DNA of 64,000 bases from Candidatus Rokuibacteriota bacterium (GCA_003221695.1 QHSX01000038.1:62001-126000), one strand, 5' to 3'; numbered from the stretch's first letter, positions 1 to 64,000 are shown. Program-made: numbers and translations. The notes: generated by a model not told the origin, from the letters alone.

Positions 1-24
1 GAGAACGTCGATGATTCCGTCCAT
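1..24 (-). CDS. possible start of a gene downstream of leuD (partial)
   Basis: Only eight codons lie inside the window. An ATG reads leftward from base 24 and is preceded by GGAG (complement of 29-32) at a spacing of four bases. It would be the next gene after leuD on the same strand. Nothing can be said about its product; leuB would be a natural neighbour, but the residues visible do not identify it. The call rests on start codon, ribosome-binding site and position only. Confidence 0.3.
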
Positions 25-63
25 TGCGCTCCGGCAGGATACCAGGTTGCCCCGGGTGCGTTA

Positions 64-663
64 TTAATAACCCTTCACATACGGTAGCTTCCTCGCCGTC
101 GCTTCGATCGCGGCGCCGGCCTCGAGCAGCACCGCCGTCGAGTCCCACGTCCCGCCCACGAGCTGGTTGCGCGCGCCCTCGGGAACGGTCGCCTTGATGA
201 CGCGGTCGCCGAAGCGCACCTCTTGCTTCTCGACGTCCACGGTCATTGGCTGCTGGGGCGACTTGGCGACGGCCTTCTGGAGCCATTCGATGTCCTCTTG
301 GGAGGCGCGCAGACAGGGGATGCCGAGCATGACGCAGTTGCCGAAGAAGATCTCGCCGAAGGAGCCGCCGACGATCGCGCGGATGCCCCAGCGCATGAGG
401 GCCTGCGGGGCGTGCTCACGGGAGGAGCCGCAGCCGAAGTTCTGCCCGACGACGAGCACCGACGCGCCCTGGTAGGCCTTCTGGTTGAACGGGTGCTCGG
501 GATTCTGCTTCTTGGCGTCCTCGAAGGCGTGCTCGCCCATGCTCTCGAAGGTGACGGCCTTCAGGAAGCGCGCGGGGATGATGCGGTCGGTGTCGATGTC
601 GTTGCCGGTGACGGGGATGCCGCGGCCCGAGACCTGGCGGCGCTTGAAGTCGGCGGCGCTCAT
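64..663 (-). CDS. leuD: 3-isopropylmalate dehydratase small subunit
   Basis: This is the small subunit of isopropylmalate isomerase, which converts 2-isopropylmalate to 3-isopropylmalate in leucine synthesis in the cytoplasm. The 199-aa length is typical of the family. The swivelling-domain signature is visible: an early [13 protein letters not shown] stretch and the GCGSSREHA substrate-binding loop near the middle. The ATG overlaps the leuC stop as ATGA, so the two subunits are translationally coupled. Homoaconitase or methylmalate dehydratase small subunits look similar, but pairing with a normal-length leuC favours leucine synthesis. Confidence 0.95.
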
Positions 664-2063
664 TTCAGGATCTCCCTCACGTCGGTGACGGCGCCGGTGA
701 TAGCGGCGGCCACGACCATCGCTGGGCTCATCAAGAGAGTGCGGCCTGTGGGGCTGCCCTGGCGGCCGATGAAGTTTCGGTTGCTGGACGACGCGCTCAT
801 CTCGCGGCCCTGAAGCTTGTCGTCGTTCATGCCGAGGCACATGGAGCAACCGGCCTTGCGCCACTGGAAGCCCGCGGCCTGGAAGATCTGGTCCAGGCCC
901 TCGGCCTCCGCGGCTTTGGCCACCTGCTGAGAGCCCGGCACGATGAGGGCGCGCACGTGCTTGGCGACCTTGCCCCTCTTCGCGACTTCGGCGGCGGCGC
1001 GCAGATCGGACAGACGCCCGTTGGTGCACGAACCCACGAAGGCGACGTCGATCTTCGCACCCTTGATGGGCTGGCCCGCCTGAAAGCCCATGTGAGCGAG
1101 CGCCTCGCGGTACGTGGGCCGCTCCGGCTCGGGCGCTGACTCGGGCGCCGGAATCTTCTGGCTGACACCGACCGACATGCCGGGGTTGATGCCCCACGTC
1201 ACGACGGGCTCGATCGCCGCGCCGTCGAGGCGCGCGACATCGTCGAACTTGGCATCGGGCTCGGTCGCCACCGACTTCCACCACGCGGCGGCACGGTCGA
1301 ATGCCGTGTCCTTCGGCGCGTAGGGCCGGCCGCGGAGATATTCGACGGTCGCCGCGTCGGGATTGACATAGCCGCAGCGCGCGCCGCCCTCGATCGACAT
1401 GTTGCAAATAGTCAGTCGCTCCTCCATGGTCATGCGCTCGATCACCGGTCCCGCGTATTCGTAGGCGTAACCAACCCCGCCTTTCACTCCCAGCTGGTTG
1501 ATGATGGCGAGGATCACGTCCTTGGCGTACACGCCCTTGGCGAGCGCGCCCTCCACCCGCACCTGGCGCAGCTTGGGCTTGGCCATGGCGAGGCACTGCG
1601 TGGCCAGCACGTCGCGGACTTGAGTGGTCCCGATACCGAACGCGATGGCGCCGACTGCGCCGTGAGTGGAGGTGTGACTATCACCGCACGCGATCGTCAT
1701 GCCCGGCTGGGAGAGGCCGAGCTCCGGCCCGATGACGTGGACGATGCCCTGCTTTCCGCTCGCCATGTCGAAGAGCGGCAGACCGAACTCCTTCATGTTC
1801 CGGTACATGTGCTGGGCCATCTCCTCCGCCTCCGGGTCGGCGTAGGGACGGGTCTGGTCGGCCGTCGGGATGATGTGGTCGAGCGTGCCGAACGTCCGCT
1901 CGGGCATACGCACCTTGAGCTTCAGCTCCTTCAGCATCTGGAAGGCCTGCGGCGTCGTCACCTCGTGGATCAGATGCAGGCCGATCAGGAGCTGGGTCTG
2001 GCCGGAAGGTAGAATTCGGACTGTGTGAGCCTCCCACACCTTGTCGAGCAGCGTGCGTGCCAT
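660..2063 (-). CDS. leuC: 3-isopropylmalate dehydratase large subunit
   Basis: This is the [4Fe-4S] aconitase-superfamily subunit that pairs with LeuD to isomerise isopropylmalate. The 467-aa protein shows the [12 protein letters not shown] motif in the first third. The iron-sulfur cysteines are in GSCTNG (about residue 347) and GCSMCLGMN (about 407 and 410). The ATG at 2063 is chosen because GGAGG sits just ahead of it; more upstream in-frame sequence is poorly conserved-looking and arginine-rich. It is the first gene of a leuC-leuD unit and diverges from the gene at 2192. Confidence 0.96.
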
Positions 2064-2191
2064 GGAAATCCTCCGCTCGCGTATCGTGCCCCATCGAGGG
2101 CAGCGAGTCCAGCGGCGCAACCAGCGTCGCAAGACTGATACGCTTGCGGCATCCCAGCCCGGGGACATACGCTGCCTGAGGGGGTGGACCG

Positions 2192-2560
2192 ATGGGAACG
2201 TTCTTCGTGGAGGCACTGCTCGCTGCCCCGGAACGGCCCGAGCGTCGTCAGCCGATCGAGCTGCTCGTGGACAGCGGTTCCACCTACACCTGGGTCGGCG
2301 CCGCCCTCCTCCGCGCGCTGTCGGTAGCGCCCACCGAACGCCGGCGCGTGGTGACGATCGATGGCCAGGTCGCCGAGCGTGACGCCGCGGAAGTGCTCAT
2401 CACCCTCGACGGACGCACTCTCCACACGGTCTGCCTCTTTGGCGATGCGGGCGATCTTGACGTGCTGGGCGCCTACACGCTCGAGGGGTTCGGGCTGGCG
2501 GTCGATCCCGTCCAGCGCAAGCTCATCCCGGCCCTCCAATACGGCGCAGCCACGGCGTAG
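2192..2560 (+). CDS. small retropepsin-like aspartic protease domain protein
   Basis: This 122-aa cytoplasmic protein has no signal peptide. It looks like one lobe of a retroviral-type (clan AA) aspartic protease. The active-site-like triplet is Asp27-Ser-Gly, within [13 protein letters not shown] flap-like strand follows, then a hydrophobic [11 protein letters not shown] segment matching the family's second psi-loop region. Such domains work as homodimers. GAGGGGG precedes the ATG. A related gene of similar size lies at 8903. Proteolytic activity and substrate are unknown. Confidence 0.72.
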
Positions 2561-2614
2561 CCAGTCGCCCCCTGGACGTCGCCGCCATCCTGAGGCATGC
2601 TGGCGGTAGGCACG

Positions 2615-2637
2615 GTGAAACCCTCAACTTTTTTCAC
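2615..2637. promoter_or_regulatory. inverted repeat GTGAAA...TTTCAC ahead of peroxiredoxin
   Basis: GTGAAA at 2615-2620 is mirrored by TTTCAC at 2632-2637 with an 11-base centre that ends in a T-run. It lies 30 bases upstream of the peroxiredoxin ATG. It could be an operator for a redox regulator or a weak terminator for the gene ending at 2560; the sequence alone does not decide. Confidence 0.35.
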
Positions 2638-2666
2638 GACGGAGTCGCGATCGACGGAGGCGCATC

Positions 2667-3326
2667 ATGGCATTGCGGATCAACAGCGAGGCACCGAACT
2701 TCACCGCCGAGACGACGCAGGGCAAGATCAACTTCCACGAGTGGATCGGCAACGGCTGGGCCATCCTCTTTTCGCACCCGAAGGACTTCACGCCGGTCTG
2801 TACGACCGAGCTGGGCTACATGGCGGGCCTGAAGCCGCAGTTCGACAAGCGCAACTGCAAGATCATCGGGCTCAGTGTCGACCCGGTCGCCGATCACCAG
2901 CGCTGGTCCAAGGACATCGAAGAGACGCAGGGCCACGCCGTGACGTACCCGATGATCGGCGATCCCGAGCTGAAGGTGGCGAAGGCCTACGACATGCTGC
3001 CGGAAGGGTCCGGCACCACCTCGCAGGGCCGCACCGCCGCCGACAACGCGACGGTGCGTTCGGTGTTCGTCATCGGGCCGGACAAGAAGATCAAGGCGAT
3101 GCTGACCTATCCGATGTCCACCGGCCGCAACTTCGACGAGGTGCTGCGGCTCCTGGACTCCTGCCAGCTCACGACCAAGCACAAGGTGGCCACGCCGGTG
3201 AACTGGAAGCAGGGCCAGGACGTGATCATCGTCACCTCGGTCTCCGACGACGAAGCGAAGAAGACGTATCCCGCGGGCTGGAAAGCGCCGAAGCCGTATC
3301 TCCGGATCGTGGCCCAGCCGAAGTAG
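2667..3326 (+). CDS. peroxiredoxin, Prx6 (1-Cys) type
   Basis: This is a cytoplasmic thiol peroxidase reducing hydrogen peroxide and organic hydroperoxides. The 219-aa length and long C-terminal arm are those of the Prx6 subfamily. The peroxidatic cysteine is Cys45 in DFTPVCTTELG. The downstream LTTKHKVATPVNW block is characteristic of Prx6 enzymes. One extra cysteine sits in LDSCQLTT, close to that block, and could act as a resolving residue; this is inference. GGAGG stands ahead of the ATG. The gene is flanked by an inverted repeat upstream and appears monocistronic. Confidence 0.93.
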   Translation: MALRINSEAPNFTAETTQGKINFHEWIGNGWAILFSHPKDFTPVCTTELGYMAGLKPQFDKRNCKIIGLSVDPVADHQRWSKDIEETQGHAVTYPMIGDPELKVAKAYDMLPEGSGTTSQGRTAADNATVRSVFVIGPDKKIKAMLTYPMSTGRNFDEVLRLLDSCQLTTKHKVATPVNWKQGQDVIIVTSVSDDEAKKTYPAGWKAPKPYLRIVAQPK

Positions 3327-3343
3327 CCGACTAGGACGCCGCG

Positions 3344-4567
3344 CTGCGCCGAGAGGCCCTCCTCCCGTGGACGGTGGTCGGCGCGGTGTGGGTCACGCTG
3401 GCGCTCGCCTCCGGCATTTACTTCTCGTTCCCGGTCTTCTTCGTGGCGCTGCTGGAGGAGTTCGGCTGGCCTCGCGGGGCCACCGCGGCGGCGTTCTCGA
3501 TCTCGTCCATCGTGCAGGGAACCCTCTCCCCGGTGGTCGGGATCCTCGTGGACCGCGTGGGGCCGCGCCGGGTCATGCTCGGCGGGGCGTGTGCGCTCGG
3601 CGGCGCGTGTGTCCTGGCCAGCCGGATCGATTCGCTCTGGTCGCTCTACCTGGTGACGGGGGTGCTGGCCGCAGCCGGGGTGTGCGCGGTGAGCTGGATA
3701 CCGAGCGGGGCGCTGATCGCGCGGTGGTTCACCGAGCGGCGCGGCAGCATGATGGGGCTGGCCTTCTCGGGCATGGGGGCGGGCGTGCTGGTGATCGGCC
3801 CGCTCTCGCAGTGGTTGATCATCGGGTATGGCTGGCGCGCCGCCTACCTCGTCATCGGCGTGGGCACGCTCGTCGTGCTCCTTCCCCTCGTCTGGCTGGG
3901 TGTTCGAGAGGCGCCCGTGGCGGCGGCGCCCGGTCGAAGCGACGTATCGAGACCCGGCCCGGGCATCGTGAGCACGGGCCGGGAGGTCGGCGAGGCCTTG
4001 CGGACGCGGGCGTTCTGGGCGCTCTTCTTCGCCTACCTGTGCACGCCGCTGGCCGTCTTCTCGGTCGTCACCCATCAGGTGGCTTTCGCCGTGGACCACG
4101 GCTTCCCACGCCTGTTCGCGGCCGGCATCTTCGGGCTCACCGGTCTGCTCTCGATCGTCGGCCGGATCGTGTTCGGCGTCGCGGCCGACCAGATCGGGCG
4201 CGCCACCTCGGCCACGATCTCCTACGCCTGTACGGCAGTGGGGACGCTCTGTCTGCTCGGACTCGAGGTGGGGCCGCATGCGGCCGCCCTCTACGCCTAT
4301 GCGTTCTTCTTCGGCCTCGGCTTCGGCGCCCGGGGCCCCATCATCACCGCGATGGCGTCCCAGCTCTTCCCGGGGCGACGCTTCGGCGCCATCTACGGCA
4401 TGCTGAGCGTGGGCAACGGCATCGGCGGTGGCATCGCGCCGTGGTTCGGCGGCGCCGTGCACGACCTGACCGGGAGCTATCGCATCGCGTTCCTGATCGC
4501 CGTCGGCTTCTGCGTCCTGGGTGCACTGTGCTTCGGGCTCGCGCGACCTCGTCGTCGGAGCCTGTGA
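3344..4567 (+). CDS. MFS transporter, probable CTG start
   Basis: This is a major facilitator carrier with about 12 membrane helices; the substrate is unknown, although related carriers often move monocarboxylates or other organic acids. The conserved loop between helices 2 and 3 reads DRVGPRR, and its counterpart in the second half is ADQIGR. The GTG at 3374 would put the first residue inside helix 1. An in-frame CTG at 3344, seven bases after AGGA, adds RREALLPWT ahead of the helix, which is the usual layout. No ATG/GTG/TTG exists between the upstream stop (3332) and 3374. It converges on the gene ending at 4576. Confidence 0.85.
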   Translation: MRREALLPWTVVGAVWVTLALASGIYFSFPVFFVALLEEFGWPRGATAAAFSISSIVQGTLSPVVGILVDRVGPRRVMLGGACALGGACVLASRIDSLWSLYLVTGVLAAAGVCAVSWIPSGALIARWFTERRGSMMGLAFSGMGAGVLVIGPLSQWLIIGYGWRAAYLVIGVGTLVVLLPLVWLGVREAPVAAAPGRSDVSRPGPGIVSTGREVGEALRTRAFWALFFAYLCTPLAVFSVVTHQVAFAVDHGFPRLFAAGIFGLTGLLSIVGRIVFGVAADQIGRATSATISYACTAVGTLCLLGLEVGPHAAALYAYAFFFGLGFGARGPIITAMASQLFPGRRFGAIYGMLSVGNGIGGGIAPWFGGAVHDLTGSYRIAFLIAVGFCVLGALCFGLARPRRRSL

Positions 4568-4575
4568 CCGCTCGG

Positions 4576-5346
4576 CTAGCCGGCGGCCGCCAGCCGGACG
4601 AACTGCTGCTTCAGCGAGTTGACGTGCGCGAGGTAGGCGCGGACGTCGTGCTCGCCACACCGCTGGTCCGCGGTCAGCCGGAAGCCGCGTCGCGCGTAGG
4701 CATCGCCCGGTCCGGCTCCGCAGAGGTGGATGACGGCGGCCAGGTCGTGCTTCTGCTGGAGGGTCGCAGTGGCGAGCCGCTGGCGCTCCACGGTGTCCGC
4801 GACGCCGCGGTCCAGGAGCGCGGCGGTCAACTCGATGGCGTGGCTCGGCACGACGCGAGTGTAGAGGCGGGTGAACCAGCACGACCGCACGTCGTACCAG
4901 GGGCCATCCTCGACCACCACGTGGTCGTGGATGCAGTACCGCTTCGCCTCCCGAAACGTCGCATCGGTGATCTGGTACATGCCGACCGCGCTCGACGCGG
5001 GCTGGTAGAGCTGGAAGGGATTCCACGTCAGACGCCAGCGCCAGTACGTCCGCGCCACCGGGTTGCCCCTGCCCTCGACCTGGGCCAGCGCGGCGAGCAG
5101 GTCGGGCGTGATGACGGCGGTGGAATGCTCGCGGAAGAGCCGCCCGTACCGTCGCCAGGTTTCGGGCGGCGTCTTCGCGAGCGCGCCGCTCACCGGAAAG
5201 AACAACTCGGTCGGCTTGCGGATCACCTGGTACCCCCAGTTCACCGCCGACCACAGCGCCAGGATGAGGACCGCGCCCACGAGGATCCGGATACTCAGCG
5301 GCGCAGCCAGGATCGCCCGGAGTATCCGCCGACGCCCGCGTGACAT
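4576..5346 (-). CDS. membrane-anchored lytic transglycosylase-like (SLT) protein
   Basis: This is a 256-aa protein with an arginine-rich N-terminus, one membrane helix (about residues 18-36) and a periplasmic domain. The domain resembles soluble lytic transglycosylases that cleave peptidoglycan glycan strands. The catalytic-type glutamate is in ALAQVEGRGNP, followed by SSAVGMYQIT, the family's substrate-groove motif. Four cysteines are scattered through the C-terminal half (near RYCIHD, RSCWFT, HLCGAG and QRCGEH), consistent with periplasmic disulfides. It may act in wall remodelling. Activity is inferred from the motifs only. Confidence 0.75.
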   Translation of the reverse strand: MSRGRRRILRAILAAPLSIRILVGAVLILALWSAVNWGYQVIRKPTELFFPVSGALAKTPPETWRRYGRLFREHSTAVITPDLLAALAQVEGRGNPVARTYWRWRLTWNPFQLYQPASSAVGMYQITDATFREAKRYCIHDHVVVEDGPWYDVRSCWFTRLYTRVVPSHAIELTAALLDRGVADTVERQRLATATLQQKHDLAAVIHLCGAGPGDAYARRGFRLTADQRCGEHDVRAYLAHVNSLKQQFVRLAAAG

Positions 5347-5526
5347 GACAATCTCTTACTATGCCCCGCGCGCGAGCCCTCGGCGAGATCGAGCGGCTCG
5401 TCCCGCGCTGGGCGTAGAATGGCGGCGGTGGCCGACCGAAGGTATCGTCAGCAAGGTTACCGGGATCAGGGCGCCGAGTCTCGCAGGCGAGAGCCGCCGG
5501 CTGCCGACGCTCCACCGAGCCGCGGG

Positions 5527-5832
5527 ATGCTCGCCCAGCGCACGGTCTCCCGGTGTGGGGCGTGCGGAGCGGTCCTGCCAGTGGCGACCGCCTCGCTCGA
5601 GCAGTGCCCGAACTGCCGCGCCGCCGTCCATGCCTGCCGGCAATGCGCCCACTTCGACACGGGTCGGCGGTTCGAGTGCGAAGAGCCGGTCCCCGAGCGG
5701 CTGGCGGACAAGAACGCACGCAACGACTGTGCCTGGTTCTCGCTCCGCGTGACGGTCGAGCGCGACGCCTCCCCCGACTCGACGCGCCCCGGCGACATCC
5801 GCCGCGGGTTCGACAACCTCTTCAAGAAGTAG
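5527..5832 (+). CDS. zinc-ribbon protein of unknown function
   Basis: This is a small protein with CGAC, CPNC and CRQC pairs, plus further cysteines in RFECEE and NDCAWF, consistent with one or two zinc sites. The C-terminus ends FDNLFKK. An upstream in-frame ATG at 5419 would add 36 residues. Those codons carry many more A/T third positions than the rest, and a TAGAAT -10-like element overlaps that ATG, so 5527 is preferred. It ends 11 bases before the cyclase gene and is probably co-transcribed with it. Function unknown. Confidence 0.68.
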   Translation: MLAQRTVSRCGACGAVLPVATASLEQCPNCRAAVHACRQCAHFDTGRRFECEEPVPERLADKNARNDCAWFSLRVTVERDASPDSTRPGDIRRGFDNLFKK

Positions 5833-5843
5833 GAGCGTGCGCC

Positions 5844-6545
5844 ATGCGGCTGGTCGATCTGAGCATGACCGTCGAGGAGTGCGACTCGGCGCCATTCGCG
5901 AAGGACGAGTACTACTTCAAGATCAAGCCGATCGTGCGCTGGGAGGAGCGGGGGTTCGTCTCGAATTGCGTCGAGATGACGGTGCACGCCGGCACCCACA
6001 TCGACTCGCCGCACCACTTCTTCCGCGACAGGCCGGGGATCGAGGCGCTGCCGCTCGAGGCGATGATCGGCGACGCCCTCGTGCTCGACCTGACGTTCAA
6101 GGGCACCCCGAAGGCTCGCATCACCCCGGAGGACCTCGAGCGTGCCGAGCAGGCGCTCGCCGCCGAGTCCATCCGAATCACGCCGGGAGCCATCCTGTTG
6201 CTGCGAACGGACTGGCCGAGGGGCCATGTCACCACGGATCCGAAGTGGTGGGATGAGTCGCCGTGCCTCACCAAGGCCGCGGCCGAGTGGCTCGTGGCCA
6301 GGCGACCGTCGGTGCTCGGCTTCGACTTCGCCCAGGAGGAGAAGGGCGCCGACTACGAGAAGGCCGGGGAGATCCTGACCTCCGGCATGCGCGTCCACCG
6401 GACGATCCTTCCGAGGGTCGTGTTCCAGATCGAGAACCTCACCAACCTGGACCAGATCCCCTCGCGGGTGAAGGTGATCGCGCTGCCCGCGAAGTGGAAG
6501 ACCGAGTCGGCGCCGGCCCGCGTGGTGGCGTTGGTCGAGGAGTAG
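5844..6545 (+). CDS. cyclase / kynurenine formamidase-like metal hydrolase
   Basis: This is a 233-aa member of the cyclase family (PF04199), which includes kynurenine formamidase and isatin hydrolase. The metal-binding signature HAGTHIDSPHHF is at about residues 49-60. A second conserved stretch, LGFDFAQEEKGADYEKAG, lies near residue 160. Enzymes of this family hydrolyse amide or lactam bonds with Zn or Mn in the cytoplasm. AGGAG precedes the ATG. It follows the zinc-ribbon gene and precedes a methyltransferase and an amidohydrolase, suggesting a small catabolic unit; no kynurenine-pathway partner is nearby. Confidence 0.85.
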   Translation: MRLVDLSMTVEECDSAPFAKDEYYFKIKPIVRWEERGFVSNCVEMTVHAGTHIDSPHHFFRDRPGIEALPLEAMIGDALVLDLTFKGTPKARITPEDLERAEQALAAESIRITPGAILLLRTDWPRGHVTTDPKWWDESPCLTKAAAEWLVARRPSVLGFDFAQEEKGADYEKAGEILTSGMRVHRTILPRVVFQIENLTNLDQIPSRVKVIALPAKWKTESAPARVVALVEE

Positions 6546-6562
6546 GGCCCTGAGGAAGGTCT

Positions 6563-7150
6563 ACGAAGCGTAGCGAGCTGGCCGGTGCCCTGCGCCGGCA
6601 GCTGAATCCGCGACGGGCGCGGTGGCAGAAGCCCGGCGCCGTCGTGCGGGCCCTCGGGCTGCGTCGCGGGCAGGTGGTGGCGGAGATCGGCGCCGGCCCG
6701 GGGTACTTCACGACGCGACTGGCGCGCGCCGTCGGCCCGTCGGGCCACGTCTACGCGGTGGACCCGGAGGCGGCGGTGCTCGAGGTGCTACGCCAGCGTC
6801 TGGGGCGCACGCGCCTGCGCAACGTCACGCCGGTCCTCGGCCGGGACGACGACGCGCTCTTGCCGGGCGGGCGCTGCGACGTGGCGCTGCTCATCAACGT
6901 CTACCACCACATGCGCGAGGGCGCCGCGTTCCTGCGCCGGCTGGTCCCGGTGCTCGCTCGTGGTGCCCGCGTCGTCAACATCGACTGGGACGAGAAGGCG
7001 GAGTGCGGGCCGCCGGCCCGGCGCCGCGTCCCCCGCGCGCGGTTCTTGCGCGACGCCCGGCGCGCCGGCCTGCGCCTGATCGCCGAGCACCGGTTCCTGC
7101 CGCACCAGTACTTCGTCGTGCTGCGTCGCACGGGCTATTCGAGCGGTTGA
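6563..7150 (+). CDS. class I SAM-dependent methyltransferase, probable ACG start
   Basis: This is a Rossmann-fold methyltransferase. The SAM-binding motif I is VAEIGAGPGYFT, the acidic residue of motif II is VYAVDPEA, and LLINVYHHM corresponds to motif IV. The substrate is unknown. The first ordinary start is GTG at 6644, but the frame is open upstream and encodes LNPRRARWQKPGAVVRALGL, a lead-in typical of such proteins. No ATG/GTG/TTG lies between the stop at 6551 and 6644. ACG at 6563, six bases after AGGA, is the best candidate; CTG at 6578 is an alternative. With that start the protein has 195 residues. Confidence 0.75.
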   Translation, partial: TKRSELAGALRRQLNPRRARWQKPGAVVRALGLRRGQVVAEIGAGPGYFTTRLARAVGPSGHVYAVDPEAAVLEVLRQRLGRTRLRNVTPVLGRDDDALLPGGRCDVALLINVYHHMREGAAFLRRLVPVLARGARVVNIDWDEKAECGPPARRRVPRARFLRDARRAGLRLIAEHRFLPHQYFVVLRRTGYSSG

Positions 7151-7162
7151 AGGGAGACTTCC

Positions 7163-8281
7163 ATGGCGCGCACGTACAACGTCATCGACGCCGATGGACA
7201 TGTGCTCGAGCCGGTGGACATCTGGGACAAGTACATCGACCCGGCCTACCGTGACCGCGCGCCGCGGCTCATCGTGGACACCGACGGCAAGGAGCGCCTG
7301 CTCGTCGAGGGCCAGGTGCTGGGCAGCCCGAAGGGCTTCGGCGTCATCGGGGCGATCGGCGCCCGGCAGGGCGCGGTGGACCAGGGCACCATGAAGTATG
7401 TCGACGGCCGCAAGGGCGGCTTCGACCCGCACGCGCGGATCCCGGACATGGACCTGGACGGCATTGACGCCGCGTTCCTCTATCCGAGCATCGGCCTCTT
7501 CGCCGGCGCGATCCAGGATGGGAGGCTCGCCGCGGCGGTGTGCCGCGCCTACAACCGCTGGCTCGCGGACTACTGCCGGCCCTATCCCGACCGTCTCTTC
7601 GGCGTGGCCATGCTGCCGATGCAGTCGATCGAGCTCGCCATCCAGGAGATGCGCTACGCGCGGAAGGAGCTCGGCATGCGCGCGAGCTTCCTCCGCCCCA
7701 ACCCGTACCACGGGCGGATGCTGCACCACCCGGACTACGCGCCCTTCTGGGCCGAGGTGCAGGAGCTCGACGTCGCCATCGGCCTGCACGAGGGCGCGAG
7801 CGGCGGCATGCCGCAGGTCGGCGTCGATCGCTTCACGACGCGCGGGGCCCGGCACATCGTCTCGCACACCCTGGAGATGATGCTGGCCGCGATGAGCGTC
7901 ATCTGGGAGGGCGTGTGCGATCGACACCCGCGCGTGCGCATCGCGTTTCTCGAGTCGGGCGGCGGCTGGATCGCGCCCTGGCTCGATCGGATGGACCGCC
8001 ACTTCGACGACAAGGGCTTCAACGACTCGGGGCTCTCCATGCGCCCGAGCGAGCTGTTCCAGCGCAACTGCTGGATCTCGTTCGAGCCCGTCGAGCGGAG
8101 CCTCAGCCTGCTCGCGGACTACATCGGTCCGCACAAGATCCTGTGGGCGACGGATTACCCCCACCCGGACGGCTTCTTCCCCGGCGCGCCGAAGCTGATC
8201 GCCGACCGGCCGGAGCTGTCTCCGGAAACGAAGCGCCAGATCCTGGCGGGCGGCGCCAAGGGGTTTTACGCGTTGACGTAG
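7163..8281 (+). CDS. amidohydrolase family protein (ACMSD-like)
   Basis: This 372-aa TIM-barrel metal hydrolase belongs to the amidohydrolase-2 group, which includes ACMSD-type decarboxylases. The N-terminal metal motif is in VIDADGHVLEP. Later ligands are probably His in GLHEGA and in IVSHTLEM, and Asp in WATDYPHPDG near the C-terminus. Members decarboxylate or hydrolyse aromatic and cyclic intermediates. GGGAG precedes the ATG, 12 bases after the methyltransferase stop. Its neighbours (cyclase, methyltransferase) suggest a shared degradation route, but the substrate cannot be read from sequence. Confidence 0.88.
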   Translation: MARTYNVIDADGHVLEPVDIWDKYIDPAYRDRAPRLIVDTDGKERLLVEGQVLGSPKGFGVIGAIGARQGAVDQGTMKYVDGRKGGFDPHARIPDMDLDGIDAAFLYPSIGLFAGAIQDGRLAAAVCRAYNRWLADYCRPYPDRLFGVAMLPMQSIELAIQEMRYARKELGMRASFLRPNPYHGRMLHHPDYAPFWAEVQELDVAIGLHEGASGGMPQVGVDRFTTRGARHIVSHTLEMMLAAMSVIWEGVCDRHPRVRIAFLESGGGWIAPWLDRMDRHFDDKGFNDSGLSMRPSELFQRNCWISFEPVERSLSLLADYIGPHKILWATDYPHPDGFFPGAPKLIADRPELSPETKRQILAGGAKGFYALT

Positions 8282-8327
8282 CCGACCCGTCCCTGCGGTA
8301 TGCTGGACGCAGGGGGGATGTGAGACC

Positions 8328-8504
8328 ATGAGCGAGTGCAAACACGGCATGAGGTCCGGCTGCGTGTACTGTCACGGCCGTACGACGCCCACGGCCGAAC
8401 CGCCGAGACCGAAGAAGCGCACCAAAGCCTCTCGCCTGTCGGAACAGATGAACGAGCGCATGACGACCCTCAAGCGGCGGCTGCGACAGCTCCGCGGCGA
8501 GTAA
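8328..8504 (+). CDS. 58-aa Cys/His-rich basic protein
   Basis: This is a small open frame with a strong ribosome-binding site (GGGGGGA) ahead of the ATG. The N-terminus carries Cys4, His6, Cys12, Cys15 and His16 (pattern C-x-H...C-x2-C-H), a probable single zinc knuckle. The rest is a proline/lysine-rich linker and a basic, helix-like tail (SEQMNERMTTLKRRLRQLRGE is split by no helix breaker). It ends 4 bases before the next GTG start, implying translational coupling. The arrangement could bind nucleic acid or a partner protein; no function is known. Confidence 0.7.
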   Translation: MSECKHGMRSGCVYCHGRTTPTAEPPRPKKRTKASRLSEQMNERMTTLKRRLRQLRGE

Positions 8505-8508
8505 CCTG

Positions 8509-8862
8509 GTGGGGGACCTCGACGCCCTGCTGGCGCTCAACCGTGACTACATCCGATCGGTGCAGGCCTGCGATGTCCGCCGATTCAACGAGATCCTGGC
8601 GGACGACTTCATGTGCAGCAATCCCGACGGCTCGCTCGTCGACCGGGAGGGCTTCCTGAAACAGACGGCGCGTCCGGTCGGGATCTCGGACCTCGAAGCC
8701 CACGACGTCAAGGTGCGGATCATGGGCGACGTCGCGATCATCCACGCCCGGACCACGTACACGCGGCCGGACGGGCACGCCGGATCCGGTCGCTACACGG
8801 ACGTGTGGGCGCGTCGCGCGGGCGGCTGGCTCGCCGTCTCCGCCCACGTCACTCGCTGCTGA
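8509..8862 (+). CDS. NTF2-like (SnoaL/DUF4440) protein
   Basis: This is a 117-aa cone-shaped NTF2-like fold protein: two N-terminal helices (LLALNRDYIRSVQACD, then FNEILADDF) followed by beta strands ending in a WARRAGGWLAV motif, which is typical of DUF4440 and ketosteroid-isomerase-like proteins. The family includes enzymes and binding proteins acting on small hydrophobic molecules. The start is a GTG just after the 58-aa gene. Ligand or reaction is not identifiable. Confidence 0.82.
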   Translation: MGDLDALLALNRDYIRSVQACDVRRFNEILADDFMCSNPDGSLVDREGFLKQTARPVGISDLEAHDVKVRIMGDVAIIHARTTYTRPDGHAGSGRYTDVWARRAGGWLAVSAHVTRC

Positions 8863-8902
8863 CGCTTTTGTCTTCCTCGCAAGCGATGCATGGAGCGATC
8901 CG

Positions 8903-9256
8903 GTGGGACTGACATACGTCGACGGCCTGGTCACCGGTCCCTCCGGCACGTCTCGCGCGGTGCGGTTCATGGTCGACAGCGGGGCCAAGTACAGCCTCCT
9001 GCCACTCGCCGATTGGCGCGCGATCGACCTCGTGCCGAAGCGCCGCATGACCTTCGCCCTGGCGGACGGTACTTTGATCGACCGTGACGTCTCCGAGTGT
9101 CACATCACGCTGCCGCAGGGCGGGGGACACACGCCCGCGATCCTCGGCGAGGCGGGCGACGAGGCGTTGCTGGGAGTTGTCACCCTCGAGATCCTCGGCT
9201 TCGTCCTGAACCCGTTCAACCGGACGCTTCAGCCAGCCCGCCTCCTCCTCGCCTGA
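8903..9256 (+). CDS. small retropepsin-like aspartic protease domain protein (second copy)
   Basis: This is a 117-aa protein like the one at 2192, with Asp25-Ser-Gly in RFMVDSGAKYSLLP, a central DGTLIDRDVSECHITL stretch and a LLGVVTLEILGF segment near the end. It has no signal peptide and would need to dimerise to form a protease site. It starts with GTG at 8903. The two copies have diverged strongly outside the motif, so they are old paralogues or independent family members rather than a recent duplication. Confidence 0.7.
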   Translation: MGLTYVDGLVTGPSGTSRAVRFMVDSGAKYSLLPLADWRAIDLVPKRRMTFALADGTLIDRDVSECHITLPQGGGHTPAILGEAGDEALLGVVTLEILGFVLNPFNRTLQPARLLLA

Positions 9257-9295
9257 TACGCCGGCACCAACTCCCGTCGGCGCGGTCGCGCTCGT

Positions 9296-10594
9296 TCAGC
9301 GCATCATGCTCGGCAGCCACAGGGAGATCGCGGGGAACGCGACGAGAATGGCGAGGCGCACCACGTCGGCCCACATGAACGGCATGACGCCGCTGAAGAT
9401 GGTCCCCGTCGAGACCTCGGGCAGGAGGGTCTTGAGCACGAACATGTTCATCCCCACCGGGGGGCTGATCAGCCCGATCTCGACCACGCACACGATGATG
9501 ATGCCGAACCAGACCGGGTCGAATCCAAGATGCACGATGACCGGGAAGAAGACCGGCATGGTGAGGAGCACCATCGACAGCTCCTCCATGGCGGTGCCGA
9601 GCACGACGTAGATCGCGCAGATCGCCGCCACCACCATGATCGGGTGGAGCGCGAAGCGCGAGACGAAGGCCTTGAGATCGCCCGGCATCGTGGTGATGTT
9701 GACGAACTCCGCGAACATCAGCGCGCCGATCAGGATCATGAACAGCATCGCGGTGGTCCGCGCGCTCTCGAGGAGCGCGGCGTAGAGCGCCCGCCACGTG
9801 AGCGCGCGGCGCGACAGCGCGAAGACCATGGCGCCGACGGCGCCCATGCCCGCCCCCTCGGTGGCGGTGAAGAAGCCGCCGTAGATGCCGCCCATCACGA
9901 AGAGGAAGAGCGCCGCGACCCCCCACACGTCCTTGAGGGCGCGCCAGCGCTCGGGCCAGGACGAGCGCTCCCCGGGCGGGCCCGAGGCCGGATCGCGCCA
10001 GGTCATATACGCGACCGCCGCGCAGAGCAGAATCGCGCCGAGGATCCCGGGCAGGATCCCGGCCATGAACAGCCGGCCGATGTTCGTCTCGGTGAAGACG
10101 CCGTAGATCACCATGATGGTCGAGGGCGGGATCATGATCCCGAGCGTGCCGCCCCCGGCGACGACACCCGCGGCGAGCCGGTCGGAGTAGTGGAAGCGCT
10201 TCATCGAGGGATACGCCACCTTCGCCATGGTGGCCGCCGTCGCGATGGAGGAGCCGCAGATCCCCCCGAAGCCCGCCGAGGCCCAGATGGTGGCCATGGC
10301 CAGCCCCCCGCGCAGGTGGCCGATGAAGGCGTACGCCGCGCGGAACAGCTCCCGCGCCATCCCGGCCCGCGTCACGAAGCTGCCCATGAGGATGAAGAGC
10401 GGCACGACCGACAGCGTGTAGCTGCGCCCCGTCTCGTAGAGTTTCGTCTGGGTCATGGCGAACGCGACCGTCCAGTTCCAGTCGCGCATGTAGGCGTAGC
10501 CGACGGCGCCGACGATCCCCATGGCGTAGGCGATGGGCACCCGCAGGAAGGCGAGCGCCATCATCAGCGTGAGGCCGACGAGCCCTTCGATCAC
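9296..10594 (-). CDS. dctM: TRAP transporter large permease subunit
   Basis: This is the 12-helix membrane channel of a tripartite ATP-independent periplasmic importer, driven by an ion gradient. At 432 aa it has the normal DctM length, with repeated hydrophobic helices and the conserved stretches GGICGSSIATAATMA and IMIPPSTIMVIYG. The GTG start overlaps the dctQ stop as GTGA. It is the last gene of a leftward seven-gene operon that begins at 16417 and also holds several hydrolases. Confidence 0.93.
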   Translation of the reverse strand: MIEGLVGLTLMMALAFLRVPIAYAMGIVGAVGYAYMRDWNWTVAFAMTQTKLYETGRSYTLSVVPLFILMGSFVTRAGMARELFRAAYAFIGHLRGGLAMATIWASAGFGGICGSSIATAATMAKVAYPSMKRFHYSDRLAAGVVAGGGTLGIMIPPSTIMVIYGVFTETNIGRLFMAGILPGILGAILLCAAVAYMTWRDPASGPPGERSSWPERWRALKDVWGVAALFLFVMGGIYGGFFTATEGAGMGAVGAMVFALSRRALTWRALYAALLESARTTAMLFMILIGALMFAEFVNITTMPGDLKAFVSRFALHPIMVVAAICAIYVVLGTAMEELSMVLLTMPVFFPVIVHLGFDPVWFGIIIVCVVEIGLISPPVGMNMFVLKTLLPEVSTGTIFSGVMPFMWADVVRLAILVAFPAISLWLPSMMR

Positions 10595-11064
10595 CGGCGT
10601 GCGACCGTCTTGTAGAGGTGGATCAGGCTCGTGAGCCCGAGCATGACCGCCATGAAGTAGACGAAGGGGCCGTACACGATCCGCAGCACGTCGGTGGCGT
10701 CGCGGTAGGCCCAGATCCGGTCGGCCTTGAGCCAGACGAGCCAGGCGAGCAGGAGCATGACCGCGGCGCACACAAGGTGCACGAGGCCCTCGAGCAGGCG
10801 TCGCGTCCGCGCGCGGAGCAGGCGATCGACGAAGTCCATGAGGGCGTGCTCGTCCGCGTACGACACGAGGGGGAGGCCGGCGAAGATCAGCACGACCAGC
10901 ATCAGCTCGGTGACCTCGAAGGCGCCGCGCACCGGGCGATTGAAGAGGTACCGCCCCGTCACGTCCGCGACCGTGAGGAGCATCATGGCCAGGAGGATGG
11001 CGGAAGCGGCGGCGCCGAGGATCGCCTCGACGCGGTGCTCCCACCCGCGCGCGGGAGCGCTCAC
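10591..11064 (-). CDS. dctQ: TRAP transporter small permease subunit
   Basis: This is the 4-helix DctQ-type subunit that supports DctM in the inner membrane. It is 157 aa long, with hydrophobic segments at about residues 14-32, 50-66, 90-108 and 128-147. The GTG start is embedded in the dctP stop (GTGA overlap), and its own stop overlaps the dctM start in the same way, so P, Q and M are tightly coupled. Confidence 0.88.
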   Translation of the reverse strand: MSAPARGWEHRVEAILGAAASAILLAMMLLTVADVTGRYLFNRPVRGAFEVTELMLVVLIFAGLPLVSYADEHALMDFVDRLLRARTRRLLEGLVHLVCAAVMLLLAWLVWLKADRIWAYRDATDVLRIVYGPFVYFMAVMLGLTSLIHLYKTVARR

Positions 11065-12086
11065 TGCCCCGCGGCGACCTTTTTCAGCTCGTCCTGGAAC
11101 TCGGCGAGGATCTTGGCGGCGTCGATGCCCTTGGCGCCCGCCTGCTTGATCCAGTCGTCGACGATCGGCGCCGAGCGCTTTCGCACCTCGGCGACCATGG
11201 TCGCGTCGGCGTGGACGATCTTGACGCCCGACTTCTGCAGCGCCTCGAGGCCCTTCCGGTCGGCCTCGTCCCAGGAGCGGCCGGCGTGCCGCGCGATCCA
11301 CTCGCCGGAGATCTTCTCGATCGCCTCCTGGTCCTGCTTGGGCAGCCGGTTCCACTTGTCCTCGTTCATGAAGAAGCCGAACGACGAGCTGTACATGCCG
11401 CCGGGGAACAGCGTCGCCTGCTCGAGGACGGTCTCGAGCTTGAACGAGATGATGGACTCCATCGGGAAGAACACGCCGTCCGCGACGCCGGATTTCAGCA
11501 GCTCATAGGACTCCGGAGCAGGCTTCACGAACGCCGAGGCGCCGAGCGCCTTCGCCACCGCCTCGGCGACGCCGCCGCCGGTGCGGATCTTGAGTCCCTG
11601 GACGTCGGCGATGGACCGGACGGGCCTCTTGGTGAACATCTGCCCGGGGCCGTGGGTGAACACGCCCAGCAGCTTCACGCCCCTGTACTCGCCGACCTTG
11701 TGAAGATGCTTCCAGTAGATCCGGGAGTAGGCGACCGAGTTGATGAGCGAGGTCTCCCCGGCCCCGGGCAGCTCCGCGAGCATCGGCACGATGTGCCGCG
11801 CCGGCGTGTAACTGGCGGTGACGTACGAGAGGTCCACCAGGCCTTCCCGCACCGCATCGAAGGTGCCGGGCGGGGCCGACGGGTGCTTCGGCAGCATCTG
11901 GAACTTCACGCGGCCGTTCGTGACCTTCTCGACCTCGTTCGCCCAGCCCTGCAGGACGACCGCGGTGATGTGGTGCTGGGGCGACACCCACGAGGACATC
12001 GTGAGCGTGGTTTGCGCGAGCGCGGGCGGCGCGGCGGTGAGAACGCCGGCCAGCGCGGCGAGCAGGAGTTTCGTCACGTGCGACAT
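11061..12086 (-). CDS. dctP: TRAP transporter substrate-binding protein
   Basis: This is the periplasmic receptor of the TRAP importer: a signal peptide with a cleavage region after PPALAQ, then a DctP fold of about 315 residues. The segment FTKRPVRSIADVQGLKIRTGG contains the arginine that typically contacts a carboxylate ligand, so an organic acid is likely. AGGAGG sits six bases before the ATG at 12086; an ATG six bases further upstream is too close to that site. Ten bases separate it from the preceding metallo-beta-lactamase gene. Confidence 0.92.
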   Translation of the reverse strand: MSHVTKLLLAALAGVLTAAPPALAQTTLTMSSWVSPQHHITAVVLQGWANEVEKVTNGRVKFQMLPKHPSAPPGTFDAVREGLVDLSYVTASYTPARHIVPMLAELPGAGETSLINSVAYSRIYWKHLHKVGEYRGVKLLGVFTHGPGQMFTKRPVRSIADVQGLKIRTGGGVAEAVAKALGASAFVKPAPESYELLKSGVADGVFFPMESIISFKLETVLEQATLFPGGMYSSSFGFFMNEDKWNRLPKQDQEAIEKISGEWIARHAGRSWDEADRKGLEALQKSGVKIVHADATMVAEVRKRSAPIVDDWIKQAGAKGIDAAKILAEFQDELKKVAAGQ

Positions 12087-12096
12087 GGTCATCCTC

Positions 12097-12936
12097 CTAC
12101 AGCCCGTGCCAGTAGCGGCGTCCCTGGAGTCGCACGATCCTCCCGAACCCCGGCGCCTGGAAATGTCCCGCGGCCACGATGATCGCCTCGCGCTCCAGAC
12201 GCTCCATCAGGGCCCGTCGGGTCTGGCGCGTCAGCTCCGGGTCCATGTCGGCGCGGGACACCCAGTCGGTCTCGTGGACCTGCACCGGGCTGTGCGCCGC
12301 ATCCCCCAGGACGAGCGCTCGCTCCCCCTGTGAGGTGATCAGGATACTCATGTGCCCCGGCGTGTGACCGGGCGTCGGCAGCGCCGTCAGCTCACGCGTG
12401 ATGCTGTGCTCCCCCTTCATCAGCTCCACCAGGCCCAGCTCGGCCAGGGGCCAGACACAGGCGGGAGCGTTGGGAAAGCGCTGAGGCTGGACGTCGGGCT
12501 CGTGGCAGACTTCCCAGTCCTTCGCGCTCATCCAGTAGCGAGCGTGCGGAAAGGTCGGCACATATTTCTCACCCTGTGCGACCAGATTCCAGCCGACGTG
12601 ATCGCGATGCAGATGGGTCATCACCACCGTGTCGACGTCTTCGGGCGGCACGCCCTTGGCCTGGAAGTCGTGCATGAGCTGGCCCCACGGCGCGTCAGGC
12701 GCGTCGGCTGGCTTGGGGCCGAGCCCCGTGTCGACAAGGACCGTCCGCCCTCCCGACCGTATCAGGTACGAGCCGAGATTGAAGCGAACCTTGTGCTCCT
12801 CCGTGAGATGGGACTCGTACTGGCGCCAGCTGTCCGGTGGGATGGTCGGAAAGAAGTTACACAGGTCGAACTCGAGCATGCCGTCCGACAGCGCCATGAT
12901 CCCCACATCGCCCACGCGGATGACGTTGTTCGCCAT
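12097..12936 (-). CDS. metallo-beta-lactamase-fold hydrolase
   Basis: This is a 279-aa cytoplasmic MBL-fold enzyme. The metal motif is THLHRDHVG (HxHxDH), with a later ligand in TPGHTPGH and the bridging Asp in LVLGDAAHS. The domain organisation resembles quorum-lactonase-like and other lactone or ester hydrolases. Operon position, between an amidohydrolase and dctP, suggests it hydrolyses a compound imported by the TRAP system. The exact substrate is unknown. Confidence 0.88.
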   Translation of the reverse strand: MANNVIRVGDVGIMALSDGMLEFDLCNFFPTIPPDSWRQYESHLTEEHKVRFNLGSYLIRSGGRTVLVDTGLGPKPADAPDAPWGQLMHDFQAKGVPPEDVDTVVMTHLHRDHVGWNLVAQGEKYVPTFPHARYWMSAKDWEVCHEPDVQPQRFPNAPACVWPLAELGLVELMKGEHSITRELTALPTPGHTPGHMSILITSQGERALVLGDAAHSPVQVHETDWVSRADMDPELTRQTRRALMERLEREAIIVAAGHFQAPGFGRIVRLQGRRYWHGL

Positions 12937-12951
12937 ATGGCGTGGGGACGC

Positions 12952-13803
12952 CTATCTTACGACGTCGCGGGGCCCCGGCCAGCCCAGCCACTCGCAGATC
13001 GCCCGACCGATGATCCACTCCCTGTCCTCTCCCGAGAGCCAGGGGAGCTCCTCGGTGACCAAGGTCACGGCCTGGCGCCACGGGCACACGAGCCGCGTCC
13101 AGTCGGTGCCCCAGAACACCCGCCGCGGACCGAAGGCGTCATACACCTGTCGGATGTGCTTGTGCAGACCGCGGAAGGGATACGGCTCCGTGGAGTAGCA
13201 GGGCAGCGCCGAGGCCTTGACCGCGACGTTGGGCCGACGCGCCAGCCGACAGAGCTCCGGCAGCCCGGCAAAGGCCTCGTCGTCCTTCTTCGCGGTGCCG
13301 ATGGCCAGGTGATCGATGACGAGCTTCAAGCCGGGATGGCGCTCGGCAATGCGGTCCACCGCGGGGATCGAGCCCGGAGGGAAGATCATCACGGGGATGG
13401 AGGCACGCTCGGCGGCTGGCCAGAGCCAGTCGGCCGTGCCGTCGGTGAGCCACGGCTTCTGGAGCTCGGTGTGAAAGGTGAAGCGCAGGCCGAGCATGCC
13501 GGGCTGCTTCAGCCATCCGGCGACGAGCCCCCGGCTCTCGGCCTTCTCGATCGCGAGCCGCCCCATCACCCTGAACCGGTCCGGGTGTAGACGTGCTGCT
13601 TCGAGGGCGAGGTCGTTGCGGTCGCCCTCCCACGAGGGAGGGACGAGCACGACGCGATCGACGCCGGCTTCCTTCATTGCGGCGAGCACCAGGTCCTTCG
13701 TGACGGGAGAGGGCTTGTGCGCCTGGCGGGCCCTGCCGGGCGGCCACGGCCGGTCGGGCGTGTCGGCGCCCCAGATGTGAACCTGCGCGTCGACGATCAG
13801 CAC
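12952..13803 (-). CDS. amidohydrolase-2 family hydrolase (lactonase-like)
   Basis: This is a 283-aa TIM-barrel hydrolase. The N-terminal motif is IVDAQVHIWG, later histidines are in VIDHLAIG, and the C-terminal aspartate is in FWGTDWTRL. Family members include 2-pyrone-4,6-dicarboxylate hydrolase-like and sugar lactone hydrolases. The GTG start lies inside the end of the upstream lyase gene (7-base overlap), so translation is coupled. Probable role: opening a ring or hydrolysing an ester in the pathway encoded by this operon. Confidence 0.86.
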   Translation of the reverse strand: MLIVDAQVHIWGADTPDRPWPPGRARQAHKPSPVTKDLVLAAMKEAGVDRVVLVPPSWEGDRNDLALEAARLHPDRFRVMGRLAIEKAESRGLVAGWLKQPGMLGLRFTFHTELQKPWLTDGTADWLWPAAERASIPVMIFPPGSIPAVDRIAERHPGLKLVIDHLAIGTAKKDDEAFAGLPELCRLARRPNVAVKASALPCYSTEPYPFRGLHKHIRQVYDAFGPRRVFWGTDWTRLVCPWRQAVTLVTEELPWLSGEDREWIIGRAICEWLGWPGPRDVVR

Positions 13804-14684
13804 GACGTCCCCCGCGCGCTTGGCCCCGGCTCGACGGTCGCGCGCTCGACCGCGAGGAGCCGATCGAGCCCGATCACGGCGAGCATGTCCTTCTCCAGCG
13901 GGCTCCAGTCGGGCCGGGCCGTGTCCTTTGCGCCGAAGCCGTCGGCGAGATCTTCGTAGACCTTCTTCCAGGCCGCGTACGCCACCAGCAAGGGCGTGGA
14001 CGGGTCGGCGACGATCTTGTAGCCGAGGCGGCCGAGATCCTCGAGCGTCATGCCCAGACCGGCGAGCCCGCCGCGCCCCGTGAGGTACATGAGCGGTCCG
14101 CCGAGCCGCTCTGCGATGACGCGCAGCTGTTCCGGCGTGTGCGCCATCGAGAGCAGCACGACGTCGGCCCCGGCCTTCCGGTAGGCTTCGCCACGGCGGA
14201 GCGCGTCGTCCATCGTGCTGGCCCGCATCGCGTTGGTCCGCGCGATGATGACAAAGTCGCGCTGGCGTCGGGCGGCGACGGCCTCCCTGACCTTGGCCGC
14301 CATCAGCTCGGTCGGGATCATGTGCTCGATCCCGATGTGGTGATGCGCGCGCTTCGGGACGAGCTGGTCCTCGATCTCGATCGCAGCGAACCCGGCCGCC
14401 TCGCTCATGCCGATGGTCCGGTGTATGTGCATCGGGTCGCCGTAACCGCAGGCGGCGTCGAGGATGAGCGGGAGCGACGAGACGGCGCGGATGTCGATAG
14501 CCGCCTGGCACATCTCGGTCAGGTTGAGATTCGCCTCGAGCGCGACCTTCTGGTAGCCGGTCGCGCCGCCGCCCAGATATCCGGCGGGAAAGCCCGCGGC
14601 CTCGGCCATCTTGGCCATCAGCGGATTCAGAACCAGGGGCGCGGTGACGGGGAGCGGCGCCTGCAGGGTGTCTTTGAGCGACAT
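13797..14684 (-). CDS. isocitrate lyase / PEP mutase superfamily protein with altered active-site loop
   Basis: This is a 295-aa TIM-barrel protein of the PEP mutase/2-methylisocitrate lyase group. Metal-binding residues are visible in DAACGYGDP and IEIEDQLVPKR. The flexible loop that normally reads KRCGH or KKCGH reads KRAHHHIG at residues 111-118, so the catalytic cysteine of the lyases is an alanine. That argues against isocitrate-lyase-type chemistry; decarboxylase or hydrolase activity on an oxaloacetate-like compound is possible. It sits in the TRAP operon, 17 bases after the D-aminoacylase-like gene. Confidence 0.85.
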   Translation of the reverse strand: MSLKDTLQAPLPVTAPLVLNPLMAKMAEAAGFPAGYLGGGATGYQKVALEANLNLTEMCQAAIDIRAVSSLPLILDAACGYGDPMHIHRTIGMSEAAGFAAIEIEDQLVPKRAHHHIGIEHMIPTELMAAKVREAVAARRQRDFVIIARTNAMRASTMDDALRRGEAYRKAGADVVLLSMAHTPEQLRVIAERLGGPLMYLTGRGGLAGLGMTLEDLGRLGYKIVADPSTPLLVAYAAWKKVYEDLADGFGAKDTARPDWSPLEKDMLAVIGLDRLLAVERATVEPGPSARGTSC

Positions 14685-14701
14685 CGGGCGTCTCTCGCGA
14701 C

Positions 14702-16417
14702 TCACGGCCTCCGCGCCAGCGGTCCGCGCAGCAGCTGCCCGGGAAGCGCGCCCGTGTGCTTGCCGTCGCGGAGCAGGACCTCGCCGTTGACGATCGTCGC
14801 GGTGATGCCGGTCGCGCGTTGCACGAGCCGGCGAGCGCCGGCGGGGAGGTCGTTGACGACCTCGGGCATCTCCGGGCTGATCGTGTCGGGGTCGAAGACG
14901 ATCAGATCCGCCACGAAACCCTCGCGGACGAGGCCGCGGTCGGCGAAGCCCCAGTACGTCGCGGGCACGAGCGTGAGCATACGCACCGCCTGCTCGAGCG
15001 TGAACGCCTGCTTCGCGCGCACCCAGTGGCTCAGGAGGTGGGTCTGAAGCGACGAGTCGATGATCTGCGAGACGTGCGCGCCGGAGTCGGAGAACGTCAC
15101 GACCGCCCGCGGGTGGCGCATCATCTCGAGCACCGCGTCCTGATCTTCGTTGGCGACCGGGTGCACGAAGAAGCGCTCGAGGTCCCGCTCGAGCGCGAGG
15201 TCGATCATGGCCTCGGCCGGATCGACGCCGCGCTCGCGCGCGATCTCGGCCACCGTGCGGTGGGGGCCCGCCACCGTGTCGTAGAGGAAGATCCACTCGT
15301 ACGGGAACGGCCGGGCTTCGGTGCCCAGGGCGCGCCGCTCGGGGCTCGCGTGGGCGCCCTCGATCAGACGGCGCCGCGTCTCGGGGTCGCGCAGGCGCTC
15401 TCTCTGCTCGGCGAGCGGCAGCGCGCGGAACGGCTTCCACGCCGGGAGGTTGTCGAACGGCAGCTGCGTCTTGAACGACAGCACGACGTTGAGCCCCCGG
15501 CTGTGCGCCTGTGCGAACATGCGCCCGCCGGCCGCGGCCGTCTCGTCGAGCAGGTCCAGGTAGCGGCGCCAGACCTCGGGCGCCTCGAGGCGGCTGAAGA
15601 TGCCCCACGTCACGGGACGCCCGGTCTCGACGGCGAGGTCGCGCAGGCGCACGTGATAGTCGCGGAAGGCGACGGGATCGCTGAGCTCGCGCCCGACGGC
15701 CTCGCCGGCCAGCTCGAAGATGCCGGCGTTCAGATCGCCCATCACCGCGACGAGCCGCCGCACCTCGTCCCACGTCGCGAGCCGGCTCGCGACCGGCCGG
15801 CCGTCGGGTGTCTCGTGGATGGGCGAGCGCGAGGTCGTGAAGCCGATCGCGCCGGCGCGGATCGCGTCCCGGAGCTCGCGCTCCATCGCGCGAAGGTCGT
15901 TCTCCGTCGCCGCCTGCTCGAACGCTCGCTCGTCCATGACGTGCGTCCGGAGCGCCGAGTGGCCGAGGTACCCCGCGTAATTGATCCCCTTGGGCAGTCC
16001 GTCGAGACAGTCGAGGAACTCGGGGAAGGTCGTCCACGTCCACTCGATGCCCGCCGCCATCGCCTCGGCCGCGATGTCCTCGGCGCGCTCGAGGTTGCGC
16101 ACGACCAGATGCTTCCGAGACGCTGAGCAGGGGGCGAGCGTGAACCCACAGTTGCCCATCACCACGGTCGTCACGCCGTGCCAGCACGAGCACGTGCCGA
16201 GCGGGTCCCAGAAGACCTGCGCGTCCATGTGGGTGTGGCCGTCGATGAACCCGGGGGCGACGACCAGGCCATCGGCGTCGATGACCTCGCGTGCCCGCTC
16301 GCGGATCCTGCCGGTCGCGACGATCCGACCGTGCCGGACGGCGACGTCGGCGCGGTAGCGCGGCAGGCCGGAGCCATCGATCAGGGCGCCGTTCTTGATG
16401 ACGAGATCGTAGGGCAT
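14702..16417 (-). CDS. D-aminoacylase-like amidohydrolase
   Basis: This is a 571-aa member of the amidohydrolase-3 / N-acyl-D-amino-acid deacylase family, which releases a carboxylate from N-acyl amides using zinc. PGFIDGHTHMD supplies the HxH metal site. MGNCGFTLAPC holds the characteristic zinc-binding cysteine, and HPVANEDQ and FSDSGAHV lie in the C-terminal half. A small beta-sandwich is formed by both termini. It is the first gene of the seven-gene leftward operon ending with dctM and diverges from the gene at 16499. Confidence 0.9.
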   Translation of the reverse strand: MPYDLVIKNGALIDGSGLPRYRADVAVRHGRIVATGRIRERAREVIDADGLVVAPGFIDGHTHMDAQVFWDPLGTCSCWHGVTTVVMGNCGFTLAPCSASRKHLVVRNLERAEDIAAEAMAAGIEWTWTTFPEFLDCLDGLPKGINYAGYLGHSALRTHVMDERAFEQAATENDLRAMERELRDAIRAGAIGFTTSRSPIHETPDGRPVASRLATWDEVRRLVAVMGDLNAGIFELAGEAVGRELSDPVAFRDYHVRLRDLAVETGRPVTWGIFSRLEAPEVWRRYLDLLDETAAAGGRMFAQAHSRGLNVVLSFKTQLPFDNLPAWKPFRALPLAEQRERLRDPETRRRLIEGAHASPERRALGTEARPFPYEWIFLYDTVAGPHRTVAEIARERGVDPAEAMIDLALERDLERFFVHPVANEDQDAVLEMMRHPRAVVTFSDSGAHVSQIIDSSLQTHLLSHWVRAKQAFTLEQAVRMLTLVPATYWGFADRGLVREGFVADLIVFDPDTISPEMPEVVNDLPAGARRLVQRATGITATIVNGEVLLRDGKHTGALPGQLLRGPLARRP

Positions 16418-16455
16418 CGTCCGTTCCTCCCGAGGTCGTTATCCTACTTCAGACG

Positions 16456-16492
16456 GCCGGCAAGGGGGATAATACGCGCCGGCAAGGAGGAT
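16456..16492 (+). promoter_or_regulatory. direct repeat and -10-like elements in a divergent promoter region
   Basis: GCCGGCAAGGGGGAT at 16456-16470 is repeated with one change at 16478-16492, a period of 22 bases (about two DNA turns). Between them lies GGATAATACG, which reads as a -10-like element rightward (GATAAT) and leftward (TATTAT). The second copy contains the ribosome-binding site of the gene at 16499. The layout fits an operator controlling the TRAP operon, its rightward neighbour, or both; this is inference. Confidence 0.45.
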
Positions 16493-16498
16493 CGCCAC

Positions 16499-17161
16499 AT
16501 GATGAAGAAGGGAAGCGGGCTCTTGATGGTCTGGGCCGATGTGCCGTCGGACAAAGAGAAGGACTTCAATCGCTGGTACAACGAGGAGCATCTGGCCGAG
16601 CGACTCTCCGTGCCGGGATTCTTGAGCGCCGCCCGATACGAAGCGGTGAAGGGTGGGCCGAAGCACCTCGCGTGTTACGAGCTGGACGGCGTCGCGGTGC
16701 TGGAGAGCGAGGCGTACAGGCGCGTCCAGACCCACCCCTCAGAGTGGACCCGACGCTCGACCCCGGAAGTCATCGGCACTACCTACATCCGTAACGTCTA
16801 CACCCTGATCCATCCGAAGACGGTGACGCGTGACGTGGCCGAGAGCGATATGGCGCCGGCCCTGCAGATCGGGCGCATGGATGTGCCACCCGAGATCGAC
16901 GACGAGTTCAACGCCTGGTACAACACCATTTACGTTCCGAACTACGAGAAAGTCCCGGGTGTGATTCGCGGCCGGCGCTATCGCGCCGTCGTCGGCACGC
17001 CGAGCTATCTCACCCTCTACGAGTTCGAGCACCCCGGCGTGTCCGAGAGCGCTGCATGGGCCGCCCAGCGGGACATCTCACCGGTGACCCATCGTATCCG
17101 GCCGCACATGCGGCACGCCCCGGGCTCTCCCGGCATCTGGGTCAAGACGTTTCAGCTCTGA
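16499..17161 (+). CDS. tandem dimeric alpha/beta-barrel domain protein
   Basis: This is a 220-aa protein made of two similar halves. The first has FNRWYNEEHLAERLSVPGFL and the second has FNAWYNTIYVPNYEKVPGVI, each followed by a strand ending in RY-A-V. This is the pattern of EthD/DUF4286-like alpha/beta-barrel domains, usually dimers, here fused in one chain. Such proteins act as small-molecule-binding or degradation enzymes. The second half lacks the EEH of the first, suggesting only one active pocket. GGAGG precedes the ATG. It diverges from the TRAP operon. Confidence 0.78.
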   Translation: MMKKGSGLLMVWADVPSDKEKDFNRWYNEEHLAERLSVPGFLSAARYEAVKGGPKHLACYELDGVAVLESEAYRRVQTHPSEWTRRSTPEVIGTTYIRNVYTLIHPKTVTRDVAESDMAPALQIGRMDVPPEIDDEFNAWYNTIYVPNYEKVPGVIRGRRYRAVVGTPSYLTLYEFEHPGVSESAAWAAQRDISPVTHRIRPHMRHAPGSPGIWVKTFQL

Positions 17162-17165
17162 TCGC

Positions 17166-17492
17166 TCACTTCGGTACGGTCGCCGGGCCTGGCTGCGGAG
17201 GCGGTGCGTCGAGCCTGACGACATCGTCGCTCTCGATGCCACGAAACCATCCCGGCGGGGGGTCCGGATGCTGCGCGCGGACCCACCCGCGGCCCTTCAT
17301 GCAGGCCTGGTAGAGTTCCGGCCGGACCATCCCGTAGGCCTTGTTCCCGCTCACGTACAGGGCGTTCTCTTGCGCGCACGCTTGGCTGTCCTGCGAGAAG
17401 TCGGCGAAGCTGGCACCGGGCCTGTTCCAGTAATGCTTTCCACAGCCGACCAAGAAGAGGCTGACGAGGACTGCGACGAGGACGCGTTTCAT
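17166..17492 (-). CDS. small lipoprotein of unknown function
   Basis: This is a 108-aa secreted protein with a short signal peptide and lipobox LVGC (Cys17), so it is anchored to a membrane by lipid. The mature part has two further cysteines, in SQACAQ and QACMKGRGW, likely a disulfide. A proline-rich tail follows. It converges on the gene ending at 17161. The mature fold resembles small Gram-negative lipoproteins of unknown role; no function is assigned. Confidence 0.8.
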   Translation of the reverse strand: MKRVLVAVLVSLFLVGCGKHYWNRPGASFADFSQDSQACAQENALYVSGNKAYGMVRPELYQACMKGRGWVRAQHPDPPPGWFRGIESDDVVRLDAPPPQPGPATVPK

Positions 17493-17542
17493 CCGGCTCC
17501 TCCTTCCTCCGGCGAGAGTCTATCGCAGTTCGTGCCGAGACT

Positions 17543-17575
17543 CCGCGGGCGCCGAGGCGGCCTCGGCGCCCGCGG
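17543..17575. terminator. 15-bp perfect GC hairpin
   Basis: CCGCGGGCGCCGAGG (17543-17557) is followed by a CGG loop and its exact complement to 17575. It lies just past the stop of the leftward lipoprotein gene ending at 17607 and before the lipoprotein gene starting at 17492. The stem is far stronger than a usual terminator but lacks a T-run on either side, so it may block transcription, stabilise the upstream mRNA 3' end, or act as a protein site. Confidence 0.55.
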
Positions 17576-17606
17576 GCGAGAGGGCTACTTCACCTGTGGA
17601 CGCGCC

Positions 17607-18437
17607 TCAGCTCGGGAGCGCGCGCTTGACCTTGTCACCGGATTCCTTGAGGATCGCGGCCGTCTCACCCGCCTGCCAGCGACGCTCCGCCCCCCAGTAG
17701 CTGGGCGCCCGCTTGCCGGACTTGACGGCCTCGGCCCCGAGGACCATCAGCGTCGCGACGAGCTTGTCCTGGCGCAGGAGGGCGTACTCCATCGCGGCCC
17801 AGTCGATGACCTCGTCGATCGCCTGGCCGTTCACGTCGCGCTCGTAGGGCTCGTACCAGCCCCTCTGGTCCGGCCGGAACGTCGTCACGATGCCCGTTTG
17901 CTTCGCCGCCGAGCGAAATGGCTGCGCACCGGGGTGGCGGTAGACCACGGCGAGCAGGATGTGGCCCCGGCTCCACGCGTAGCGGTAGTTGCCCGTGAGC
18001 GTGTAGTTCTGAGCCTGGTCCTCTTTCATCCCCTGGGAGACCAGGAGCCGCTGGAAGGCGCGGTTGGCCTCGACGATCGCTTCGGGCTTGAACCGGCCGT
18101 AGAGGCCCTCCTGCCCGTAGACGTCGCCGCTCTTTTGATCCACGTGCTGGTCCGTGATGGGCACCCCGAAGGTCGCCTTGTACGAGTCGTCCAACGAGAC
18201 CGCGTTCGCCTGGAGGAGCGCCTTGTTCAACTCCCCGAGCCCCGTGCCGAGGGTGTAGGGGAGGAAGGCGAGCCCCTGGGCGAGCCCGGACGCGATCATG
18301 AGGGGCGACAGAACCAGGTTGAGCATCCCGCGGCCGAACGTTTCCATTCCGGTTCGTCCGTCGTAGGACGCGCAGCCGCTCACGAGAAGAGTGGCCGTCA
18401 GGAGTGAACAGGTCAGACGCTTCATCATCGATTGCAT
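17607..18437 (-). CDS. lipoprotein of unknown function
   Basis: This is a 276-aa protein with signal peptide and lipobox LVSGC (about residue 20), so it is a lipid-anchored envelope protein. A hydrophobic, glycine-rich stretch (GMLNLVLSPLMIASGLAQGLAFL) after the lipid site could associate with the membrane. The rest is soluble and tyrosine-rich, with no recognised motif. The start at 18437 follows GAGGC; two further ATGs lie four and five codons downstream. It is separated from the lipid operon upstream by a terminator-like hairpin. Confidence 0.78.
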   Translation of the reverse strand: MQSMMKRLTCSLLTATLLVSGCASYDGRTGMETFGRGMLNLVLSPLMIASGLAQGLAFLPYTLGTGLGELNKALLQANAVSLDDSYKATFGVPITDQHVDQKSGDVYGQEGLYGRFKPEAIVEANRAFQRLLVSQGMKEDQAQNYTLTGNYRYAWSRGHILLAVVYRHPGAQPFRSAAKQTGIVTTFRPDQRGWYEPYERDVNGQAIDEVIDWAAMEYALLRQDKLVATLMVLGAEAVKSGKRAPSYWGAERRWQAGETAAILKESGDKVKRALPS

Positions 18438-18594
18438 GAGTCCGCCTCTTTCGCGGGACGCTAGCTTCTGTGCTGTGTCCCACTCCGTCGCCTGACGCAA
18501 TCCGGGGGCCACGGCAGAGGGTCGGAAAAACAGCCGGTTACGACGTGCGGACCGAGAGGTGGTGGTGGTGAAGCGGCGACGGAGAAAACGCCAG

Positions 18595-18613
18595 GCGGGC
18601 GTCAGACGCCCGC
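18595..18613 (-). terminator. terminator of the lipid operon
   Basis: GCGGGCGT / ACGCCCGC arms enclose a three-base loop just past the desaturase stop on the minus strand. In that direction the stem is followed by CTGGCGTTTTCTCC, a short T-run a few bases off. This fits a moderate rho-independent terminator for the four-gene lipid operon. Confidence 0.6.
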
Positions 18614-18618
18614 GCGAA

Positions 18619-19566
18619 CTAGTCGAGGAAGGCCTGACCGACAATGAGCACGAGCCCAGCGAGGGCGACGGCCAGACTCGTGGCGAGGCCAACAGCGAAG
18701 AGCAGGACGGTTCTTACCCTCCCCCGAACCCCCTTGACGGCGAGGAACCCGAGGGGCGGCGGTACGGAGGACACAGGCCTTTCAAGACGGGGCAACAGCT
18801 CGCGCAACTCCTCCCGTCGAGTCCAGTGCAACCCCGGCCGCAGGTGGTGCTCCTGGTGATACCCCTCGTTGCAGCAGAGCCAGTTGTAGATGCGACCGTA
18901 GTGGCTCACGGCATTCGCCCAGCGGGTGCCCGGCAGGGCGCCGGCGTGCTGATAGTAGTTGGTCAGGATCCCGAAGAAGGACCCCACGTAGAAGACCGGG
19001 ACGAAGAAGAGCAGGACGTACTGCCACGAGAGGGCTGCGTAGGTCACCAAGCCGAGGCCGCAGACCGCTGTCTCGCTCAGCAGTCGGGCTTTCTGGCCGC
19101 TCCGCACCGCCTCCCGCCACGCTTCGACCGTGCCGCTCCGGAAGAGCCCGAGCAGCCCGTAGGTGAACGCGCCCTCGGGCGCCCCGTCCCTGCCAAACCG
19201 GTAGGTGGACGAATGATCCTGCGTGCGGCCGGCCGCGTCCCGACGGTCGTTGCCGTGACGGTGGTGGTTGAGATGATGGAATCGGCAGAATGTGAGCGGC
19301 ACGCCCAGGTTGATCGAATCCACCGCCGCGTAGATCCGATTCGCGACTTCGCTCCTGAACCACGGCGTGTGGACGAAGTTGTGGGTCGCGACGACGGCGT
19401 TGTACCAGAAGAGGAGCACGCCGCCCGGCCAAAGCCAGAGCAGGTCGAGCCAGCTGCGTTCGTCCCACGTCGCCGCCAGCCAGACGTTGAGACCGAGCTG
19501 GACGATCGAGACCACGAGGAGGATCGTGTCACGCGGAGAGTGGCGCCAGAGCGTCATGCTCGTCAC
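18619..19566 (-). CDS. membrane fatty acid desaturase
   Basis: This is a 315-aa di-iron membrane desaturase or hydroxylase with about four helices. The three histidine clusters are present: HNFVH (about residue 62), HHLNHHRHG (about 97) and HQEHH (about 240), which bind the two irons. It would desaturate or hydroxylate acyl chains with oxygen. It is the last gene of a leftward operon with CDP-alcohol phosphotransferase, PlsC and CdsA homologues, 3 bases after cdsA, so it probably modifies the lipid made by that operon. Confidence 0.88.
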   Translation of the reverse strand: MTSMTLWRHSPRDTILLVVSIVQLGLNVWLAATWDERSWLDLLWLWPGGVLLFWYNAVVATHNFVHTPWFRSEVANRIYAAVDSINLGVPLTFCRFHHLNHHRHGNDRRDAAGRTQDHSSTYRFGRDGAPEGAFTYGLLGLFRSGTVEAWREAVRSGQKARLLSETAVCGLGLVTYAALSWQYVLLFFVPVFYVGSFFGILTNYYQHAGALPGTRWANAVSHYGRIYNWLCCNEGYHQEHHLRPGLHWTRREELRELLPRLERPVSSVPPPLGFLAVKGVRGRVRTVLLFAVGLATSLAVALAGLVLIVGQAFLD

Positions 19567-19569
19567 GGC

Positions 19570-20514
19570 TCAGCTGGCAACGAGGTACCGAGTCAGGTGA
19601 AAGAAGACGGGGGCGGCGAAGCAGATCGAATCGATGCGATCCAGGATGCCGCCGTGCCCCTGGATCAGAGTCCCGTAGTCCTTGACTCCGCGATCGCGCT
19701 TGACGGCAGACATGACCAGGCCACCGGCGAAGCCCAGCAGCGTGAGGACCAGGGACAGCACGCCGGCCTCCCAGGGCGTGAAGGGCGTGATCCATGACAC
19801 CCCTGCGCCGAGGAGCGTGGCGCTCACGATTCCGCCCAGGAAACCCTCCCAGGTCTTGCCGGGGCTGATCGTGGGGGCGATGGGGGTCCGCCCCACCCAC
19901 TTGCCCCACACGTACTGCAGCACGTCGCTCGCCTGGACGACGAGGACGAAGAAGACCAGGAGCTTGAGGTTCTGCCCCTCGTAGCCCCGGATCTCGAGGC
20001 TCAGCAAGGCGGGCACGTGGCTCACGCCGTACACGCAGACCATCAGGCCCCAATGGATGTCCGCAGTGCGCTCGAGAAAACGCGTGCGGTCGCCGGCCAG
20101 CGCGCCGCGGAACGCCAGGAGGATGGCGCCGACCGGGACGAAAATAGTGAGCAGATCGAGCCGTCCCGCGGCAACGAGCCCGTACTGTACCGGGATCACG
20201 CCGAAGAACGCCCAGCAGAGGGAGCGATGGTCCGCCCGCAGCGTAGGCGTGAGCGTGACGAACTCCCGCAGCGCCAGAAACGAGATGAGAGCGAAGAACA
20301 CCACGGACCCGACACCACCGGTCAGCAACGAGGCCAGAAACGTCAAGCACATCACCCACCAGGCCCTGATGCGCTCGTTCATGTTGACGATCACGGCGCG
20401 GCCGCCGGAACTCACGACCGTGCGGTCCAGGACGAGCCCCACTCCCGTAGCCAGAACGAGGGCGATCGTGGCGCCCAAGACGATCCACGCCAGGTCCCGG
20501 TCCATGGTCAGCAT
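19570..20514 (-). CDS. phosphatidate cytidylyltransferase (CdsA family)
   Basis: This is a 314-aa polytopic membrane enzyme making CDP-diacylglycerol from CTP and phosphatidic acid. The family signature is present at the C-terminus: SAVKRDRGVKDYG followed by GHGGILDRIDS. An ISPGKTWEGF loop and several helices precede it. An unusually long hydrophilic segment after helix 1 carries NMNERIRAW. The neighbouring acyltransferase and CDP-alcohol enzyme suggest a dedicated phospholipid route rather than the housekeeping cdsA; the genome probably has another copy. It overlaps plsC by 7 bases. Confidence 0.92.
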   Translation of the reverse strand: MLTMDRDLAWIVLGATIALVLATGVGLVLDRTVVSSGGRAVIVNMNERIRAWWVMCLTFLASLLTGGVGSVVFFALISFLALREFVTLTPTLRADHRSLCWAFFGVIPVQYGLVAAGRLDLLTIFVPVGAILLAFRGALAGDRTRFLERTADIHWGLMVCVYGVSHVPALLSLEIRGYEGQNLKLLVFFVLVVQASDVLQYVWGKWVGRTPIAPTISPGKTWEGFLGGIVSATLLGAGVSWITPFTPWEAGVLSLVLTLLGFAGGLVMSAVKRDRGVKDYGTLIQGHGGILDRIDSICFAAPVFFHLTRYLVAS

Positions 20515-21140
20515 GGGGCCTCCGTCGACTTGAGCCGCTGCACCGCTTCTCGGGCCCGCTCGAGGAAGGCCTCCTTGGGCTCATCAGCGCCGAGAGCGAG
20601 GGGCGGACCGAACGTCACACAGCAGGCCATGGGCACCGGCAGCAGTTCTCCCTTGGGAAGGATGCGGTAGACGTTGTCGAGATAGACGGGCACCAACTCG
20701 AGCGCGGGCTTGCCCACGCTCAGGTGGTAGAGCCCGCTCTTGAACGGGGCGATCTCTGGCCCGGCACCGCGCGTGCCTTCGGGGAATACGATGAGCGACC
20801 ACCGCTCGCCCATCGATTCCAGAATGGTCTTGATCTGCTGCTCGCGCGCCGCGACGCTCGTGTTGTCGCGCGCGATGAGCACGGCGCCGGAGAGCCGTGT
20901 GATAAGCCGTCGGAGCGGGTTCTCGGTTCCCCAGTAATCGCGGGCGCCCAGCGGGCGCGTTCGCAGCCTGATCTGGGTCGGCAAGGCGGACCAGATGAGC
21001 ACCGCGTCGAGATGGCTGGTGTGATTGCCGAAGTAGACGCGCTGGCGTGGCTCCGGCGTGCAGCCTACCCAGCGCACGGTGGCGCCGGAGAGGAACCGCG
21101 CGGCCCCGGCGATGACGACGGAGGACGGCGCGTTCAGCAT
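20508..21140 (-). CDS. 1-acylglycerol-3-phosphate acyltransferase (PlsC family)
   Basis: This 210-aa membrane-associated acyltransferase adds an acyl chain to a lysophosphatidate-type acceptor. The HX4D catalytic motif is His40 to Asp45 in GNHTSHLD. The glycerol-phosphate-binding block is VFPEGTRG, and APFKSGLYHL follows. The ATG at 21140 lies inside the end of the upstream CDP-alcohol phosphotransferase gene (7-base overlap), and its own end overlaps cdsA. It supplies phosphatidic acid to the CdsA-like enzyme. Confidence 0.9.
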   Translation of the reverse strand: MLNAPSSVVIAGAARFLSGATVRWVGCTPEPRQRVYFGNHTSHLDAVLIWSALPTQIRLRTRPLGARDYWGTENPLRRLITRLSGAVLIARDNTSVAAREQQIKTILESMGERWSLIVFPEGTRGAGPEIAPFKSGLYHLSVGKPALELVPVYLDNVYRILPKGELLPVPMACCVTFGPPLALGADEPKEAFLERAREAVQRLKSTEAPC

Positions 21141-21775
21141 GCCTCCAGCTCCCGAACGATCCGCACCGTACGGCAGATGATCGTGACCGCGCAGCCCGCC
21201 GCCACCACCGCGAGCCCACCCGCGATCGCGTACGCGGGCTGGCCCACGGCCGACTCGACAGAGGCCACGAGGCACGCTGCGCCCAGAGCGACCATCCGGT
21301 GGGGCTTCGCCATGGGGCCGCCGAACTGCGGCGCCGCGCCTGCCGCGGCGCCGAGCACCCGGACGTAGGCGGTCAGCGCAGCGAGCAGAGCCGCGAGCCA
21401 GCCGAGCCCCGGGGCCCAGGCCACCTGTGGAATCGCGTAGCCCGCGGCGACAAGGACCAGGATGTCCGAGACGCGATCGGGCAGGTCATTGAAGATCTCG
21501 CCCGTCCTCGTCCTGAGACCCCCCTCGATCGCCATCAGGCCATCGCAGAGATTGCAGAGCCCGCGAAACGGAATGAAGGCCGCCGCCCCTAGGAACGCGA
21601 TGCTTCGCCAGATAGGCTCTGCGAGCGGCGCCAGGACCAGGCAGGTCGCCGTCACAGCGGAGAAGCCCACACTCAAGAGGGAGACGTGGTTGGGCTTCAC
21701 TCGTGCCCGGACCAGCCAGGCGGCGATGGCCCTCACGAAGCTCTGGTCACGAAGAGCGATTGGCCGGCGGTCCAT
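21134..21775 (-). CDS. CDP-alcohol phosphatidyltransferase with substituted motif
   Basis: This is a 213-aa membrane enzyme that would join CDP-diacylglycerol to an alcohol. The canonical motif is D-x2-DG-x2-AR-x8-G-x3-D-x3-D. Here the positions read Asn75, Asp78-Gly79, Ala82, Ile83, Gly92, Asn96 and Asp100, with a further Asp104. Two of four aspartates are asparagine and the arginine is isoleucine, so metal binding must differ or another alcohol or mechanism is used. It is the first gene of the lipid operon, with GGAGG ahead of the ATG. The gene set recalls the E. coli ynbAB locus. Confidence 0.85.
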   Translation of the reverse strand: MDRRPIALRDQSFVRAIAAWLVRARVKPNHVSLLSVGFSAVTATCLVLAPLAEPIWRSIAFLGAAAFIPFRGLCNLCDGLMAIEGGLRTRTGEIFNDLPDRVSDILVLVAAGYAIPQVAWAPGLGWLAALLAALTAYVRVLGAAAGAAPQFGGPMAKPHRMVALGAACLVASVESAVGQPAYAIAGGLAVVAAGCAVTIICRTVRIVRELEAC

Positions 21776-21911
21776 AGGATTTGGCTCCTCCTCGCCCTGT
21801 GAGTAGGCAAGCGGAGTGCCAGAGGGAAAGGCCTGACGAGGAGGCTACTTACGAAGAATGACGGGCCGCAGTCGATGCGGTGGTGGTGGTGCCGTCTGCC
21901 GCGTCAGACGC

Positions 21912-22946
21912 CTACGAGGGGTCCGGGCATGTCGCGCCCCGTCCCAGGAGCGTCCCCGCCCGCAGCCGATCGTGCAGGTGCTCCACCTTCGTGAGCGGGA
22001 CGACCTCGGATACGACCGGCGTGATCCGGCGCGCCGCCACGAGGCGGGCGGCCTGCGCCACTTCCCAGCGCGAGGCGTACCGGGATCCGATGATGCTGAT
22101 CTCCGTCTGCACCATGCTCCGGGGGAGGACCTCGGTCGCGACACCCGGGAACGTCGTGAGCAGGACCAGCCGGCCCCGGGGCCCGAGCATCGCGAGGCAG
22201 AAGTCGAGGGTGTGCGCCGTGCCCACGAGATCGATCGCCACGGCCACGCCCGCCGGCGCGACCGCGCGAACGCGATCACGCAGGTCCGGGGCATCGCCGT
22301 CGAGCGCCGCGAGCGCGCCGAACTCACTCGGCGCCTTGAGCTTGTGGGCCCCCCGGTCGATCGCGATGACCTCGCCACCGAACGCCCGGGCCATCTGGAC
22401 CATGTGGATACCGACGCCGCCGGCCGCGCCCACGACCATCACGGTGTCGCCGGGAGCGATCGACGCCCGGCGGCTGACATGGAACGGCGTCGCGATCGCG
22501 TCGGGAATCGCCGTGGCGTGCACGGCCGAGACGCCGTCGGGCACCGGGAGGAGATTTCTCGCCGGGAGCGCGAGGTAGTCCGCGTAGCCGCCGTCTGCGG
22601 CGACGCCGACCTGCCCGCGCAGACGGCGGCAGAGTGGCTCGTGCGCCAGGCGGCAGAGATCGCAGTCGTCACAGAAGAGGTAGAAGTAGCTCATCACCCG
22701 TTGCCCGGCCGAGAGCGTGCCGACGGCCGCGCCGACCTCCACGACGGTACCGACGGCCTCGTGGCCTGGGATGCGGGGAAGGTCTTCCGGCCGCCGGCCG
22801 TGGTTGCCGTTCGTGTAGTTGAGCACGGTGAGCCCGACGCCGCACGCTTCGACACGGATCAGGGCGTCCGTCGGACCGATGCGCGGGTCGCCCACGGTCT
22901 CGTACGAGAGCCGGCCGCCCCACTCGTGCAGCACCTGCGCGCGGAT
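21912..22946 (-). CDS. zinc-dependent alcohol dehydrogenase (MDR family), probable ATC start
   Basis: This is a medium-chain NAD(P)-dependent dehydrogenase. PGHEAVGTVVEVG carries the catalytic-domain glutamate, the four structural-zinc cysteines lie within CDDCDLCRLAHEPLC, and VVGAAGGVGIHMVQ is the coenzyme-binding loop. The first ordinary start is GTG at 22934, but ATC at 22946 sits five bases after GGGAGGGG and gives (M)RAQVLHEWGG, the usual beginning of this family. No other start codon fits. The gene lies 15 bases after the MBL-fold gene, so the two form one unit. Confidence 0.88.
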   Translation of the reverse strand: MRAQVLHEWGGRLSYETVGDPRIGPTDALIRVEACGVGLTVLNYTNGNHGRRPEDLPRIPGHEAVGTVVEVGAAVGTLSAGQRVMSYFYLFCDDCDLCRLAHEPLCRRLRGQVGVAADGGYADYLALPARNLLPVPDGVSAVHATAIPDAIATPFHVSRRASIAPGDTVMVVGAAGGVGIHMVQMARAFGGEVIAIDRGAHKLKAPSEFGALAALDGDAPDLRDRVRAVAPAGVAVAIDLVGTAHTLDFCLAMLGPRGRLVLLTTFPGVATEVLPRSMVQTEISIIGSRYASRWEVAQAARLVAARRITPVVSEVVPLTKVEHLHDRLRAGTLLGRGATCPDPS

Positions 22947-22961
22947 GTCGACCCCTCCCGC

Positions 22962-23963
22962 CTAGCTCACCATCGCGTACGTGCGCTCGATGTTGGCGCG
23001 GAGGGCCGCGCGCCACGGACGGTAGTGACCGTAGAGGGAGAAGGGCTTCTCGTAGACGGGCGCGAGCCGCTCGGGCACGCGCTGCTGGACTTCCTCGAGC
23101 GTCGCGCCGGCGGCGACCTCCGCGCGGACGGCGTCGACCATGTCGTGGACGTAACCCCGAAACATGGCGAGCCAGTCGCGGCCGGCCACGTCGCCGTGTC
23201 CCATGATCATCTGGGTGAAGTCGAGCTGGGCGAGACGATCCACCGTTGCCACCCAGTCCTCCGGGTAGCCGTCGCCCATGAAGGGCGTCCAGCCGATGAC
23301 GGCGTCGCCCGTGATGACGACCTTCTCCTTCGGCAGGTAGACGAACACGTCTCCCTCGGTGTGCGCCCGGCCGAGGAAGAGGAGGTGGATCTCGCGATCG
23401 CGCCGGTAGAGCTTCATCGTCTGCTCGAAGGCGATCGTCGGCAGGGCTGGCCTGAGTGTCGTGACTTCGGCGAGGTACGATTCGGCCAGGCGCACGTCGG
23501 CCTCGAGCCTGGCGCGCTCGGCGGGCGCCCGGGCCGCCGCGAGGTCGGCCTTGAGTTGGGCGATCTCGCGCGGGACCTGGCGGACGTGGTCCTGGATGCG
23601 CTTGAGCCCTTTCCGGACCATCGCCTCGCGCGTGAGCTGGTTGGTGACGATCTCCGCGTGGGGGTAGACGGCGGGGTACACCTCGTTACCGTGCCAGTGG
23701 TCCCAGTGGAAGTGCGTGTTGACGACGTAGCGCACGGGCTTCGTCGTGATCTCGGAGAGCCGCTCGACGATCACGCGAGCCGCCGAGGGCTTGGAGTGCG
23801 TGTCGACGATGACCACGCCGTCGTCGCTCTCGATGATCGCGGTGTTCGAGTTCACCTTGTAGGCCGGCGCGGCCACCGCGGCGTGCACGCCGTCGGCGAC
23901 CTTCTTGATCTCGAACCGCGCGTCCCCGACAGTCCGCCCCTCGTGACTGCAGCAGTCCATCAC
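22962..23963 (-). CDS. metallo-beta-lactamase-fold hydrolase
   Basis: This is a 333-aa MBL-fold enzyme. The metal signature THFHWDHWHG is at about residues 84-93, with later ligands in GRAHTEGDV and IMGHGDVAG, and Asp in VITGDAVIG. An alanine/arginine-rich helical insert of about 60 residues (QVPREIAQLKADLAAARA region) separates the halves, like alkyl-sulfatase or quinoprotein-relay-type MBL proteins. No signal peptide is obvious. It leads a two-gene leftward unit with the dehydrogenase and diverges from the nitrilase gene. Confidence 0.85.
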   Translation of the reverse strand: MMDCCSHEGRTVGDARFEIKKVADGVHAAVAAPAYKVNSNTAIIESDDGVVIVDTHSKPSAARVIVERLSEITTKPVRYVVNTHFHWDHWHGNEVYPAVYPHAEIVTNQLTREAMVRKGLKRIQDHVRQVPREIAQLKADLAAARAPAERARLEADVRLAESYLAEVTTLRPALPTIAFEQTMKLYRRDREIHLLFLGRAHTEGDVFVYLPKEKVVITGDAVIGWTPFMGDGYPEDWVATVDRLAQLDFTQMIMGHGDVAGRDWLAMFRGYVHDMVDAVRAEVAAGATLEEVQQRVPERLAPVYEKPFSLYGHYRPWRAALRANIERTYAMVS

Positions 23964-24001
23964 GCGCTCTCCCCTCTCCGAACCAGGTCTCCGGCGTCGC
24001 G

Positions 24002-24042
24002 ATACTATGCGATGGCGGGTGCGCGCTCAAGGGTGTGCTAGA
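24002..24042. promoter_or_regulatory. divergent promoter elements between MBL and nitrilase genes
   Basis: GATACTATGC at 24001-24010 reads TACTAT rightward and TAGTAT leftward, overlapping -10-like elements. A second rightward candidate, TGCTAGATT (24034-24042), is an extended -10 (TGn then TAGATT) about 25 bases from the nitrilase ATG. No convincing -35 elements are visible. The call is by eye only. Confidence 0.4.
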
Positions 24043-24066
24043 TTCCGTGCCGAGGAGGACGCTCCA

Positions 24067-24903
24067 ATGGAGCTGAGGCTCGCCGTCGTCCAGCCCGAGA
24101 CGCTGACGGGCGCTGACGCCCCGAAGAACGTGGACCGCGCGGTCGGCTACATCCGCGCGGCCGCCCGTGAGGGGGCGCGGCTCGTCGTGCTGCCCGAGAC
24201 CTATCCCGGCCCCTACACCGTGCCGGTGGACTACTCGCCCCACGACGCGCTCGCCGCCGTCGCGCGTGAGGAGAAGCTCTACGTCGTCGGGGGCGCGATC
24301 GAGTACGTGCGCCCGGACGACACGGGGCACGCGCCGTGCTTCAACTGTCTCTACCTCTACGGGCCGACGGGCGCGCGGCTCGGGACGTACCGGCGCACGA
24401 CGCCGCCCGGCCCGTGGATCTACGAGGGGGGGAAGTTCTGGGACTTCAAGTACCAGGAGGCGGACGCGCTGCCCGTGTTCGACACCGAGTTCGGCAAGCT
24501 CGGCTTGTTAATGTGCAGCGAGGTGTACGTGCCGGAGCTGGCGCGCGCCATGGCGCTCCAGGGCGCCGTCATCACGCTCCTGCCCGCGGGGCTCTGGAGC
24601 TGGGAGCTCCACGACACGTGGCGCACACTCCTCTGGGCGCGGGCGATCGAGAATCTCATGATCACCGCCACGAGCCGCAACATTTTGCCGGGCGGCGGCG
24701 GGCACGCGATCATCTGCAGCCCCGAGGAGATCCTGCTCGAAGCGCGCCGGCCCGGCGTCTTCACCGCGACCGTCGACCTCGCGCGCGTCCGGTGGCTGCG
24801 CGAGCAGGTGGACCGCCCCGTCGACCCGTGGCCCTGGCGGACGAAGCCCGGCATCTTCAAGCAGTGGCTCCGTCCCGAGGTGTGTCGGAGGGGCCAGCCA
24901 TGA
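24067..24903 (+). CDS. carbon-nitrogen hydrolase (nitrilase superfamily) with Lys-to-Arg change
   Basis: This is a 278-aa cytoplasmic amidase/nitrilase-superfamily enzyme. The catalytic glutamate is Glu44 in VLPETYPGPY and the nucleophile is Cys150 in LLMCSEVYVPE. The lysine usually found in YRKTH-type motifs is Arg110 (TYRRTTPPGP). Members hydrolyse amides, nitriles or carbamoyl compounds. AGGAGG precedes the ATG. It overlaps the following substrate-binding protein gene by ATGA, so it is coupled to a peptide-type importer and probably acts on the imported compound or a product of it. Confidence 0.85.
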   Translation: MELRLAVVQPETLTGADAPKNVDRAVGYIRAAAREGARLVVLPETYPGPYTVPVDYSPHDALAAVAREEKLYVVGGAIEYVRPDDTGHAPCFNCLYLYGPTGARLGTYRRTTPPGPWIYEGGKFWDFKYQEADALPVFDTEFGKLGLLMCSEVYVPELARAMALQGAVITLLPAGLWSWELHDTWRTLLWARAIENLMITATSRNILPGGGGHAIICSPEEILLEARRPGVFTATVDLARVRWLREQVDRPVDPWPWRTKPGIFKQWLRPEVCRRGQP

Positions 24904-26435
24904 CCGACCGGCGCCGGGGACGCCTGAAGCGGCGCGATTTCCTCGCGGGCGGTGCGGCGCTCGCGCTCAGCTTCCCCCGCGGCGCCGGTGGACAGCCGAC
25001 GGCCGGGACGCTGACGTATGCGAGCACCGCGCTCCCGCCGAACATCGAGCCACACATGCAGGGGCTCGACATCTGGCAGCAGCGGAAGCCCCTGATCTAC
25101 GAGAACCTGATCTGGGTGGACGAGTCGCTCGAGGCCAGGCCCGAGCTCGCCGAGAGGTGGGAGCCGCGGTCGCCGACCGAGTACGTCTTCCGCCTGCGCC
25201 ACGGTGTCAGGTTCCACAACGGCAAGGAGCTCGACGCCGAGGACGTGAAGTACACGTACGACCGCGTGCGGGATCCGAAGGTGAGCCCCGGCGCCAACGA
25301 CCTCCTCGTCATCAAGCAGATCGACGTCCTCGACGCGCACACGGTTCGCTTCGTCCTCCATGCGCCTGCGGCGACGTTCCTCATCAACCTCGGTGGCAAA
25401 TACAACGGCGTCATCCCGAAGGGCGCCGCGGGCGACGGTAAGGAGCTGCTCACGCGGGCGGTCGGGACGGGCCCGTTCAGCGTCGAGGAGTTCGATCCGA
25501 GTCGTCGGCTCGCCCTGAAGAAGAACGCGACCTACTGGGGGCCGACGAAGCCTGCGCTCGAGCGCATCGTGTTCCAGGCGATCCCGGACGAGTCGTCCAT
25601 CGTGGCGGGGCTCCGTACCGGCCAGGTGACGATGGCCCAGTTTTCGTCCGCGCTCTCCTTTCAGGTGGCCCGCGGGATCGCCACGCTTCAGACGATCCAG
25701 GCGCCGTCCACGCGCTGGGTCGTGCTCGACCTCGCGGGCGACATGGAGCCGACGAGCAAGCCCGAGGTGCGTCAGGCGATCGCGCTCGCGCTCGACCGTC
25801 AGGCGATCCTCCAGATCGCGGGGGCCGGGCTCGGCCAGCGCCTCGGCGTGCTACCGCCGGGGATGAAGGCTTGGGCCATGCCGTGGCAAGAGCTGCCGAA
25901 CCAGCAGCGCGACCTCGCGCGGGCGCGGGCGCTGCTGTCGAAGGCCGGTTACCCCGGCCGCGTCCCCATGAAGATCCGCAACATCGTCGGCTTCCCGGCG
26001 CTCGGCGCCGCGCTGCCCGTCATCGTCGACAACCTTCGCGAGGCGTCCATCGATGTGCAGGTGGAGACCGTGGACGGCGGCGTCTGGATCAAGGACTGGA
26101 TCGTGCCCCAGTCGCCGCCCACGATGAACGAGTGGGGCGGCTTCGTCGATCCCGACCAGGCCTTCCACCGCCACTTCCATTCGGCGCCGGGCGGCAAGGA
26201 CTTCCGACGCTGGAACAGCAAGAAGGCCGACGAGCTGCTCGACGCGGGTCGGGCGACCCTCGAGCGCGCCAAGCGCAAGCAGATCTACGATCAGGTCCAG
26301 CGGCTCATGGCGGAGGACCCGATCACGGTCCCGCTCTACTCGCCCGACCTCCTCTACGCCATGCAGAAGTCCGTCAAGGGCTTCGCGCCGCACCCGACGG
26401 GCTTCCTCTACGGCCTGCGCTGGGTGTCGCTCTGA
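24900..26435 (+). CDS. ABC transporter substrate-binding protein, Tat-exported
   Basis: This is a 511-aa receptor of the oligopeptide/nickel type (SBP family 5). It has a twin-arginine signal (KRRDFLAGGAALALSF), so it is exported folded by the Tat system. The mature domain shows the family landmarks RLRHGVRFHNGKEL and EDVKYTYDRV, and VGTGPFSVEEF further on. It captures a peptide-like or other bulky solute in the periplasm and passes it to the two permeases that follow. TatC is encoded at 34163. Confidence 0.93.
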   Translation: MTDRRRGRLKRRDFLAGGAALALSFPRGAGGQPTAGTLTYASTALPPNIEPHMQGLDIWQQRKPLIYENLIWVDESLEARPELAERWEPRSPTEYVFRLRHGVRFHNGKELDAEDVKYTYDRVRDPKVSPGANDLLVIKQIDVLDAHTVRFVLHAPAATFLINLGGKYNGVIPKGAAGDGKELLTRAVGTGPFSVEEFDPSRRLALKKNATYWGPTKPALERIVFQAIPDESSIVAGLRTGQVTMAQFSSALSFQVARGIATLQTIQAPSTRWVVLDLAGDMEPTSKPEVRQAIALALDRQAILQIAGAGLGQRLGVLPPGMKAWAMPWQELPNQQRDLARARALLSKAGYPGRVPMKIRNIVGFPALGAALPVIVDNLREASIDVQVETVDGGVWIKDWIVPQSPPTMNEWGGFVDPDQAFHRHFHSAPGGKDFRRWNSKKADELLDAGRATLERAKRKQIYDQVQRLMAEDPITVPLYSPDLLYAMQKSVKGFAPHPTGFLYGLRWVSL

Positions 26436-26464
26436 AGCGAACGGGGGGGTCGTCGTAGCCGGCG

Positions 26465-27415
26465 ATGCGCGCGTATTTCCTCCAGCGCCTCGCGGCGATG
26501 GCGCTCACGCTCCTGGGCGTGAGCCTGCTCATCTTCACGATGATCCGGCTGGTCCCGGGCACGGTCGTGGAGCAGCTCCTCGGCCAGGCCGCGATCGCCT
26601 CGCCCGAAGTGCTCGCCGCGTTCCGGCGCTTTTTCGGGCTCGATCGCCCCGTCCACCTCCAGTACATCGAGTGGCTCGCGTCGGTCCTCCGCGGCGACTT
26701 CGGCGTCTCCTGGCTCTCCGGCCGCCCGGTCCTGGCGATGTTCCTCGAGCGGGTGCCCGTCTCGGCCGAGCTCGCGGCGCTCGCGGTCGGCTGGTCGCTC
26801 CTGATCGGCGTCCCGCTCGGCACGGCCTCGGCGGTGTGGCGCGGCGGCGTCCGGGACGGGGCGATCCGCGTGATCGCGACGCTCGGGCTCTCGCTGCCCG
26901 CCTTCTGGCAGGGCACCGTGCTGATCCTGCTCTTCTCGATCCACCTCGGCTGGATGCCGTCGCTCCAGTGGGTGCCGTTCACGCACCGCCCGGCCACCAA
27001 TCTCCTGACGATGGCGCTCCCGGCGCTCACGCTAGGGACGGCGACGGCGGCGATGATCACCCGCATGTCCCGCTCGACGATGCTCGACGTCCTCGGGCGC
27101 GAGTACGTTCGCACGGCGCGCGCCAAGGGGCTGCCCGAGCGCCGGGTGACCTTCCACCACGCGCTCCGCAACGCGTTGATCCCCGTCGTCACGGTCGCCG
27201 GCGTCCAGCTCGGCTACATCGTGGGCGGCATCGTCGTGGTCGAAGACGTCTTCACCCTGCCCGGCGTCGGGAGGCTGCTGCTCGACGCGATCTTCCAGCG
27301 CGACTACCCGGTGGTCCAGGGCGTGATTCTGCTCCTCGCCGCCGCCTTCATGGTCCTGAACCTCGCCGTGGACCTTCTCTATGCGGTCCTCGATCCTCGG
27401 CTCCGACGCGGCTAG
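26465..27415 (+). CDS. ABC transporter permease, DppB type
   Basis: This is a 316-aa inner-membrane permease with six helices. The EAA loop that contacts the ATPase is near residue 220: EYVRTARAKGLPERRV. The N-terminal LQRLAAMALTLLGVSLLIFTM is the standard DppB opening helix. It heterodimerises with the next gene's product. It lies 29 bases after the substrate-binding protein gene. Confidence 0.93.
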   Translation: MRAYFLQRLAAMALTLLGVSLLIFTMIRLVPGTVVEQLLGQAAIASPEVLAAFRRFFGLDRPVHLQYIEWLASVLRGDFGVSWLSGRPVLAMFLERVPVSAELAALAVGWSLLIGVPLGTASAVWRGGVRDGAIRVIATLGLSLPAFWQGTVLILLFSIHLGWMPSLQWVPFTHRPATNLLTMALPALTLGTATAAMITRMSRSTMLDVLGREYVRTARAKGLPERRVTFHHALRNALIPVVTVAGVQLGYIVGGIVVVEDVFTLPGVGRLLLDAIFQRDYPVVQGVILLLAAAFMVLNLAVDLLYAVLDPRLRRG

Positions 27416-28256
27416 CCGCGCGATGGTCGCGGCGCCCCGGCGCTCGCTCGCCCGGAGCCCCCTCTTCGTCGGCGCGTGCGGCGCGCTCCTCCTCATGATC
27501 GCCATCGGGCTCTTCGCGGCGTTCGTGGCGCCGTTCTCGCCGACGGCGATCGACGCCGCCCACGTGTTCCAGGGGCCCAGCCCCCGTCATCCCTTCGGGA
27601 CCGACCGATTCGGACGTGATCTCCTGTCACGCATCGTCTTCGGCGTCCGCGTCTCGCTCGGCATCGCCGGCGCTTCGATCGCTGCGGCGCTCGTGGCGGG
27701 GGGCGCGCTCGGGCTCCTCGCGGGTCTCGGGCGCGGCGTGGACCAGGTGCTCGGCCGGGCGATGGACGTGTTCTTCGCCTTCCCGCCCGTGCTCCTGGCG
27801 ATCGGGATCGCGGCGGTGCTCGGCGCGGGACCCGGCACGGCGGTGGTCGCCATCGCCGTCGTCTATGCGCCCCTCTTTTTTCGGGTGGTGCGCGCCAGCG
27901 TGCTCGCCGAATCGGCCCAGGCCTACGTCGAGGCCGCCGAGGCGCTCGGGCTCGGCCGGCTGGCGATTCTCGTGAGCCACATCCTGCCCAACGTCGTCTC
28001 ACCGATCGTGGTCCAGACCGCGGTCTGCCTCTCCTACGGCATCCTGATCGAGTCCGCGCTGTCGTACCTCGGGCTCGGCGTCCAGCCGCCCACACCCTCG
28101 TGGGGCACGATCCTGAACGAGGGCAAAGAGTTTCTGGCGCAGGCACCCTGGGTCTCGCTCTTCCCCGGCGGCGCGATCATGCTCGCCGTCCTCGCGTTCA
28201 ACGTGATCGGCGACGGCTTGCGCGATGCGCTCGATCCGCGGAGCGCCCTCCGGTAG
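27381..28256 (+). CDS. ABC transporter permease, DppC type
   Basis: This is a 291-aa permease partner of the preceding DppB-type protein. The conserved HPFGTDRFGRDLLSR block follows helix 1, and AQAYVEAAEALGL is the EAA loop. An ATG at 27381 overlaps the previous gene by 35 bases; an alternative ATG at 27423 removes the overlap and 14 residues. No ATP-binding subunit follows: the next gene is on the other strand, so the importer must borrow an ATPase from elsewhere. Confidence 0.92.
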   Translation: MRSSILGSDAASRAMVAAPRRSLARSPLFVGACGALLLMIAIGLFAAFVAPFSPTAIDAAHVFQGPSPRHPFGTDRFGRDLLSRIVFGVRVSLGIAGASIAAALVAGGALGLLAGLGRGVDQVLGRAMDVFFAFPPVLLAIGIAAVLGAGPGTAVVAIAVVYAPLFFRVVRASVLAESAQAYVEAAEALGLGRLAILVSHILPNVVSPIVVQTAVCLSYGILIESALSYLGLGVQPPTPSWGTILNEGKEFLAQAPWVSLFPGGAIMLAVLAFNVIGDGLRDALDPRSALR

Positions 28257-28280
28257 GAACCGCGCGGTACGGCGGGGTTG

Positions 28281-29210
28281 TCAGCGTCCGAGCTCGTGGC
28301 GCAGCGCGTCCTCGAGCGTCGCGTGGCGGAACGTGAAGCCCGTGGCCCGGAGCCGCGCGGGCTCGACGCGCGCGCTCGCCAGCAACAGCTCGTCCGCCAT
28401 CTGGCCGAGGAGGAGTCGCGCCGCGACCGCGGGGAGCGGGAGGAGCGCGGGGCGGCCCAGCACGCGCCCGAGCGTGCGCGCGAGCTCGCGATTGGTCACG
28501 GGCTCGGGCGCGACCGCGTTCACGGGGCCGACGAGGGTGTCCGTGGTGAGCGCGTGGTGGATCGCGCGCACGAGATCGTCCAGCGCGATCCAGCTCACCC
28601 ACTGGGCGCCGCCGCCGACGGGCCCCCCCGCGCCCAGACGGAAGGGCGTGAGCATCGTGGCGAGGGCGCCGCCGCGGCGGCTCAGCGCCATGCCGATCCT
28701 GAGCCGCACGACGCGGATCCCGGCGTGCGCGGCGGGCTCGGTGGCGGCCTCCCACTCGCGGCAGACCTCGGCGAGAAAGCCCGCGCCCGGCGCGCTCTCC
28801 TCGCGGAGGAGCTCCGAGCCGCGGTCGCCGTAGTAGCCGACGGCGGAGGCGGTGACGAGGACGCGCGGCGGGCGCTCGAGCCGGGCGAGGGCTCCCGCCA
28901 GGCGCCGCGTCGCGTCCACGCGGCTCGAGCGGATCCGGCGCTTCTTCGACTCGGTCCAGCGGCCGCTCGCGACGCTCTCGCCCGCAAGGTGCACGAGCGC
29001 GTCCACGCCGGCGAGGGCCGACGCTTCGAGCGCGCCGGATTCGGGGTCCCAGCGCGCGATGGGCTCTCCCGCCGCGGGCGCCCCCCCCGCGCCGCGGACG
29101 AGACGCAGGACGCGGTGGCCGGTGGACGTGAGCGCCGGGACGAGCGCCGAGCCGACGAGCCCGCTCGCACCCGTGACGGCGACCGTCGACGCCCGCGCGG
29201 TCCCTGCCAT
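28281..29210 (-). CDS. TIGR01777 / SDR39U1-family epimerase-like protein
   Basis: This is a 309-aa extended short-chain dehydrogenase-like protein. VTGASGLVGSALV is the nucleotide-binding loop, LVHLAGESVASGRW is a hallmark of the SDR39U1/YfcH family, and SAVGYYGDRG supplies the tyrosine region. A C-terminal DUF1731-type tail ends with LEDALRHELG. The cellular role of this widespread family is not settled. The gene faces away from the tRNA and tig cluster. Confidence 0.92.
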   Translation of the reverse strand: MAGTARASTVAVTGASGLVGSALVPALTSTGHRVLRLVRGAGGAPAAGEPIARWDPESGALEASALAGVDALVHLAGESVASGRWTESKKRRIRSSRVDATRRLAGALARLERPPRVLVTASAVGYYGDRGSELLREESAPGAGFLAEVCREWEAATEPAAHAGIRVVRLRIGMALSRRGGALATMLTPFRLGAGGPVGGGAQWVSWIALDDLVRAIHHALTTDTLVGPVNAVAPEPVTNRELARTLGRVLGRPALLPLPAVAARLLLGQMADELLLASARVEPARLRATGFTFRHATLEDALRHELGR

Positions 29211-29265
29211 GTCGCGCCCATTATGCGGCCGGGCTGGTGCGCTTCGTTTTAGAATGGCGTGCGGC

Positions 29266-29294
29266 TTGCGGGTTCCGGGCGTCCTGGGTATGCT
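29266..29294 (+). promoter_or_regulatory. promoter of tRNA-Leu
   Basis: TTGCGG (29266-29271) and TATGCT (29289-29294) are separated by exactly 17 bases, a good housekeeping-sigma arrangement. Transcription would begin near 29301. A GGGCGG/CCGCCC hairpin (29299-29314, four-base loop) occupies the leader and ends 8 bases before the mature tRNA, where it may guide 5' processing. Confidence 0.6.
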
Positions 29295-29322
29295 GCATGG
29301 GCGGTTACCCGCCCTAATTCTC

Positions 29323-29409
29323 GCGAGAGTGGCGAAACTGGCAGACGCGCCGGACTTAGGATCCGGTGGGTGCAAGCCCTTGGGGGTTCGACTCCCCCCT
29401 CTCGCACCA
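29323..29409 (+). tRNA. tRNA-Leu (anticodon UAG)
   Basis: All arms fold. The acceptor pairs GCGAGAG with CTCTCGC, the anticodon stem CCGGA/TCCGG encloses loop CTTAGGA with anticodon TAG at 29357-29359, and a long class II variable arm (TGGGTGCAAGCCCTTGG region) is present, as required for leucine. The T-arm is GGGGG-TTCGACT-CCCCC. The CCA end is encoded at 29407-29409. It reads CUA and, by wobble, other CUN codons. It lies 30 bases upstream of tig. Confidence 0.97.
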
Positions 29410-29422
29410 GCGTGGAGCGTGG

Positions 29423-29443
29423 ATGAGCGTGGAACGTCGGTGA
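29423..29443 (+). CDS. possible six-codon leader ORF overlapping the tig start
   Basis: ATG-AGC-GTG-GAA-CGT-CGG-TGA encodes MSVERR, and its stop overlaps the tig GTG as GTGA. GGAG lies just ahead of this ATG, while the tig GTG itself has no clear ribosome-binding site. Translation of the short frame could feed ribosomes to tig by reinitiation. There is no proof that it is translated. Confidence 0.3.
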   Translation: MSVERR

Positions 29444-30708
29444 GGGTCGAAGTCGAGACGATCGAGGGTTGCAAGCGGCGCCTGGCGGTGGAGGCCCCGG
29501 CCGACGTCGTCCAGAAGGAGTGGGAACGCGCTTACGTGCGCGTCCAGAAGCAGGCGCGCCTCCCGGGCTTCCGGAAGGGCTACGTACCGCGCTCGCTCGT
29601 CAAGCTGCACTTCGCCGACGACGTCCGGCGCGAGGTCGCCGAGCACCTCATCCCCGACGTCTACCGGCAGGCCCTCTCGGAAGCGCACCTCGACCCGGTG
29701 AACGAGCCCGACCTGCAGAACGTCAAGCTGGAGGAGGGTGCGCCGCTCAGCTTCGTCGCCGTCGTCGAGGTGAAGCCGTCGATCGCGCTCGGCGAGTACA
29801 AGGGCGTCGAGGTCCAGCACGCGGCCAAGGCCGTCGACGACGAGGAGGTCGCCGCGGCGCTCGAGGGGATGCGCGAGGAGCAGGCGCAGTTCCGCGCGGT
29901 GGAGCGACCGGCCGGCCCGGGCGACCTCCTGGTCGTCGACTACACGCTCGCCGTCGAGGGTCGCGACCCCACGAGCCAGACGGGCTACCAGTTCATCGTC
30001 GGCGACAAGACGGTCCTGCCCGAGATCGACGCGGCGGTCGTGGGGATGCGCGCGGGCGAGACGCACTCGGTCCCGTTCCGTTTCGCGGACGACCACCGGC
30101 GGGAGGAGCTGCGCGGGCGCGGCGGGTCCGCCGCGGTCAAGGTCGTCGAGGTGAAGGAGAAGCTGTTGCCGGCGCTGGACGACGAGTTCGCGAAGTCGGT
30201 GGGCGAGTTCGCGAGCCTTGCGGCGCTCCGTGCCGAGGTGCGCAAACAGCTCGAGGCGCGGCGTGCCGAGAACGAGCGGCGCGCGCTCCAGGAGAAGGTC
30301 GTCGACGCCATCCTCGACGTGCACCCCTTCACGGTGCCGGACGCGATGGTCATGCGCCACGTCGCCCACCAGATCGAGCAGGCGCGCGAGGGCATGCGCG
30401 CACAGGGGGTCGACCCGGACCGGGTGCCGTGGGACTACGGGAAGCTGATCACTGAGCTCCGGCCCGTGGCCGAGAAGGGGGTCCGGCGGGCGCTCCTGCT
30501 GGAGGCGATCGCCGAGCGCGAGGCCGTCGCGCCCACCGATGCCGACGTGGACGCCGAGCTGGAAAAGATCGCCCAGGCGAGCCGGCGCCCCGTGCCGGCC
30601 GTCCGTCGTATGATGGAGAAGAACGGCGACCTCGAGGCGTTGCGGCGCGGGCTGCGCGACCGCCGGACCCTCGAGCTGCTCGTCGGCCACGCCCAGGTTC
30701 GGGCGTAG
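29440..30708 (+). CDS. tig: trigger factor
   Basis: This is the ribosome-associated chaperone and peptidyl-prolyl isomerase. The 422-aa protein shows the N-terminal ribosome-binding domain, whose signature is [17 protein letters not shown] PPIase (FKBP-type) domain at about residues 160-240 begins with [10 protein letters not shown], and a helical C-terminal substrate-binding domain follows. The GTG at 29440 gives (M)[14 protein letters not shown], the standard opening. It heads the tig-clpP-clpX-rsmI run, the common bacterial order linking folding and ATP-dependent proteolysis. Confidence 0.96.
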
Positions 30709-30746
30709 CGGGTATGATAGTGCGAGCCTGCGACAAGGAGATCCCG

Positions 30747-31382
30747 ATGGCGCTGGTCCCGATGGTGATCGAGCAGACGCCGCGCGGCGAGCGGGCGTAC
30801 GACATCTTCTCGCTCCTGCTCAAGCAACGAATCATCTTTTTGCCGACCTTCATCGAGGACGATCTGGCGAACCTCGTGATCGCCCAGATGCTCTACCTCG
30901 AGGCGGAGGACCCGGACAAGGACATCCACCTCTATATCAACTCGCCGGGCGGCTCGGTGACCGCGGGGATGGCGATCTATGACACTATGCAGTACGTGAA
31001 GCCGGCGATCTCCACCATCTGTATGGGCCAGGCGGCCTCGATGGCCGCGCTGCTGCTCGCGGCCGGGTCCAAGGGCAAGCGCTTCGCCCTGCCCCATGCG
31101 CGGATCTTGATCCATCAGCCCCTCGGCGGCGTCCAGGGTCAGGCGACCGACATCGACATCCAGGCCAAGGAAATCCTTCGCATGCGGGAAGAGCTGAATC
31201 GGATTCTCCTGCACCACACCGGACAGTCCATGGACAAGATCCAGCGCGACACCGACCGGGACTTTTTCATGACCGCGGAGCAGGCGAAGGAATATAGAAT
31301 CGTCGATGACGTCATCTCGTCCAAGCCGACGACCCGGGCGGTGGCCGAGGCCGTGGCATTGGCGGCGCAGGCGCAGAAGTAG
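30747..31382 (+). CDS. clpP: ATP-dependent Clp protease proteolytic subunit
   Basis: This is the tetradecameric serine protease core. The catalytic triad is Ser98 (GQAASMAA), His123 ([10 protein letters not shown]) and Asp172 (TDRDFFM), at standard spacing. It is 211 aa long. AAGGAG precedes the ATG at 30747; an upstream ATG at 30714 lacks a ribosome-binding site and adds non-family sequence. It works with ClpX, which is encoded 7 bases downstream. Confidence 0.97.
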
Positions 31383-31389
31383 AGGAGCG

Positions 31390-32637
<1,248 letters not shown>

Positions 32638-32638
32638 C

Positions 32639-33310
32639 CTGAGCGGCACGTTCTTCGTCGTCGCCACCCCGATCGGCAACCTCGAGGACATCACCCTGCG
32701 CGCGCTCCGCGTCCTGCGCGAGGTGGACCTGATCGCGTGCGAGGACACGCGCCGCACGCGCGCGCTCCTCACGCACTTCGACATCCACACCCCGACCGTG
32801 AGCTACTGGGAGAAGAACCAGCTCGCGCGTGGCCGTGAGCTCGTGCGGGCGCTGGCCGACGGCCGCTCGGTCGCGCTCGTCACCGACGCGGGGACGCCGT
32901 CCATCTCGGACCCCGGCTTTCGGCTCGTGCGCGAGGCGCGCGGCCACGGGATCGCGGTGGTGCCCGTGCCGGGCCCGTCGGCCGTGGTCGCCGCGTTGTC
33001 GGCCGCCGGAATCCCGGCGGACCGGTTCGTGTTCGACGGATTCCTTCCGGTGAAGCCCGGCCGACGACTGAACCGCCTGAAGGCGCTCCGGGACCTCGCG
33101 ACGACCATCGTGCTCTACGAGTCGCCCCACCGCATCCTGGCGGCGCTCGACGCGGTCGGCCAGGTCTTCGGCGAGGTCGAGATCATCGTGGCGCGGGAGC
33201 TGACGAAGCAGTTCGAGGAGGTCGTGGGCGCCACGCCGGCGGCGCACCTGGAGCGGCTCAAGCGTGGGCCGATCCGCGGCGAGTTCGTCCTGGTGCTGCC
33301 GGGCCGATGA
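32639..33310 (+). CDS. rsmI: 16S rRNA (cytidine-1402-2'-O)-methyltransferase, apparent CTG start
   Basis: This is a tetrapyrrole-methylase-fold enzyme that 2'-O-methylates C1402 of 16S rRNA using [22 protein letters not shown] is the N-terminal signature, followed by [20 protein letters not shown] and VLYESPHRI. The signature lies upstream of the only ordinary start (GTG at 32723), so the gene must begin earlier. Between the in-frame stop at 32585 and the signature there is no ATG, GTG or TTG; CTG at 32639, one base after the clpX stop, is the best candidate. No ribosome-binding site is evident, so coupling to clpX is likely. It would encode 223 aa. Confidence 0.9.
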
Positions 33311-33367
33311 GGCCTACGGGAGCACGCGGTCGATACGATGCACGATCCAGGTATACTTCATGAGTCT

Positions 33368-34156
33368 ATGAGTATCCCCAAGGCGCTGACCATCGCCGGG
33401 TCGGACTCGGGCGGAGGCGCCGGCATTCAGGCCGATCTCAAGACGTTCTCGGCGTTCCGCGTCTTCGGCATGAGCGTGCTTACCGCGGTGACGGCCCAGA
33501 ACTCCGTCGGCGTCCAGGGCGTCTTCAATCTGCCGCCGGAGTTCGTCGGCAAGCAGCTCGACTCGGTGCTCTCGGACTTCGGCGCGGACGCCGTGAAGAT
33601 CGGCATGCTCTCGACGACGCCGATCATCGCCGCGGTCGCGGCGCGGCTCCGGGCCCACGCGCAGGGCCAGATCGTGCTCGACCCAGTGATGATCGCCAAG
33701 TCCGGCGATCCGTTGCTCGAGCCCGACGCGCGCGCGGCGCTCGTCAAGGAGATGCTGCCTCTCGCCACCGTGGTCACGCCGAACCTCCACGAGGCTGGCG
33801 CGCTCGCGGGCATCCCGGTCGCGACCGAAACGGACATGGAGGAGGCGGCGCGGCGCATCCTGTCCCTCGGGCCCCGCTACGTGCTCGTCAAGGGCGGGCA
33901 CCTCAAAGAGGCGGCGACCGACATCCTCTGGAACGGCCGCGAGTTCACGCGCTTCACCGCGCCGCGCCTGGATTCCTCGAACACCCACGGCACCGGCTGC
34001 ACGTTCTCGGCGGCCATCGCCGCCGGGCTCGCGCGACGGCAGCCGCTCGGCGACGCCATCCGCGAGGCGAAGGCCTACGTGACCGCGGCGATCCGCGAGG
34101 GGTTTCAGGCCGGGCGCGGCGTCGGCGCCCTGCGCCACTTCGTCGCGACCTGGTAG
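33368..34156 (+). CDS. thiD: hydroxymethylpyrimidine / phosphomethylpyrimidine kinase
   Basis: This is the kinase that phosphorylates HMP and HMP-phosphate in thiamine synthesis. The 262-aa ribokinase-fold protein has LTIAGSDSGGGAGIQADLK at the N-terminus. VLDPVMIAKSG and NTHGTGCTFSAAIAAGL, which holds the catalytic aspartate-equivalent and anion hole, follow. The ATG at 33368 begins MSIPKALTIAG as in homologues. No TPP riboswitch is seen upstream and no other thiamine gene is adjacent. Confidence 0.95.
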   Translation: MSIPKALTIAGSDSGGGAGIQADLKTFSAFRVFGMSVLTAVTAQNSVGVQGVFNLPPEFVGKQLDSVLSDFGADAVKIGMLSTTPIIAAVAARLRAHAQGQIVLDPVMIAKSGDPLLEPDARAALVKEMLPLATVVTPNLHEAGALAGIPVATETDMEEAARRILSLGPRYVLVKGGHLKEAATDILWNGREFTRFTAPRLDSSNTHGTGCTFSAAIAAGLARRQPLGDAIREAKAYVTAAIREGFQAGRGVGALRHFVATW

Positions 34157-34162
34157 CGCGTC

Positions 34163-34921
34163 ATGGCCCGAAGCGTCGACGACCGGATGTCCTTCATGGA
34201 GCACCTGGGTGAGCTGCGCGTGCGGATCGTGCGGGCCCTCACGGCGCTCCTCGTCGGTAGCGTCCCCGGGCTGTACTTCAGCCAGCAGATCGTCGACTGG
34301 CTGGCGCGCCCCGTGACGAAGCTCAACTACTCGCTGGTCTTCACGTCGCCGGCAGAAGCGTTGTGGGTTCAGATGAAGGTGGGGCTCATCGTCGGTATCT
34401 TCGTCGCGGCGCCGGGGATCCTCTGGCAGGTCTGGGCGTTCATCGCGCCGGGGCTGCACGAGCACGAGAAGAAGTACGCGCTGCCGTTCGTGCTCATCGG
34501 GTCGCTGCTCTTCATCGGCGGTGGGGTGTTCTCGCTCTTCGTCGTGACGCCCTACGCGCTCCAGTTCCTCCTGAGCTATGCGCGGCCGGGGCTCCAGCCG
34601 ATGATCACGCTTCAGAACCTGACCGACTTCCTCCTGAAGTTCACGCTGGCCTTCGGCGCCGTGTTCGAGCTGCCGCTCGCGCTCACGATTCTGGCGCGCC
34701 TCGGGGTCGTGAACGCGAAAATGCTCGCGAGGAACCGCAAGTACGCGATCCTCGGCGCGTTCATCGCCGGGGCGGTGCTCACGCCGACCCCCGACGCCTT
34801 CAATCAGACGCTCATGGCCGGGCCGCTCGTGCTGCTCTACGAGGTCGGGATCGTCTGCGCGCGCGTCTTCGGACGGAAGCCGGCGCCCGCGTCGGCGCCC
34901 GCGCCCGCCGAGTCCGCCTAG
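34163..34921 (+). CDS. tatC: Sec-independent protein translocase TatC
   Basis: This is the receptor subunit of the Tat system, with six helices in the inner membrane. The cytoplasmic N-terminal signature MSFMEHLGELRVRIVRAL and the later FVVTPYALQFL and AGAVLTPTPDAFNQ blocks are typical. The 252-aa protein ends in an Ala/Pro-rich tail. It follows thiD by 6 bases. No tatA or tatB is nearby. Tat-signal proteins in the window include those at 24900 and, probably, 49056. Confidence 0.95.
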   Translation: MARSVDDRMSFMEHLGELRVRIVRALTALLVGSVPGLYFSQQIVDWLARPVTKLNYSLVFTSPAEALWVQMKVGLIVGIFVAAPGILWQVWAFIAPGLHEHEKKYALPFVLIGSLLFIGGGVFSLFVVTPYALQFLLSYARPGLQPMITLQNLTDFLLKFTLAFGAVFELPLALTILARLGVVNAKMLARNRKYAILGAFIAGAVLTPTPDAFNQTLMAGPLVLLYEVGIVCARVFGRKPAPASAPAPAESA

Positions 34922-36343
34922 ATGGACTTCGCCTCCCTCGACCTGCCCGCGCCCGTCATGCAGGGGATCCGCGAGGCGGGCTTCGTGACCGCCACGCCGA
35001 TCCAGGAGGCCGCGCTCCCGCTGGCGCTCCGGGGCAAGGACGTCGCGGGGCAATCGCAGACGGGCACCGGCAAGACGGCGGCGTTCCTCATCGCGGGGTT
35101 CACCCGCCTCCTGCGCTCGCCCACGCCGTCGAGGCCGGCGGGCGTCGGCGCGCCGCGCATGCTCGTCATCGCGCCGACGCGCGAGCTGGTCGTCCAGATC
35201 GAGTCGGATGCGCGGCTCCTGGGCCGGTGCACGCCGTTCCGGCCCCTCGCGGTCTACGGCGGCATCGACTACGCGAAGCAGCGCGAGGCGCTCGCCGCCG
35301 GCTGCGACATCCTCGTGGGGACCCCCGGCCGGCTCATCGATTACCTCAAGCAGCGCGTCTGGTCGCCCAGGCACGTCGAGGTCCTCGTCGTCGACGAGGC
35401 CGACCGGATGTTCGACATGGGGTTCATCGCCGACCTGCGCTTCCTCCTCCGCCGCCTGCCGCCCCACGACAAGCGCCAGTCGTTCCTCTTCTCCGCGACC
35501 CTCTCGTTCCGGGTGCTCGAGCTGACGTGGGAGTTCATGAACAACCCCTCGCAGATCACGATCATGCCGCAGCAGAAGACGGCCGAGCGCGTGGAGCAGA
35601 TGCTCTTCCACGTCGGCCGCGAGGAGAAGTTTCCCCTGCTCCTCGGCCTCCTCAAGCGGGAGGGCGGGGACCGGATCCTGATCTTCACGAACACGCGCGA
35701 GGAGGCGCGGCGGCTCGAGGATCGGCTGACGCGCAACGGCTACGACACGCGCGCCCTCACCGGCGACGTGGACCAGAAGCGGCGTCTGAAGATCCTGAAC
35801 GACTTCAAAGAGGGCCGGCTCCCCGTGCTCGTGGCGACCGACGTCGCCTCACGCGGTCTCCACATTGAGGCGGTCAGCCACGTCGTCAACTGGGACCTGC
35901 CGCAGGACGCCGAGGACTACGTCCACCGCATCGGCCGCACGGCCCGCGCGGGCGCGGGCGGCAAGGCGGTCGCTCTCGTGGACGAGGCGAGCGCGCTCTA
36001 CCTCGAGCCGATCGAGAAATTCATCGGCCAGAAGATTCCTGTGGAGTGGCCGGACGACGACCTCTTCGTGGCCGAGATCAAGCCGACCGCCGAGGAGCGC
36101 CGCCGCTTCGCCGAGGCGCGCCGCGCGCGACTCGAGGCGCGCGGCGGGCGGTTCGGCGACCGAGGCCGCCGCGAGCACGGGCGCGGCGCGCCCGACCGAC
36201 GCCGTCACGAACCGCCGCCTCACGCCGGCCGGCCGCCCGCGCCGCCCGCGCCGCCGCCGCCCGGGAGCGCGGCCGACCAGGGCCGCCGGCGTCGCCGCAG
36301 GCGCGGACGCGGCGGCCCCCGTCCGGGCGGCCCGCCGCCGTAG
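34922..36343 (+). CDS. DEAD-box ATP-dependent RNA helicase
   Basis: This is a 473-aa RNA helicase with all core motifs: Q-motif region TPIQEAALP, Walker A QTGTGKT (about residue 48), VVDEADRMFDMGF (DEAD), LFSATLS (SAT) and HRIGRTARAG. It resembles RhlB/RhlE-type enzymes acting in ribosome assembly or mRNA decay. The last 80 residues are a basic Arg/Gly/Pro-rich tail, probably disordered and RNA-binding. The ATG directly abuts the tatC stop. Confidence 0.94.
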   Translation: MDFASLDLPAPVMQGIREAGFVTATPIQEAALPLALRGKDVAGQSQTGTGKTAAFLIAGFTRLLRSPTPSRPAGVGAPRMLVIAPTRELVVQIESDARLLGRCTPFRPLAVYGGIDYAKQREALAAGCDILVGTPGRLIDYLKQRVWSPRHVEVLVVDEADRMFDMGFIADLRFLLRRLPPHDKRQSFLFSATLSFRVLELTWEFMNNPSQITIMPQQKTAERVEQMLFHVGREEKFPLLLGLLKREGGDRILIFTNTREEARRLEDRLTRNGYDTRALTGDVDQKRRLKILNDFKEGRLPVLVATDVASRGLHIEAVSHVVNWDLPQDAEDYVHRIGRTARAGAGGKAVALVDEASALYLEPIEKFIGQKIPVEWPDDDLFVAEIKPTAEERRRFAEARRARLEARGGRFGDRGRREHGRGAPDRRRHEPPPHAGRPPAPPAPPPPGSAADQGRRRRRRRGRGGPRPGGPPP

Positions 36344-36374
36344 CAACGCCGCCGGACGCGGCGATCCGGATGGG

Positions 36375-37457
36375 CTAGAGCGCGAGCCCCGCACGCGCCC
36401 GGCCGTGCGCGGGCTGGTCGCCACGCATCGTGTCGGGGTTGACCCCGCGCACGAGCGCCAGGTGGTAGGTGAAGAGCTGGAGCGGAACCACGGTGAGGAT
36501 CGGCGAGAGGAGCTCCGGCACCGGCGGAATCGCGATCGTCTCCGCCGCGAGCGGCGCGATCTCGCGATCGTCCTCCCTGACGAGCGCGACGACGGGCGCG
36601 CCGACTTCCTTCGCGACGCGCGCGACCGCCAGACACCGCTCGTGGGCGGGGCCCGGCGGCGCGATCAGGAAGACGACGTCGCCGGGCTCCAGCGCGGCCC
36701 ACGGGCCGTGGAGGAACTGCTCGCAGCCGAGGCCGAGCGCGGTCGCGTGGTTCGCCTCGCTCATCTTCAGCGCCGCCTCGTACGCCGTGGCCGCGTTGGG
36801 CCCGCCGCCCACGAACCAGTAGCGCCGGCGGTCGGCGAAGCGCGCGGCCAGCTCGGCCCACGACTCCTGCCCGAGCAGCAGCGCGAGCTGATCGGGGATC
36901 GCCTGGAGCTCCTGGACGAGGTCGTCGTTGTCGCCGATTGCCGCGGCGAGCGCGGCGAGGAGGGCGAGCGCGCACGTATAGCTCACCGTGTGCGCGGCGG
37001 ACTTCTCCTGGTCGACGGTCTGGAGGAGATAGTCGGCCGAGGCGAGGCCCTCGGCGCCCTTGCCGGTGATCGCCACCCCCACGCCGCCCCCGCCCCGCGC
37101 CTTGGCGAGCGCCTCGACGGAGTACCGCTTGCTCCCGCGGTGGCTCACCACGACGACGCCGGTCCGCGCGTCGGGGTCGGGCCAGTAGCTCTTGAACTCG
37201 AACGAGTGGAAGGCGCGGACGCGGTGGCCGAGACCGCCCGTGTGGGCCATGAGCAGCTCGCCGACGAGCGTCGCGTGCCACGAGGTCCCGATGCCCGAGA
37301 GGAGCACGCGCTCCGTCGCCCGCAGGCGAAGGGCGGCGCCGTCGATCAGCTCGCCCTGGCCGCGCGTCACGAGCCGGAGGGCGCCCGGCTGGGCGTAGAT
37401 CGCGTCGTGCATGTAGTACGGGTGGCCGGCACGCGGTGGCGGCGGGGTCCAGGTCAT
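36375..37457 (-). CDS. SIS-domain sugar isomerase/deglycase-like protein
   Basis: This is a 360-aa protein with two SIS domains, like the isomerase half of GlmS, but without the glutaminase domain. LLSGIGTSWHATLVGE and VVVSHRGSKRYSVEAL form the first sugar-phosphate site; FVGGGPNAATAYEAALKMSE with EQFLHGPWAALEPGD forms the second. Related proteins remove the sugar from aminosugar or fructoselysine phosphates. The gene is the last of a leftward unit with an enoyl-CoA hydratase and MFS carrier. Substrate unknown. Confidence 0.86.
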   Translation of the reverse strand: MTWTPPPPRAGHPYYMHDAIYAQPGALRLVTRGQGELIDGAALRLRATERVLLSGIGTSWHATLVGELLMAHTGGLGHRVRAFHSFEFKSYWPDPDARTGVVVVSHRGSKRYSVEALAKARGGGGVGVAITGKGAEGLASADYLLQTVDQEKSAAHTVSYTCALALLAALAAAIGDNDDLVQELQAIPDQLALLLGQESWAELAARFADRRRYWFVGGGPNAATAYEAALKMSEANHATALGLGCEQFLHGPWAALEPGDVVFLIAPPGPAHERCLAVARVAKEVGAPVVALVREDDREIAPLAAETIAIPPVPELLSPILTVVPLQLFTYHLALVRGVNPDTMRGDQPAHGRARAGLAL

Positions 37458-37472
37458 CGGACTGGGTCCTCC

Positions 37473-38270
37473 TTACCGCGCGGACGGAAACGCGGGCGCG
37501 CGCTTCTCGCGGAGCGCGCGGGCGCCCTCGCGGACGTCCGGGTGCATGAACGTGAGCATCTCGAGCGCGAGCGACTGGTCGAAGATCGGCCCGGCCTGCC
37601 GGAGCCAGTTGTTGAGCGCGCGCTTCGTCCACCGGATCGAGAGCTGGCTGCCCTGGGCGAGCCTGTCGGCGACGTCCATCGCCTTCGGCAGGACCTCCGC
37701 GGCGGGGGCGCAGAGGCTCACGAGGCCGATGCGCTCGGCCTCCCGGCCGTCGAGGAAGTCGGCGGTAAGCAGGTAGTACTTCGCCTTCGCCATACCGCAG
37801 AGGAGCGGCCAGACGATCGCCGCGTGGTCGCCGGCGGCGACGCCGAGGCGCGTGTGGCCGTCGGTCAGGCGGGCGGTCTCCGCGATGATGCTGACGTCGG
37901 CGAGCAGCGCGACGACGAGGCCCGCGCCGACCGCGGCGCCATTGATCGCCGACACCACGGGCTTGTCGAGGTTGATCATGTTGTAGACGAGGTCCGAGGC
38001 CTCGCGCATGGTGCGCGCGGCCGCGGCGGGGTTCCCCGCCATCTCCTCCACGAGCGAGAGGTCGCCGCCCGCGGAGAATGCCTTGCCGGCGCCGGTGACG
38101 AGCGCCACGCGCACCTCGGGATCGGCGTCCACCGTCAACCACACCTGGGTGAGCTCCCAGTGCAGACGCGCGTTCGTCGCGTTCATCACCTCCGGGCGGT
38201 TGATCGTGATCAGGAGCACCCCGTGCGGCTTCCGGTCGAAGGTGAGGTGGCGATAGTCAGCATAGTTCAT
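37473..38270 (-). CDS. enoyl-CoA hydratase/isomerase family protein
   Basis: This is a 265-aa crotonase-fold protein. The oxyanion-hole residues lie in [12 protein letters not shown] and [18 protein letters not shown]. Glutamate residues at the usual catalytic sites of hydratases are not obvious ([13 protein letters not shown]), so it may act as an isomerase, hydrolase or decarboxylase on a CoA ester. GGAGA precedes the ATG. Its start overlaps the MFS stop as ATGA, linking a transporter with CoA-ester metabolism. Confidence 0.88.
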
Positions 38271-39430
38271 GATCGTCTCCTTTCGCGCACGAGGAAGAGG
38301 AGGCTCGTCACGGCGAGCGCCGCCGCCCAGACGCCCGCGAGGACCGGGGCCCGGCCCGCGCCGAGGAGCCCGGCGAGGAAGGGGCCGAGAAAGATGCCGC
38401 CGTCCACGCACACGCGGTAGAGCCCGGTCCGCCAGGCGACGTGCTCGGGCGGCGTCTCACGCCGGAGCACGCCGAGCGGCAGCATCCAGCCGGCCATGGA
38501 GAGGCCGTAGAGCGCGCACCCGGCAGTGACGAGGGGCAGCGTGCCGAAGCCGACGAGGACGCTCGCCCCCGCCATCACGAGAAGCACCGCCACGAGCACC
38601 CGCCCGGTTCCGCGGCGGTCGGCGAGGACGCCCAGCGGAAGGAGCGCGGCGATGTCGAAGATCTGCACGACCAGGAGGAGGCGCGCGACCCCCGCGCGCT
38701 CGAGCCCGAACTCGCGGCTGCCGCGGAGCGGGATCGAGAACTGCTCCACGGTCGAGTACGCGACGGCGATCGCGCCGCCGGCGACGAAGGCGAGGGCCGC
38801 CGCCGGGGTGATCGCCGTGACTCGGGCGTCGGGCCCCGCGGCGGCCTGGCGGGCGAAGAGGGGCCTCGGGCCGGCGCTCGGGTACCGCGGCAGCGTGCGG
38901 AGGAGCGCGGGGAGCGCCAGAAGGCCGATGAGCTGCGGGGCGCACGTGGCCAGGAGCGCCCAGTTCCACGCGAGGCCCGACGGCAGCACCCCGATCAGCA
39001 CCGTGCCGCAGAGGATGCCGATCATCGCGGAGAACTCATAGGCATTGAGCGCCGAGGCGAGGCTCGGCCCGGTCCGGTAGTGGAGGATCGCCGTGAGCCC
39101 GGCCACCATCCCGACGGCGTGGCCCACGCCCATCAAGAGCCGGCCCAGCACCAGGAGCGGGAAGGGGCCGCCGCTCGTGAGGACGGCGGCGCCGACCGCC
39201 AGCACGCCGGGGCCGATCACGACCGCGCGCCGCAAGTGGTGGGTGAGGAAGAGGCCGATCGGAATGTCGGCGGTCATCCGCGCGAAGCCGAAGGCGCTGG
39301 CGACGGCGCCGAGCTGCCAGTCCACGAGCCCGCCCCCGCGCGCGAGCTCGGGGAGGATCGCGGGGAAGGCGCCGAGCGAGAACGTGTTCGAGAAGCTCGT
39401 CAGGCACAGGAGCGCGATCAGAGAGGTCAC
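38267..39430 (-). CDS. MFS transporter
   Basis: This is a 387-aa carrier with about 12 helices. It is a major facilitator protein by hydropathy, with ADRRGTGR as the loop motif of the second half. It starts with GTG at 39430 behind AAAGGA. Only ten bases separate this start from the divergent enoyl-CoA hydratase start at 39441, so its promoter must lie inside the neighbour's coding region. The transported compound is unknown; linkage to two crotonase genes suggests an acid. Confidence 0.86.
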
Positions 39431-39440
39431 GAGGTCCTTT
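39431..39440. promoter_or_regulatory. 10-bp spacer with ribosome-binding sites for both strands
   Basis: The spacer GAGGTCCTTT between two divergent start codons gives GAGG ahead of the rightward ATG (39441). Its complement AAAGGACCTC gives AAAGGA ahead of the leftward GTG (39430). Both signals are at workable spacing. No room is left for promoters. Confidence 0.65.
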
Positions 39441-40217
39441 ATGGTAAACCATTGGCTGATGGCCGAGCCCAAGACGGTACGGCTGGACGTGACGGGCCCC
39501 CTCGCCCGCCTGACCCTCGATCGCCCCGAGGTGCTCAACGCGGGCGACGCGCGCTTCGCCCGGGAGCTCAAGGAGGTGGTCGCGGCGCTCGGCGCGCGGC
39601 CGGAGGTGCGCGTGGTCGTCGTGACCGGTGAGGGCCGTGCCTTCTCCACCGGCGTCGACCTTGGAGCGCTCGCCCACGGGGAGTTCGGCATGGCCGACTT
39701 CGTCCTCTGGGAGGACGCGATGACGGCGATGGAGCGGATGGACACGCTCTTCGTGGCGGGCATCAACGGCCACTGCCTCGGCGGCGGTCTCCAGCTGGCG
39801 CTCGTGTGCGACTACCGGCTCGCCAGCGAGGACGCGTTGATCGGCCTGCCAGCGGTGAAGGAATGCCTCATCCCGTCGATGGCGCTCTACCGCCTCCCGC
39901 GGCTCGTCGGCCTGGCGAGAGCGAAGGAGCTGATCCTTCTCGGCGAGCCCATCGCCGCGCGCACGGCCGAGCGCTACGGCCTCGTGAACCGCGTCGTGGC
40001 GCCCGCCGACTTCCCGGGCGCGCTGGACGACACGGTCGCGCGCTTCCTCGCCCTGCCGCCATCGAGCGTGAGGGCGAGCAAGCGCCTCACGACGCGCGCC
40101 TTCGACGTCGACTTTGAAACCTTCCGGAAGGAGATGCAGGTCGCCCTCGCCGGGTGCGTCGAGTCCCCCGAGCACCGCCGCGCGATGGAAGCGATCCGAC
40201 AGAAGGGGGCGACGTGA
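39441..40217 (+). CDS. enoyl-CoA hydratase/isomerase family protein
   Basis: This is a 258-aa crotonase-fold protein. The CoA-binding and oxyanion loops are GEGRAFSTGVDLG and INGHCLGGGLQLALVCDY. LPAVKECLIPSM occupies the region of the second catalytic residue and LVNRVVAP follows. The ATG at 39441 has GAGG five bases ahead; another ATG at 39459 gives a more usual N-terminus (MAEPKTV) but lacks a ribosome-binding site. It overlaps the following MetE-like gene by ATGA-type coupling (TGATG). Confidence 0.88.
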   Translation: MVNHWLMAEPKTVRLDVTGPLARLTLDRPEVLNAGDARFARELKEVVAALGARPEVRVVVVTGEGRAFSTGVDLGALAHGEFGMADFVLWEDAMTAMERMDTLFVAGINGHCLGGGLQLALVCDYRLASEDALIGLPAVKECLIPSMALYRLPRLVGLARAKELILLGEPIAARTAERYGLVNRVVAPADFPGALDDTVARFLALPPSSVRASKRLTTRAFDVDFETFRKEMQVALAGCVESPEHRRAMEAIRQKGAT

Positions 40218-41227
40218 TGCTGCTGCCGACGTCGGTGGTGGGAAGCCACGGCCTCCCCGGGTGGGTGTGGCTCGCCCGGGAGGCGATGGCGGCCGGGCGA
40301 ATGGGTGCGGGGGATCTGCGAGAGCTCGTGGAGGACGCCACGCAGGCGGCGCTCCTCGACCAGGAGCGCGCGGGCGTCGACGTGGTCACGACGGGCGAGA
40401 TGCTGCGCGTCCGCTTCATCGTCGGCTTCTACGACCGGCTCACGGGCCTCCGGGCGCTCGAGCCGCCCCGGAAGCTCGGCGCGCCGCTCTGGGACACGAA
40501 CACGCCGTTCGAGGTGATCGAGAAGGTCACGGCGCCCGACGGGCTCGGCATCGTGGAGGAGTGGAAGCTCGCGCGAGCGCTGACGACGAAGCGACTGAAG
40601 GCGACCGTGCCCGGCCCGTACACGCTGCTCGTCCCGCTGCGGCTGGGCGAGGGCTACACGGACCGGGACACGCTGCTCGCCGATCTCGTCGCGATCGTCA
40701 ACGCCGAGTGCCGCGCGCTCGTGGCGGCCGGCTGCGACTTCATCCAGATCGACGAGCCCCACAGCGGCATGTACGCGACCACGGCGCCCCGCTTCGACAA
40801 GGGCGTGAACCGGGCGGTCGAGGGCGTGACCGCGAAGATCGCGGTGCACATCTGCTTCGGCAACCTCTACGGCCGGCCCTTCGCAGCGGTGCGCGACTTC
40901 CGCAACGTCTATCCCGCGCTGCGCGACCTCGCGGCCTCGCAGATCGTCCTGGAGTACGCCAACCGGGGCCTGGACGATCTCAGGCTCTGGCGTGAGTTTC
41001 CCACCGACAAGGAGCTCGGCGCCGGCGTCATCGACGTGAAGGCGTTCCGTGCCGAGACGCCGACCGAGGTGGCCGAGCGCATCCGGCGGCTGCTCGAGTA
41101 CGTGGCCCCCGACAAGCTCTGGCTCAACCCCGACTGCGGCTTCTGGGAGACGCCGCGCTGGCTCGTGAGGCAGAAGCTCGGCGCGCTCGTCGAGGGCGCG
41201 CGCATCGTGCGCAAGGAGCTCGAGTGA
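40217..41227 (+). CDS. MetE-like (cobalamin-independent methionine synthase C-terminal family) methyltransferase
   Basis: This is a 336-aa UROD/MetE-like barrel. It equals only the C-terminal catalytic half of MetE. Zinc ligands are visible: His and Cys in VHICFGN, Glu in VLEYANRG and Cys in LNPDCGFWE. FIQIDEPH precedes them. Short proteins of this kind use alternative methyl donors or unrelated thiols rather than methyl-THF-triglutamate. It lies in an operon with an enoyl-CoA hydratase and a DUF3750 protein, so a role outside methionine synthesis is plausible. Confidence 0.87.
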   Translation: MLLPTSVVGSHGLPGWVWLAREAMAAGRMGAGDLRELVEDATQAALLDQERAGVDVVTTGEMLRVRFIVGFYDRLTGLRALEPPRKLGAPLWDTNTPFEVIEKVTAPDGLGIVEEWKLARALTTKRLKATVPGPYTLLVPLRLGEGYTDRDTLLADLVAIVNAECRALVAAGCDFIQIDEPHSGMYATTAPRFDKGVNRAVEGVTAKIAVHICFGNLYGRPFAAVRDFRNVYPALRDLAASQIVLEYANRGLDDLRLWREFPTDKELGAGVIDVKAFRAETPTEVAERIRRLLEYVAPDKLWLNPDCGFWETPRWLVRQKLGALVEGARIVRKELE

Positions 41228-41958
41228 GCCGCCGCGCCGTGCGCTGGCTCGCCCTGCTGGTCGTCCCGGCGCTCGTCGGCTGCGCGGTGCTCGAGCGCGC
41301 GCGGTCGAACTGGCGGGAGCTCGAGCGCGGCCCGTCGGGCCAGGCGCCCGATCCGGCGACGACGCCCGAGGCGATCGCGCAGGTCTACGCCGCGCGGGCC
41401 GTGAGCTGGCGCGGCGTCTTCGCGGTCCACACGTGGATCGCCGTCAAGCCGAGCCGCGCGTCGTCGTACACGCGCTACGAGGTGATCGGCTGGGGCGTGG
41501 ACCATGGGTCGCCGGCGATCCGCGTCAACCGCATGGGTCCCGACAACTACTGGTTCGGCGACCGCCCGCAGAAGCTCGTGGACGTCCGCGGGGCCGGCGT
41601 GGACCGGGTGATCGCGAAGATCGAGGCGGCCGTGGCCCGGTACCCCTATGCCGCCCACTACCGCACGTGGCCCGGACCCAACAGCAACACGTTCACGGCG
41701 TGGGTCGGGCGGCAGGTGCCCGAGCTGCGGCTCCGGCTCCCGCCGACGGCGATCGGGAAGGACTACCTGCCGGGTGGCGCGCTCGCGGGAACAACGCCCA
41801 GCGGCACCGGCGTTCAGCTCTCGCTCTTCGGCCTCGGCGGCCTCGCGGTCGGCTGGGACGAGGGCGTCGAGCTGAACGTCTTCACGCTCAACTTCGGGAT
41901 AGACGTCACGCGTCCGGCGCTAAAGCTCCCCCTCCTCGGGCGCCTCGGCGTGTCCTGA
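41224..41958 (+). CDS. DUF3750 lipoprotein-like protein
   Basis: This is a 244-aa envelope protein with an N-terminal signal and lipobox LVGC (Cys20). The mature part carries family landmarks HTWIAVKPS, YTRYEVIGWG and DNYWFGDRP, followed by a conserved block HYRTWPGPNSNTFTAWV. The histidine, cysteine-less core and NSNTF motif suggest an enzyme-like fold, but no activity is known. The GTG start overlaps the upstream stop as GTGA. Confidence 0.82.
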   Translation: MSRRAVRWLALLVVPALVGCAVLERARSNWRELERGPSGQAPDPATTPEAIAQVYAARAVSWRGVFAVHTWIAVKPSRASSYTRYEVIGWGVDHGSPAIRVNRMGPDNYWFGDRPQKLVDVRGAGVDRVIAKIEAAVARYPYAAHYRTWPGPNSNTFTAWVGRQVPELRLRLPPTAIGKDYLPGGALAGTTPSGTGVQLSLFGLGGLAVGWDEGVELNVFTLNFGIDVTRPALKLPLLGRLGVS

Positions 41959-41966
41959 ACCCGGCG

Positions 41967-43169
41967 CTACGCGATGACCTTCGTCTCGCGGAGCCGCGCG
42001 AGCTCGTCGGGCGCCAGCCCGGCCTCGCTGAGAACGACGTCGGTGTGCTCGCCCAGAGCCGGCGCGTGCGCGCGGATCCCACCCGGCGTCCGGCTGAACC
42101 GGATCGGTGTGTCGAGCGTCGTGAGTCGCCCGGCGCGCGGGTGGTCCTCGGCCAGGAGCATCCGGCTCGCGACCACCTGGGGGTCCGTCGGCAGGTCCGC
42201 GTAGCGGTTCACGGGCGCACAGAGCACCTCGTGGCGCTCGAGCCGCGCCAGCCACTCCTGCACCGTGCGCGTCAGGAAGATCGGCGCGAGGGCCGCGACG
42301 AGCTCGCGCCGGTGGCGCAGGCGGTCGTCGCGCCCCGCGAAGCGGGGATCCGTCGCGAGCTCGGGCCGCTCGATCGCGGTGCAGAACGGCTTCCAGAGAC
42401 GCTCCACCCACACGGCGACGTAGATCCAGCCGTCGGCGGTCGCGAACGCCTGGAAGGGCACGAGGTAGGGATGGGCGCTCCCCTGGCGGCCCGGCTCCTG
42501 GCCCGTGACGAGAAACACGCTGAGCCGCGCGGCGTGGGCCAGGAGTGCGCCGCCGAGGAGCGAGACGTCCACCCGCTGCCCCTCGCCCGTGCGCTCCCGG
42601 TGGAGGAGCGCCGTGAGCACACCGAGGGCGGCCGAGACCGCGCCGAGGGTGTCGAGCACCGGCGCGCCGCACAGGATCGGCCCTCCGTCGGGCTCGCCCG
42701 TCACCGCCATGAGCCCGCCCATCGCCTGCACGAGCATGTCGAGCCCGGGCTTCTCTCGCCAGGGCCCTTCGGGGCCGAACGCCGAGAGCGAGCAGTAGAC
42801 GAGCCGCGGATTCAACGGCGCCAGCCGGGCGTAGTCGATCTCGAGGCGCTCGGCGACGCCACCGCGGTAGGCCTCGACGACGACATCGGCGCGGGCGGCG
42901 AGCCGCGCGAACACCCGGCGTCCCTCGCCCGTACCGAGATCGAGCGCGACGCTTCTCTTGTTGCGGTTCACGGTGAGGAAGACGACGCTGTCGCCGGCGA
43001 GCCGGGGATCGTAGATCGTGCGCGCGGCGTCGCCGACCGCCGGCTGCTCGACCTTCACGACGTCGGCGCCCATGTCGGCGAGGTACATCCCGCACACCGG
43101 CCCCGCGATGAGATGGGCGAGCTCGAGGACGCGGTATCCGGCGAGCGGAAGCGTCACGGCGATCACCAT
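41967..43169 (-). CDS. CaiB/BaiF family CoA transferase
   Basis: This is a 400-aa class III CoA transferase that moves CoA between organic acids. The catalytic aspartate is in KPGLDMLVQAMGG (about residue 142), and the N-terminal PLAGYRVLELAHLIAGP block is standard. The ATG at 43169 overlaps a TATAAT box (43168-43173 on the minus strand). If that box is used, the real start is more likely GTG at 43157, giving MTLPLAGYRVL with a very short leader. It diverges from an SDR gene across a tandem repeat array. Confidence 0.92.
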   Translation of the reverse strand: MVIAVTLPLAGYRVLELAHLIAGPVCGMYLADMGADVVKVEQPAVGDAARTIYDPRLAGDSVVFLTVNRNKRSVALDLGTGEGRRVFARLAARADVVVEAYRGGVAERLEIDYARLAPLNPRLVYCSLSAFGPEGPWREKPGLDMLVQAMGGLMAVTGEPDGGPILCGAPVLDTLGAVSAALGVLTALLHRERTGEGQRVDVSLLGGALLAHAARLSVFLVTGQEPGRQGSAHPYLVPFQAFATADGWIYVAVWVERLWKPFCTAIERPELATDPRFAGRDDRLRHRRELVAALAPIFLTRTVQEWLARLERHEVLCAPVNRYADLPTDPQVVASRMLLAEDHPRAGRLTTLDTPIRFSRTPGGIRAHAPALGEHTDVVLSEAGLAPDELARLRETKVIA

Positions 43170-43171
43170 TA

Positions 43172-43410
43172 TAGACTCGCCTCGCCTCCGGCTGCGGCTC
43201 GCACGGCGAGATTCATAGACTCGCCTTGCCTCCGGCTGCGGCTCGCACGGCGAGATTCATAGACTCGCCTTGCCTCCGGCTGCGGCTCGCACGGCGAGAT
43301 TTATAGACTCGCCTTGCCTCCGGCTGCGGCTCGCACAGCCACGTTCACAGACTCGCCTCGCGGCGCGCGTCGCCGAGCCTCCGCGGCCGCCGCTCGGCTC
43401 GCACGGCCAC
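43172..43410. repeat. 44-bp tandem repeat array in a divergent promoter region
   Basis: There are three near-identical 44-base units (43172-43215, 43216-43259, 43260-43303), a fourth diverged at its 3' end (43304-43347) and a degenerate fifth up to about 43410. Each begins TAGACTCGCC and ends GGCGAGATTCA. At each junction GGCGAG and CTCGCC form an inverted repeat with a nine-base loop, for example 43205-43225. On the minus strand every junction reads GGCGAGTCTAT, the same sequence that forms the -10 region of the CoA transferase gene. The unit is not a multiple of three, so it is not coding. Confidence 0.93.
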
Positions 43411-43434
43411 CTACACCAACTCCCCACGGGGTGG

Positions 43435-43449
43435 TATCTTCGGGGCGCC
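43435..43449 (+). promoter_or_regulatory. -10-like element directly before the SDR start
   Basis: TATCTT at 43435-43440 ends nine bases before the ATG at 43450, so transcription from it would give an essentially leaderless mRNA. No ribosome-binding site precedes the ATG. No -35 match is seen at the expected place, so confidence is low. Confidence 0.35.
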
Positions 43450-44232
43450 ATGGACAATCTGGAGCTGGGCCTCGCGGGCAAGATCGCGATCGTCACCGGC
43501 GCGAGCGAGGGCCTCGGGCGAGCGACCGCCGAGCGGTTCGCACGCTCGGGCGCGAAGGTCGCGATGTGCGCGCGGCGCAAGGACGTGCTCGAGGGGGCCG
43601 CCGACCTCATCCGGCGCGCGACCGGCGCCGACCTGCTCGCGCTCCAGTGCGACGTCACGCGGCCCGACCAGATCGAGGCGTTCGTCGCCGCAACCGTCGC
43701 GCGCTGGGGCGGCGTGGACATCCTCGTGAACAACGCCGGCACCTCCGCGGCCGCGGGCTTCGAGGAGGTCGACGACGTCACGTGGCAGACCGACATCGAC
43801 CTGAAGCTGATGGCCGCGGTCCGCCTCTGCCGCCTCGTGATCCCCCACATGAAGCGGCGTGGTGGCGGCCGCATCGTGAACGTGACCACGGTGGGCGGCA
43901 AGGCGCCCGCCGCCCGGGCCCTCCCCACGAGCGTGACGCGCGCGGCCGGCATCAACCTGACCAAGGCCCTCGCCAACGAGTACGCAGTCGACAAGATTCT
44001 CGTCAATACGATCTGTCTCGGCGTCGTGAAGAGCGGCCAGTGGGAGCGCCGGATGACGGGCGATCCCGAGACGTTCTATCGCGAGATGGCGGCGAAGCGC
44101 CGCGTGCCGCTCGAGCGGTTCGGTGAGGCGCACGAGTTTGCGGACCTCGTCGCTTTCCTCTGCTCCGAGCGCGCGTCGTACATCACCGGCACCGCGATCA
44201 ACTTCGACGGTGGCCTGTCGGCGTCGGTCTGA
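43450..44232 (+). CDS. short-chain dehydrogenase-like protein lacking the Tyr-Lys pair
   Basis: This is a 260-aa classical-SDR fold with an intact coenzyme loop VTGASEGLGRA and NNAG at 94-97. The catalytic set is altered: the serine position reads Thr (NVTTVGG, 146-147), the tyrosine position is Thr160 and the lysine position is Arg164 (PTSVTRAAG). The C-terminal INFDGG is normal. Activity as an ordinary oxidoreductase is doubtful; it may bind nucleotide or catalyse a variant reaction. No ribosome-binding site is evident. It precedes a small secreted protein, a sugar isomerase and an acyl-CoA ligase. Confidence 0.88.
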   Translation: MDNLELGLAGKIAIVTGASEGLGRATAERFARSGAKVAMCARRKDVLEGAADLIRRATGADLLALQCDVTRPDQIEAFVAATVARWGGVDILVNNAGTSAAAGFEEVDDVTWQTDIDLKLMAAVRLCRLVIPHMKRRGGGRIVNVTTVGGKAPAARALPTSVTRAAGINLTKALANEYAVDKILVNTICLGVVKSGQWERRMTGDPETFYREMAAKRRVPLERFGEAHEFADLVAFLCSERASYITGTAINFDGGLSASV

Positions 44233-44266
44233 CGCCCGGGGACCGAACCACGAGGAGGGGCCCACG

Positions 44267-44557
44267 CTGAAGCATAGGTCGGCGGTCGCGGTGCTCGTGC
44301 TGAGCCTGGTCCTCGGCGTGAGCTCGCTGGCGTTCACCCAGGACAAGCCCGCCAAGCCGGAGCGGGGGGAGCGGCATCCCCAGATCCACGCGGCCATGCG
44401 GGCGCTCAACGTCGCGTCGCGGCACCTCGAACACGCCGCGCACGACTTCGGCGGTCACCGCGCCAAGGCGCTCGAGCTCGTCAGGCAGGCCGAGGGTGAG
44501 CTGAAGCAGGCGCTCGAGTTCGCGAAGGCGCATCCCGAGATGGGGAAGACGCAGTAG
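44267..44557 (+). CDS. small secreted helical protein with CTG start
   Basis: This is a 96-aa protein. The frame opens with CTG at 44267, six bases after a perfect GAGGAGGGG ribosome-binding site, followed by KHRSAVAVLVLSLVLGVSSLAF, a standard signal peptide. No ATG/GTG/TTG gives a signal peptide in this frame. The mature part is charged and alpha-helical (AMRALNVASRHLEHAAHDFGG, then ELVRQAEGELKQALEFAKAH), His-rich, and resembles small periplasmic helical proteins. Three bases separate it from the sugar isomerase start. Confidence 0.8.
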   Translation: MKHRSAVAVLVLSLVLGVSSLAFTQDKPAKPERGERHPQIHAAMRALNVASRHLEHAAHDFGGHRAKALELVRQAEGELKQALEFAKAHPEMGKTQ

Positions 44558-44560
44558 CCG

Positions 44561-45355
44561 GTGCTCGCGCTCCACACCTGGACGCTCGACACGACCCCGC
44601 TCGCCGAGGTACTGCGCGTCGCGCGGCGCGTCGGCTGGGACGGCATCGAGCTGCGCCGCGCGGACTTCGCCCGGGCGGCCGAGCGGGGTCAGTCCGCCGC
44701 CGACGTGCTCGCGCTCGTGTCGGCGGACGGCCTTCCCGTCGCGTGCGTCGGCGTCGAGTTCGGCTGGATGTACGCCGAGGGCGCGGAGCGCCTGCGTCTG
44801 CTCCGGGTGTTCGACGAACAGTGCGGGCGGGCCGCGGCGGCCGGCTGTCGCACCGTGATGAGCCCGGTCGACAAGGGGCGCGGTGACCTCCGGCGGGCGG
44901 CGGAGAGCGTCCGCGAGGTCGGCGAGCTGGCGGCAAAGCATGGCGTGCGGCTCGCGGTCGAGTTCAACTCGCAGGCCGAGCAGCTCAACACGCTGGCACG
45001 GATGCGCGAGGTGATGGTCACGGCCGGGCACCCGCGCTGCGGGCTCCTGCTCGACACCTACCACCTCTGGCGGAGCGGCGCCACGCTGCGTGACGTCGAC
45101 GACGTTCGCCGCGACGAGCTCGTCTACGTTCAGTTCAGCGACGTGCCCGCGAGCGTCGAGTCCGGGAAGGTCACCGATCGGCTTCCGCCCGGCCGCGGCG
45201 TGGTGCCGTTCAAAGAGTTCTTCGCGCTCGTCGATGCGAAGGGCTACCGCGGGTTCATGAGCTACGAGGCGCCGAACCCGGCCGCGTGGGCCCGCCCGGC
45301 GGACGACGTGGCCCGCGAGGCGCTCGAGGCGACGCGCGCCGTCCAGCCGCGCTAG
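44561..45355 (+). CDS. sugar phosphate isomerase/epimerase (xylose isomerase-like TIM barrel)
   Basis: This is a 264-aa AP-endonuclease-2-type barrel. Metal-binding residues are expected at Glu in LAVEFNSQ, Asp/His in LLLDTYHLWRSG, and Glu in GFMSYEAPNP. Family members isomerise or epimerise sugars, hydroxypyruvate-like compounds or inositol derivatives. It starts with GTG at 44561 and ends exactly where the ligase gene begins, so the genes are coupled. Substrate unknown. Confidence 0.85.
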   Translation: MLALHTWTLDTTPLAEVLRVARRVGWDGIELRRADFARAAERGQSAADVLALVSADGLPVACVGVEFGWMYAEGAERLRLLRVFDEQCGRAAAAGCRTVMSPVDKGRGDLRRAAESVREVGELAAKHGVRLAVEFNSQAEQLNTLARMREVMVTAGHPRCGLLLDTYHLWRSGATLRDVDDVRRDELVYVQFSDVPASVESGKVTDRLPPGRGVVPFKEFFALVDAKGYRGFMSYEAPNPAAWARPADDVAREALEATRAVQPR

Positions 45356-46882
45356 GTGGACGTCCTCGCCGCGCACGCCGACCGCGCTCCCGACGCCGTC
45401 GCGCTCCTCGACGGCGAGCGGCAGCTCACCTGGCGCGGGTACGTCGCGCAGCGGAACCGGCTGGGGAACGCGCTCTCCCGGCTCGGCCTGGCGAAGGGCG
45501 AGCACGTCATCGTCTACGTGCAGAACTCGCTAGAGACCGTGCTCGTGCCGGCGGCGGTCCGCGCGGTCGGGGCGATCCCGGTGCCGATGAACCACCGGCT
45601 CGTCGCCGACGAGGTCCTCTACATCCTCGACCACTCGGACGCGCGCGCGGTCTTCGTCGGCGACCTCTTCCTCCGCACGGTCGAACGGATCCGCCCCGCT
45701 GCCGTGAAGGTGCGGAGCTGGATCCTGGTGGGCAGCGAGCGGCGGCCGTGGGCCGAGCACGTCGACGACCTGCTCGCGCGGGGCGACCCGGCGCCCCTTC
45801 CCGAGGATCCGGCGCAGGGGCTCGGCGGCTCGATGATCTACACGGGGGGCACGACGGGCCGGCCGAAAGGAGCGCTGCGGACGGCCGTCGATCCGACAGT
45901 GACACGGCGCTACATGGAATTGTTCGGGCTCGCCGAGCCCCACGTGCACCTGGTCGCCGGGCCGCTCTACCACTCGGCGCCCGGCAGCTTCGCCCAGTTC
46001 ACCCACGTCTTCGGCGGCACGGTCGTGGTCATGCGGAAATTCGACCCGGAGGACGCGCTCCGGACGATCGAGCGCCGCCGGTGCACGTCGACGTTCATGG
46101 CGCCGACGCTCGTCAAGCGCATCGTCGACCTGCCGGAGCGGGTGCGCGCGCGCTACGACGTCTCCTCGATGCGCGTGCTCGTCGTCGCCGCCGCACCGTG
46201 CCCGACGCGGGTGAAGGAGCAGGCGCTCGCGGTCTTCGGGCCGGTGCTCTGGGAGTTCTACGGCTCGACCGAGCTCGGCATCAACACGATCCTCCAGCCC
46301 GCAGACGTGCTGCGGAAGCCGGGCTCGTGCGGGCGGGCGGCGCCAGGCGTCGAGCTCCTCTTGCTCGACGACGCGGGCCGGCCCGTGGCCCCGGGGACGC
46401 CCGGCGAGCTCTACGTGCGCCGCTTCCCCGGGATGTTCGACGGCTACTACAAGAATGACGCGGCGACGCGGGAGGCGCATCGCGGCGAGTGGGCTACCGT
46501 GGGCGACGTCGCGTGGATGGACCCCGAGGGCTTCGTCTACATCTGCGACCGGAAGCGCGACATGATCATCTCGGGCGGCGTCAACATCTATCCCGCCGAG
46601 ATCGAGGACGTGCTCCACCGCCACCCGGCGATCGACGACGTCGCGGTCTTCGGCGTGCCCGACGACGACTGGGGGGAGCGCGTCCACGCCGCCGTGCAGC
46701 AGCGCCCGGGCCAGACGCTCACGGCCGACGAGGTCGTCGCGTTCGCGCGGGGCCACATGGCGGACTACAAGGTCCCGCGCGAGGTCTCGTTCCACACGGA
46801 GTTCCCGCGGGATCCCGCGGGGAAGCTCCTCAAGCGCGTCCTGCGCGATCCCTATTGGGCGGGACGCGCCGCGCGCGTGTAG
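45356..46882 (+). CDS. AMP-dependent acyl-CoA ligase
   Basis: This is a 508-aa ANL-superfamily synthetase that activates a carboxylic acid to acyl-AMP and then acyl-CoA. Core motifs are MIYTGGTTGRPKGA (P-loop), FYGSTELG, and GDVAWMDPEGFVYICDRKRDMI. The C-terminal catalytic lysine is in DPAGKLLKR. Fatty or aromatic acids are possible substrates. The GTG start directly follows the preceding stop. The convergent acyl-CoA dehydrogenase gene next door supports a role in acyl-CoA breakdown. Confidence 0.93.
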   Translation: MDVLAAHADRAPDAVALLDGERQLTWRGYVAQRNRLGNALSRLGLAKGEHVIVYVQNSLETVLVPAAVRAVGAIPVPMNHRLVADEVLYILDHSDARAVFVGDLFLRTVERIRPAAVKVRSWILVGSERRPWAEHVDDLLARGDPAPLPEDPAQGLGGSMIYTGGTTGRPKGALRTAVDPTVTRRYMELFGLAEPHVHLVAGPLYHSAPGSFAQFTHVFGGTVVVMRKFDPEDALRTIERRRCTSTFMAPTLVKRIVDLPERVRARYDVSSMRVLVVAAAPCPTRVKEQALAVFGPVLWEFYGSTELGINTILQPADVLRKPGSCGRAAPGVELLLLDDAGRPVAPGTPGELYVRRFPGMFDGYYKNDAATREAHRGEWATVGDVAWMDPEGFVYICDRKRDMIISGGVNIYPAEIEDVLHRHPAIDDVAVFGVPDDDWGERVHAAVQQRPGQTLTADEVVAFARGHMADYKVPREVSFHTEFPRDPAGKLLKRVLRDPYWAGRAARV

Positions 46883-46930
46883 CGGGGGGCGCGCTCGCGG
46901 GTGGGAGCCGAAGCCCCCCGCCGAGCCAAT

Positions 46931-48139
<1,209 letters not shown>

Positions 48140-48249
48140 GGGGGCCTCCCCTGGCCAGGGTGCGCCCCCGATTGTATCCTCCCCCCGGCGAAATGGAAGG
48201 GCCCCTCTGGCCGTCCAGCTGCTTTTGGCGTACAAGGGGGACGCCGACG

Positions 48250-48996
48250 ATGCGGATGCGGGACAAGGTCGCGCTGGTGACGGGCGCCGGCTCGGGGATC
48301 GGGCGCGCGACGGCGCTCAGGCTCGCGGCCGAGGGCGCGCGGGTGGCCTGCGCCGACGTGAGCCGCGACGCGGCGGCCGAGACGGCGGCGCGCATCGCGA
48401 GCGCGGGCGGCGACGCCCTGGCGCTCGCCGCCGACGTCACCGACGCGGGCGCCTGCGCGCGGATCGTGGAGTCGGCGCTCGCGCGCTTCGGCCGGCTCAC
48501 GACGCTCGTGAACTCGGCGGGCGTGCGGGCCGAGCGGCACGATCCGTCGCCGCCGCCCGACGAGTGGCAGCGCGTCGTCGACGTGAATCTCACCGGGACC
48601 TACCTCGCCTCCCGCGCGTCGCTCGCCGCGCTCGCGGCGAGCGGGAGTGGCTCGATCACGAACCTCGCGTCCATCTTCGGCCTGGTCGGCGGCTCGCTCT
48701 CCCCGGCCTACGCGGCGTCCAAGGGAGGCGTCGTCAACCTGACCCGGACGATGGCGCTCACGTGGGCGCCGAGGGTGCGTGTCAACTGCGTCTGCCCCGG
48801 CGTCATCGAGACGCCGATGACGGCGCCGCTTCTCGCCGACGCCGCCTGGCGCGAGAGCGCGGTCCGGCGTCACCCGCTGGGCCGCGTCGGCCAGCCGGAG
48901 GAGATCGCCGCGGCCATCCTCTATCTCGCGAGCGACGAGGCGGCGTTCGTGACCGGCGTCGCGCTCCCCGTGGACGGCGGCTACACGGCGGCGTGA
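48250..48996 (+). CDS. short-chain dehydrogenase/reductase
   Basis: This is a 248-aa classical SDR with all catalytic parts: [15 protein letters not shown], the serine in LASIFG, Tyr and Lys in AYAASKGG, and [12 protein letters not shown]. It is NAD(P)-dependent, acting on an alcohol or ketone that cannot be identified. It contrasts with the SDR at 43450, which lacks Tyr and Lys. The ATG at 48250 gives [12 protein letters not shown]; 48256 is also possible. It lies 59 bases before the sulfite-oxidase-like gene. Confidence 0.92.
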
Positions 48997-49055
48997 GCGC
49001 CGCCCCTTGACTCTCGCGCGGGCGGCGCCCACAGTCGGTACGAGAGGAGATCGTC

Positions 49056-50207
49056 ATGGGCGCAGACCCGACCCGTCGCGCGATCGTCGCCGGGGTGCCG
49101 CTCGCGCTGCTCACGGTCCACCCCGCCTTCCGCACGCGCGTCTGGGCCCAGGCGCCGAGCACCGGACGCCTGATCGTCCAGCGCGCGGTCCCGCTTGCGG
49201 CGGAGATGCCCCTCTCCGGCTTCGGCACGTGGATCACGCCCAACGACCTCTTTCACATCCTGACGGTCATGGCGAACCCCTTGCCCGCGATCGAGCCCGC
49301 CGCATGGCGTCTCGCCGTCGACGGGCAGGTGGAGCAGACGGTCACGCTGACGTACGAGCAGCTCAAGGCGCTCCCCGCACGGAAGGTCGTCGCCGTGCTC
49401 GAGTGTGCGGGGAACTCCCGGAACTCGGTGAGCCCCCCGCTCGAGCGCTCGCACCTCGGCAACGGCTACGTCGGAAACGCCGAGTGGCTCGGGGTCCCGC
49501 TCCATCGGATCCTCGAGCGCGCGGGCCTCACGCCGTCGGCGCGTGAGGTCGTGCTCGAGGGCGCGGATCGCGGCAAGCCGGCCTTCGCGCCGGAGGAAGT
49601 GGCGTTCGCGAAGAGCCTGCCCCTCGAGAAGGCGCTCCACCCTGACACGCTCCTCGTCTACGCGATGAACGGCGTGCCGCTCCCGCGAGAGCACGGCGGG
49701 CCGGTGCGCGCCGTCGTGCCCGGCTGGTACGGCACGTACCACGTCAAATGGCTCGAGCGGGTGAGCGTGATCGACCGGCCGTTCGACGGCGTCTTCATGG
49801 CCCGGGCGTGGCGGGTGCAGCGCCGTCGCGATGGGGCCGTGCATGACGAGCCCGTGACGCAGGTGGCGGTGAAGTCGCTCGTCGTCCGGCCGGTGGCCGA
49901 CGCGAAGCTCGCCGTCGGAACGCACACGGTGGCGGGCGTCGCCTGGTCGGGCGGCAAGGACATCGCCTCGGTCCAGGTGTCGACCGACGGCGGGCGGACG
50001 TGGAGCTTCGCGCAGCTCGTGGAATCCCCGGCGACGTACGCGTGGCGATTCTGGGAGTTCACGTGGCGCGTCACCCGGCCCGGCTCGTACACGCTCATGG
50101 CGCGCGCGACGGACACGAGCGGTGCGGCACAGCCGTTCGCCTACGACCTCGACCTGGGCGGCTTCGCCGTCAACCAGGTCCAGCCCGTCGCGGTCGAGGT
50201 GAGCTGA
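49056..50207 (+). CDS. sulfite oxidase-like molybdopterin enzyme
   Basis: This is a 383-aa protein with an N-terminal TRRAIVAG signal that fits Tat export, followed by a molybdopterin domain and a C-terminal dimerisation domain. The molybdenum-ligating cysteine is Cys117 in VLECAGNSR. HGGPVRAVVPGWYGTYHVKW is the second conserved block. Such enzymes oxidise sulfite or related compounds in the periplasm and pass electrons to cytochromes. No cytochrome gene is adjacent. GAGGAG precedes the ATG. Confidence 0.9.
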   Translation: MGADPTRRAIVAGVPLALLTVHPAFRTRVWAQAPSTGRLIVQRAVPLAAEMPLSGFGTWITPNDLFHILTVMANPLPAIEPAAWRLAVDGQVEQTVTLTYEQLKALPARKVVAVLECAGNSRNSVSPPLERSHLGNGYVGNAEWLGVPLHRILERAGLTPSAREVVLEGADRGKPAFAPEEVAFAKSLPLEKALHPDTLLVYAMNGVPLPREHGGPVRAVVPGWYGTYHVKWLERVSVIDRPFDGVFMARAWRVQRRRDGAVHDEPVTQVAVKSLVVRPVADAKLAVGTHTVAGVAWSGGKDIASVQVSTDGGRTWSFAQLVESPATYAWRFWEFTWRVTRPGSYTLMARATDTSGAAQPFAYDLDLGGFAVNQVQPVAVEVS

Positions 50208-50209
50208 GC

Positions 50210-51070
50210 CTACCGCCGCGCGAAGTTGGCGAGGATCCAGCCGGCGATCGAGTGGCGGGAGGGCCCGTCGGGGAGCTCCGCGCGCGAGAACCAGCGGGCG
50301 TCCTCGAGCTCGTCGCGGTCGATCGCGATCGTACCGCCGGCGTAGGCGGCGACGAAGCCGACCATGAGCTGGCTCGGGAACGGCCAGTTCTGGCTGCCGA
50401 CGTACCGGACGTCTTTCACCTCGACGCCGACCTCCTCTTTCACCTCGCGCGCCACCGCGGCCTCGAGCGACTCGCCGTTGTCCACGAACCCCGCGACGAG
50501 CGCGTAGCGCCCCGGCGCCCAGATCGCCTTGCGCGCGAGGAGCACGCGCTCGCCGTCCTGCACGAGGACGATGACGGCGGGGTGCAGGTGCGGGTAGTGC
50601 TCGTAGCGGCACGTGGGGCAGCGCTTGCCCCACTCGCCCGCCATTCGTTCGGTGGGGGTCCCGCAACGCGGGCAGTGGCCGCTCGTGCCCTCCCAGTAGA
50701 GGAGCTGCATCGCCATGCCGCCGAGCGAGAGGAGCTCGTCCGGCAGGCGCGTCCCCTGCATCGGCACGAGCGTCTCCCGCTGGAGGCCTTCGGGGAGCGG
50801 CGCGTCGCGCGGCAGCCCCGCCACCCAGCACGGCGTGCCGCCGTACGTCCCGAGCCAGAGCGGCTGCTTGGCGATGTCGTCGAGGCCCCGGGGCAGCTCG
50901 CCCGTCGGGAGACGGAAGCGGCCGCCCTCGGGGACGACGATGAGCGTCTGCTCCTGCACCAGGAGCCAGTGACCGTGCGGCACGGGCGGCGCGCCACCGA
51001 GCTTGGCGGGCACGAACTCGCCGCGCAGGCAGTCGCGATTGAAGGGCAGATAGACGGTGGTCGGCGTCAC
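50210..51070 (-). CDS. nudC: NADH pyrophosphatase / RNA deNADing hydrolase
   Basis: This is a 286-aa Nudix enzyme that cleaves NADH and removes NAD caps from RNA. The four-cysteine zinc ribbon (CPRCG...CPTC) comes first, then the Nudix box GFVDNGESLEAAVAREVKEE. The NudC marker SQPWPFP reads SQNWPFP here. The N-terminal domain is present. The start is GTG at 51070, without a clear ribosome-binding site, 11 bases after the LLM gene, so coupling is likely. It converges on the sulfite-oxidase-like gene. Confidence 0.93.
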   Translation of the reverse strand: MTPTTVYLPFNRDCLRGEFVPAKLGGAPPVPHGHWLLVQEQTLIVVPEGGRFRLPTGELPRGLDDIAKQPLWLGTYGGTPCWVAGLPRDAPLPEGLQRETLVPMQGTRLPDELLSLGGMAMQLLYWEGTSGHCPRCGTPTERMAGEWGKRCPTCRYEHYPHLHPAVIVLVQDGERVLLARKAIWAPGRYALVAGFVDNGESLEAAVAREVKEEVGVEVKDVRYVGSQNWPFPSQLMVGFVAAYAGGTIAIDRDELEDARWFSRAELPDGPSRHSIAGWILANFARR

Positions 51071-51081
51071 GTGCCGGGGCG

Positions 51082-52221
51082 TCAGGAGCCGAGGAGCCCG
51101 ACGCCGAGCTCTTTGCCGGCGCGCGGCGCGGCGGCCGCCGGAGCCGGGGCGGACGCCGGCGGGAGCTTCTGGAGCTGGGGCATCACGGTGCGCGCGAACA
51201 GGCGCATGTTCCGCTCCGCCTCGCCGTAGTCCATGCCGGCGTAGCTGAAGACGCCGACGAAGGTGTCGTTGCCGACGCGGCCCCGGACGTCGAGGATCTT
51301 CTCGTAGCACTGCTCGGGCGTGCCCCACACCTGAAGGTTCATGAAGTACTCGATCACCTTGTCGGTGCCGTACTGCGCGATCTTCTCGGACATCTTGCCG
51401 TAGTATTCGTAGCCCTTGGTCTTGGCGAGATGGTCGCCCTGGAAGTTGTAGTGGTCGAGCACCGTCTGGTAGTAGCCGCCGATGTAGCGGAGCGCCATGT
51501 CGTGCGCGCGCTCGGCGCTCTCGTCGCAGAAGGTCCAGCCGGCGCACACGGGCGGCGGCGCCTCCGTCCGGTTGATGTCCCGGTAGGTCGTACGGTACGC
51601 GTCGAGCTCCTTGGCGACCTCGGGCCAGGGCTTCTGCGGGATGACGAGGATGCCCACCCCGAGCTTCGCCATGATCGGCATCGACTCCGGCGAGACCGCC
51701 GCGGCGTAGGTGCGCCCGCGGAAGGTCTTGAACGGCGCCGGGCGGATCGCGGCGCGCGGCTGCCGCACGAACTTGCCCGCGTATTCGCAGTGGCCCGTCT
51801 CGAGGCCGCGCAGCAGCATCTCCGCCGATTCCACGAAGCGGTCGCGGGACTCGTCCATCGAGAGCCGGAAGCCGTCGAACTCGACCCGGCCGGCCCCGCG
51901 GCCCAGGCCAAGGATCAACCGCCCGTCGGAGATGTTGTCGAGCATCGAGACCTCTTCCGCGACGCGCAGGGGGTCGTGCCACGGCAGCACCACGACCATC
52001 GAGCCGAGCCCGGCGCGCTGGGTCCGTCCGGCCATGTACGTGAGGAACTGGAGGACGTCCGGGCACATCGTGTAGTCGGTGAAGTGGTGCTCGACGCCCC
52101 AGATGGACTCGAAGCCGAGCGGCTCGGCCTCGGCCGCCAGGCGGAGCTCGTTCCGATAGACGTCGTGATCGGAGCGCGTCTTCTTCGGATTCTGAAAGAC
52201 CGTGGCCAGTCCGACGTGCAT
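51082..52221 (-). CDS. LLM-class flavin-dependent oxidoreductase
   Basis: This is a 379-aa luciferase-like monooxygenase using FMN or F420. FESIWGVEHHFTDYTMCPD, LPWHDPLRVAEEVSMLDNIS and LGLGRGAG are standard landmarks. The C-terminus ends in an Ala/Pro-rich tail (PPASAPAPAAAAPRAG) that is probably disordered. The ATG at 52221 follows GAGGGG. It forms a leftward unit with nudC. Substrate unknown. Confidence 0.92.
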   Translation of the reverse strand: MHVGLATVFQNPKKTRSDHDVYRNELRLAAEAEPLGFESIWGVEHHFTDYTMCPDVLQFLTYMAGRTQRAGLGSMVVVLPWHDPLRVAEEVSMLDNISDGRLILGLGRGAGRVEFDGFRLSMDESRDRFVESAEMLLRGLETGHCEYAGKFVRQPRAAIRPAPFKTFRGRTYAAAVSPESMPIMAKLGVGILVIPQKPWPEVAKELDAYRTTYRDINRTEAPPPVCAGWTFCDESAERAHDMALRYIGGYYQTVLDHYNFQGDHLAKTKGYEYYGKMSEKIAQYGTDKVIEYFMNLQVWGTPEQCYEKILDVRGRVGNDTFVGVFSYAGMDYGEAERNMRLFARTVMPQLQKLPPASAPAPAAAAPRAGKELGVGLLGS

Positions 52222-52260
52222 GGGGCCCCCCTCGCAGCGCGCGTAGGCGGTGCACCCGCC

Positions 52261-52270
52261 ATTGTATGCT
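52261..52270. promoter_or_regulatory. overlapping divergent -10 elements
   Basis: ATTGTATGCT reads TATGCT rightward (52265-52270) toward the peptidase gene. It reads TACAAT leftward (52261-52266) toward the LLM gene. The rightward box lies 11 bases from the ATG, so that mRNA would have a leader of only a few bases. No -35 match is apparent. Confidence 0.45.
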
Positions 52271-52281
52271 ATTGAGGAACC

Positions 52282-53739
52282 ATGGCGACACCCGGTGAGC
52301 TCGGACCCTTCGCGGACCGGCGGCTGCGCTTCGCGGCGGCGCTCGGCGACGCCCTCGCGATCATCCCGGGGGCGCAGGAGGCCCGTCGCAACGGCGACGT
52401 CAGCTACGAGTTCCGCCAGAGCTCCGACTTCTTCTTCCTGACCGGCTTCGACGAGCCGGACGCCGTCGCCGTCATCAACCCGGCGCACGCCAAGGAGCGA
52501 TACGTCCTCTTCGTCCGGCCCCGCGATCGGGAGATGGAGGTCTGGACCGGCCACCGCGCCGGGGTCGAGGGCGCCGTCGCCACCTACGGAGCCGACGCCG
52601 CCTATCCGATCGACCGCCTCGACGACAAGCTCCGCGAGTACCTCATCGACCGGCCGGTGGTCTACTACCGCCTCGGCCAGGTCGCCTTCGACGGACGCGT
52701 CACGCGCCTCGTCACCGAGCTGCGCGGGGCGCGCGCGCGGGGATATCCGACGCCGGTGCGCCTCGAGGACCCCGGGCCGATCCTCCACGAGATGCGCCTG
52801 CGCCGCTCGCCCGCCGAGCTGGCGCGTCAGCGGCGCGCCTGCGAGCTGAGCCGCGACGCCCACGTCGAGGCGATGCGCTACGCACGGCCGGGGCTCTACG
52901 AGTATCAGGTGCAGGCGGCGCTCGAGTTCGTCTTCCGGAGCCACGGCTCGCCGCGCAACGCGTATCCCTCGATCGTCGCCTCCGGTCCCAACGCGTGCAT
53001 TCTGCACTACGTGGAGAACACGCGGCAGATGGCCGACGGCGACCTGCTCCTGATCGACGCCGGCTGCGAGTGGGGCTATCACGCGGCGGACATCACGCGC
53101 ACCTTCCCGGTCAACGGGCGCTTCACGGGGGCCCAGCGCGCGATCTACGAGATCGTGCTGCGCGCCCAGCTCGCCGGGCTCGCGGCCGCGCGGCCCGGCA
53201 ACCGCTACGAGATGGTTCACGAGGCGGCGCGCCGCGTCTTGACCGAAGGGCTCGTGGCGGCCGGGCTCCTGCCGCGTGAGGTGGAGGACTCGCTCGCGAT
53301 GCACCACTACCGCGAGTTCTACATGCACGGCACCGGCCACTGGCTCGGCATGGACGTCCACGACGTGGGGGACTACCGGATCGACCGGGCCTCACGCGTG
53401 CTCGAGCCCGGCATGGTCTTCACGGTCGAGCCCGGCCTCTACGTCGATCCCGCGCGCGCGACGGCGACCTTCTACCTCCGCGAGTACAGCGAGGACGAGA
53501 TGTGGGAGCGCCGCTTCCGCCTCGGCATGGCAGCGGCGAAGAAGCTCGAGGAGGAGGAGAAGGCGCAGGCGCCGAAGGTGGTCCACCCGATCCCGAAGGA
53601 GTTCTTGGGAATCGGCGTGCGCATCGAGGACGACGTGCTGATCACGGCCGACGGCGCGGAGGTCCTCACCGCGGGCACGCCGAAGACCGTCGACGAGGTC
53701 GAACGCGTCTGCGCCGAGCCGCCGCGCCTGCCGCGCTAG
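52282..53739 (+). CDS. Xaa-Pro aminopeptidase (M24B)
   Basis: This is a 485-aa pita-bread metallopeptidase removing an N-terminal residue next to proline. The N-terminal aminopeptidase P domain includes QSSDFFFLTGFDEPDAV. Metal ligands are Asp in LLIDAGCEW and ADITRTF, His in HGTGHWLGMDVHDVG, Glu in FTVEPGLYV and Glu in GIGVRIEDDVL. An extra charged helical segment of about 45 residues, centred on AAAKKLEEEEKAQAP, lies between the last two sites. GAGGA precedes the ATG. Confidence 0.93.
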   Translation: MATPGELGPFADRRLRFAAALGDALAIIPGAQEARRNGDVSYEFRQSSDFFFLTGFDEPDAVAVINPAHAKERYVLFVRPRDREMEVWTGHRAGVEGAVATYGADAAYPIDRLDDKLREYLIDRPVVYYRLGQVAFDGRVTRLVTELRGARARGYPTPVRLEDPGPILHEMRLRRSPAELARQRRACELSRDAHVEAMRYARPGLYEYQVQAALEFVFRSHGSPRNAYPSIVASGPNACILHYVENTRQMADGDLLLIDAGCEWGYHAADITRTFPVNGRFTGAQRAIYEIVLRAQLAGLAAARPGNRYEMVHEAARRVLTEGLVAAGLLPREVEDSLAMHHYREFYMHGTGHWLGMDVHDVGDYRIDRASRVLEPGMVFTVEPGLYVDPARATATFYLREYSEDEMWERRFRLGMAAAKKLEEEEKAQAPKVVHPIPKEFLGIGVRIEDDVLITADGAEVLTAGTPKTVDEVERVCAEPPRLPR

Positions 53740-53751
53740 CGGCGACGGTCC

Positions 53752-55902
53752 GTGCGACGAACGCTCGCGCTCCTCCTCTCCGGAAGCCTCGGCCTGGCCG
53801 CCGCGGGTTCGGCCGTGGCGCAGCCGCCCCCCGCGCTCGGTCAGTCGCCCGAGGGCACGGTGACGGCGCCGGCGCGTCTTCCCGAGATCCGCGTCGCTCC
53901 GCCGCCGGAGGCGCTGCCCCCGGCGTCCACGCCGAGCCGCGTGGACACGCTGACGAGGCCGGAGATCCGGCGTGACGAGCCCACGGTGCTGCCCGAGGCT
54001 CTCGAGCGTCTGCCGGGGGTCTCCCTCCAGAACGAGCAGGGAAACCGGCTCCAGCCCAACCTCTCGCTCCGGGGATTCACGATCTCACCGGTCACCGGCC
54101 TGCCGCCGGGGCTGAGCGTCTTCCTCGACGGCGTCCGCCTCAACGAGCCGACCGTGGAGGAGGTGAACTTCGATCTGATCCCCCTCGAGGACGTCGAGCG
54201 CGTCGACGTCATCCGCGGCCCCTCGGTGCTCTTCGGCCGGAACACGCTCGGCGGGGCGATCAGCATGGTCACGCGCCGGGGCAAGGAGGTCCGCGAGATC
54301 GTCCCCGAGATCGCCGCCGGGAGCTTCGGTCACCGCGACTACCGTCTGCGCCTCGGCGGCTCGGCGCGGCCGCTGGACTACGCCCTCTCGCTCACCGAGT
54401 CGCTCGAGGACGGCTTCAGAGACGCGACCACCGCCCGCGTCTCGCGCGTGTTCACGAAGCTCGGCGTCGCGACGGGGGGGACGGACGCCACGCTCTCCTA
54501 TCAGTACAGCCAGGACAGGATCAAGCAGGCGGGCTCGCTGCCGGAGCGCGAGGCGCGCCACCACCCGCGACGGAACTTCACCGCGGGCGATTTCTTCGAG
54601 CCCGAGCTCCACCAGGCGATCCTGAACGGCGAGCAGCAGATCGGCGAGCGCCTGACGCTGGCGGGGAACGCCTTCGTCCGTGCGCTCGACGCCGAGCAGT
54701 TCAACGTCAACCTGCTTGCGCCCAACAGCCGGCTGTTCAACCGCACGCGCTCCACGGGGGGCGCGGTGCAGGCGAGCCACGACGGCGTCCTCGCGGGGCG
54801 GAAGAACGTCCTCGTCGTGGGCGCCGAGTACACGCACCACGACGTCCGGAGCCGCACCTTCGAGGAGTCCTCCGGGGGACGGACGCTCGAGGCGGACCTG
54901 ACCGATTCACAGAATTCGGTCGGCGTCTGGCTCCAGGACTCGCTCACGCTCGTCCGTGACCTCTTCGTCCCGGGCTCTACCGTGGTCGTCACGGTGGCCG
55001 GGCGCTGGGACTCCCTGCGTCACGACATCGACGACCAGCTGGGCGGACCGTCGAGCGGCGTCCACGTGTTCAACCGGTTCAATCCTCGCGCCGGCGTCAA
55101 CCTGAACCTCAGCGAGCGGCTCCGCCTGTACGCGAGTTACGCCGAGGGGTTCCGGGCGCCGGCGTTCCTCGAGCTGACCTGCGCGGGTCCGGGCGCCGTG
55201 TGCCCGGGGCTCCAGGTGGGCGTCGCGCCCGACCCGCCCCTCCACGCGGTCACGGCGCGGAGCTGGGAGGTCGGCGCCCAGGCGCGGCCGCTCGGTTGGC
55301 TCGCCGTGGACCTCTCCGGCTTCCGGACCGACGTAGGCGACGACATCTTCTCGGTCGCGCCGACGGGGACGACGGGCGTGTTCTTCCAGAATATCGGGAG
55401 CACGCGGCGCGAGGGCGTCGAGCTCGGCCTGCGCGGACGCGTCGAGCGCGTCGAGGCGTTCGTCAACTACACGTTCACGTACGCCACGTTCCGCGACCGC
55501 GTCGAGCTCGCCACGCCGCTGCCGCCGGGCACGGAGACGGTGCGGCCCGGCGACTCACTCGCGCTCGTCCCGCGCCACCGGTGGGGCGGCGGGCTCGTGT
55601 ACCGCCCCTGGCCGTGGCTCGCGCTCTCGGCCGACGCGCGCTACGTCGGCGCCCAGTTCCTGCGTGGCGACGAGGCGAACGTCCACCGGCCCCTGCCGGC
55701 CTACTGGGTGACCAACGTGGGCGCGACGGTAACGGTGCGCGGTCTCGAGGCGTTCGTGCGCGTGAACAACGTGCTCGACACCCGCTACGAGACGTTCGGG
55801 ACCTTCGCGGCCAACGGCCGCGAGCCCGGCAACCCGGTCCAGCGCTTCCTGACGCCGGCCCTGCCGCTCAACGTGCTCGCGGGCGTGCAGTACGCGTTCT
55901 AG
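53752..55902 (+). CDS. TonB-dependent outer membrane receptor
   Basis: This is a 716-aa receptor. A signal peptide (cleavage after GSAVAQ) is followed by a proline-rich segment. The plug domain carries LERLPGVSLQNEQGN and VDVIRGPSVLFGRNTLGG, and a 22-strand barrel ends in aromatic YAF. FecA/iron-citrate-type or siderophore receptors look like this, and the GRNTLGG plug motif is common in them. The start is GTG at 53752, 12 bases after the peptidase stop. The ligand cannot be read from sequence, and no TonB or ExbBD genes are nearby. Confidence 0.93.
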   Translation: MRRTLALLLSGSLGLAAAGSAVAQPPPALGQSPEGTVTAPARLPEIRVAPPPEALPPASTPSRVDTLTRPEIRRDEPTVLPEALERLPGVSLQNEQGNRLQPNLSLRGFTISPVTGLPPGLSVFLDGVRLNEPTVEEVNFDLIPLEDVERVDVIRGPSVLFGRNTLGGAISMVTRRGKEVREIVPEIAAGSFGHRDYRLRLGGSARPLDYALSLTESLEDGFRDATTARVSRVFTKLGVATGGTDATLSYQYSQDRIKQAGSLPEREARHHPRRNFTAGDFFEPELHQAILNGEQQIGERLTLAGNAFVRALDAEQFNVNLLAPNSRLFNRTRSTGGAVQASHDGVLAGRKNVLVVGAEYTHHDVRSRTFEESSGGRTLEADLTDSQNSVGVWLQDSLTLVRDLFVPGSTVVVTVAGRWDSLRHDIDDQLGGPSSGVHVFNRFNPRAGVNLNLSERLRLYASYAEGFRAPAFLELTCAGPGAVCPGLQVGVAPDPPLHAVTARSWEVGAQARPLGWLAVDLSGFRTDVGDDIFSVAPTGTTGVFFQNIGSTRREGVELGLRGRVERVEAFVNYTFTYATFRDRVELATPLPPGTETVRPGDSLALVPRHRWGGGLVYRPWPWLALSADARYVGAQFLRGDEANVHRPLPAYWVTNVGATVTVRGLEAFVRVNNVLDTRYETFGTFAANGREPGNPVQRFLTPALPLNVLAGVQYAF

Positions 55903-55915
55903 GGCTCCCTGGGGA

Positions 55916-56431
55916 TCATCGCTGCCCTCCGAAGTTACGGCGCCAGAGCTCCACGTACTCGCGCGCGTTCCGGAGGATGTCCTCGAGCTCGTCCGGGCTC
56001 ATCTGCCGCACGGGCCGGGCCGGCACGCCCATCACGAGCCACCCGGCCGGGACGATCTTGCCCGGCGGCACGAGGGCTCCCGCGCCCACTTGCGCGCCCT
56101 CCTCCACCACCGCGCCGTTCAGCACGACGGCGCCGATGCCGATGCGGCAGTTGTTCATGACCGTGCACGCGTGGACGACGGCGCGGTGGCCGATCGTCAC
56201 GTTGTCGCCGACGACGCACGGGTGCTCTGGGGTGACGTGGAGGACCGAGTTGTCCTGGACGTTCGAGTTCTTCCCGAGCCGCACGTAGTTGTCTTGATCG
56301 CCGCGGAGCACCGTGAAGGGCCAGACGCTGGCGCCCGCGTCGATCGTCACGTCGCCGATGACGGCCGCCTGGGGATCGACGTACGCGTCGGGATGGACGC
56401 GTGGCGTGAGACCCTGGACCTCGCGGATCAT
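55916..56431 (-). CDS. gamma carbonic anhydrase-like hexapeptide protein
   Basis: This is a 171-aa left-handed beta-helix protein, trimeric in its family. The metal-binding histidines are His65 (VLHVTPEHP), His82 and His87 (GHRAVVHAC), as in gamma carbonic anhydrases. Interconversion of CO2 and bicarbonate is likely but unproven; several relatives are inactive. The ATG overlaps the stop of the upstream hydrolase gene (ATGA), so the two form a unit. Confidence 0.9.
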   Translation of the reverse strand: MIREVQGLTPRVHPDAYVDPQAAVIGDVTIDAGASVWPFTVLRGDQDNYVRLGKNSNVQDNSVLHVTPEHPCVVGDNVTIGHRAVVHACTVMNNCRIGIGAVVLNGAVVEEGAQVGAGALVPPGKIVPAGWLVMGVPARPVRQMSPDELEDILRNAREYVELWRRNFGGQR

Positions 56432-57324
56432 GAGGCGCCGCGGAGGAACGCGCGCACTTCGTCCACGACGAGATCCGGCGCCTCGCGCATCATGAAGTGG
56501 CCGACGCCGGGGACGCGCTTGAGCGTGAGCTTCGCGAAGTACTCGGGGAGCCGGTCGGCCCACGCGACGGGCAGGATCGCGTCGGCGTCGCCCCAGAGCA
56601 CGAGCGTCGGGACCTCCACGCGCAGCGTCTCGACGGGGGCGTCGGCCTGGGTCGTGCGGACCCGCTCGTAGGCCTTGTAGTACGCGAAGCCGCCGCGCAG
56701 CGCGCCCGGCTGCGAGTAGGCGTCGACCCAGTGGTCGAGCTCCTGGTCGGTCACCCAGCCCTTCCGGCCCGACCAGTGCGTCAGGAAGTGGCGCAGGTAG
56801 AGCCGCGTCGCCTCGCGGTTCGCACCGACGAGCTCGTGCGCCCAGGGGAGCGTGTGGAAGATCTGGTACCAGATCTCGCGCGCGTGCCCGGGCTCGCGCC
56901 ACCGGCGCCCGATGCCGGGATACGGGGGATCGAAGAGCACGAGACGCGACACGAGGTCGGGGGAGTGGCGCGCGAGCGGCTGGGCGACGGTCGCGCCGAT
57001 GTCGTGAGCGACGACGGCGATCCGCGCGAGTCCGAGTGCCTGCACGAGGCCGGCGATCTCGCGCGCGACGACGTCACGTACGTAGCCGGTCTCGGGCGGA
57101 ACGTCGGGTTTGTCGGAGTAGGCGAAGCCACGCAGGTCGGGCACGATCACGTCGTGGTGCGCGGCCAGCGGCGGGATCACCGGCGCCCACTCGTACCAGA
57201 AGCCCGGCCAGCCGTGCAGCAGGACCACCGGTGTCCCCGCGCCCTGGCGCACGTAGTGCAGGCGGACGCCGTCGACCCGAGCGAACTCGTGCCGCCACGG
57301 CCCCGCGGGCCCCGTCGATGGCAT
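56428..57324 (-). CDS. alpha/beta hydrolase (epoxide hydrolase/dehalogenase type)
   Basis: This is a 298-aa alpha/beta-hydrolase. The oxyanion-hole motif is HGWPGFWYEW, and the nucleophile is aspartate in VVAHDIGATVA, which points to epoxide hydrolase or haloalkane dehalogenase rather than a serine esterase. The acid is in GDADAI and the catalytic His in GVGHFMM. GGAGGA precedes the ATG. It is translated with the gamma carbonic anhydrase gene, which overlaps its end. Confidence 0.91.
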   Translation of the reverse strand: MPSTGPAGPWRHEFARVDGVRLHYVRQGAGTPVVLLHGWPGFWYEWAPVIPPLAAHHDVIVPDLRGFAYSDKPDVPPETGYVRDVVAREIAGLVQALGLARIAVVAHDIGATVAQPLARHSPDLVSRLVLFDPPYPGIGRRWREPGHAREIWYQIFHTLPWAHELVGANREATRLYLRHFLTHWSGRKGWVTDQELDHWVDAYSQPGALRGGFAYYKAYERVRTTQADAPVETLRVEVPTLVLWGDADAILPVAWADRLPEYFAKLTLKRVPGVGHFMMREAPDLVVDEVRAFLRGAS

Positions 57325-57345
57325 GTGCCGTCCTCCGCGAGTGGG

Positions 57346-57353
57346 ATTATACT
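57346..57353. promoter_or_regulatory. overlapping divergent -10 elements
   Basis: ATTATACT holds TATAAT on the minus strand (57346-57351) and TATACT on the plus strand (57348-57353). The two divergent start codons lie about 21 bases away on each side (57324 and 57374), so the site is nearly symmetrical. This is the best candidate for a shared bidirectional promoter in the window. Confidence 0.6.
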
Positions 57354-57373
57354 GGCGCGGCGGGACGATCGGG

Positions 57374-58417
57374 ATGATCTCGACTACCGCGGAGGTCCGC
57401 GAGCAGCACCGCTTCGACGCGGCCGCGCTCGAGCGCTACATGCGCGTGCACGTCGCGGGCTTCGACGGCGCGCTGACGGTGAAGCAGTTCCGCGGCGGCC
57501 AGTCGAATCCGACCTACTACCTCATGGCCGGCGGCCGAGAGTACGTGCTCAGGCGGAAGCCGCCGGGCAAGCTCCTCCCCTCGGCGCACGCGGTGGAGCG
57601 CGAGTACCGAGTCATCACGGCGCTTGGCACGACCGGGTTCCCCGTGCCTCGGACGTACGCGCTCTGCGAGGACGCCTCGGTCATCGGCACCGCGTTCTAC
57701 ATCATGGACTGCGTGCACGGACGCGTCATCACCGACCCGGCAATCCCCGGCCTGACCCCGAGCGCGCGCTCGGCGATGTACGACTCGTTGAGCCATGTCC
57801 TCGCGCGGCTTCACACGGTGGACTGGCGAGCCCTCGGCCTCGCCGACTTCGGGAGGCCCGGGAACTACTTCGCGCGCCAGATCCACCGGTGGACCGAGCA
57901 GTACCGCGCCTCCGAGACGGAGAAGATCGACGCGATGGAGCGCCTGATCGCGTGGATGCCCGAGCACGTCCCGTCCGGGGACGAGACCACGCTCGTGCAC
58001 GGCGACTTCAGGCTCGGCAACGTCGTCATTCACCCGAGCGAGCCGCGCGTCGCCGCGGTGCTCGACTGGGAGCTCTCGACGCTCGGCCACCCGCTGGCCG
58101 ATCTCGCGTACAACTGCCTGCCCTACCGCTTCACGCGCGAGTGGGAAGGGCTCGCCGACAAGAACCTGAGGGAGCTCGGGATCCCGACCGAGGAGGAGTA
58201 CGTCGCGGCCTACTGCCGCCGGACGGGGCGCGCGGGGATCCCCGACTGGAACTTCTGCCTCGCCTTCGCGATGTTCCGGCTCGCCGCGATCGCCCAGGGG
58301 ATCATGGGGCGTGCGATCGCCGGCACCGCCAACGATCCCAACGCGCGTGAGCGGGGCGCGCGCGCCCGCCCGCTCGCCGAGTCGGCCTGGGCGCTCGTCG
58401 GGAAGCGCGCCGGCTGA
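57374..58417 (+). CDS. aminoglycoside phosphotransferase-family (ACAD10-like) kinase
   Basis: This is a 347-aa protein-kinase-like phosphotransferase. The catalytic loop is TTLVHGDFRLGNVVI, followed by the metal aspartate in AAVLDWELSTLG. KQFRGGQSNPTYYL and EYVLRRKPPGKLLP form the nucleotide-binding part. Relatives act with acyl-CoA dehydrogenases on hydroxylated acyl chains (ACAD10/11 kinases), and the thiolase next door fits that setting. Antibiotic resistance is unlikely given the context. Confidence 0.89.
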   Translation: MISTTAEVREQHRFDAAALERYMRVHVAGFDGALTVKQFRGGQSNPTYYLMAGGREYVLRRKPPGKLLPSAHAVEREYRVITALGTTGFPVPRTYALCEDASVIGTAFYIMDCVHGRVITDPAIPGLTPSARSAMYDSLSHVLARLHTVDWRALGLADFGRPGNYFARQIHRWTEQYRASETEKIDAMERLIAWMPEHVPSGDETTLVHGDFRLGNVVIHPSEPRVAAVLDWELSTLGHPLADLAYNCLPYRFTREWEGLADKNLRELGIPTEEEYVAAYCRRTGRAGIPDWNFCLAFAMFRLAAIAQGIMGRAIAGTANDPNARERGARARPLAESAWALVGKRAG

Positions 58418-58443
58418 GCGGGGTGCGCGGCGGCGCGCGGATC

Positions 58444-59631
58444 CTAGGCGCAGGCCTCGAAGAGCCCCGCGGCGCCCTGGCCCCCGCCGATGCACATCGT
58501 CACGACGCCGTAGCGCGCCTTCGAGCGCAGCATCTCGTTGGCGATCGTGCCCACCATGCGCGAGCCCGTCATGCCGAACGGGTGGCCGATCGAGATCGAG
58601 CCGCCGTTCCGATTGAGCTTCTCCGGGTCGAGGCCGAGCCGGTCACGACAGTGGACCACCTGCGAAGCGAACGCCTCGTTCAGCTCCCAGATGTCGATGT
58701 CGCCGATCCCGAGGCCGCAGCGCTTGAGGAGCTTCGGCACCGCGAAGACCGGGCCGATCCCCATCTCGTCGGGCTCACAGCCGGCGATCGCGAAGCCGCG
58801 GAAGACGAGCTTGGGCCGGATGCCGAGCTGCTTCGCGCGCTCCATGGACATGACGAGCGTGGCCGAGGCGCCGTCGGAGAGCTGGGACGAGTTGCCCGCC
58901 GTCACCGTGCCCTGGCCGCTCTCCTTGTCGAAGTGCGGCGGCAGCGCCCGCAGGCCCTCGAGCGTCGTGTCAGCCCGGTTGCACTCGTCCTTGTCGCAGG
59001 ACCACTCTTCCTTGCCCACGACCTCGCCCGTCTTCTTGTCGAGGATGCCGCGCGTGACGTGCATGGGCGCGAGCTCCTCCTTGAAGAAGCCCTCCTGCTG
59101 GGCGCGCGCCGTGCGCTGCTGGCTCGAGAGCGCGTAGCGGTCCTGGGCCTCGCGGCTGATTCGGTAGCGCTTCGCGACGACCTCGGCGGTGTCGCCCATG
59201 ACCATGTAGATCCCCGGGGAGTGCTCCTTCACCCAGGGGTTCGGCGAGTTATCCCGCTGGGCCATCGTGATCGACTCGACGCCGCCGCCGATCGCGACGT
59301 CGGCGCCGTTGTTGACGACGTAGTTGGCCGCGATCGCGATCGCCTGGAGCCCCGAGGAACAGAAGCGGTTCACGGTGAGACCGCCGACGGTCGCCGGGAG
59401 CCCCGCGCGGACCGCCGCGACGCGCGCGATGTTGTGCCCCTGCGGGCCGTGGGGCTGGCCGCAGCCGAGGATCACGTCCTCGACCTCCTTCGGGTCGAGC
59501 TGCGGCACCTTGCCCAGAACGTCCCTGATGCAGTGGGCGGCGAGGTCGTCGGGCCGCGTCAGGTTGAACGAGCCGCGGAACGACTTGGCGAGCGGCGTGC
59601 GGGAGCTGGCGACGATGACGGCTTCACGCAT
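58444..59631 (-). CDS. acetyl-CoA acyltransferase (thiolase)
   Basis: This is a 395-aa thiolase that splits 3-ketoacyl-CoA or condenses acetyl-CoA. The active-site cysteine is in NRFCSSGLQA (about residue 89). The basic residues are His in GHPFGMTGSR and Cys in MCIGGGQG. An insertion (HVTRGILDKKTGEVVGKEEW) is typical of FadI/FadA-like members. The ATG at 59631 is followed by the normal REAVIVASSRTP. It lies 21 bases downstream of the RidA gene on the same strand. Confidence 0.94.
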   Translation of the reverse strand: MREAVIVASSRTPLAKSFRGSFNLTRPDDLAAHCIRDVLGKVPQLDPKEVEDVILGCGQPHGPQGHNIARVAAVRAGLPATVGGLTVNRFCSSGLQAIAIAANYVVNNGADVAIGGGVESITMAQRDNSPNPWVKEHSPGIYMVMGDTAEVVAKRYRISREAQDRYALSSQQRTARAQQEGFFKEELAPMHVTRGILDKKTGEVVGKEEWSCDKDECNRADTTLEGLRALPPHFDKESGQGTVTAGNSSQLSDGASATLVMSMERAKQLGIRPKLVFRGFAIAGCEPDEMGIGPVFAVPKLLKRCGLGIGDIDIWELNEAFASQVVHCRDRLGLDPEKLNRNGGSISIGHPFGMTGSRMVGTIANEMLRSKARYGVVTMCIGGGQGAAGLFEACA

Positions 59632-59652
59632 GACGGTCTCCTCCGGCCGCGA

Positions 59653-60000
59653 CTAGATCGCCGCGACGCACATGATCTCGACGAGGTACTTGGGCGACGC
59701 CAACCGCGCCTCGACCGTGGCCCGCGCCGGCGTGTTGGTCTTGTCCACCCAGGCGTCCCAGGCGGCGTTCATGTCGTTGTAGGTCGCCATGTTGGCGAGG
59801 TAGACCGTGGCCGAGAGAAGCTTCGATTTGTGGCTGCCGACCGCCGCCAGGGTCTCGTCGATCTTCTTCAAGATTTGCTCGGTCTGGCCTTTCGTGTCCG
59901 CGGAGGGGTCCGCGGCGACGATCCCCGCGAGGTACGCCGTGTCGCCGTGGACGGCAGCCTGGGAGAGTCGGGGCCCGACACCGTGACGCTTGATACTCAT
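59653..60000 (-). CDS. RidA family enamine/imine deaminase
   Basis: This is a 115-aa YjgF/RidA-fold trimer. The conserved arginine lies in ARATVEARL, and VYLANMATYNDMNAAW and the early YLAGIVAADP block are typical. RidA enzymes hydrolyse reactive enamine intermediates from dehydratases. The final substitution ARL in place of the more common AL(P) is within family variation. It leads a leftward unit with the thiolase gene. Confidence 0.9.
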   Translation of the reverse strand: MSIKRHGVGPRLSQAAVHGDTAYLAGIVAADPSADTKGQTEQILKKIDETLAAVGSHKSKLLSATVYLANMATYNDMNAAWDAWVDKTNTPARATVEARLASPKYLVEIMCVAAI

Positions 60001-60098
60001 CGCGCTCCTTTCCGTGCCCGGGGTTGGGACGATGCCGGACAGTCGGGGAGATTCTACCCCAGTTGCGTCGTCGCGGCGTCCTGGGTAGAGTTGTCGCC

Positions 60099-60527
60099 GT
60101 GGGTATCGTCCGAGACTTCGAGAAGGCGTTCAACCGCCAGGACGTGAACGCGCTCGTCGCGTGCTTCACTCCCACGGGGCGCTACCGCGACACCTTCTTC
60201 GGCGAGCACATCGGTCATGCCGCCCTCCGCGCGATGTTCGAGCGCATGTTCCACGAGGGCCGCGAGTACGCGTGGACGATGGACATCGTCGTCGAGGACG
60301 AGCGGCGCGCCGCCGCCGAGTGGACGTTCAGCTACGTCGTGAGCGACGCCGTCCCGCGGAGCGCGGGTCGCAAGGTCCGCTTTCGCGGGATGAGCCTCTT
60401 CGAGCTCGCCAACGGGAAGGTCGCCGCCTACCGCGAGCACTTCGACGAGGGCGGAGCGCTCCTCCAGCTCGGCTTCACCCCGGAGTCGCTCGCGAAGGTC
60501 CTGCGTCGGAAGCTCGCGGAGAGCTGA
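60099..60527 (+). CDS. NTF2-like (SnoaL) protein
   Basis: This is a 142-aa NTF2-fold protein with an N-terminal helix pair (FEKAFNRQDVNALVACF) and the strand motif EWTFSYVVSD followed by RFRGMSLFELANGKVAAYREHFDEG, standard for nuclear-transport-factor-2-like isomerases and polyketide cyclases. The GTG start at 60099 is one of two possible; no strong ribosome-binding site is seen. It ends two bases before the DinB start. Ligand unknown. Confidence 0.85.
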   Translation: MGIVRDFEKAFNRQDVNALVACFTPTGRYRDTFFGEHIGHAALRAMFERMFHEGREYAWTMDIVVEDERRAAAEWTFSYVVSDAVPRSAGRKVRFRGMSLFELANGKVAAYREHFDEGGALLQLGFTPESLAKVLRRKLAES

Positions 60528-60529
60528 CG

Positions 60530-61024
60530 GTGGCCCTCTCCCGCGCCGAGCGTGAGTCGCTCATCGCGCAGTACGCCGCCGGCCCCGCGCGGCTCAAGGC
60601 GGCGCTCGGCCGGGTCCCCAAGGACGCGCTGCAATGGCGCCCGGCGCCCCGAGAGTGGTCGGCCCACGAGATCGTTTGCCACTGCGCCGACTCCGAGACC
60701 AACGGCTACGCGCGCATCCGTTTCGTCCTGGCCGAGAAGGAACCGGTCCTCCAGGGCTACGACCAGGAGGAATGGGCGCGGCGCTTCGACTACCACGGCC
60801 AGGCGCTCGAGCCCCCGCTCGCGGTTGTCGAGGCCGTGCGCGCCGCCACGGTGGCGCTCCTCCGGCCCCTTTCCGAGGCGGCGTGGGCGCGCGAGGGCCG
60901 GCACACGGAGTCGGGACGCTACACGGCCGAGGACTGGCTCCGGATCTACGCCGACCATCTGGAAGGCCACGCCCGTCAGATCGAGACGAACGTCGAGCTG
61001 TGGCGGGCGGCGCAGCGCCGCTGA
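60530..61024 (+). CDS. DinB family protein
   Basis: This is a 164-aa four-helix bundle of the DinB/DUF664 type. Metal ligands are the histidines in WSAHEIVCHCADSETNG and in YADHLEGHARQIE. Relatives include mycothiol- and bacillithiol-dependent transferases. The GTG start lies two bases after the preceding stop, so it is coupled to the NTF2-like gene. The target is unknown. Confidence 0.88.
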   Translation: MALSRAERESLIAQYAAGPARLKAALGRVPKDALQWRPAPREWSAHEIVCHCADSETNGYARIRFVLAEKEPVLQGYDQEEWARRFDYHGQALEPPLAVVEAVRAATVALLRPLSEAAWAREGRHTESGRYTAEDWLRIYADHLEGHARQIETNVELWRAAQRR

Positions 61025-61033
61025 CGCCAGGGC

Positions 61034-61759
61034 TCAGCCACGCACGAGTAGCACGAGCCCCGACACGAAGAGCAGCGCGAAAACGATCCGCCGGAACCGG
61101 ACAGGGTCGATCCGGTTGAAGAGGCCCATGCCGAGGGCGATCCCGGCGACCGCGGGGGCTGCGAACACGGCGGCGAAGCGCCACACCTCTCGCGTCAGGA
61201 GCCCCGCCCACCAATAGCCCGCGAGGATCACCACCTGGTTCACGACGAAGAAGGCCTGGAGGTTCGCCTTGATCGTGCGCGGGCTCCATCCCTGGGTCGT
61301 CGCGTAGAGGACGACCGGCGGCCCAGGCGTCCCGACCGCGCCGCCGATCACCCCCGCGAGCACGCCGGCGCCCAGTCCCCAGCGGCGGCCCTCGAGCTTC
61401 GTGGGAGCGAGGCCGCGCCACTCGAGCGCCCCGGCGATCACCAGCATGAGACCGATCAGCCGGTCGAGCGCGGTCGCGGGCAGGCGCGCGAGCGCCCACA
61501 CACCGAGGGGCGTGCCGACGACCGTCCCGATCAGGAGGTCCACCACGGGGGCCGGGGCGAAGTTCTCGCGGACGGGGACGAAGATCGCGAGCGCGAAGAC
61601 GGCCGCGTAGAGCGTCATGAGCACGATCGCCTCCGCGGGCGCCATGAGGTAGGGGAGAAAGGCGAGGGAGACGAGACCGATGCCGAAGCCCGCGAGCCCC
61701 ATGACGAAGCTCGCACCGAGGATGATGAGGGCACCGGCCGCCCAGGCGAGCGCGTCTAT
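61034..61759 (-). CDS. TauE/SafE family permease, apparent ATA start
   Basis: This is a 241-aa membrane protein with about eight helices, of the sulfite exporter/sulfonate TauE-SafE family. GLAGFGIGLVSLAFLPYLM and GAVGTPGPPVVLY are the two halves' signatures. No ATG/GTG/TTG precedes the first helix. An ATA at 61759 gives (M)DALAWAAGALIILG, the usual start, and forms an ATAG overlap with the stop of the upstream dehydrogenase gene, just like an ATGA overlap. The next ATG would fall inside the first helix. Confidence 0.85.
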   Translation of the reverse strand: MDALAWAAGALIILGASFVMGLAGFGIGLVSLAFLPYLMAPAEAIVLMTLYAAVFALAIFVPVRENFAPAPVVDLLIGTVVGTPLGVWALARLPATALDRLIGLMLVIAGALEWRGLAPTKLEGRRWGLGAGVLAGVIGGAVGTPGPPVVLYATTQGWSPRTIKANLQAFFVVNQVVILAGYWWAGLLTREVWRFAAVFAAPAVAGIALGMGLFNRIDPVRFRRIVFALLFVSGLVLLVRG

Positions 61760-62769
61760 ACCGTAAGGTCCACGAGCACCTTCATGACCGGCCCGCCGCC
61801 GAGCGCCTCCTCCATGCCCTGCTGGAGCGCCTCGAGCGGGATCGTCCGGCTCACCAGGGGCGCCACGGGCACGATGCCCCCGGCCGCGAGGCGGATCGCC
61901 TCCTCCCAGTCCTCGCGTGCATAGAGACGCGCGCCGTGCATGTTGAGCTCGCGCGCGAACATCTGGTAGAGGTTCACGGGCACGGGCTCCGCGTGGATCG
62001 CAACGATCGACACGGTGCCCCAGACCCGCACGACGTCCGTCACCGCACGCGCCGCGGCGGGGTGGCCCGAGACCTCGAAGGCGACGTCCACGCCCGTGCC
62101 GCCCGTCCACTCGTTGGCGAACTTGACCGGGTCGCGGTCGGGGCCGACGGTCTCGAGGCCGAGCGCTTTCAAGATCTCCAGTCGATGGCGGTTCACCTCG
62201 ACGACGACGACCCGCGCGCCACGCTGGCGGCTCACGAGCGCGATCAGCGCGCCGATCGGTCCACCGCCGAAGACCAGCACGGCGTCGTCACGCTTCACCG
62301 CCGCACGGCGGACGTCGTGCGTCGCGACGGCGAGCGGCTCGATGAGCGCGGCGTGGTCGTCGCCGAGGGTGTCGGGCACCCTGAGCAGGCGCGCCGCGTC
62401 GACCGCCCAGTACTCCTGCATGCCGCCCGGCAGGTCCACGCCGAGCACCTTGAGGCCGTAGCAGAGGTACGAGGCGCCCATCCGGCAGGCCCGGCAGCGC
62501 CCGCAGAGCTGGAGAGGCTCGACGACGACGCGGTCACCGGCCGTGAAGCCGCTTCCTGCGGGCGCCTCGGCGACCTCGCCGAAGGTCTCGTGGCCGATGA
62601 TGCCGCCCTTCGGCACGCGGTGGTCGAGGTGGCCCTGGAAGATGTGGAGGTCGGTCCCGCAGATGCCGACGCGCTTGACTCGCAGCAGGGCCTGCCCGGG
62701 CCCCGGCGTGGGCGTCGCGACGTCGCCGGTCGTGAACGTCCGCGCACCCTGGTAAAAGGCGGCTCGCAT
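61756..62769 (-). CDS. zinc-dependent dehydrogenase (sorbitol/threonine dehydrogenase type)
   Basis: This is a 337-aa medium-chain dehydrogenase. ICGTDLHIFQGH and GHETFGEVAEAP supply catalytic zinc ligands, CGRCRACRMGASYLC the structural zinc, and VFGGGPIGALIAL the NAD(P) site. The GTDLHIF motif points to polyol or secondary-alcohol dehydrogenases. Its stop overlaps the ATA start of the permease gene. It follows the small lipoprotein gene by 11 bases. Confidence 0.92.
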   Translation of the reverse strand: MRAAFYQGARTFTTGDVATPTPGPGQALLRVKRVGICGTDLHIFQGHLDHRVPKGGIIGHETFGEVAEAPAGSGFTAGDRVVVEPLQLCGRCRACRMGASYLCYGLKVLGVDLPGGMQEYWAVDAARLLRVPDTLGDDHAALIEPLAVATHDVRRAAVKRDDAVLVFGGGPIGALIALVSRQRGARVVVVEVNRHRLEILKALGLETVGPDRDPVKFANEWTGGTGVDVAFEVSGHPAAARAVTDVVRVWGTVSIVAIHAEPVPVNLYQMFARELNMHGARLYAREDWEEAIRLAAGGIVPVAPLVSRTIPLEALQQGMEEALGGGPVMKVLVDLTV

Positions 62770-62780
62770 CCCGGGAGATC

Positions 62781-63053
62781 CTACTGCACGCGGGCGTAGC
62801 CCGCGCGGGTCATGCAGCCGTCGAACGCGCTCCGCACGCGCGCCTCGGTGAGGGCGAGACGCGGGACGTCGAGCAGGCCGCCCACCACGAGATCGAGCCC
62901 GTAGCCGATCTCGTACGTCTGGCGGGCGCACTCTATCTCGGCTGCGGTCACCTGCGTGAACATCGCGTCCGGCTTCTTCCAGGCCGTCCCGCTCAGGTCC
63001 AGGGCGCAGCCCGCGAGCACGACGGCGGCCGCCCCCACGAGCACGAGTCGCAT
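62781..63053 (-). CDS. small lipoprotein
   Basis: This is a 90-aa protein with an N-terminal signal and lipobox LAGC (Cys17). The mature part has two cysteines (EIECAR and DGCMTR), likely a disulfide, and otherwise no recognised motif. GGAGGA precedes the ATG at 63053. It is reminiscent of the lipoprotein at 17166, which also has two cysteines in a short mature part. Confidence 0.8.
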   Translation of the reverse strand: MRLVLVGAAAVVLAGCALDLSGTAWKKPDAMFTQVTAAEIECARQTYEIGYGLDLVVGGLLDVPRLALTEARVRSAFDGCMTRAGYARVQ

Positions 63054-63096
63054 CGGGTGTCCTCCGCGTCCGGCGTGGACGCTCAGCGCCACGATC

Positions 63097-64000
63097 TTAC
63101 ACCCCGAGGAGCTTGAGCCGGAGCTCTTGGTCCGCGTGGAGCGTGCGCGCGTCGCCCTCCCAGACGATCGAGCCGTTGCTGATCACGTACGCCCGGTCCG
63201 AGAGCGCGAGCGCCAGGTCCGCGTTCTGCTCGACCAGCAGGATCGTCGTGGCGCCCCGCAACTCGCGCAGCACGGTCCATACCACCTCCACGATCGCCGG
63301 AGCCAGCCCCTCGAACGGCTCGTCGAGCAGCAGGAGGTCCACGTTGCCCATGAGGGCGCGGGCGATCGCCAGGAGTTGCAGCTCACCGCCCGACAGGGTG
63401 GCGCCGCGGGCGCCCCGAAGGGCGTGGAGCCGGGGGAAGGTCGCGAAGACGCGCTCCAGGGTCCAGCCGGTTGCGCCGCGGCGCGCGATCGTCAGGTTCT
63501 CGAGGACGGTGAGGTTCGGGAAGATCCGCCGCCCCTGCGGGACGAGGCCGATCCCGAGCCGCGCGATCGCCTCGGGCGGCCGCCCCGCCACGTCGGTCGC
63601 TCGATAGGCGACCCGCCCGTCGCGCGGCGGGACGACGCCGGTGATCGTCGCGAGCGTGGTCGTCTTGCCCGCGCCGTTGCGGCCGAGGAGCGCGACGACC
63701 TCGCCCGGGAAGACGTCGAGCGAGACGCCGTGCAGCACGTGGCTCTTGCCGTAGAAGGTATTCACCGACGTGACGCGGAGGAGCGGCGCCGGCGCCCGGC
63801 GCGCACCCGGCGGCGTCGCCTCCCGCGCGAGCATCAAGTGGCCGAGGTAGGCCGTCTGCACCTCCGCGTTCTGCTGGATCGCGGCCGGTGCGCCCTCGGC
63901 GATCACGCGGCCCTGGTGCAGGACCGTGATGCGGTCGGAGAGGGCGAGGACCGCGTCGATGTCGTGATCGATCAACACGATCGTCACGGAGCGACGGAGC
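63097..64000 (-). CDS. fused branched-chain amino acid type ABC ATPase (LivG-LivF), 5' part outside window
   Basis: This reading frame continues beyond the window end. Residues up to about 50 of the visible part (VTIVLIDHDIDAVLALSDRI...) are the C-terminal end of a LivG-type ATPase. After a short linker a complete LivF-type ATPase follows: Walker A LLGRNGAGKTTT, signature TLSGGELQLLAIARAL, and LLLDEPFEGLAP. So the two ATPases of a HAAT-type importer are joined in one chain. The final GV is at the standard LivF end. No permease or binding protein is in the window. Confidence 0.9.
   Translation of the reverse strand, partial: LRRSVTIVLIDHDIDAVLALSDRITVLHQGRVIAEGAPAAIQQNAEVQTAYLGHLMLAREATPPGARRAPAPLLRVTSVNTFYGKSHVLHGVSLDVFPGEVVALLGRNGAGKTTTLATITGVVPPRDGRVAYRATDVAGRPPEAIARLGIGLVPQGRRIFPNLTVLENLTIARRGATGWTLERVFATFPRLHALRGARGATLSGGELQLLAIARALMGNVDLLLLDEPFEGLAPAIVEVVWTVLRELRGATTILLVEQNADLALALSDRAYVISNGSIVWEGDARTLHADQELRLKLLGV

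Follow-up and report, generated by a model that had tools for sequence, protein, structure and literature searches.

A desaturase-bearing ynb-type cassette encoding a CDP-alcohol phosphotransferase homologue with Asn at two motif Asp positions

The published class signature of CDP-alcohol phosphotransferases is a four-Asp motif, which is treated as the hallmark of these phospholipid head-group enzymes, whatever the domain of life. A 64,000-nucleotide stretch of DNA from a Candidatus Rokuibacteriota genome (hereafter the window, taken at its full length) carries a lipid operon whose CDP-alcohol enzyme presents Asn at two of these four positions. This raises the question of whether the enzyme is a singular oddity or the member of a family, and of what its operon would make.

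Gene content of the operon

The operon extends from position 21775 to 18619 on the minus strand and comprises four tightly packed genes in the order ynbA-like, plsC, cdsA and desaturase. An earlier note on this DNA had described four overlapping or nearly abutting genes, and all four open reading frames were recovered on the minus strand where it had placed them. The ynbA-like gene (21134-21775, minus strand) encodes a CDP-alcohol phosphatidyltransferase of 213 aa, and its stop is overlapped by the ATG of a gene (20508-21140, minus strand) encoding a plsC-like 1-acylglycerol-3-phosphate acyltransferase of 210 aa. The latter scores above the PF01553 cut-off (58.3 bits), matches TIGR00530 weakly, and has both PlsC signatures intact (NHTSHLD, of the form NHx4D, and FPEGTR). 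Overlapping plsC in turn, a cdsA/ynbB-like gene (19570-20514, minus strand) encodes a phosphatidate cytidylyltransferase of 314 aa (PF01148, 213.5 bits) with an intact CdsA signature, SAVKRDRGVKDYGTLIQGHGGILDRID, which fits the CDS pattern SxxKRx4KD...HGGxxDRxD. Just past the cdsA stop, a GTG start opens the gene for a membrane fatty-acid-desaturase-like protein (18619-19566, minus strand; PF00487, 85.7 bits), in which all three histidine boxes (HNFVH, HHLNHH and HQEHH) are present.

The earlier note had regarded the CdsA of this operon as a dedicated copy, a description that holds for its type and fails for its number. Module CdsA/YnbB proteins, the operon's own among them, group apart from housekeeping CdsA in the inferred tree (SH-aLRT 95), yet no other canonical CdsA turned up in the window's genome, and the usual uppS-cdsA-dxr position is empty: uppS is followed directly by dxr in G000 and in the same-genus assembly G001, and the arrangement uppS-cdsA-dxr is seen in G008. 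No canonical CdsA was found in G001-G003 either. The assembly consists of 109 contigs, which makes the absence of a second CdsA likely rather than certain. The sole other CdsA candidate is a CarS-like protein (PF01864, 87 bits) encoded near G000:C1:262.5 kb; archaeal-type lipids were considered as an explanation for this gene and discarded, with no match to PcrB/GGGPS in the genome. Several PlsC-like proteins are encoded in the window's genome.

The Asn pair and the YnbA subfamily

The reference signature of class I CDP-alcohol phosphotransferases is D1xxD2G1xxAR...G2xxxD3xxxD4. The corresponding region of the window's YnbA reads R71..C-N75-LC-D78-G-LM-A-I83-x8-G92-EIF-N96-DLP-D100, in agreement with the earlier report of Asn75, Asn96 and Ile83 in place of Asp, Asp and Arg: N75 replaces D1, I83 the motif Arg and N96 D3, and D78 (D2) and D100 (D4) are kept. 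The codons of this region, R71-N75-D78-G79-A82-I83-G92-N96-D100-D104, were placed at 21464-21565 (minus strand) from the sequence and alignments. The protein departs from the strict PF01066 class signature, and its score against this family (20.3 bits) lies just below the 22-bit cut-off.

Twelve positions (R71, N75, D78, G79, A82, G92, N96, D100, D104, K157, R160 and R202) are invariant in 91/91 aligned YnbA-type proteins. The motif Arg position is occupied by V, I, M or L in 90 of these 91 sequences and by Arg in E. coli YnbA, and Arg is also kept in five further E. coli-type proteins. Most of the 91 loci were gathered with two search patterns, one of which contained N96, and therefore the 80 loci obtained in this way cannot by themselves show N96 conservation. 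As a control independent of the motif, we used a profile search across 95 genomes of the window's phylum. All seven strong matches (E <= 5.3e-34) were N/N and carried R71, whereas the weaker homologues (E about 1e-19 and above) were D/D with the motif Arg and without R71 in all 23 cases read. YnbA carriers account for only 7 of the 95 genomes.

The earlier note had proposed that the Asn residues might define a subfamily, unless they were the consensus of ordinary phosphatidylglycerol-phosphate (PGP) or phosphatidylserine (PS) synthases. The invariance of both residues in the alignment and the separation of N/N from D/D proteins in the motif-independent survey uphold this proposal. Furthermore, the PGP-synthase consensus could be rejected as an explanation, as the motif of E. 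coli PgsA is D/D/R/D/D and the canonical paralogues are likewise D/D with Arg; this comparison covers PGP synthases and the canonical paralogues. In a tree inferred with the motif columns, the N/N proteins fall on one side of a branch with SH-aLRT support of 90; with the motif columns removed, the tree, which has a long PgsA branch, speaks neither for nor against a single origin of the N/N proteins (AU p 0.50). Judged by these sequence comparisons, the Asn pair marks a YnbA subfamily that includes E. coli YnbA, and not an ordinary synthase consensus.

The resemblance to the E. coli ynb locus that had been pointed out for this operon extends to the motif itself. E. coli YnbA and YnbB, encoded in ynbABCD (b1408-b1411), share with the window the Asn residues at D1 and D3, the Arg at R71 and the CdsA/YnbB-type neighbour. 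The E. coli YnbA protein differs, however, in keeping the motif Arg where the window has Ile83 and is only ~25% identical to the window's YnbA, and the window has PlsC and the desaturase where ynbABCD has YnbC and YnbD. Plasmid-borne ynbA-plsC-cdsA cassettes of Rhizobium, Paracoccus, Gemmobacter and Pseudomonas contain the same three genes as the window, with N/N and Ile or Val at the Arg position, but lack the desaturase and have different flanks. No function has been assigned to YnbA, YnbC or YnbD in the literature that we found, in which subscription journals are thinly covered. The window's protein is thus a member of a widespread and uncharacterised YnbA family, and not a singular oddity.

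The search for related loci gave at least 551, of which 80 were kept, from Pseudomonadota, Verrucomicrobiota, Planctomycetota, Acidobacteria, Bdellovibrionales, Actinobacteria, Cyanobacteria and others, and 91 loci were examined in neighbourhood counts. Both plsC and cdsA/ynbB lie beside ynbA in 78/91 loci, in support of a joint inheritance of PlsC, CdsA and YnbA. The order YnbA-PlsC-CdsA is the most frequent (42 loci), followed by YnbA-CdsA-PlsC (23) and PlsC-CdsA-YnbA (5), with rarer or divergent arrangements in addition. The recurrence of the trio across many phyla is far beyond chance, and its persistence while gene order varies argues for a shared pathway. No widely shared neighbour beyond plsC and cdsA that would hint at the head group was detected among the 91 loci; the other large neighbour clusters proved to be opposite-strand shadow frames or lineage-specific genes. 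Larger loci, in the relatives G016, G029 and G090 and on plasmids of Shinella and Citrobacter, add YnbC (hydrolase and Methyltransf_20) and YnbD (PAP2 and dual-specificity phosphatase). Neither gene is found next to the window's operon, and a phosphatase neighbour is missing at most three-gene loci, including this one.

Predicted fold and candidate reaction of YnbA

The AF2 model of the window's YnbA (pLDDT 92) adopts the six-helix fold of the family, and every one of its 19 PDB matches with E <= 0.001 is a CDP-alcohol phosphotransferase (probability 1.00). The best of these are phosphatidylinositol-phosphate (PIP) synthases, with best TM values of 0.64-0.73, compared to 0.44-0.50 for PGP synthase and likewise much poorer superpositions for PS synthases. 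Consistent with the fold, the top NCBIfam profiles are those of archaetidylinositol-phosphate and PIP synthases, though far under their cut-offs (40.0 bits against 170 for the PIP synthase profile, whose four Asp are interrupted by N75 and N96). With the PGP synthase profile TIGR00560, whose cut-off is 109 bits, the protein scored 16.7, and the D/D-with-Arg pattern of those enzymes is lacking. YnbA shares with the M. tuberculosis (Mt) PIP synthase PgsA1 (PDB 6h59) and archaetidylinositol-phosphate synthase their fold (TM about 0.7), best profiles and phosphate-binding basic residues, but not the four Asp and motif Arg that both of these enzymes have.

In the Mt PIP synthase two metals are bound via D68, D71, D89 and D93, and the acceptor phosphate is bound by R155 and R195, according to mutagenesis and a bound sulfate, with R152, K135 and S132 nearby; replacing D4 by Asn nearly abolishes activity (PMC6506517, PMC4634129). 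Mt R155, R195, K135 and R152 align with R160, R202, R139 and K157 of YnbA, so that the basic residues are kept, and the R160 and R202 pair corresponding to the two phosphate-binding Arg of PIP synthase is conserved in 91/91 YnbA proteins. R71, in turn, is new in YnbA; it would be one turn of the helix away from N75, facing the same side.

With a D4-to-Asn enzyme nearly inactive and no D1- or D3-to-Asn mutant found in the literature, the activity of YnbA is not assured. YnbA might be a dead paralogue that helps or regulates CdsA and PlsC, which would merely boost the supply of CDP-diacylglycerol. The loss of two of the four metal-binding Asp, that of the motif Arg in most members, and the presence of the two upstream enzymes as its usual neighbours agree with such a role. 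We consider it quite improbable, however, as D2, D4, both motif Gly, the Ala and the acceptor-site basic residues are invariant across phyla, unlike the drift of a dead site, and in Acinetobacter, as at a few further loci, neither plsC nor cdsA is near ynbA. On sequence and model, YnbA is instead predicted to be catalytically active, to have a changed metal site and to use an acceptor that carries a phosphate.

The reading that we put forward, and to which we assign an even chance, is that of a ynb-type phospholipid cassette in which YnbA yields a phosphatidyl-X-phosphate. PlsC would acylate lysophosphatidic acid to phosphatidic acid, which the YnbB-type CdsA would convert to CDP-diacylglycerol. 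YnbA, as a member of the PIP-synthase branch with a metal site of two Asp and two Asn, would then move the phosphatidyl group to the phosphate ester of a polyol or sugar. Modification of the acyl chains of the resulting lipid, or of its precursors, would be the task of the desaturase. Within this scheme we infer the catalytic activity of YnbA, the phosphate on its acceptor and the target of the desaturase; the product would presumably be a special phospholipid, as the earlier note had also suggested. The YnbD phosphatase and YnbC of larger loci would fit a phosphorylated product that is trimmed and modified. Against the scheme count the missing phosphatase neighbour at most three-gene loci and the lack of the desaturase beside any other YnbA examined. 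In this host the acceptor could be inositol phosphate, as two copies of inositol-1-phosphate synthase are present; the enzyme is also present in relatives without ynbA. As a general YnbA acceptor it is unlikely, because E. coli, used here as a control, has YnbA and no match to inositol-1-phosphate synthase.

The acceptor might also be an unphosphorylated alcohol, or glycerol-3-phosphate in an alternative route to phosphatidylglycerol, in which case the product would not be special. Glycerol-3-phosphate is a universal metabolite, a Nitratireductor cassette adjoins ugp glycerol-3-phosphate import genes, and YnbD-like dual-specificity phosphatases resemble PTPMT1, the mitochondrial PGP phosphatase. 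Nonetheless, YnbA resembles PIP synthase far more closely than it does PGP synthase in both sequence and fold, pgsA-null E. coli is not known to contain phosphatidylglycerol despite carrying ynbA, and the phosphate-binding Arg pair is retained. Both variants are therefore regarded as unlikely.

A different chemistry is brought up by work on the E. coli glycolipid MPIase. Overproduction of YnbB raises MPIase, and in cells depleted of CdsA it is MPIase that YnbB brings back, not the bulk phospholipids (PMC6362211, PMC7018664). E. coli CdsA preparations form GlcNAc-PP-diacylglycerol from CDP-diacylglycerol and GlcNAc-1-phosphate, an activity that the authors credit to CdsA itself (PMC6362211). 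Furthermore, transposon insertions in ynbB are depleted in a strain with only phosphoglyceride-linked ECA, even though ynbB is not needed for the synthesis of this ECA form (PMC8609368). In YnbA, a sugar-1-phosphate could act as nucleophile through its phosphate and give a lipid with a pyrophosphate link, for example the MPIase precursor GlcNAc-PP-diacylglycerol, a reaction that the changed metal site would suit. Since this reaction is formally feasible for a CDP-alcohol phosphotransferase, a role of YnbA in it is worth testing. Such a role nevertheless appears highly improbable: the published work, with partially purified CdsA8, credits CdsA and YnbB themselves, and YnbA retains the D4 base that is used on hydroxyl acceptors. 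MPIase is moreover reported to be essential, whereas ynbB is not and ynbA is not known to be.

A bolder proposal, doubtful at present, is that YnbA defines a new mechanistic class whose metal site is half-neutral, made up of two Asp and two Asn, Arg71 replacing some of the metal charge. In many bacterial phyla, ynbA-plsC-cdsA cassettes would then produce an undescribed phosphatidyl-sugar-phosphate or pyrophosphate-linked glycolipid, possibly feeding MPIase-like lipids in E. coli.

The desaturase and local history of the cassette

A desaturase is not a usual part of ynb cassettes, and this one does not adjoin any other YnbA among the loci examined. A search of 60 relatives gave no homologue of full length. 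Its closest homologue in the phylum, in G072, is 58% identical and belongs to a lipid operon that also encodes a fatty acid hydroxylase, a DUF3419 protein, a CarS-like CDP-lipid synthase and a Pcs-like (phosphatidylcholine-synthase-like) CDP-alcohol enzyme. In G072, too, a desaturase thus accompanies enzymes of both kinds, although the partners in the window are YnbA, PlsC and YnbB. That a CDP-lipid pathway has a desaturase beside it in this separate case supports a role for the window's desaturase in editing lipid chains, with the chains of the cassette's own lipid or of its precursors as the putative substrate.

Comparison with same-genus G001 reveals that the DNA alignment (87-89% identity in the flanks) stops at position 18599 and restarts at 21907. 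The four-gene block sits exactly in this gap (18600-21906, minus strand), and G001 has at the same site a different 6.4 kb that includes a sigma-54-type regulator gene. The block being missing from G001 between aligned flanks, the operon, desaturase included, is therefore a single gain/loss cassette. A similar event is apparent between G029 and same-genus G008, where a 5.5 kb ynbA-ynbC-ynbD-plsC-cdsA block stands opposite a gap of ~200 bases. Downstream of the window's operon lies a lipoprotein-like gene without a Pfam family (17607-18437, minus strand), which in G029 and G090 likewise follows immediately after the ynb module, and which is present at the corresponding G001 site without the cassette. 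The insertions or deletions in the window and in G029 are both directly upstream of this same lipoprotein-like gene.

The window's operon is thus a desaturase-bearing variant of a known but uncharacterised ynb-type cassette. A large subfamily in which two Asp are swapped, the acceptor pocket is kept, and a PlsC and a CDP-diacylglycerol synthase of its own are at hand suggests that hundreds of bacteria make a phospholipid not yet described. Viewing YnbB solely as a backup enzyme for MPIase synthesis likewise calls for caution. Furthermore, the question of what E. coli ynbABCD does becomes testable, with N75, N96 and R71 as defined sites for mutation.

YnbA-type genes in other genomes

In a Nitratireductor plasmid (L010), the cassette is flanked by ugp genes for glycerol-3-phosphate import and iol genes for inositol catabolism, flanks that are a possible hint to the acceptor used by YnbA. 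The YnbA-type genes of several Acinetobacter genomes (L055, L057, L063, L074) and of a few other genomes (L059, L089, L097) have neither plsC nor cdsA within 6 kb. On a Rhizobium lentis plasmid (L179), the YnbA gene is truncated to about 125 aa (2974-3351), and the adjacent plsC and cdsA are annotated as full-length.

The lipoprotein-like gene beside the operon

The lipoprotein-like gene at 17607-18437 of the window, which matches no Pfam family, lies in relatives (L130, L132, L135, L136) near a sigma-54-activator/AAA/TPR regulator of approximately 1360 aa. This regulator is absent beside the gene in the window, where the lipid operon takes its place.

CDP-lipid enzymes in the window's phylum

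A lipid gene cluster in G072, another genome of the phylum (G072:C344:5000-16322; L218), encodes a CarS-like protein together with a CDP-alcohol enzyme that resembles phosphatidylcholine synthase. Also encoded there are a class-III aminotransferase, a BtaA-like protein of the DUF3419 family, a desaturase and a fatty acid hydroxylase; the product of the cluster is possibly another unusual polar lipid.

Comparison of the uppS/dxr sites of the window's genome (G000:C35:69537-70199; L166) and the same-genus genome G001 (L169) with that of G008 (L167) revealed that the window's genus has no housekeeping cdsA between uppS and dxr; G008 has the uppS-cdsA-dxr cluster. A CarS-like (archaeal-type) CDP-lipid synthase encoded near G000:C1:262.5 kb (L163) is a candidate stand-in that may perform the job of the missing enzyme.
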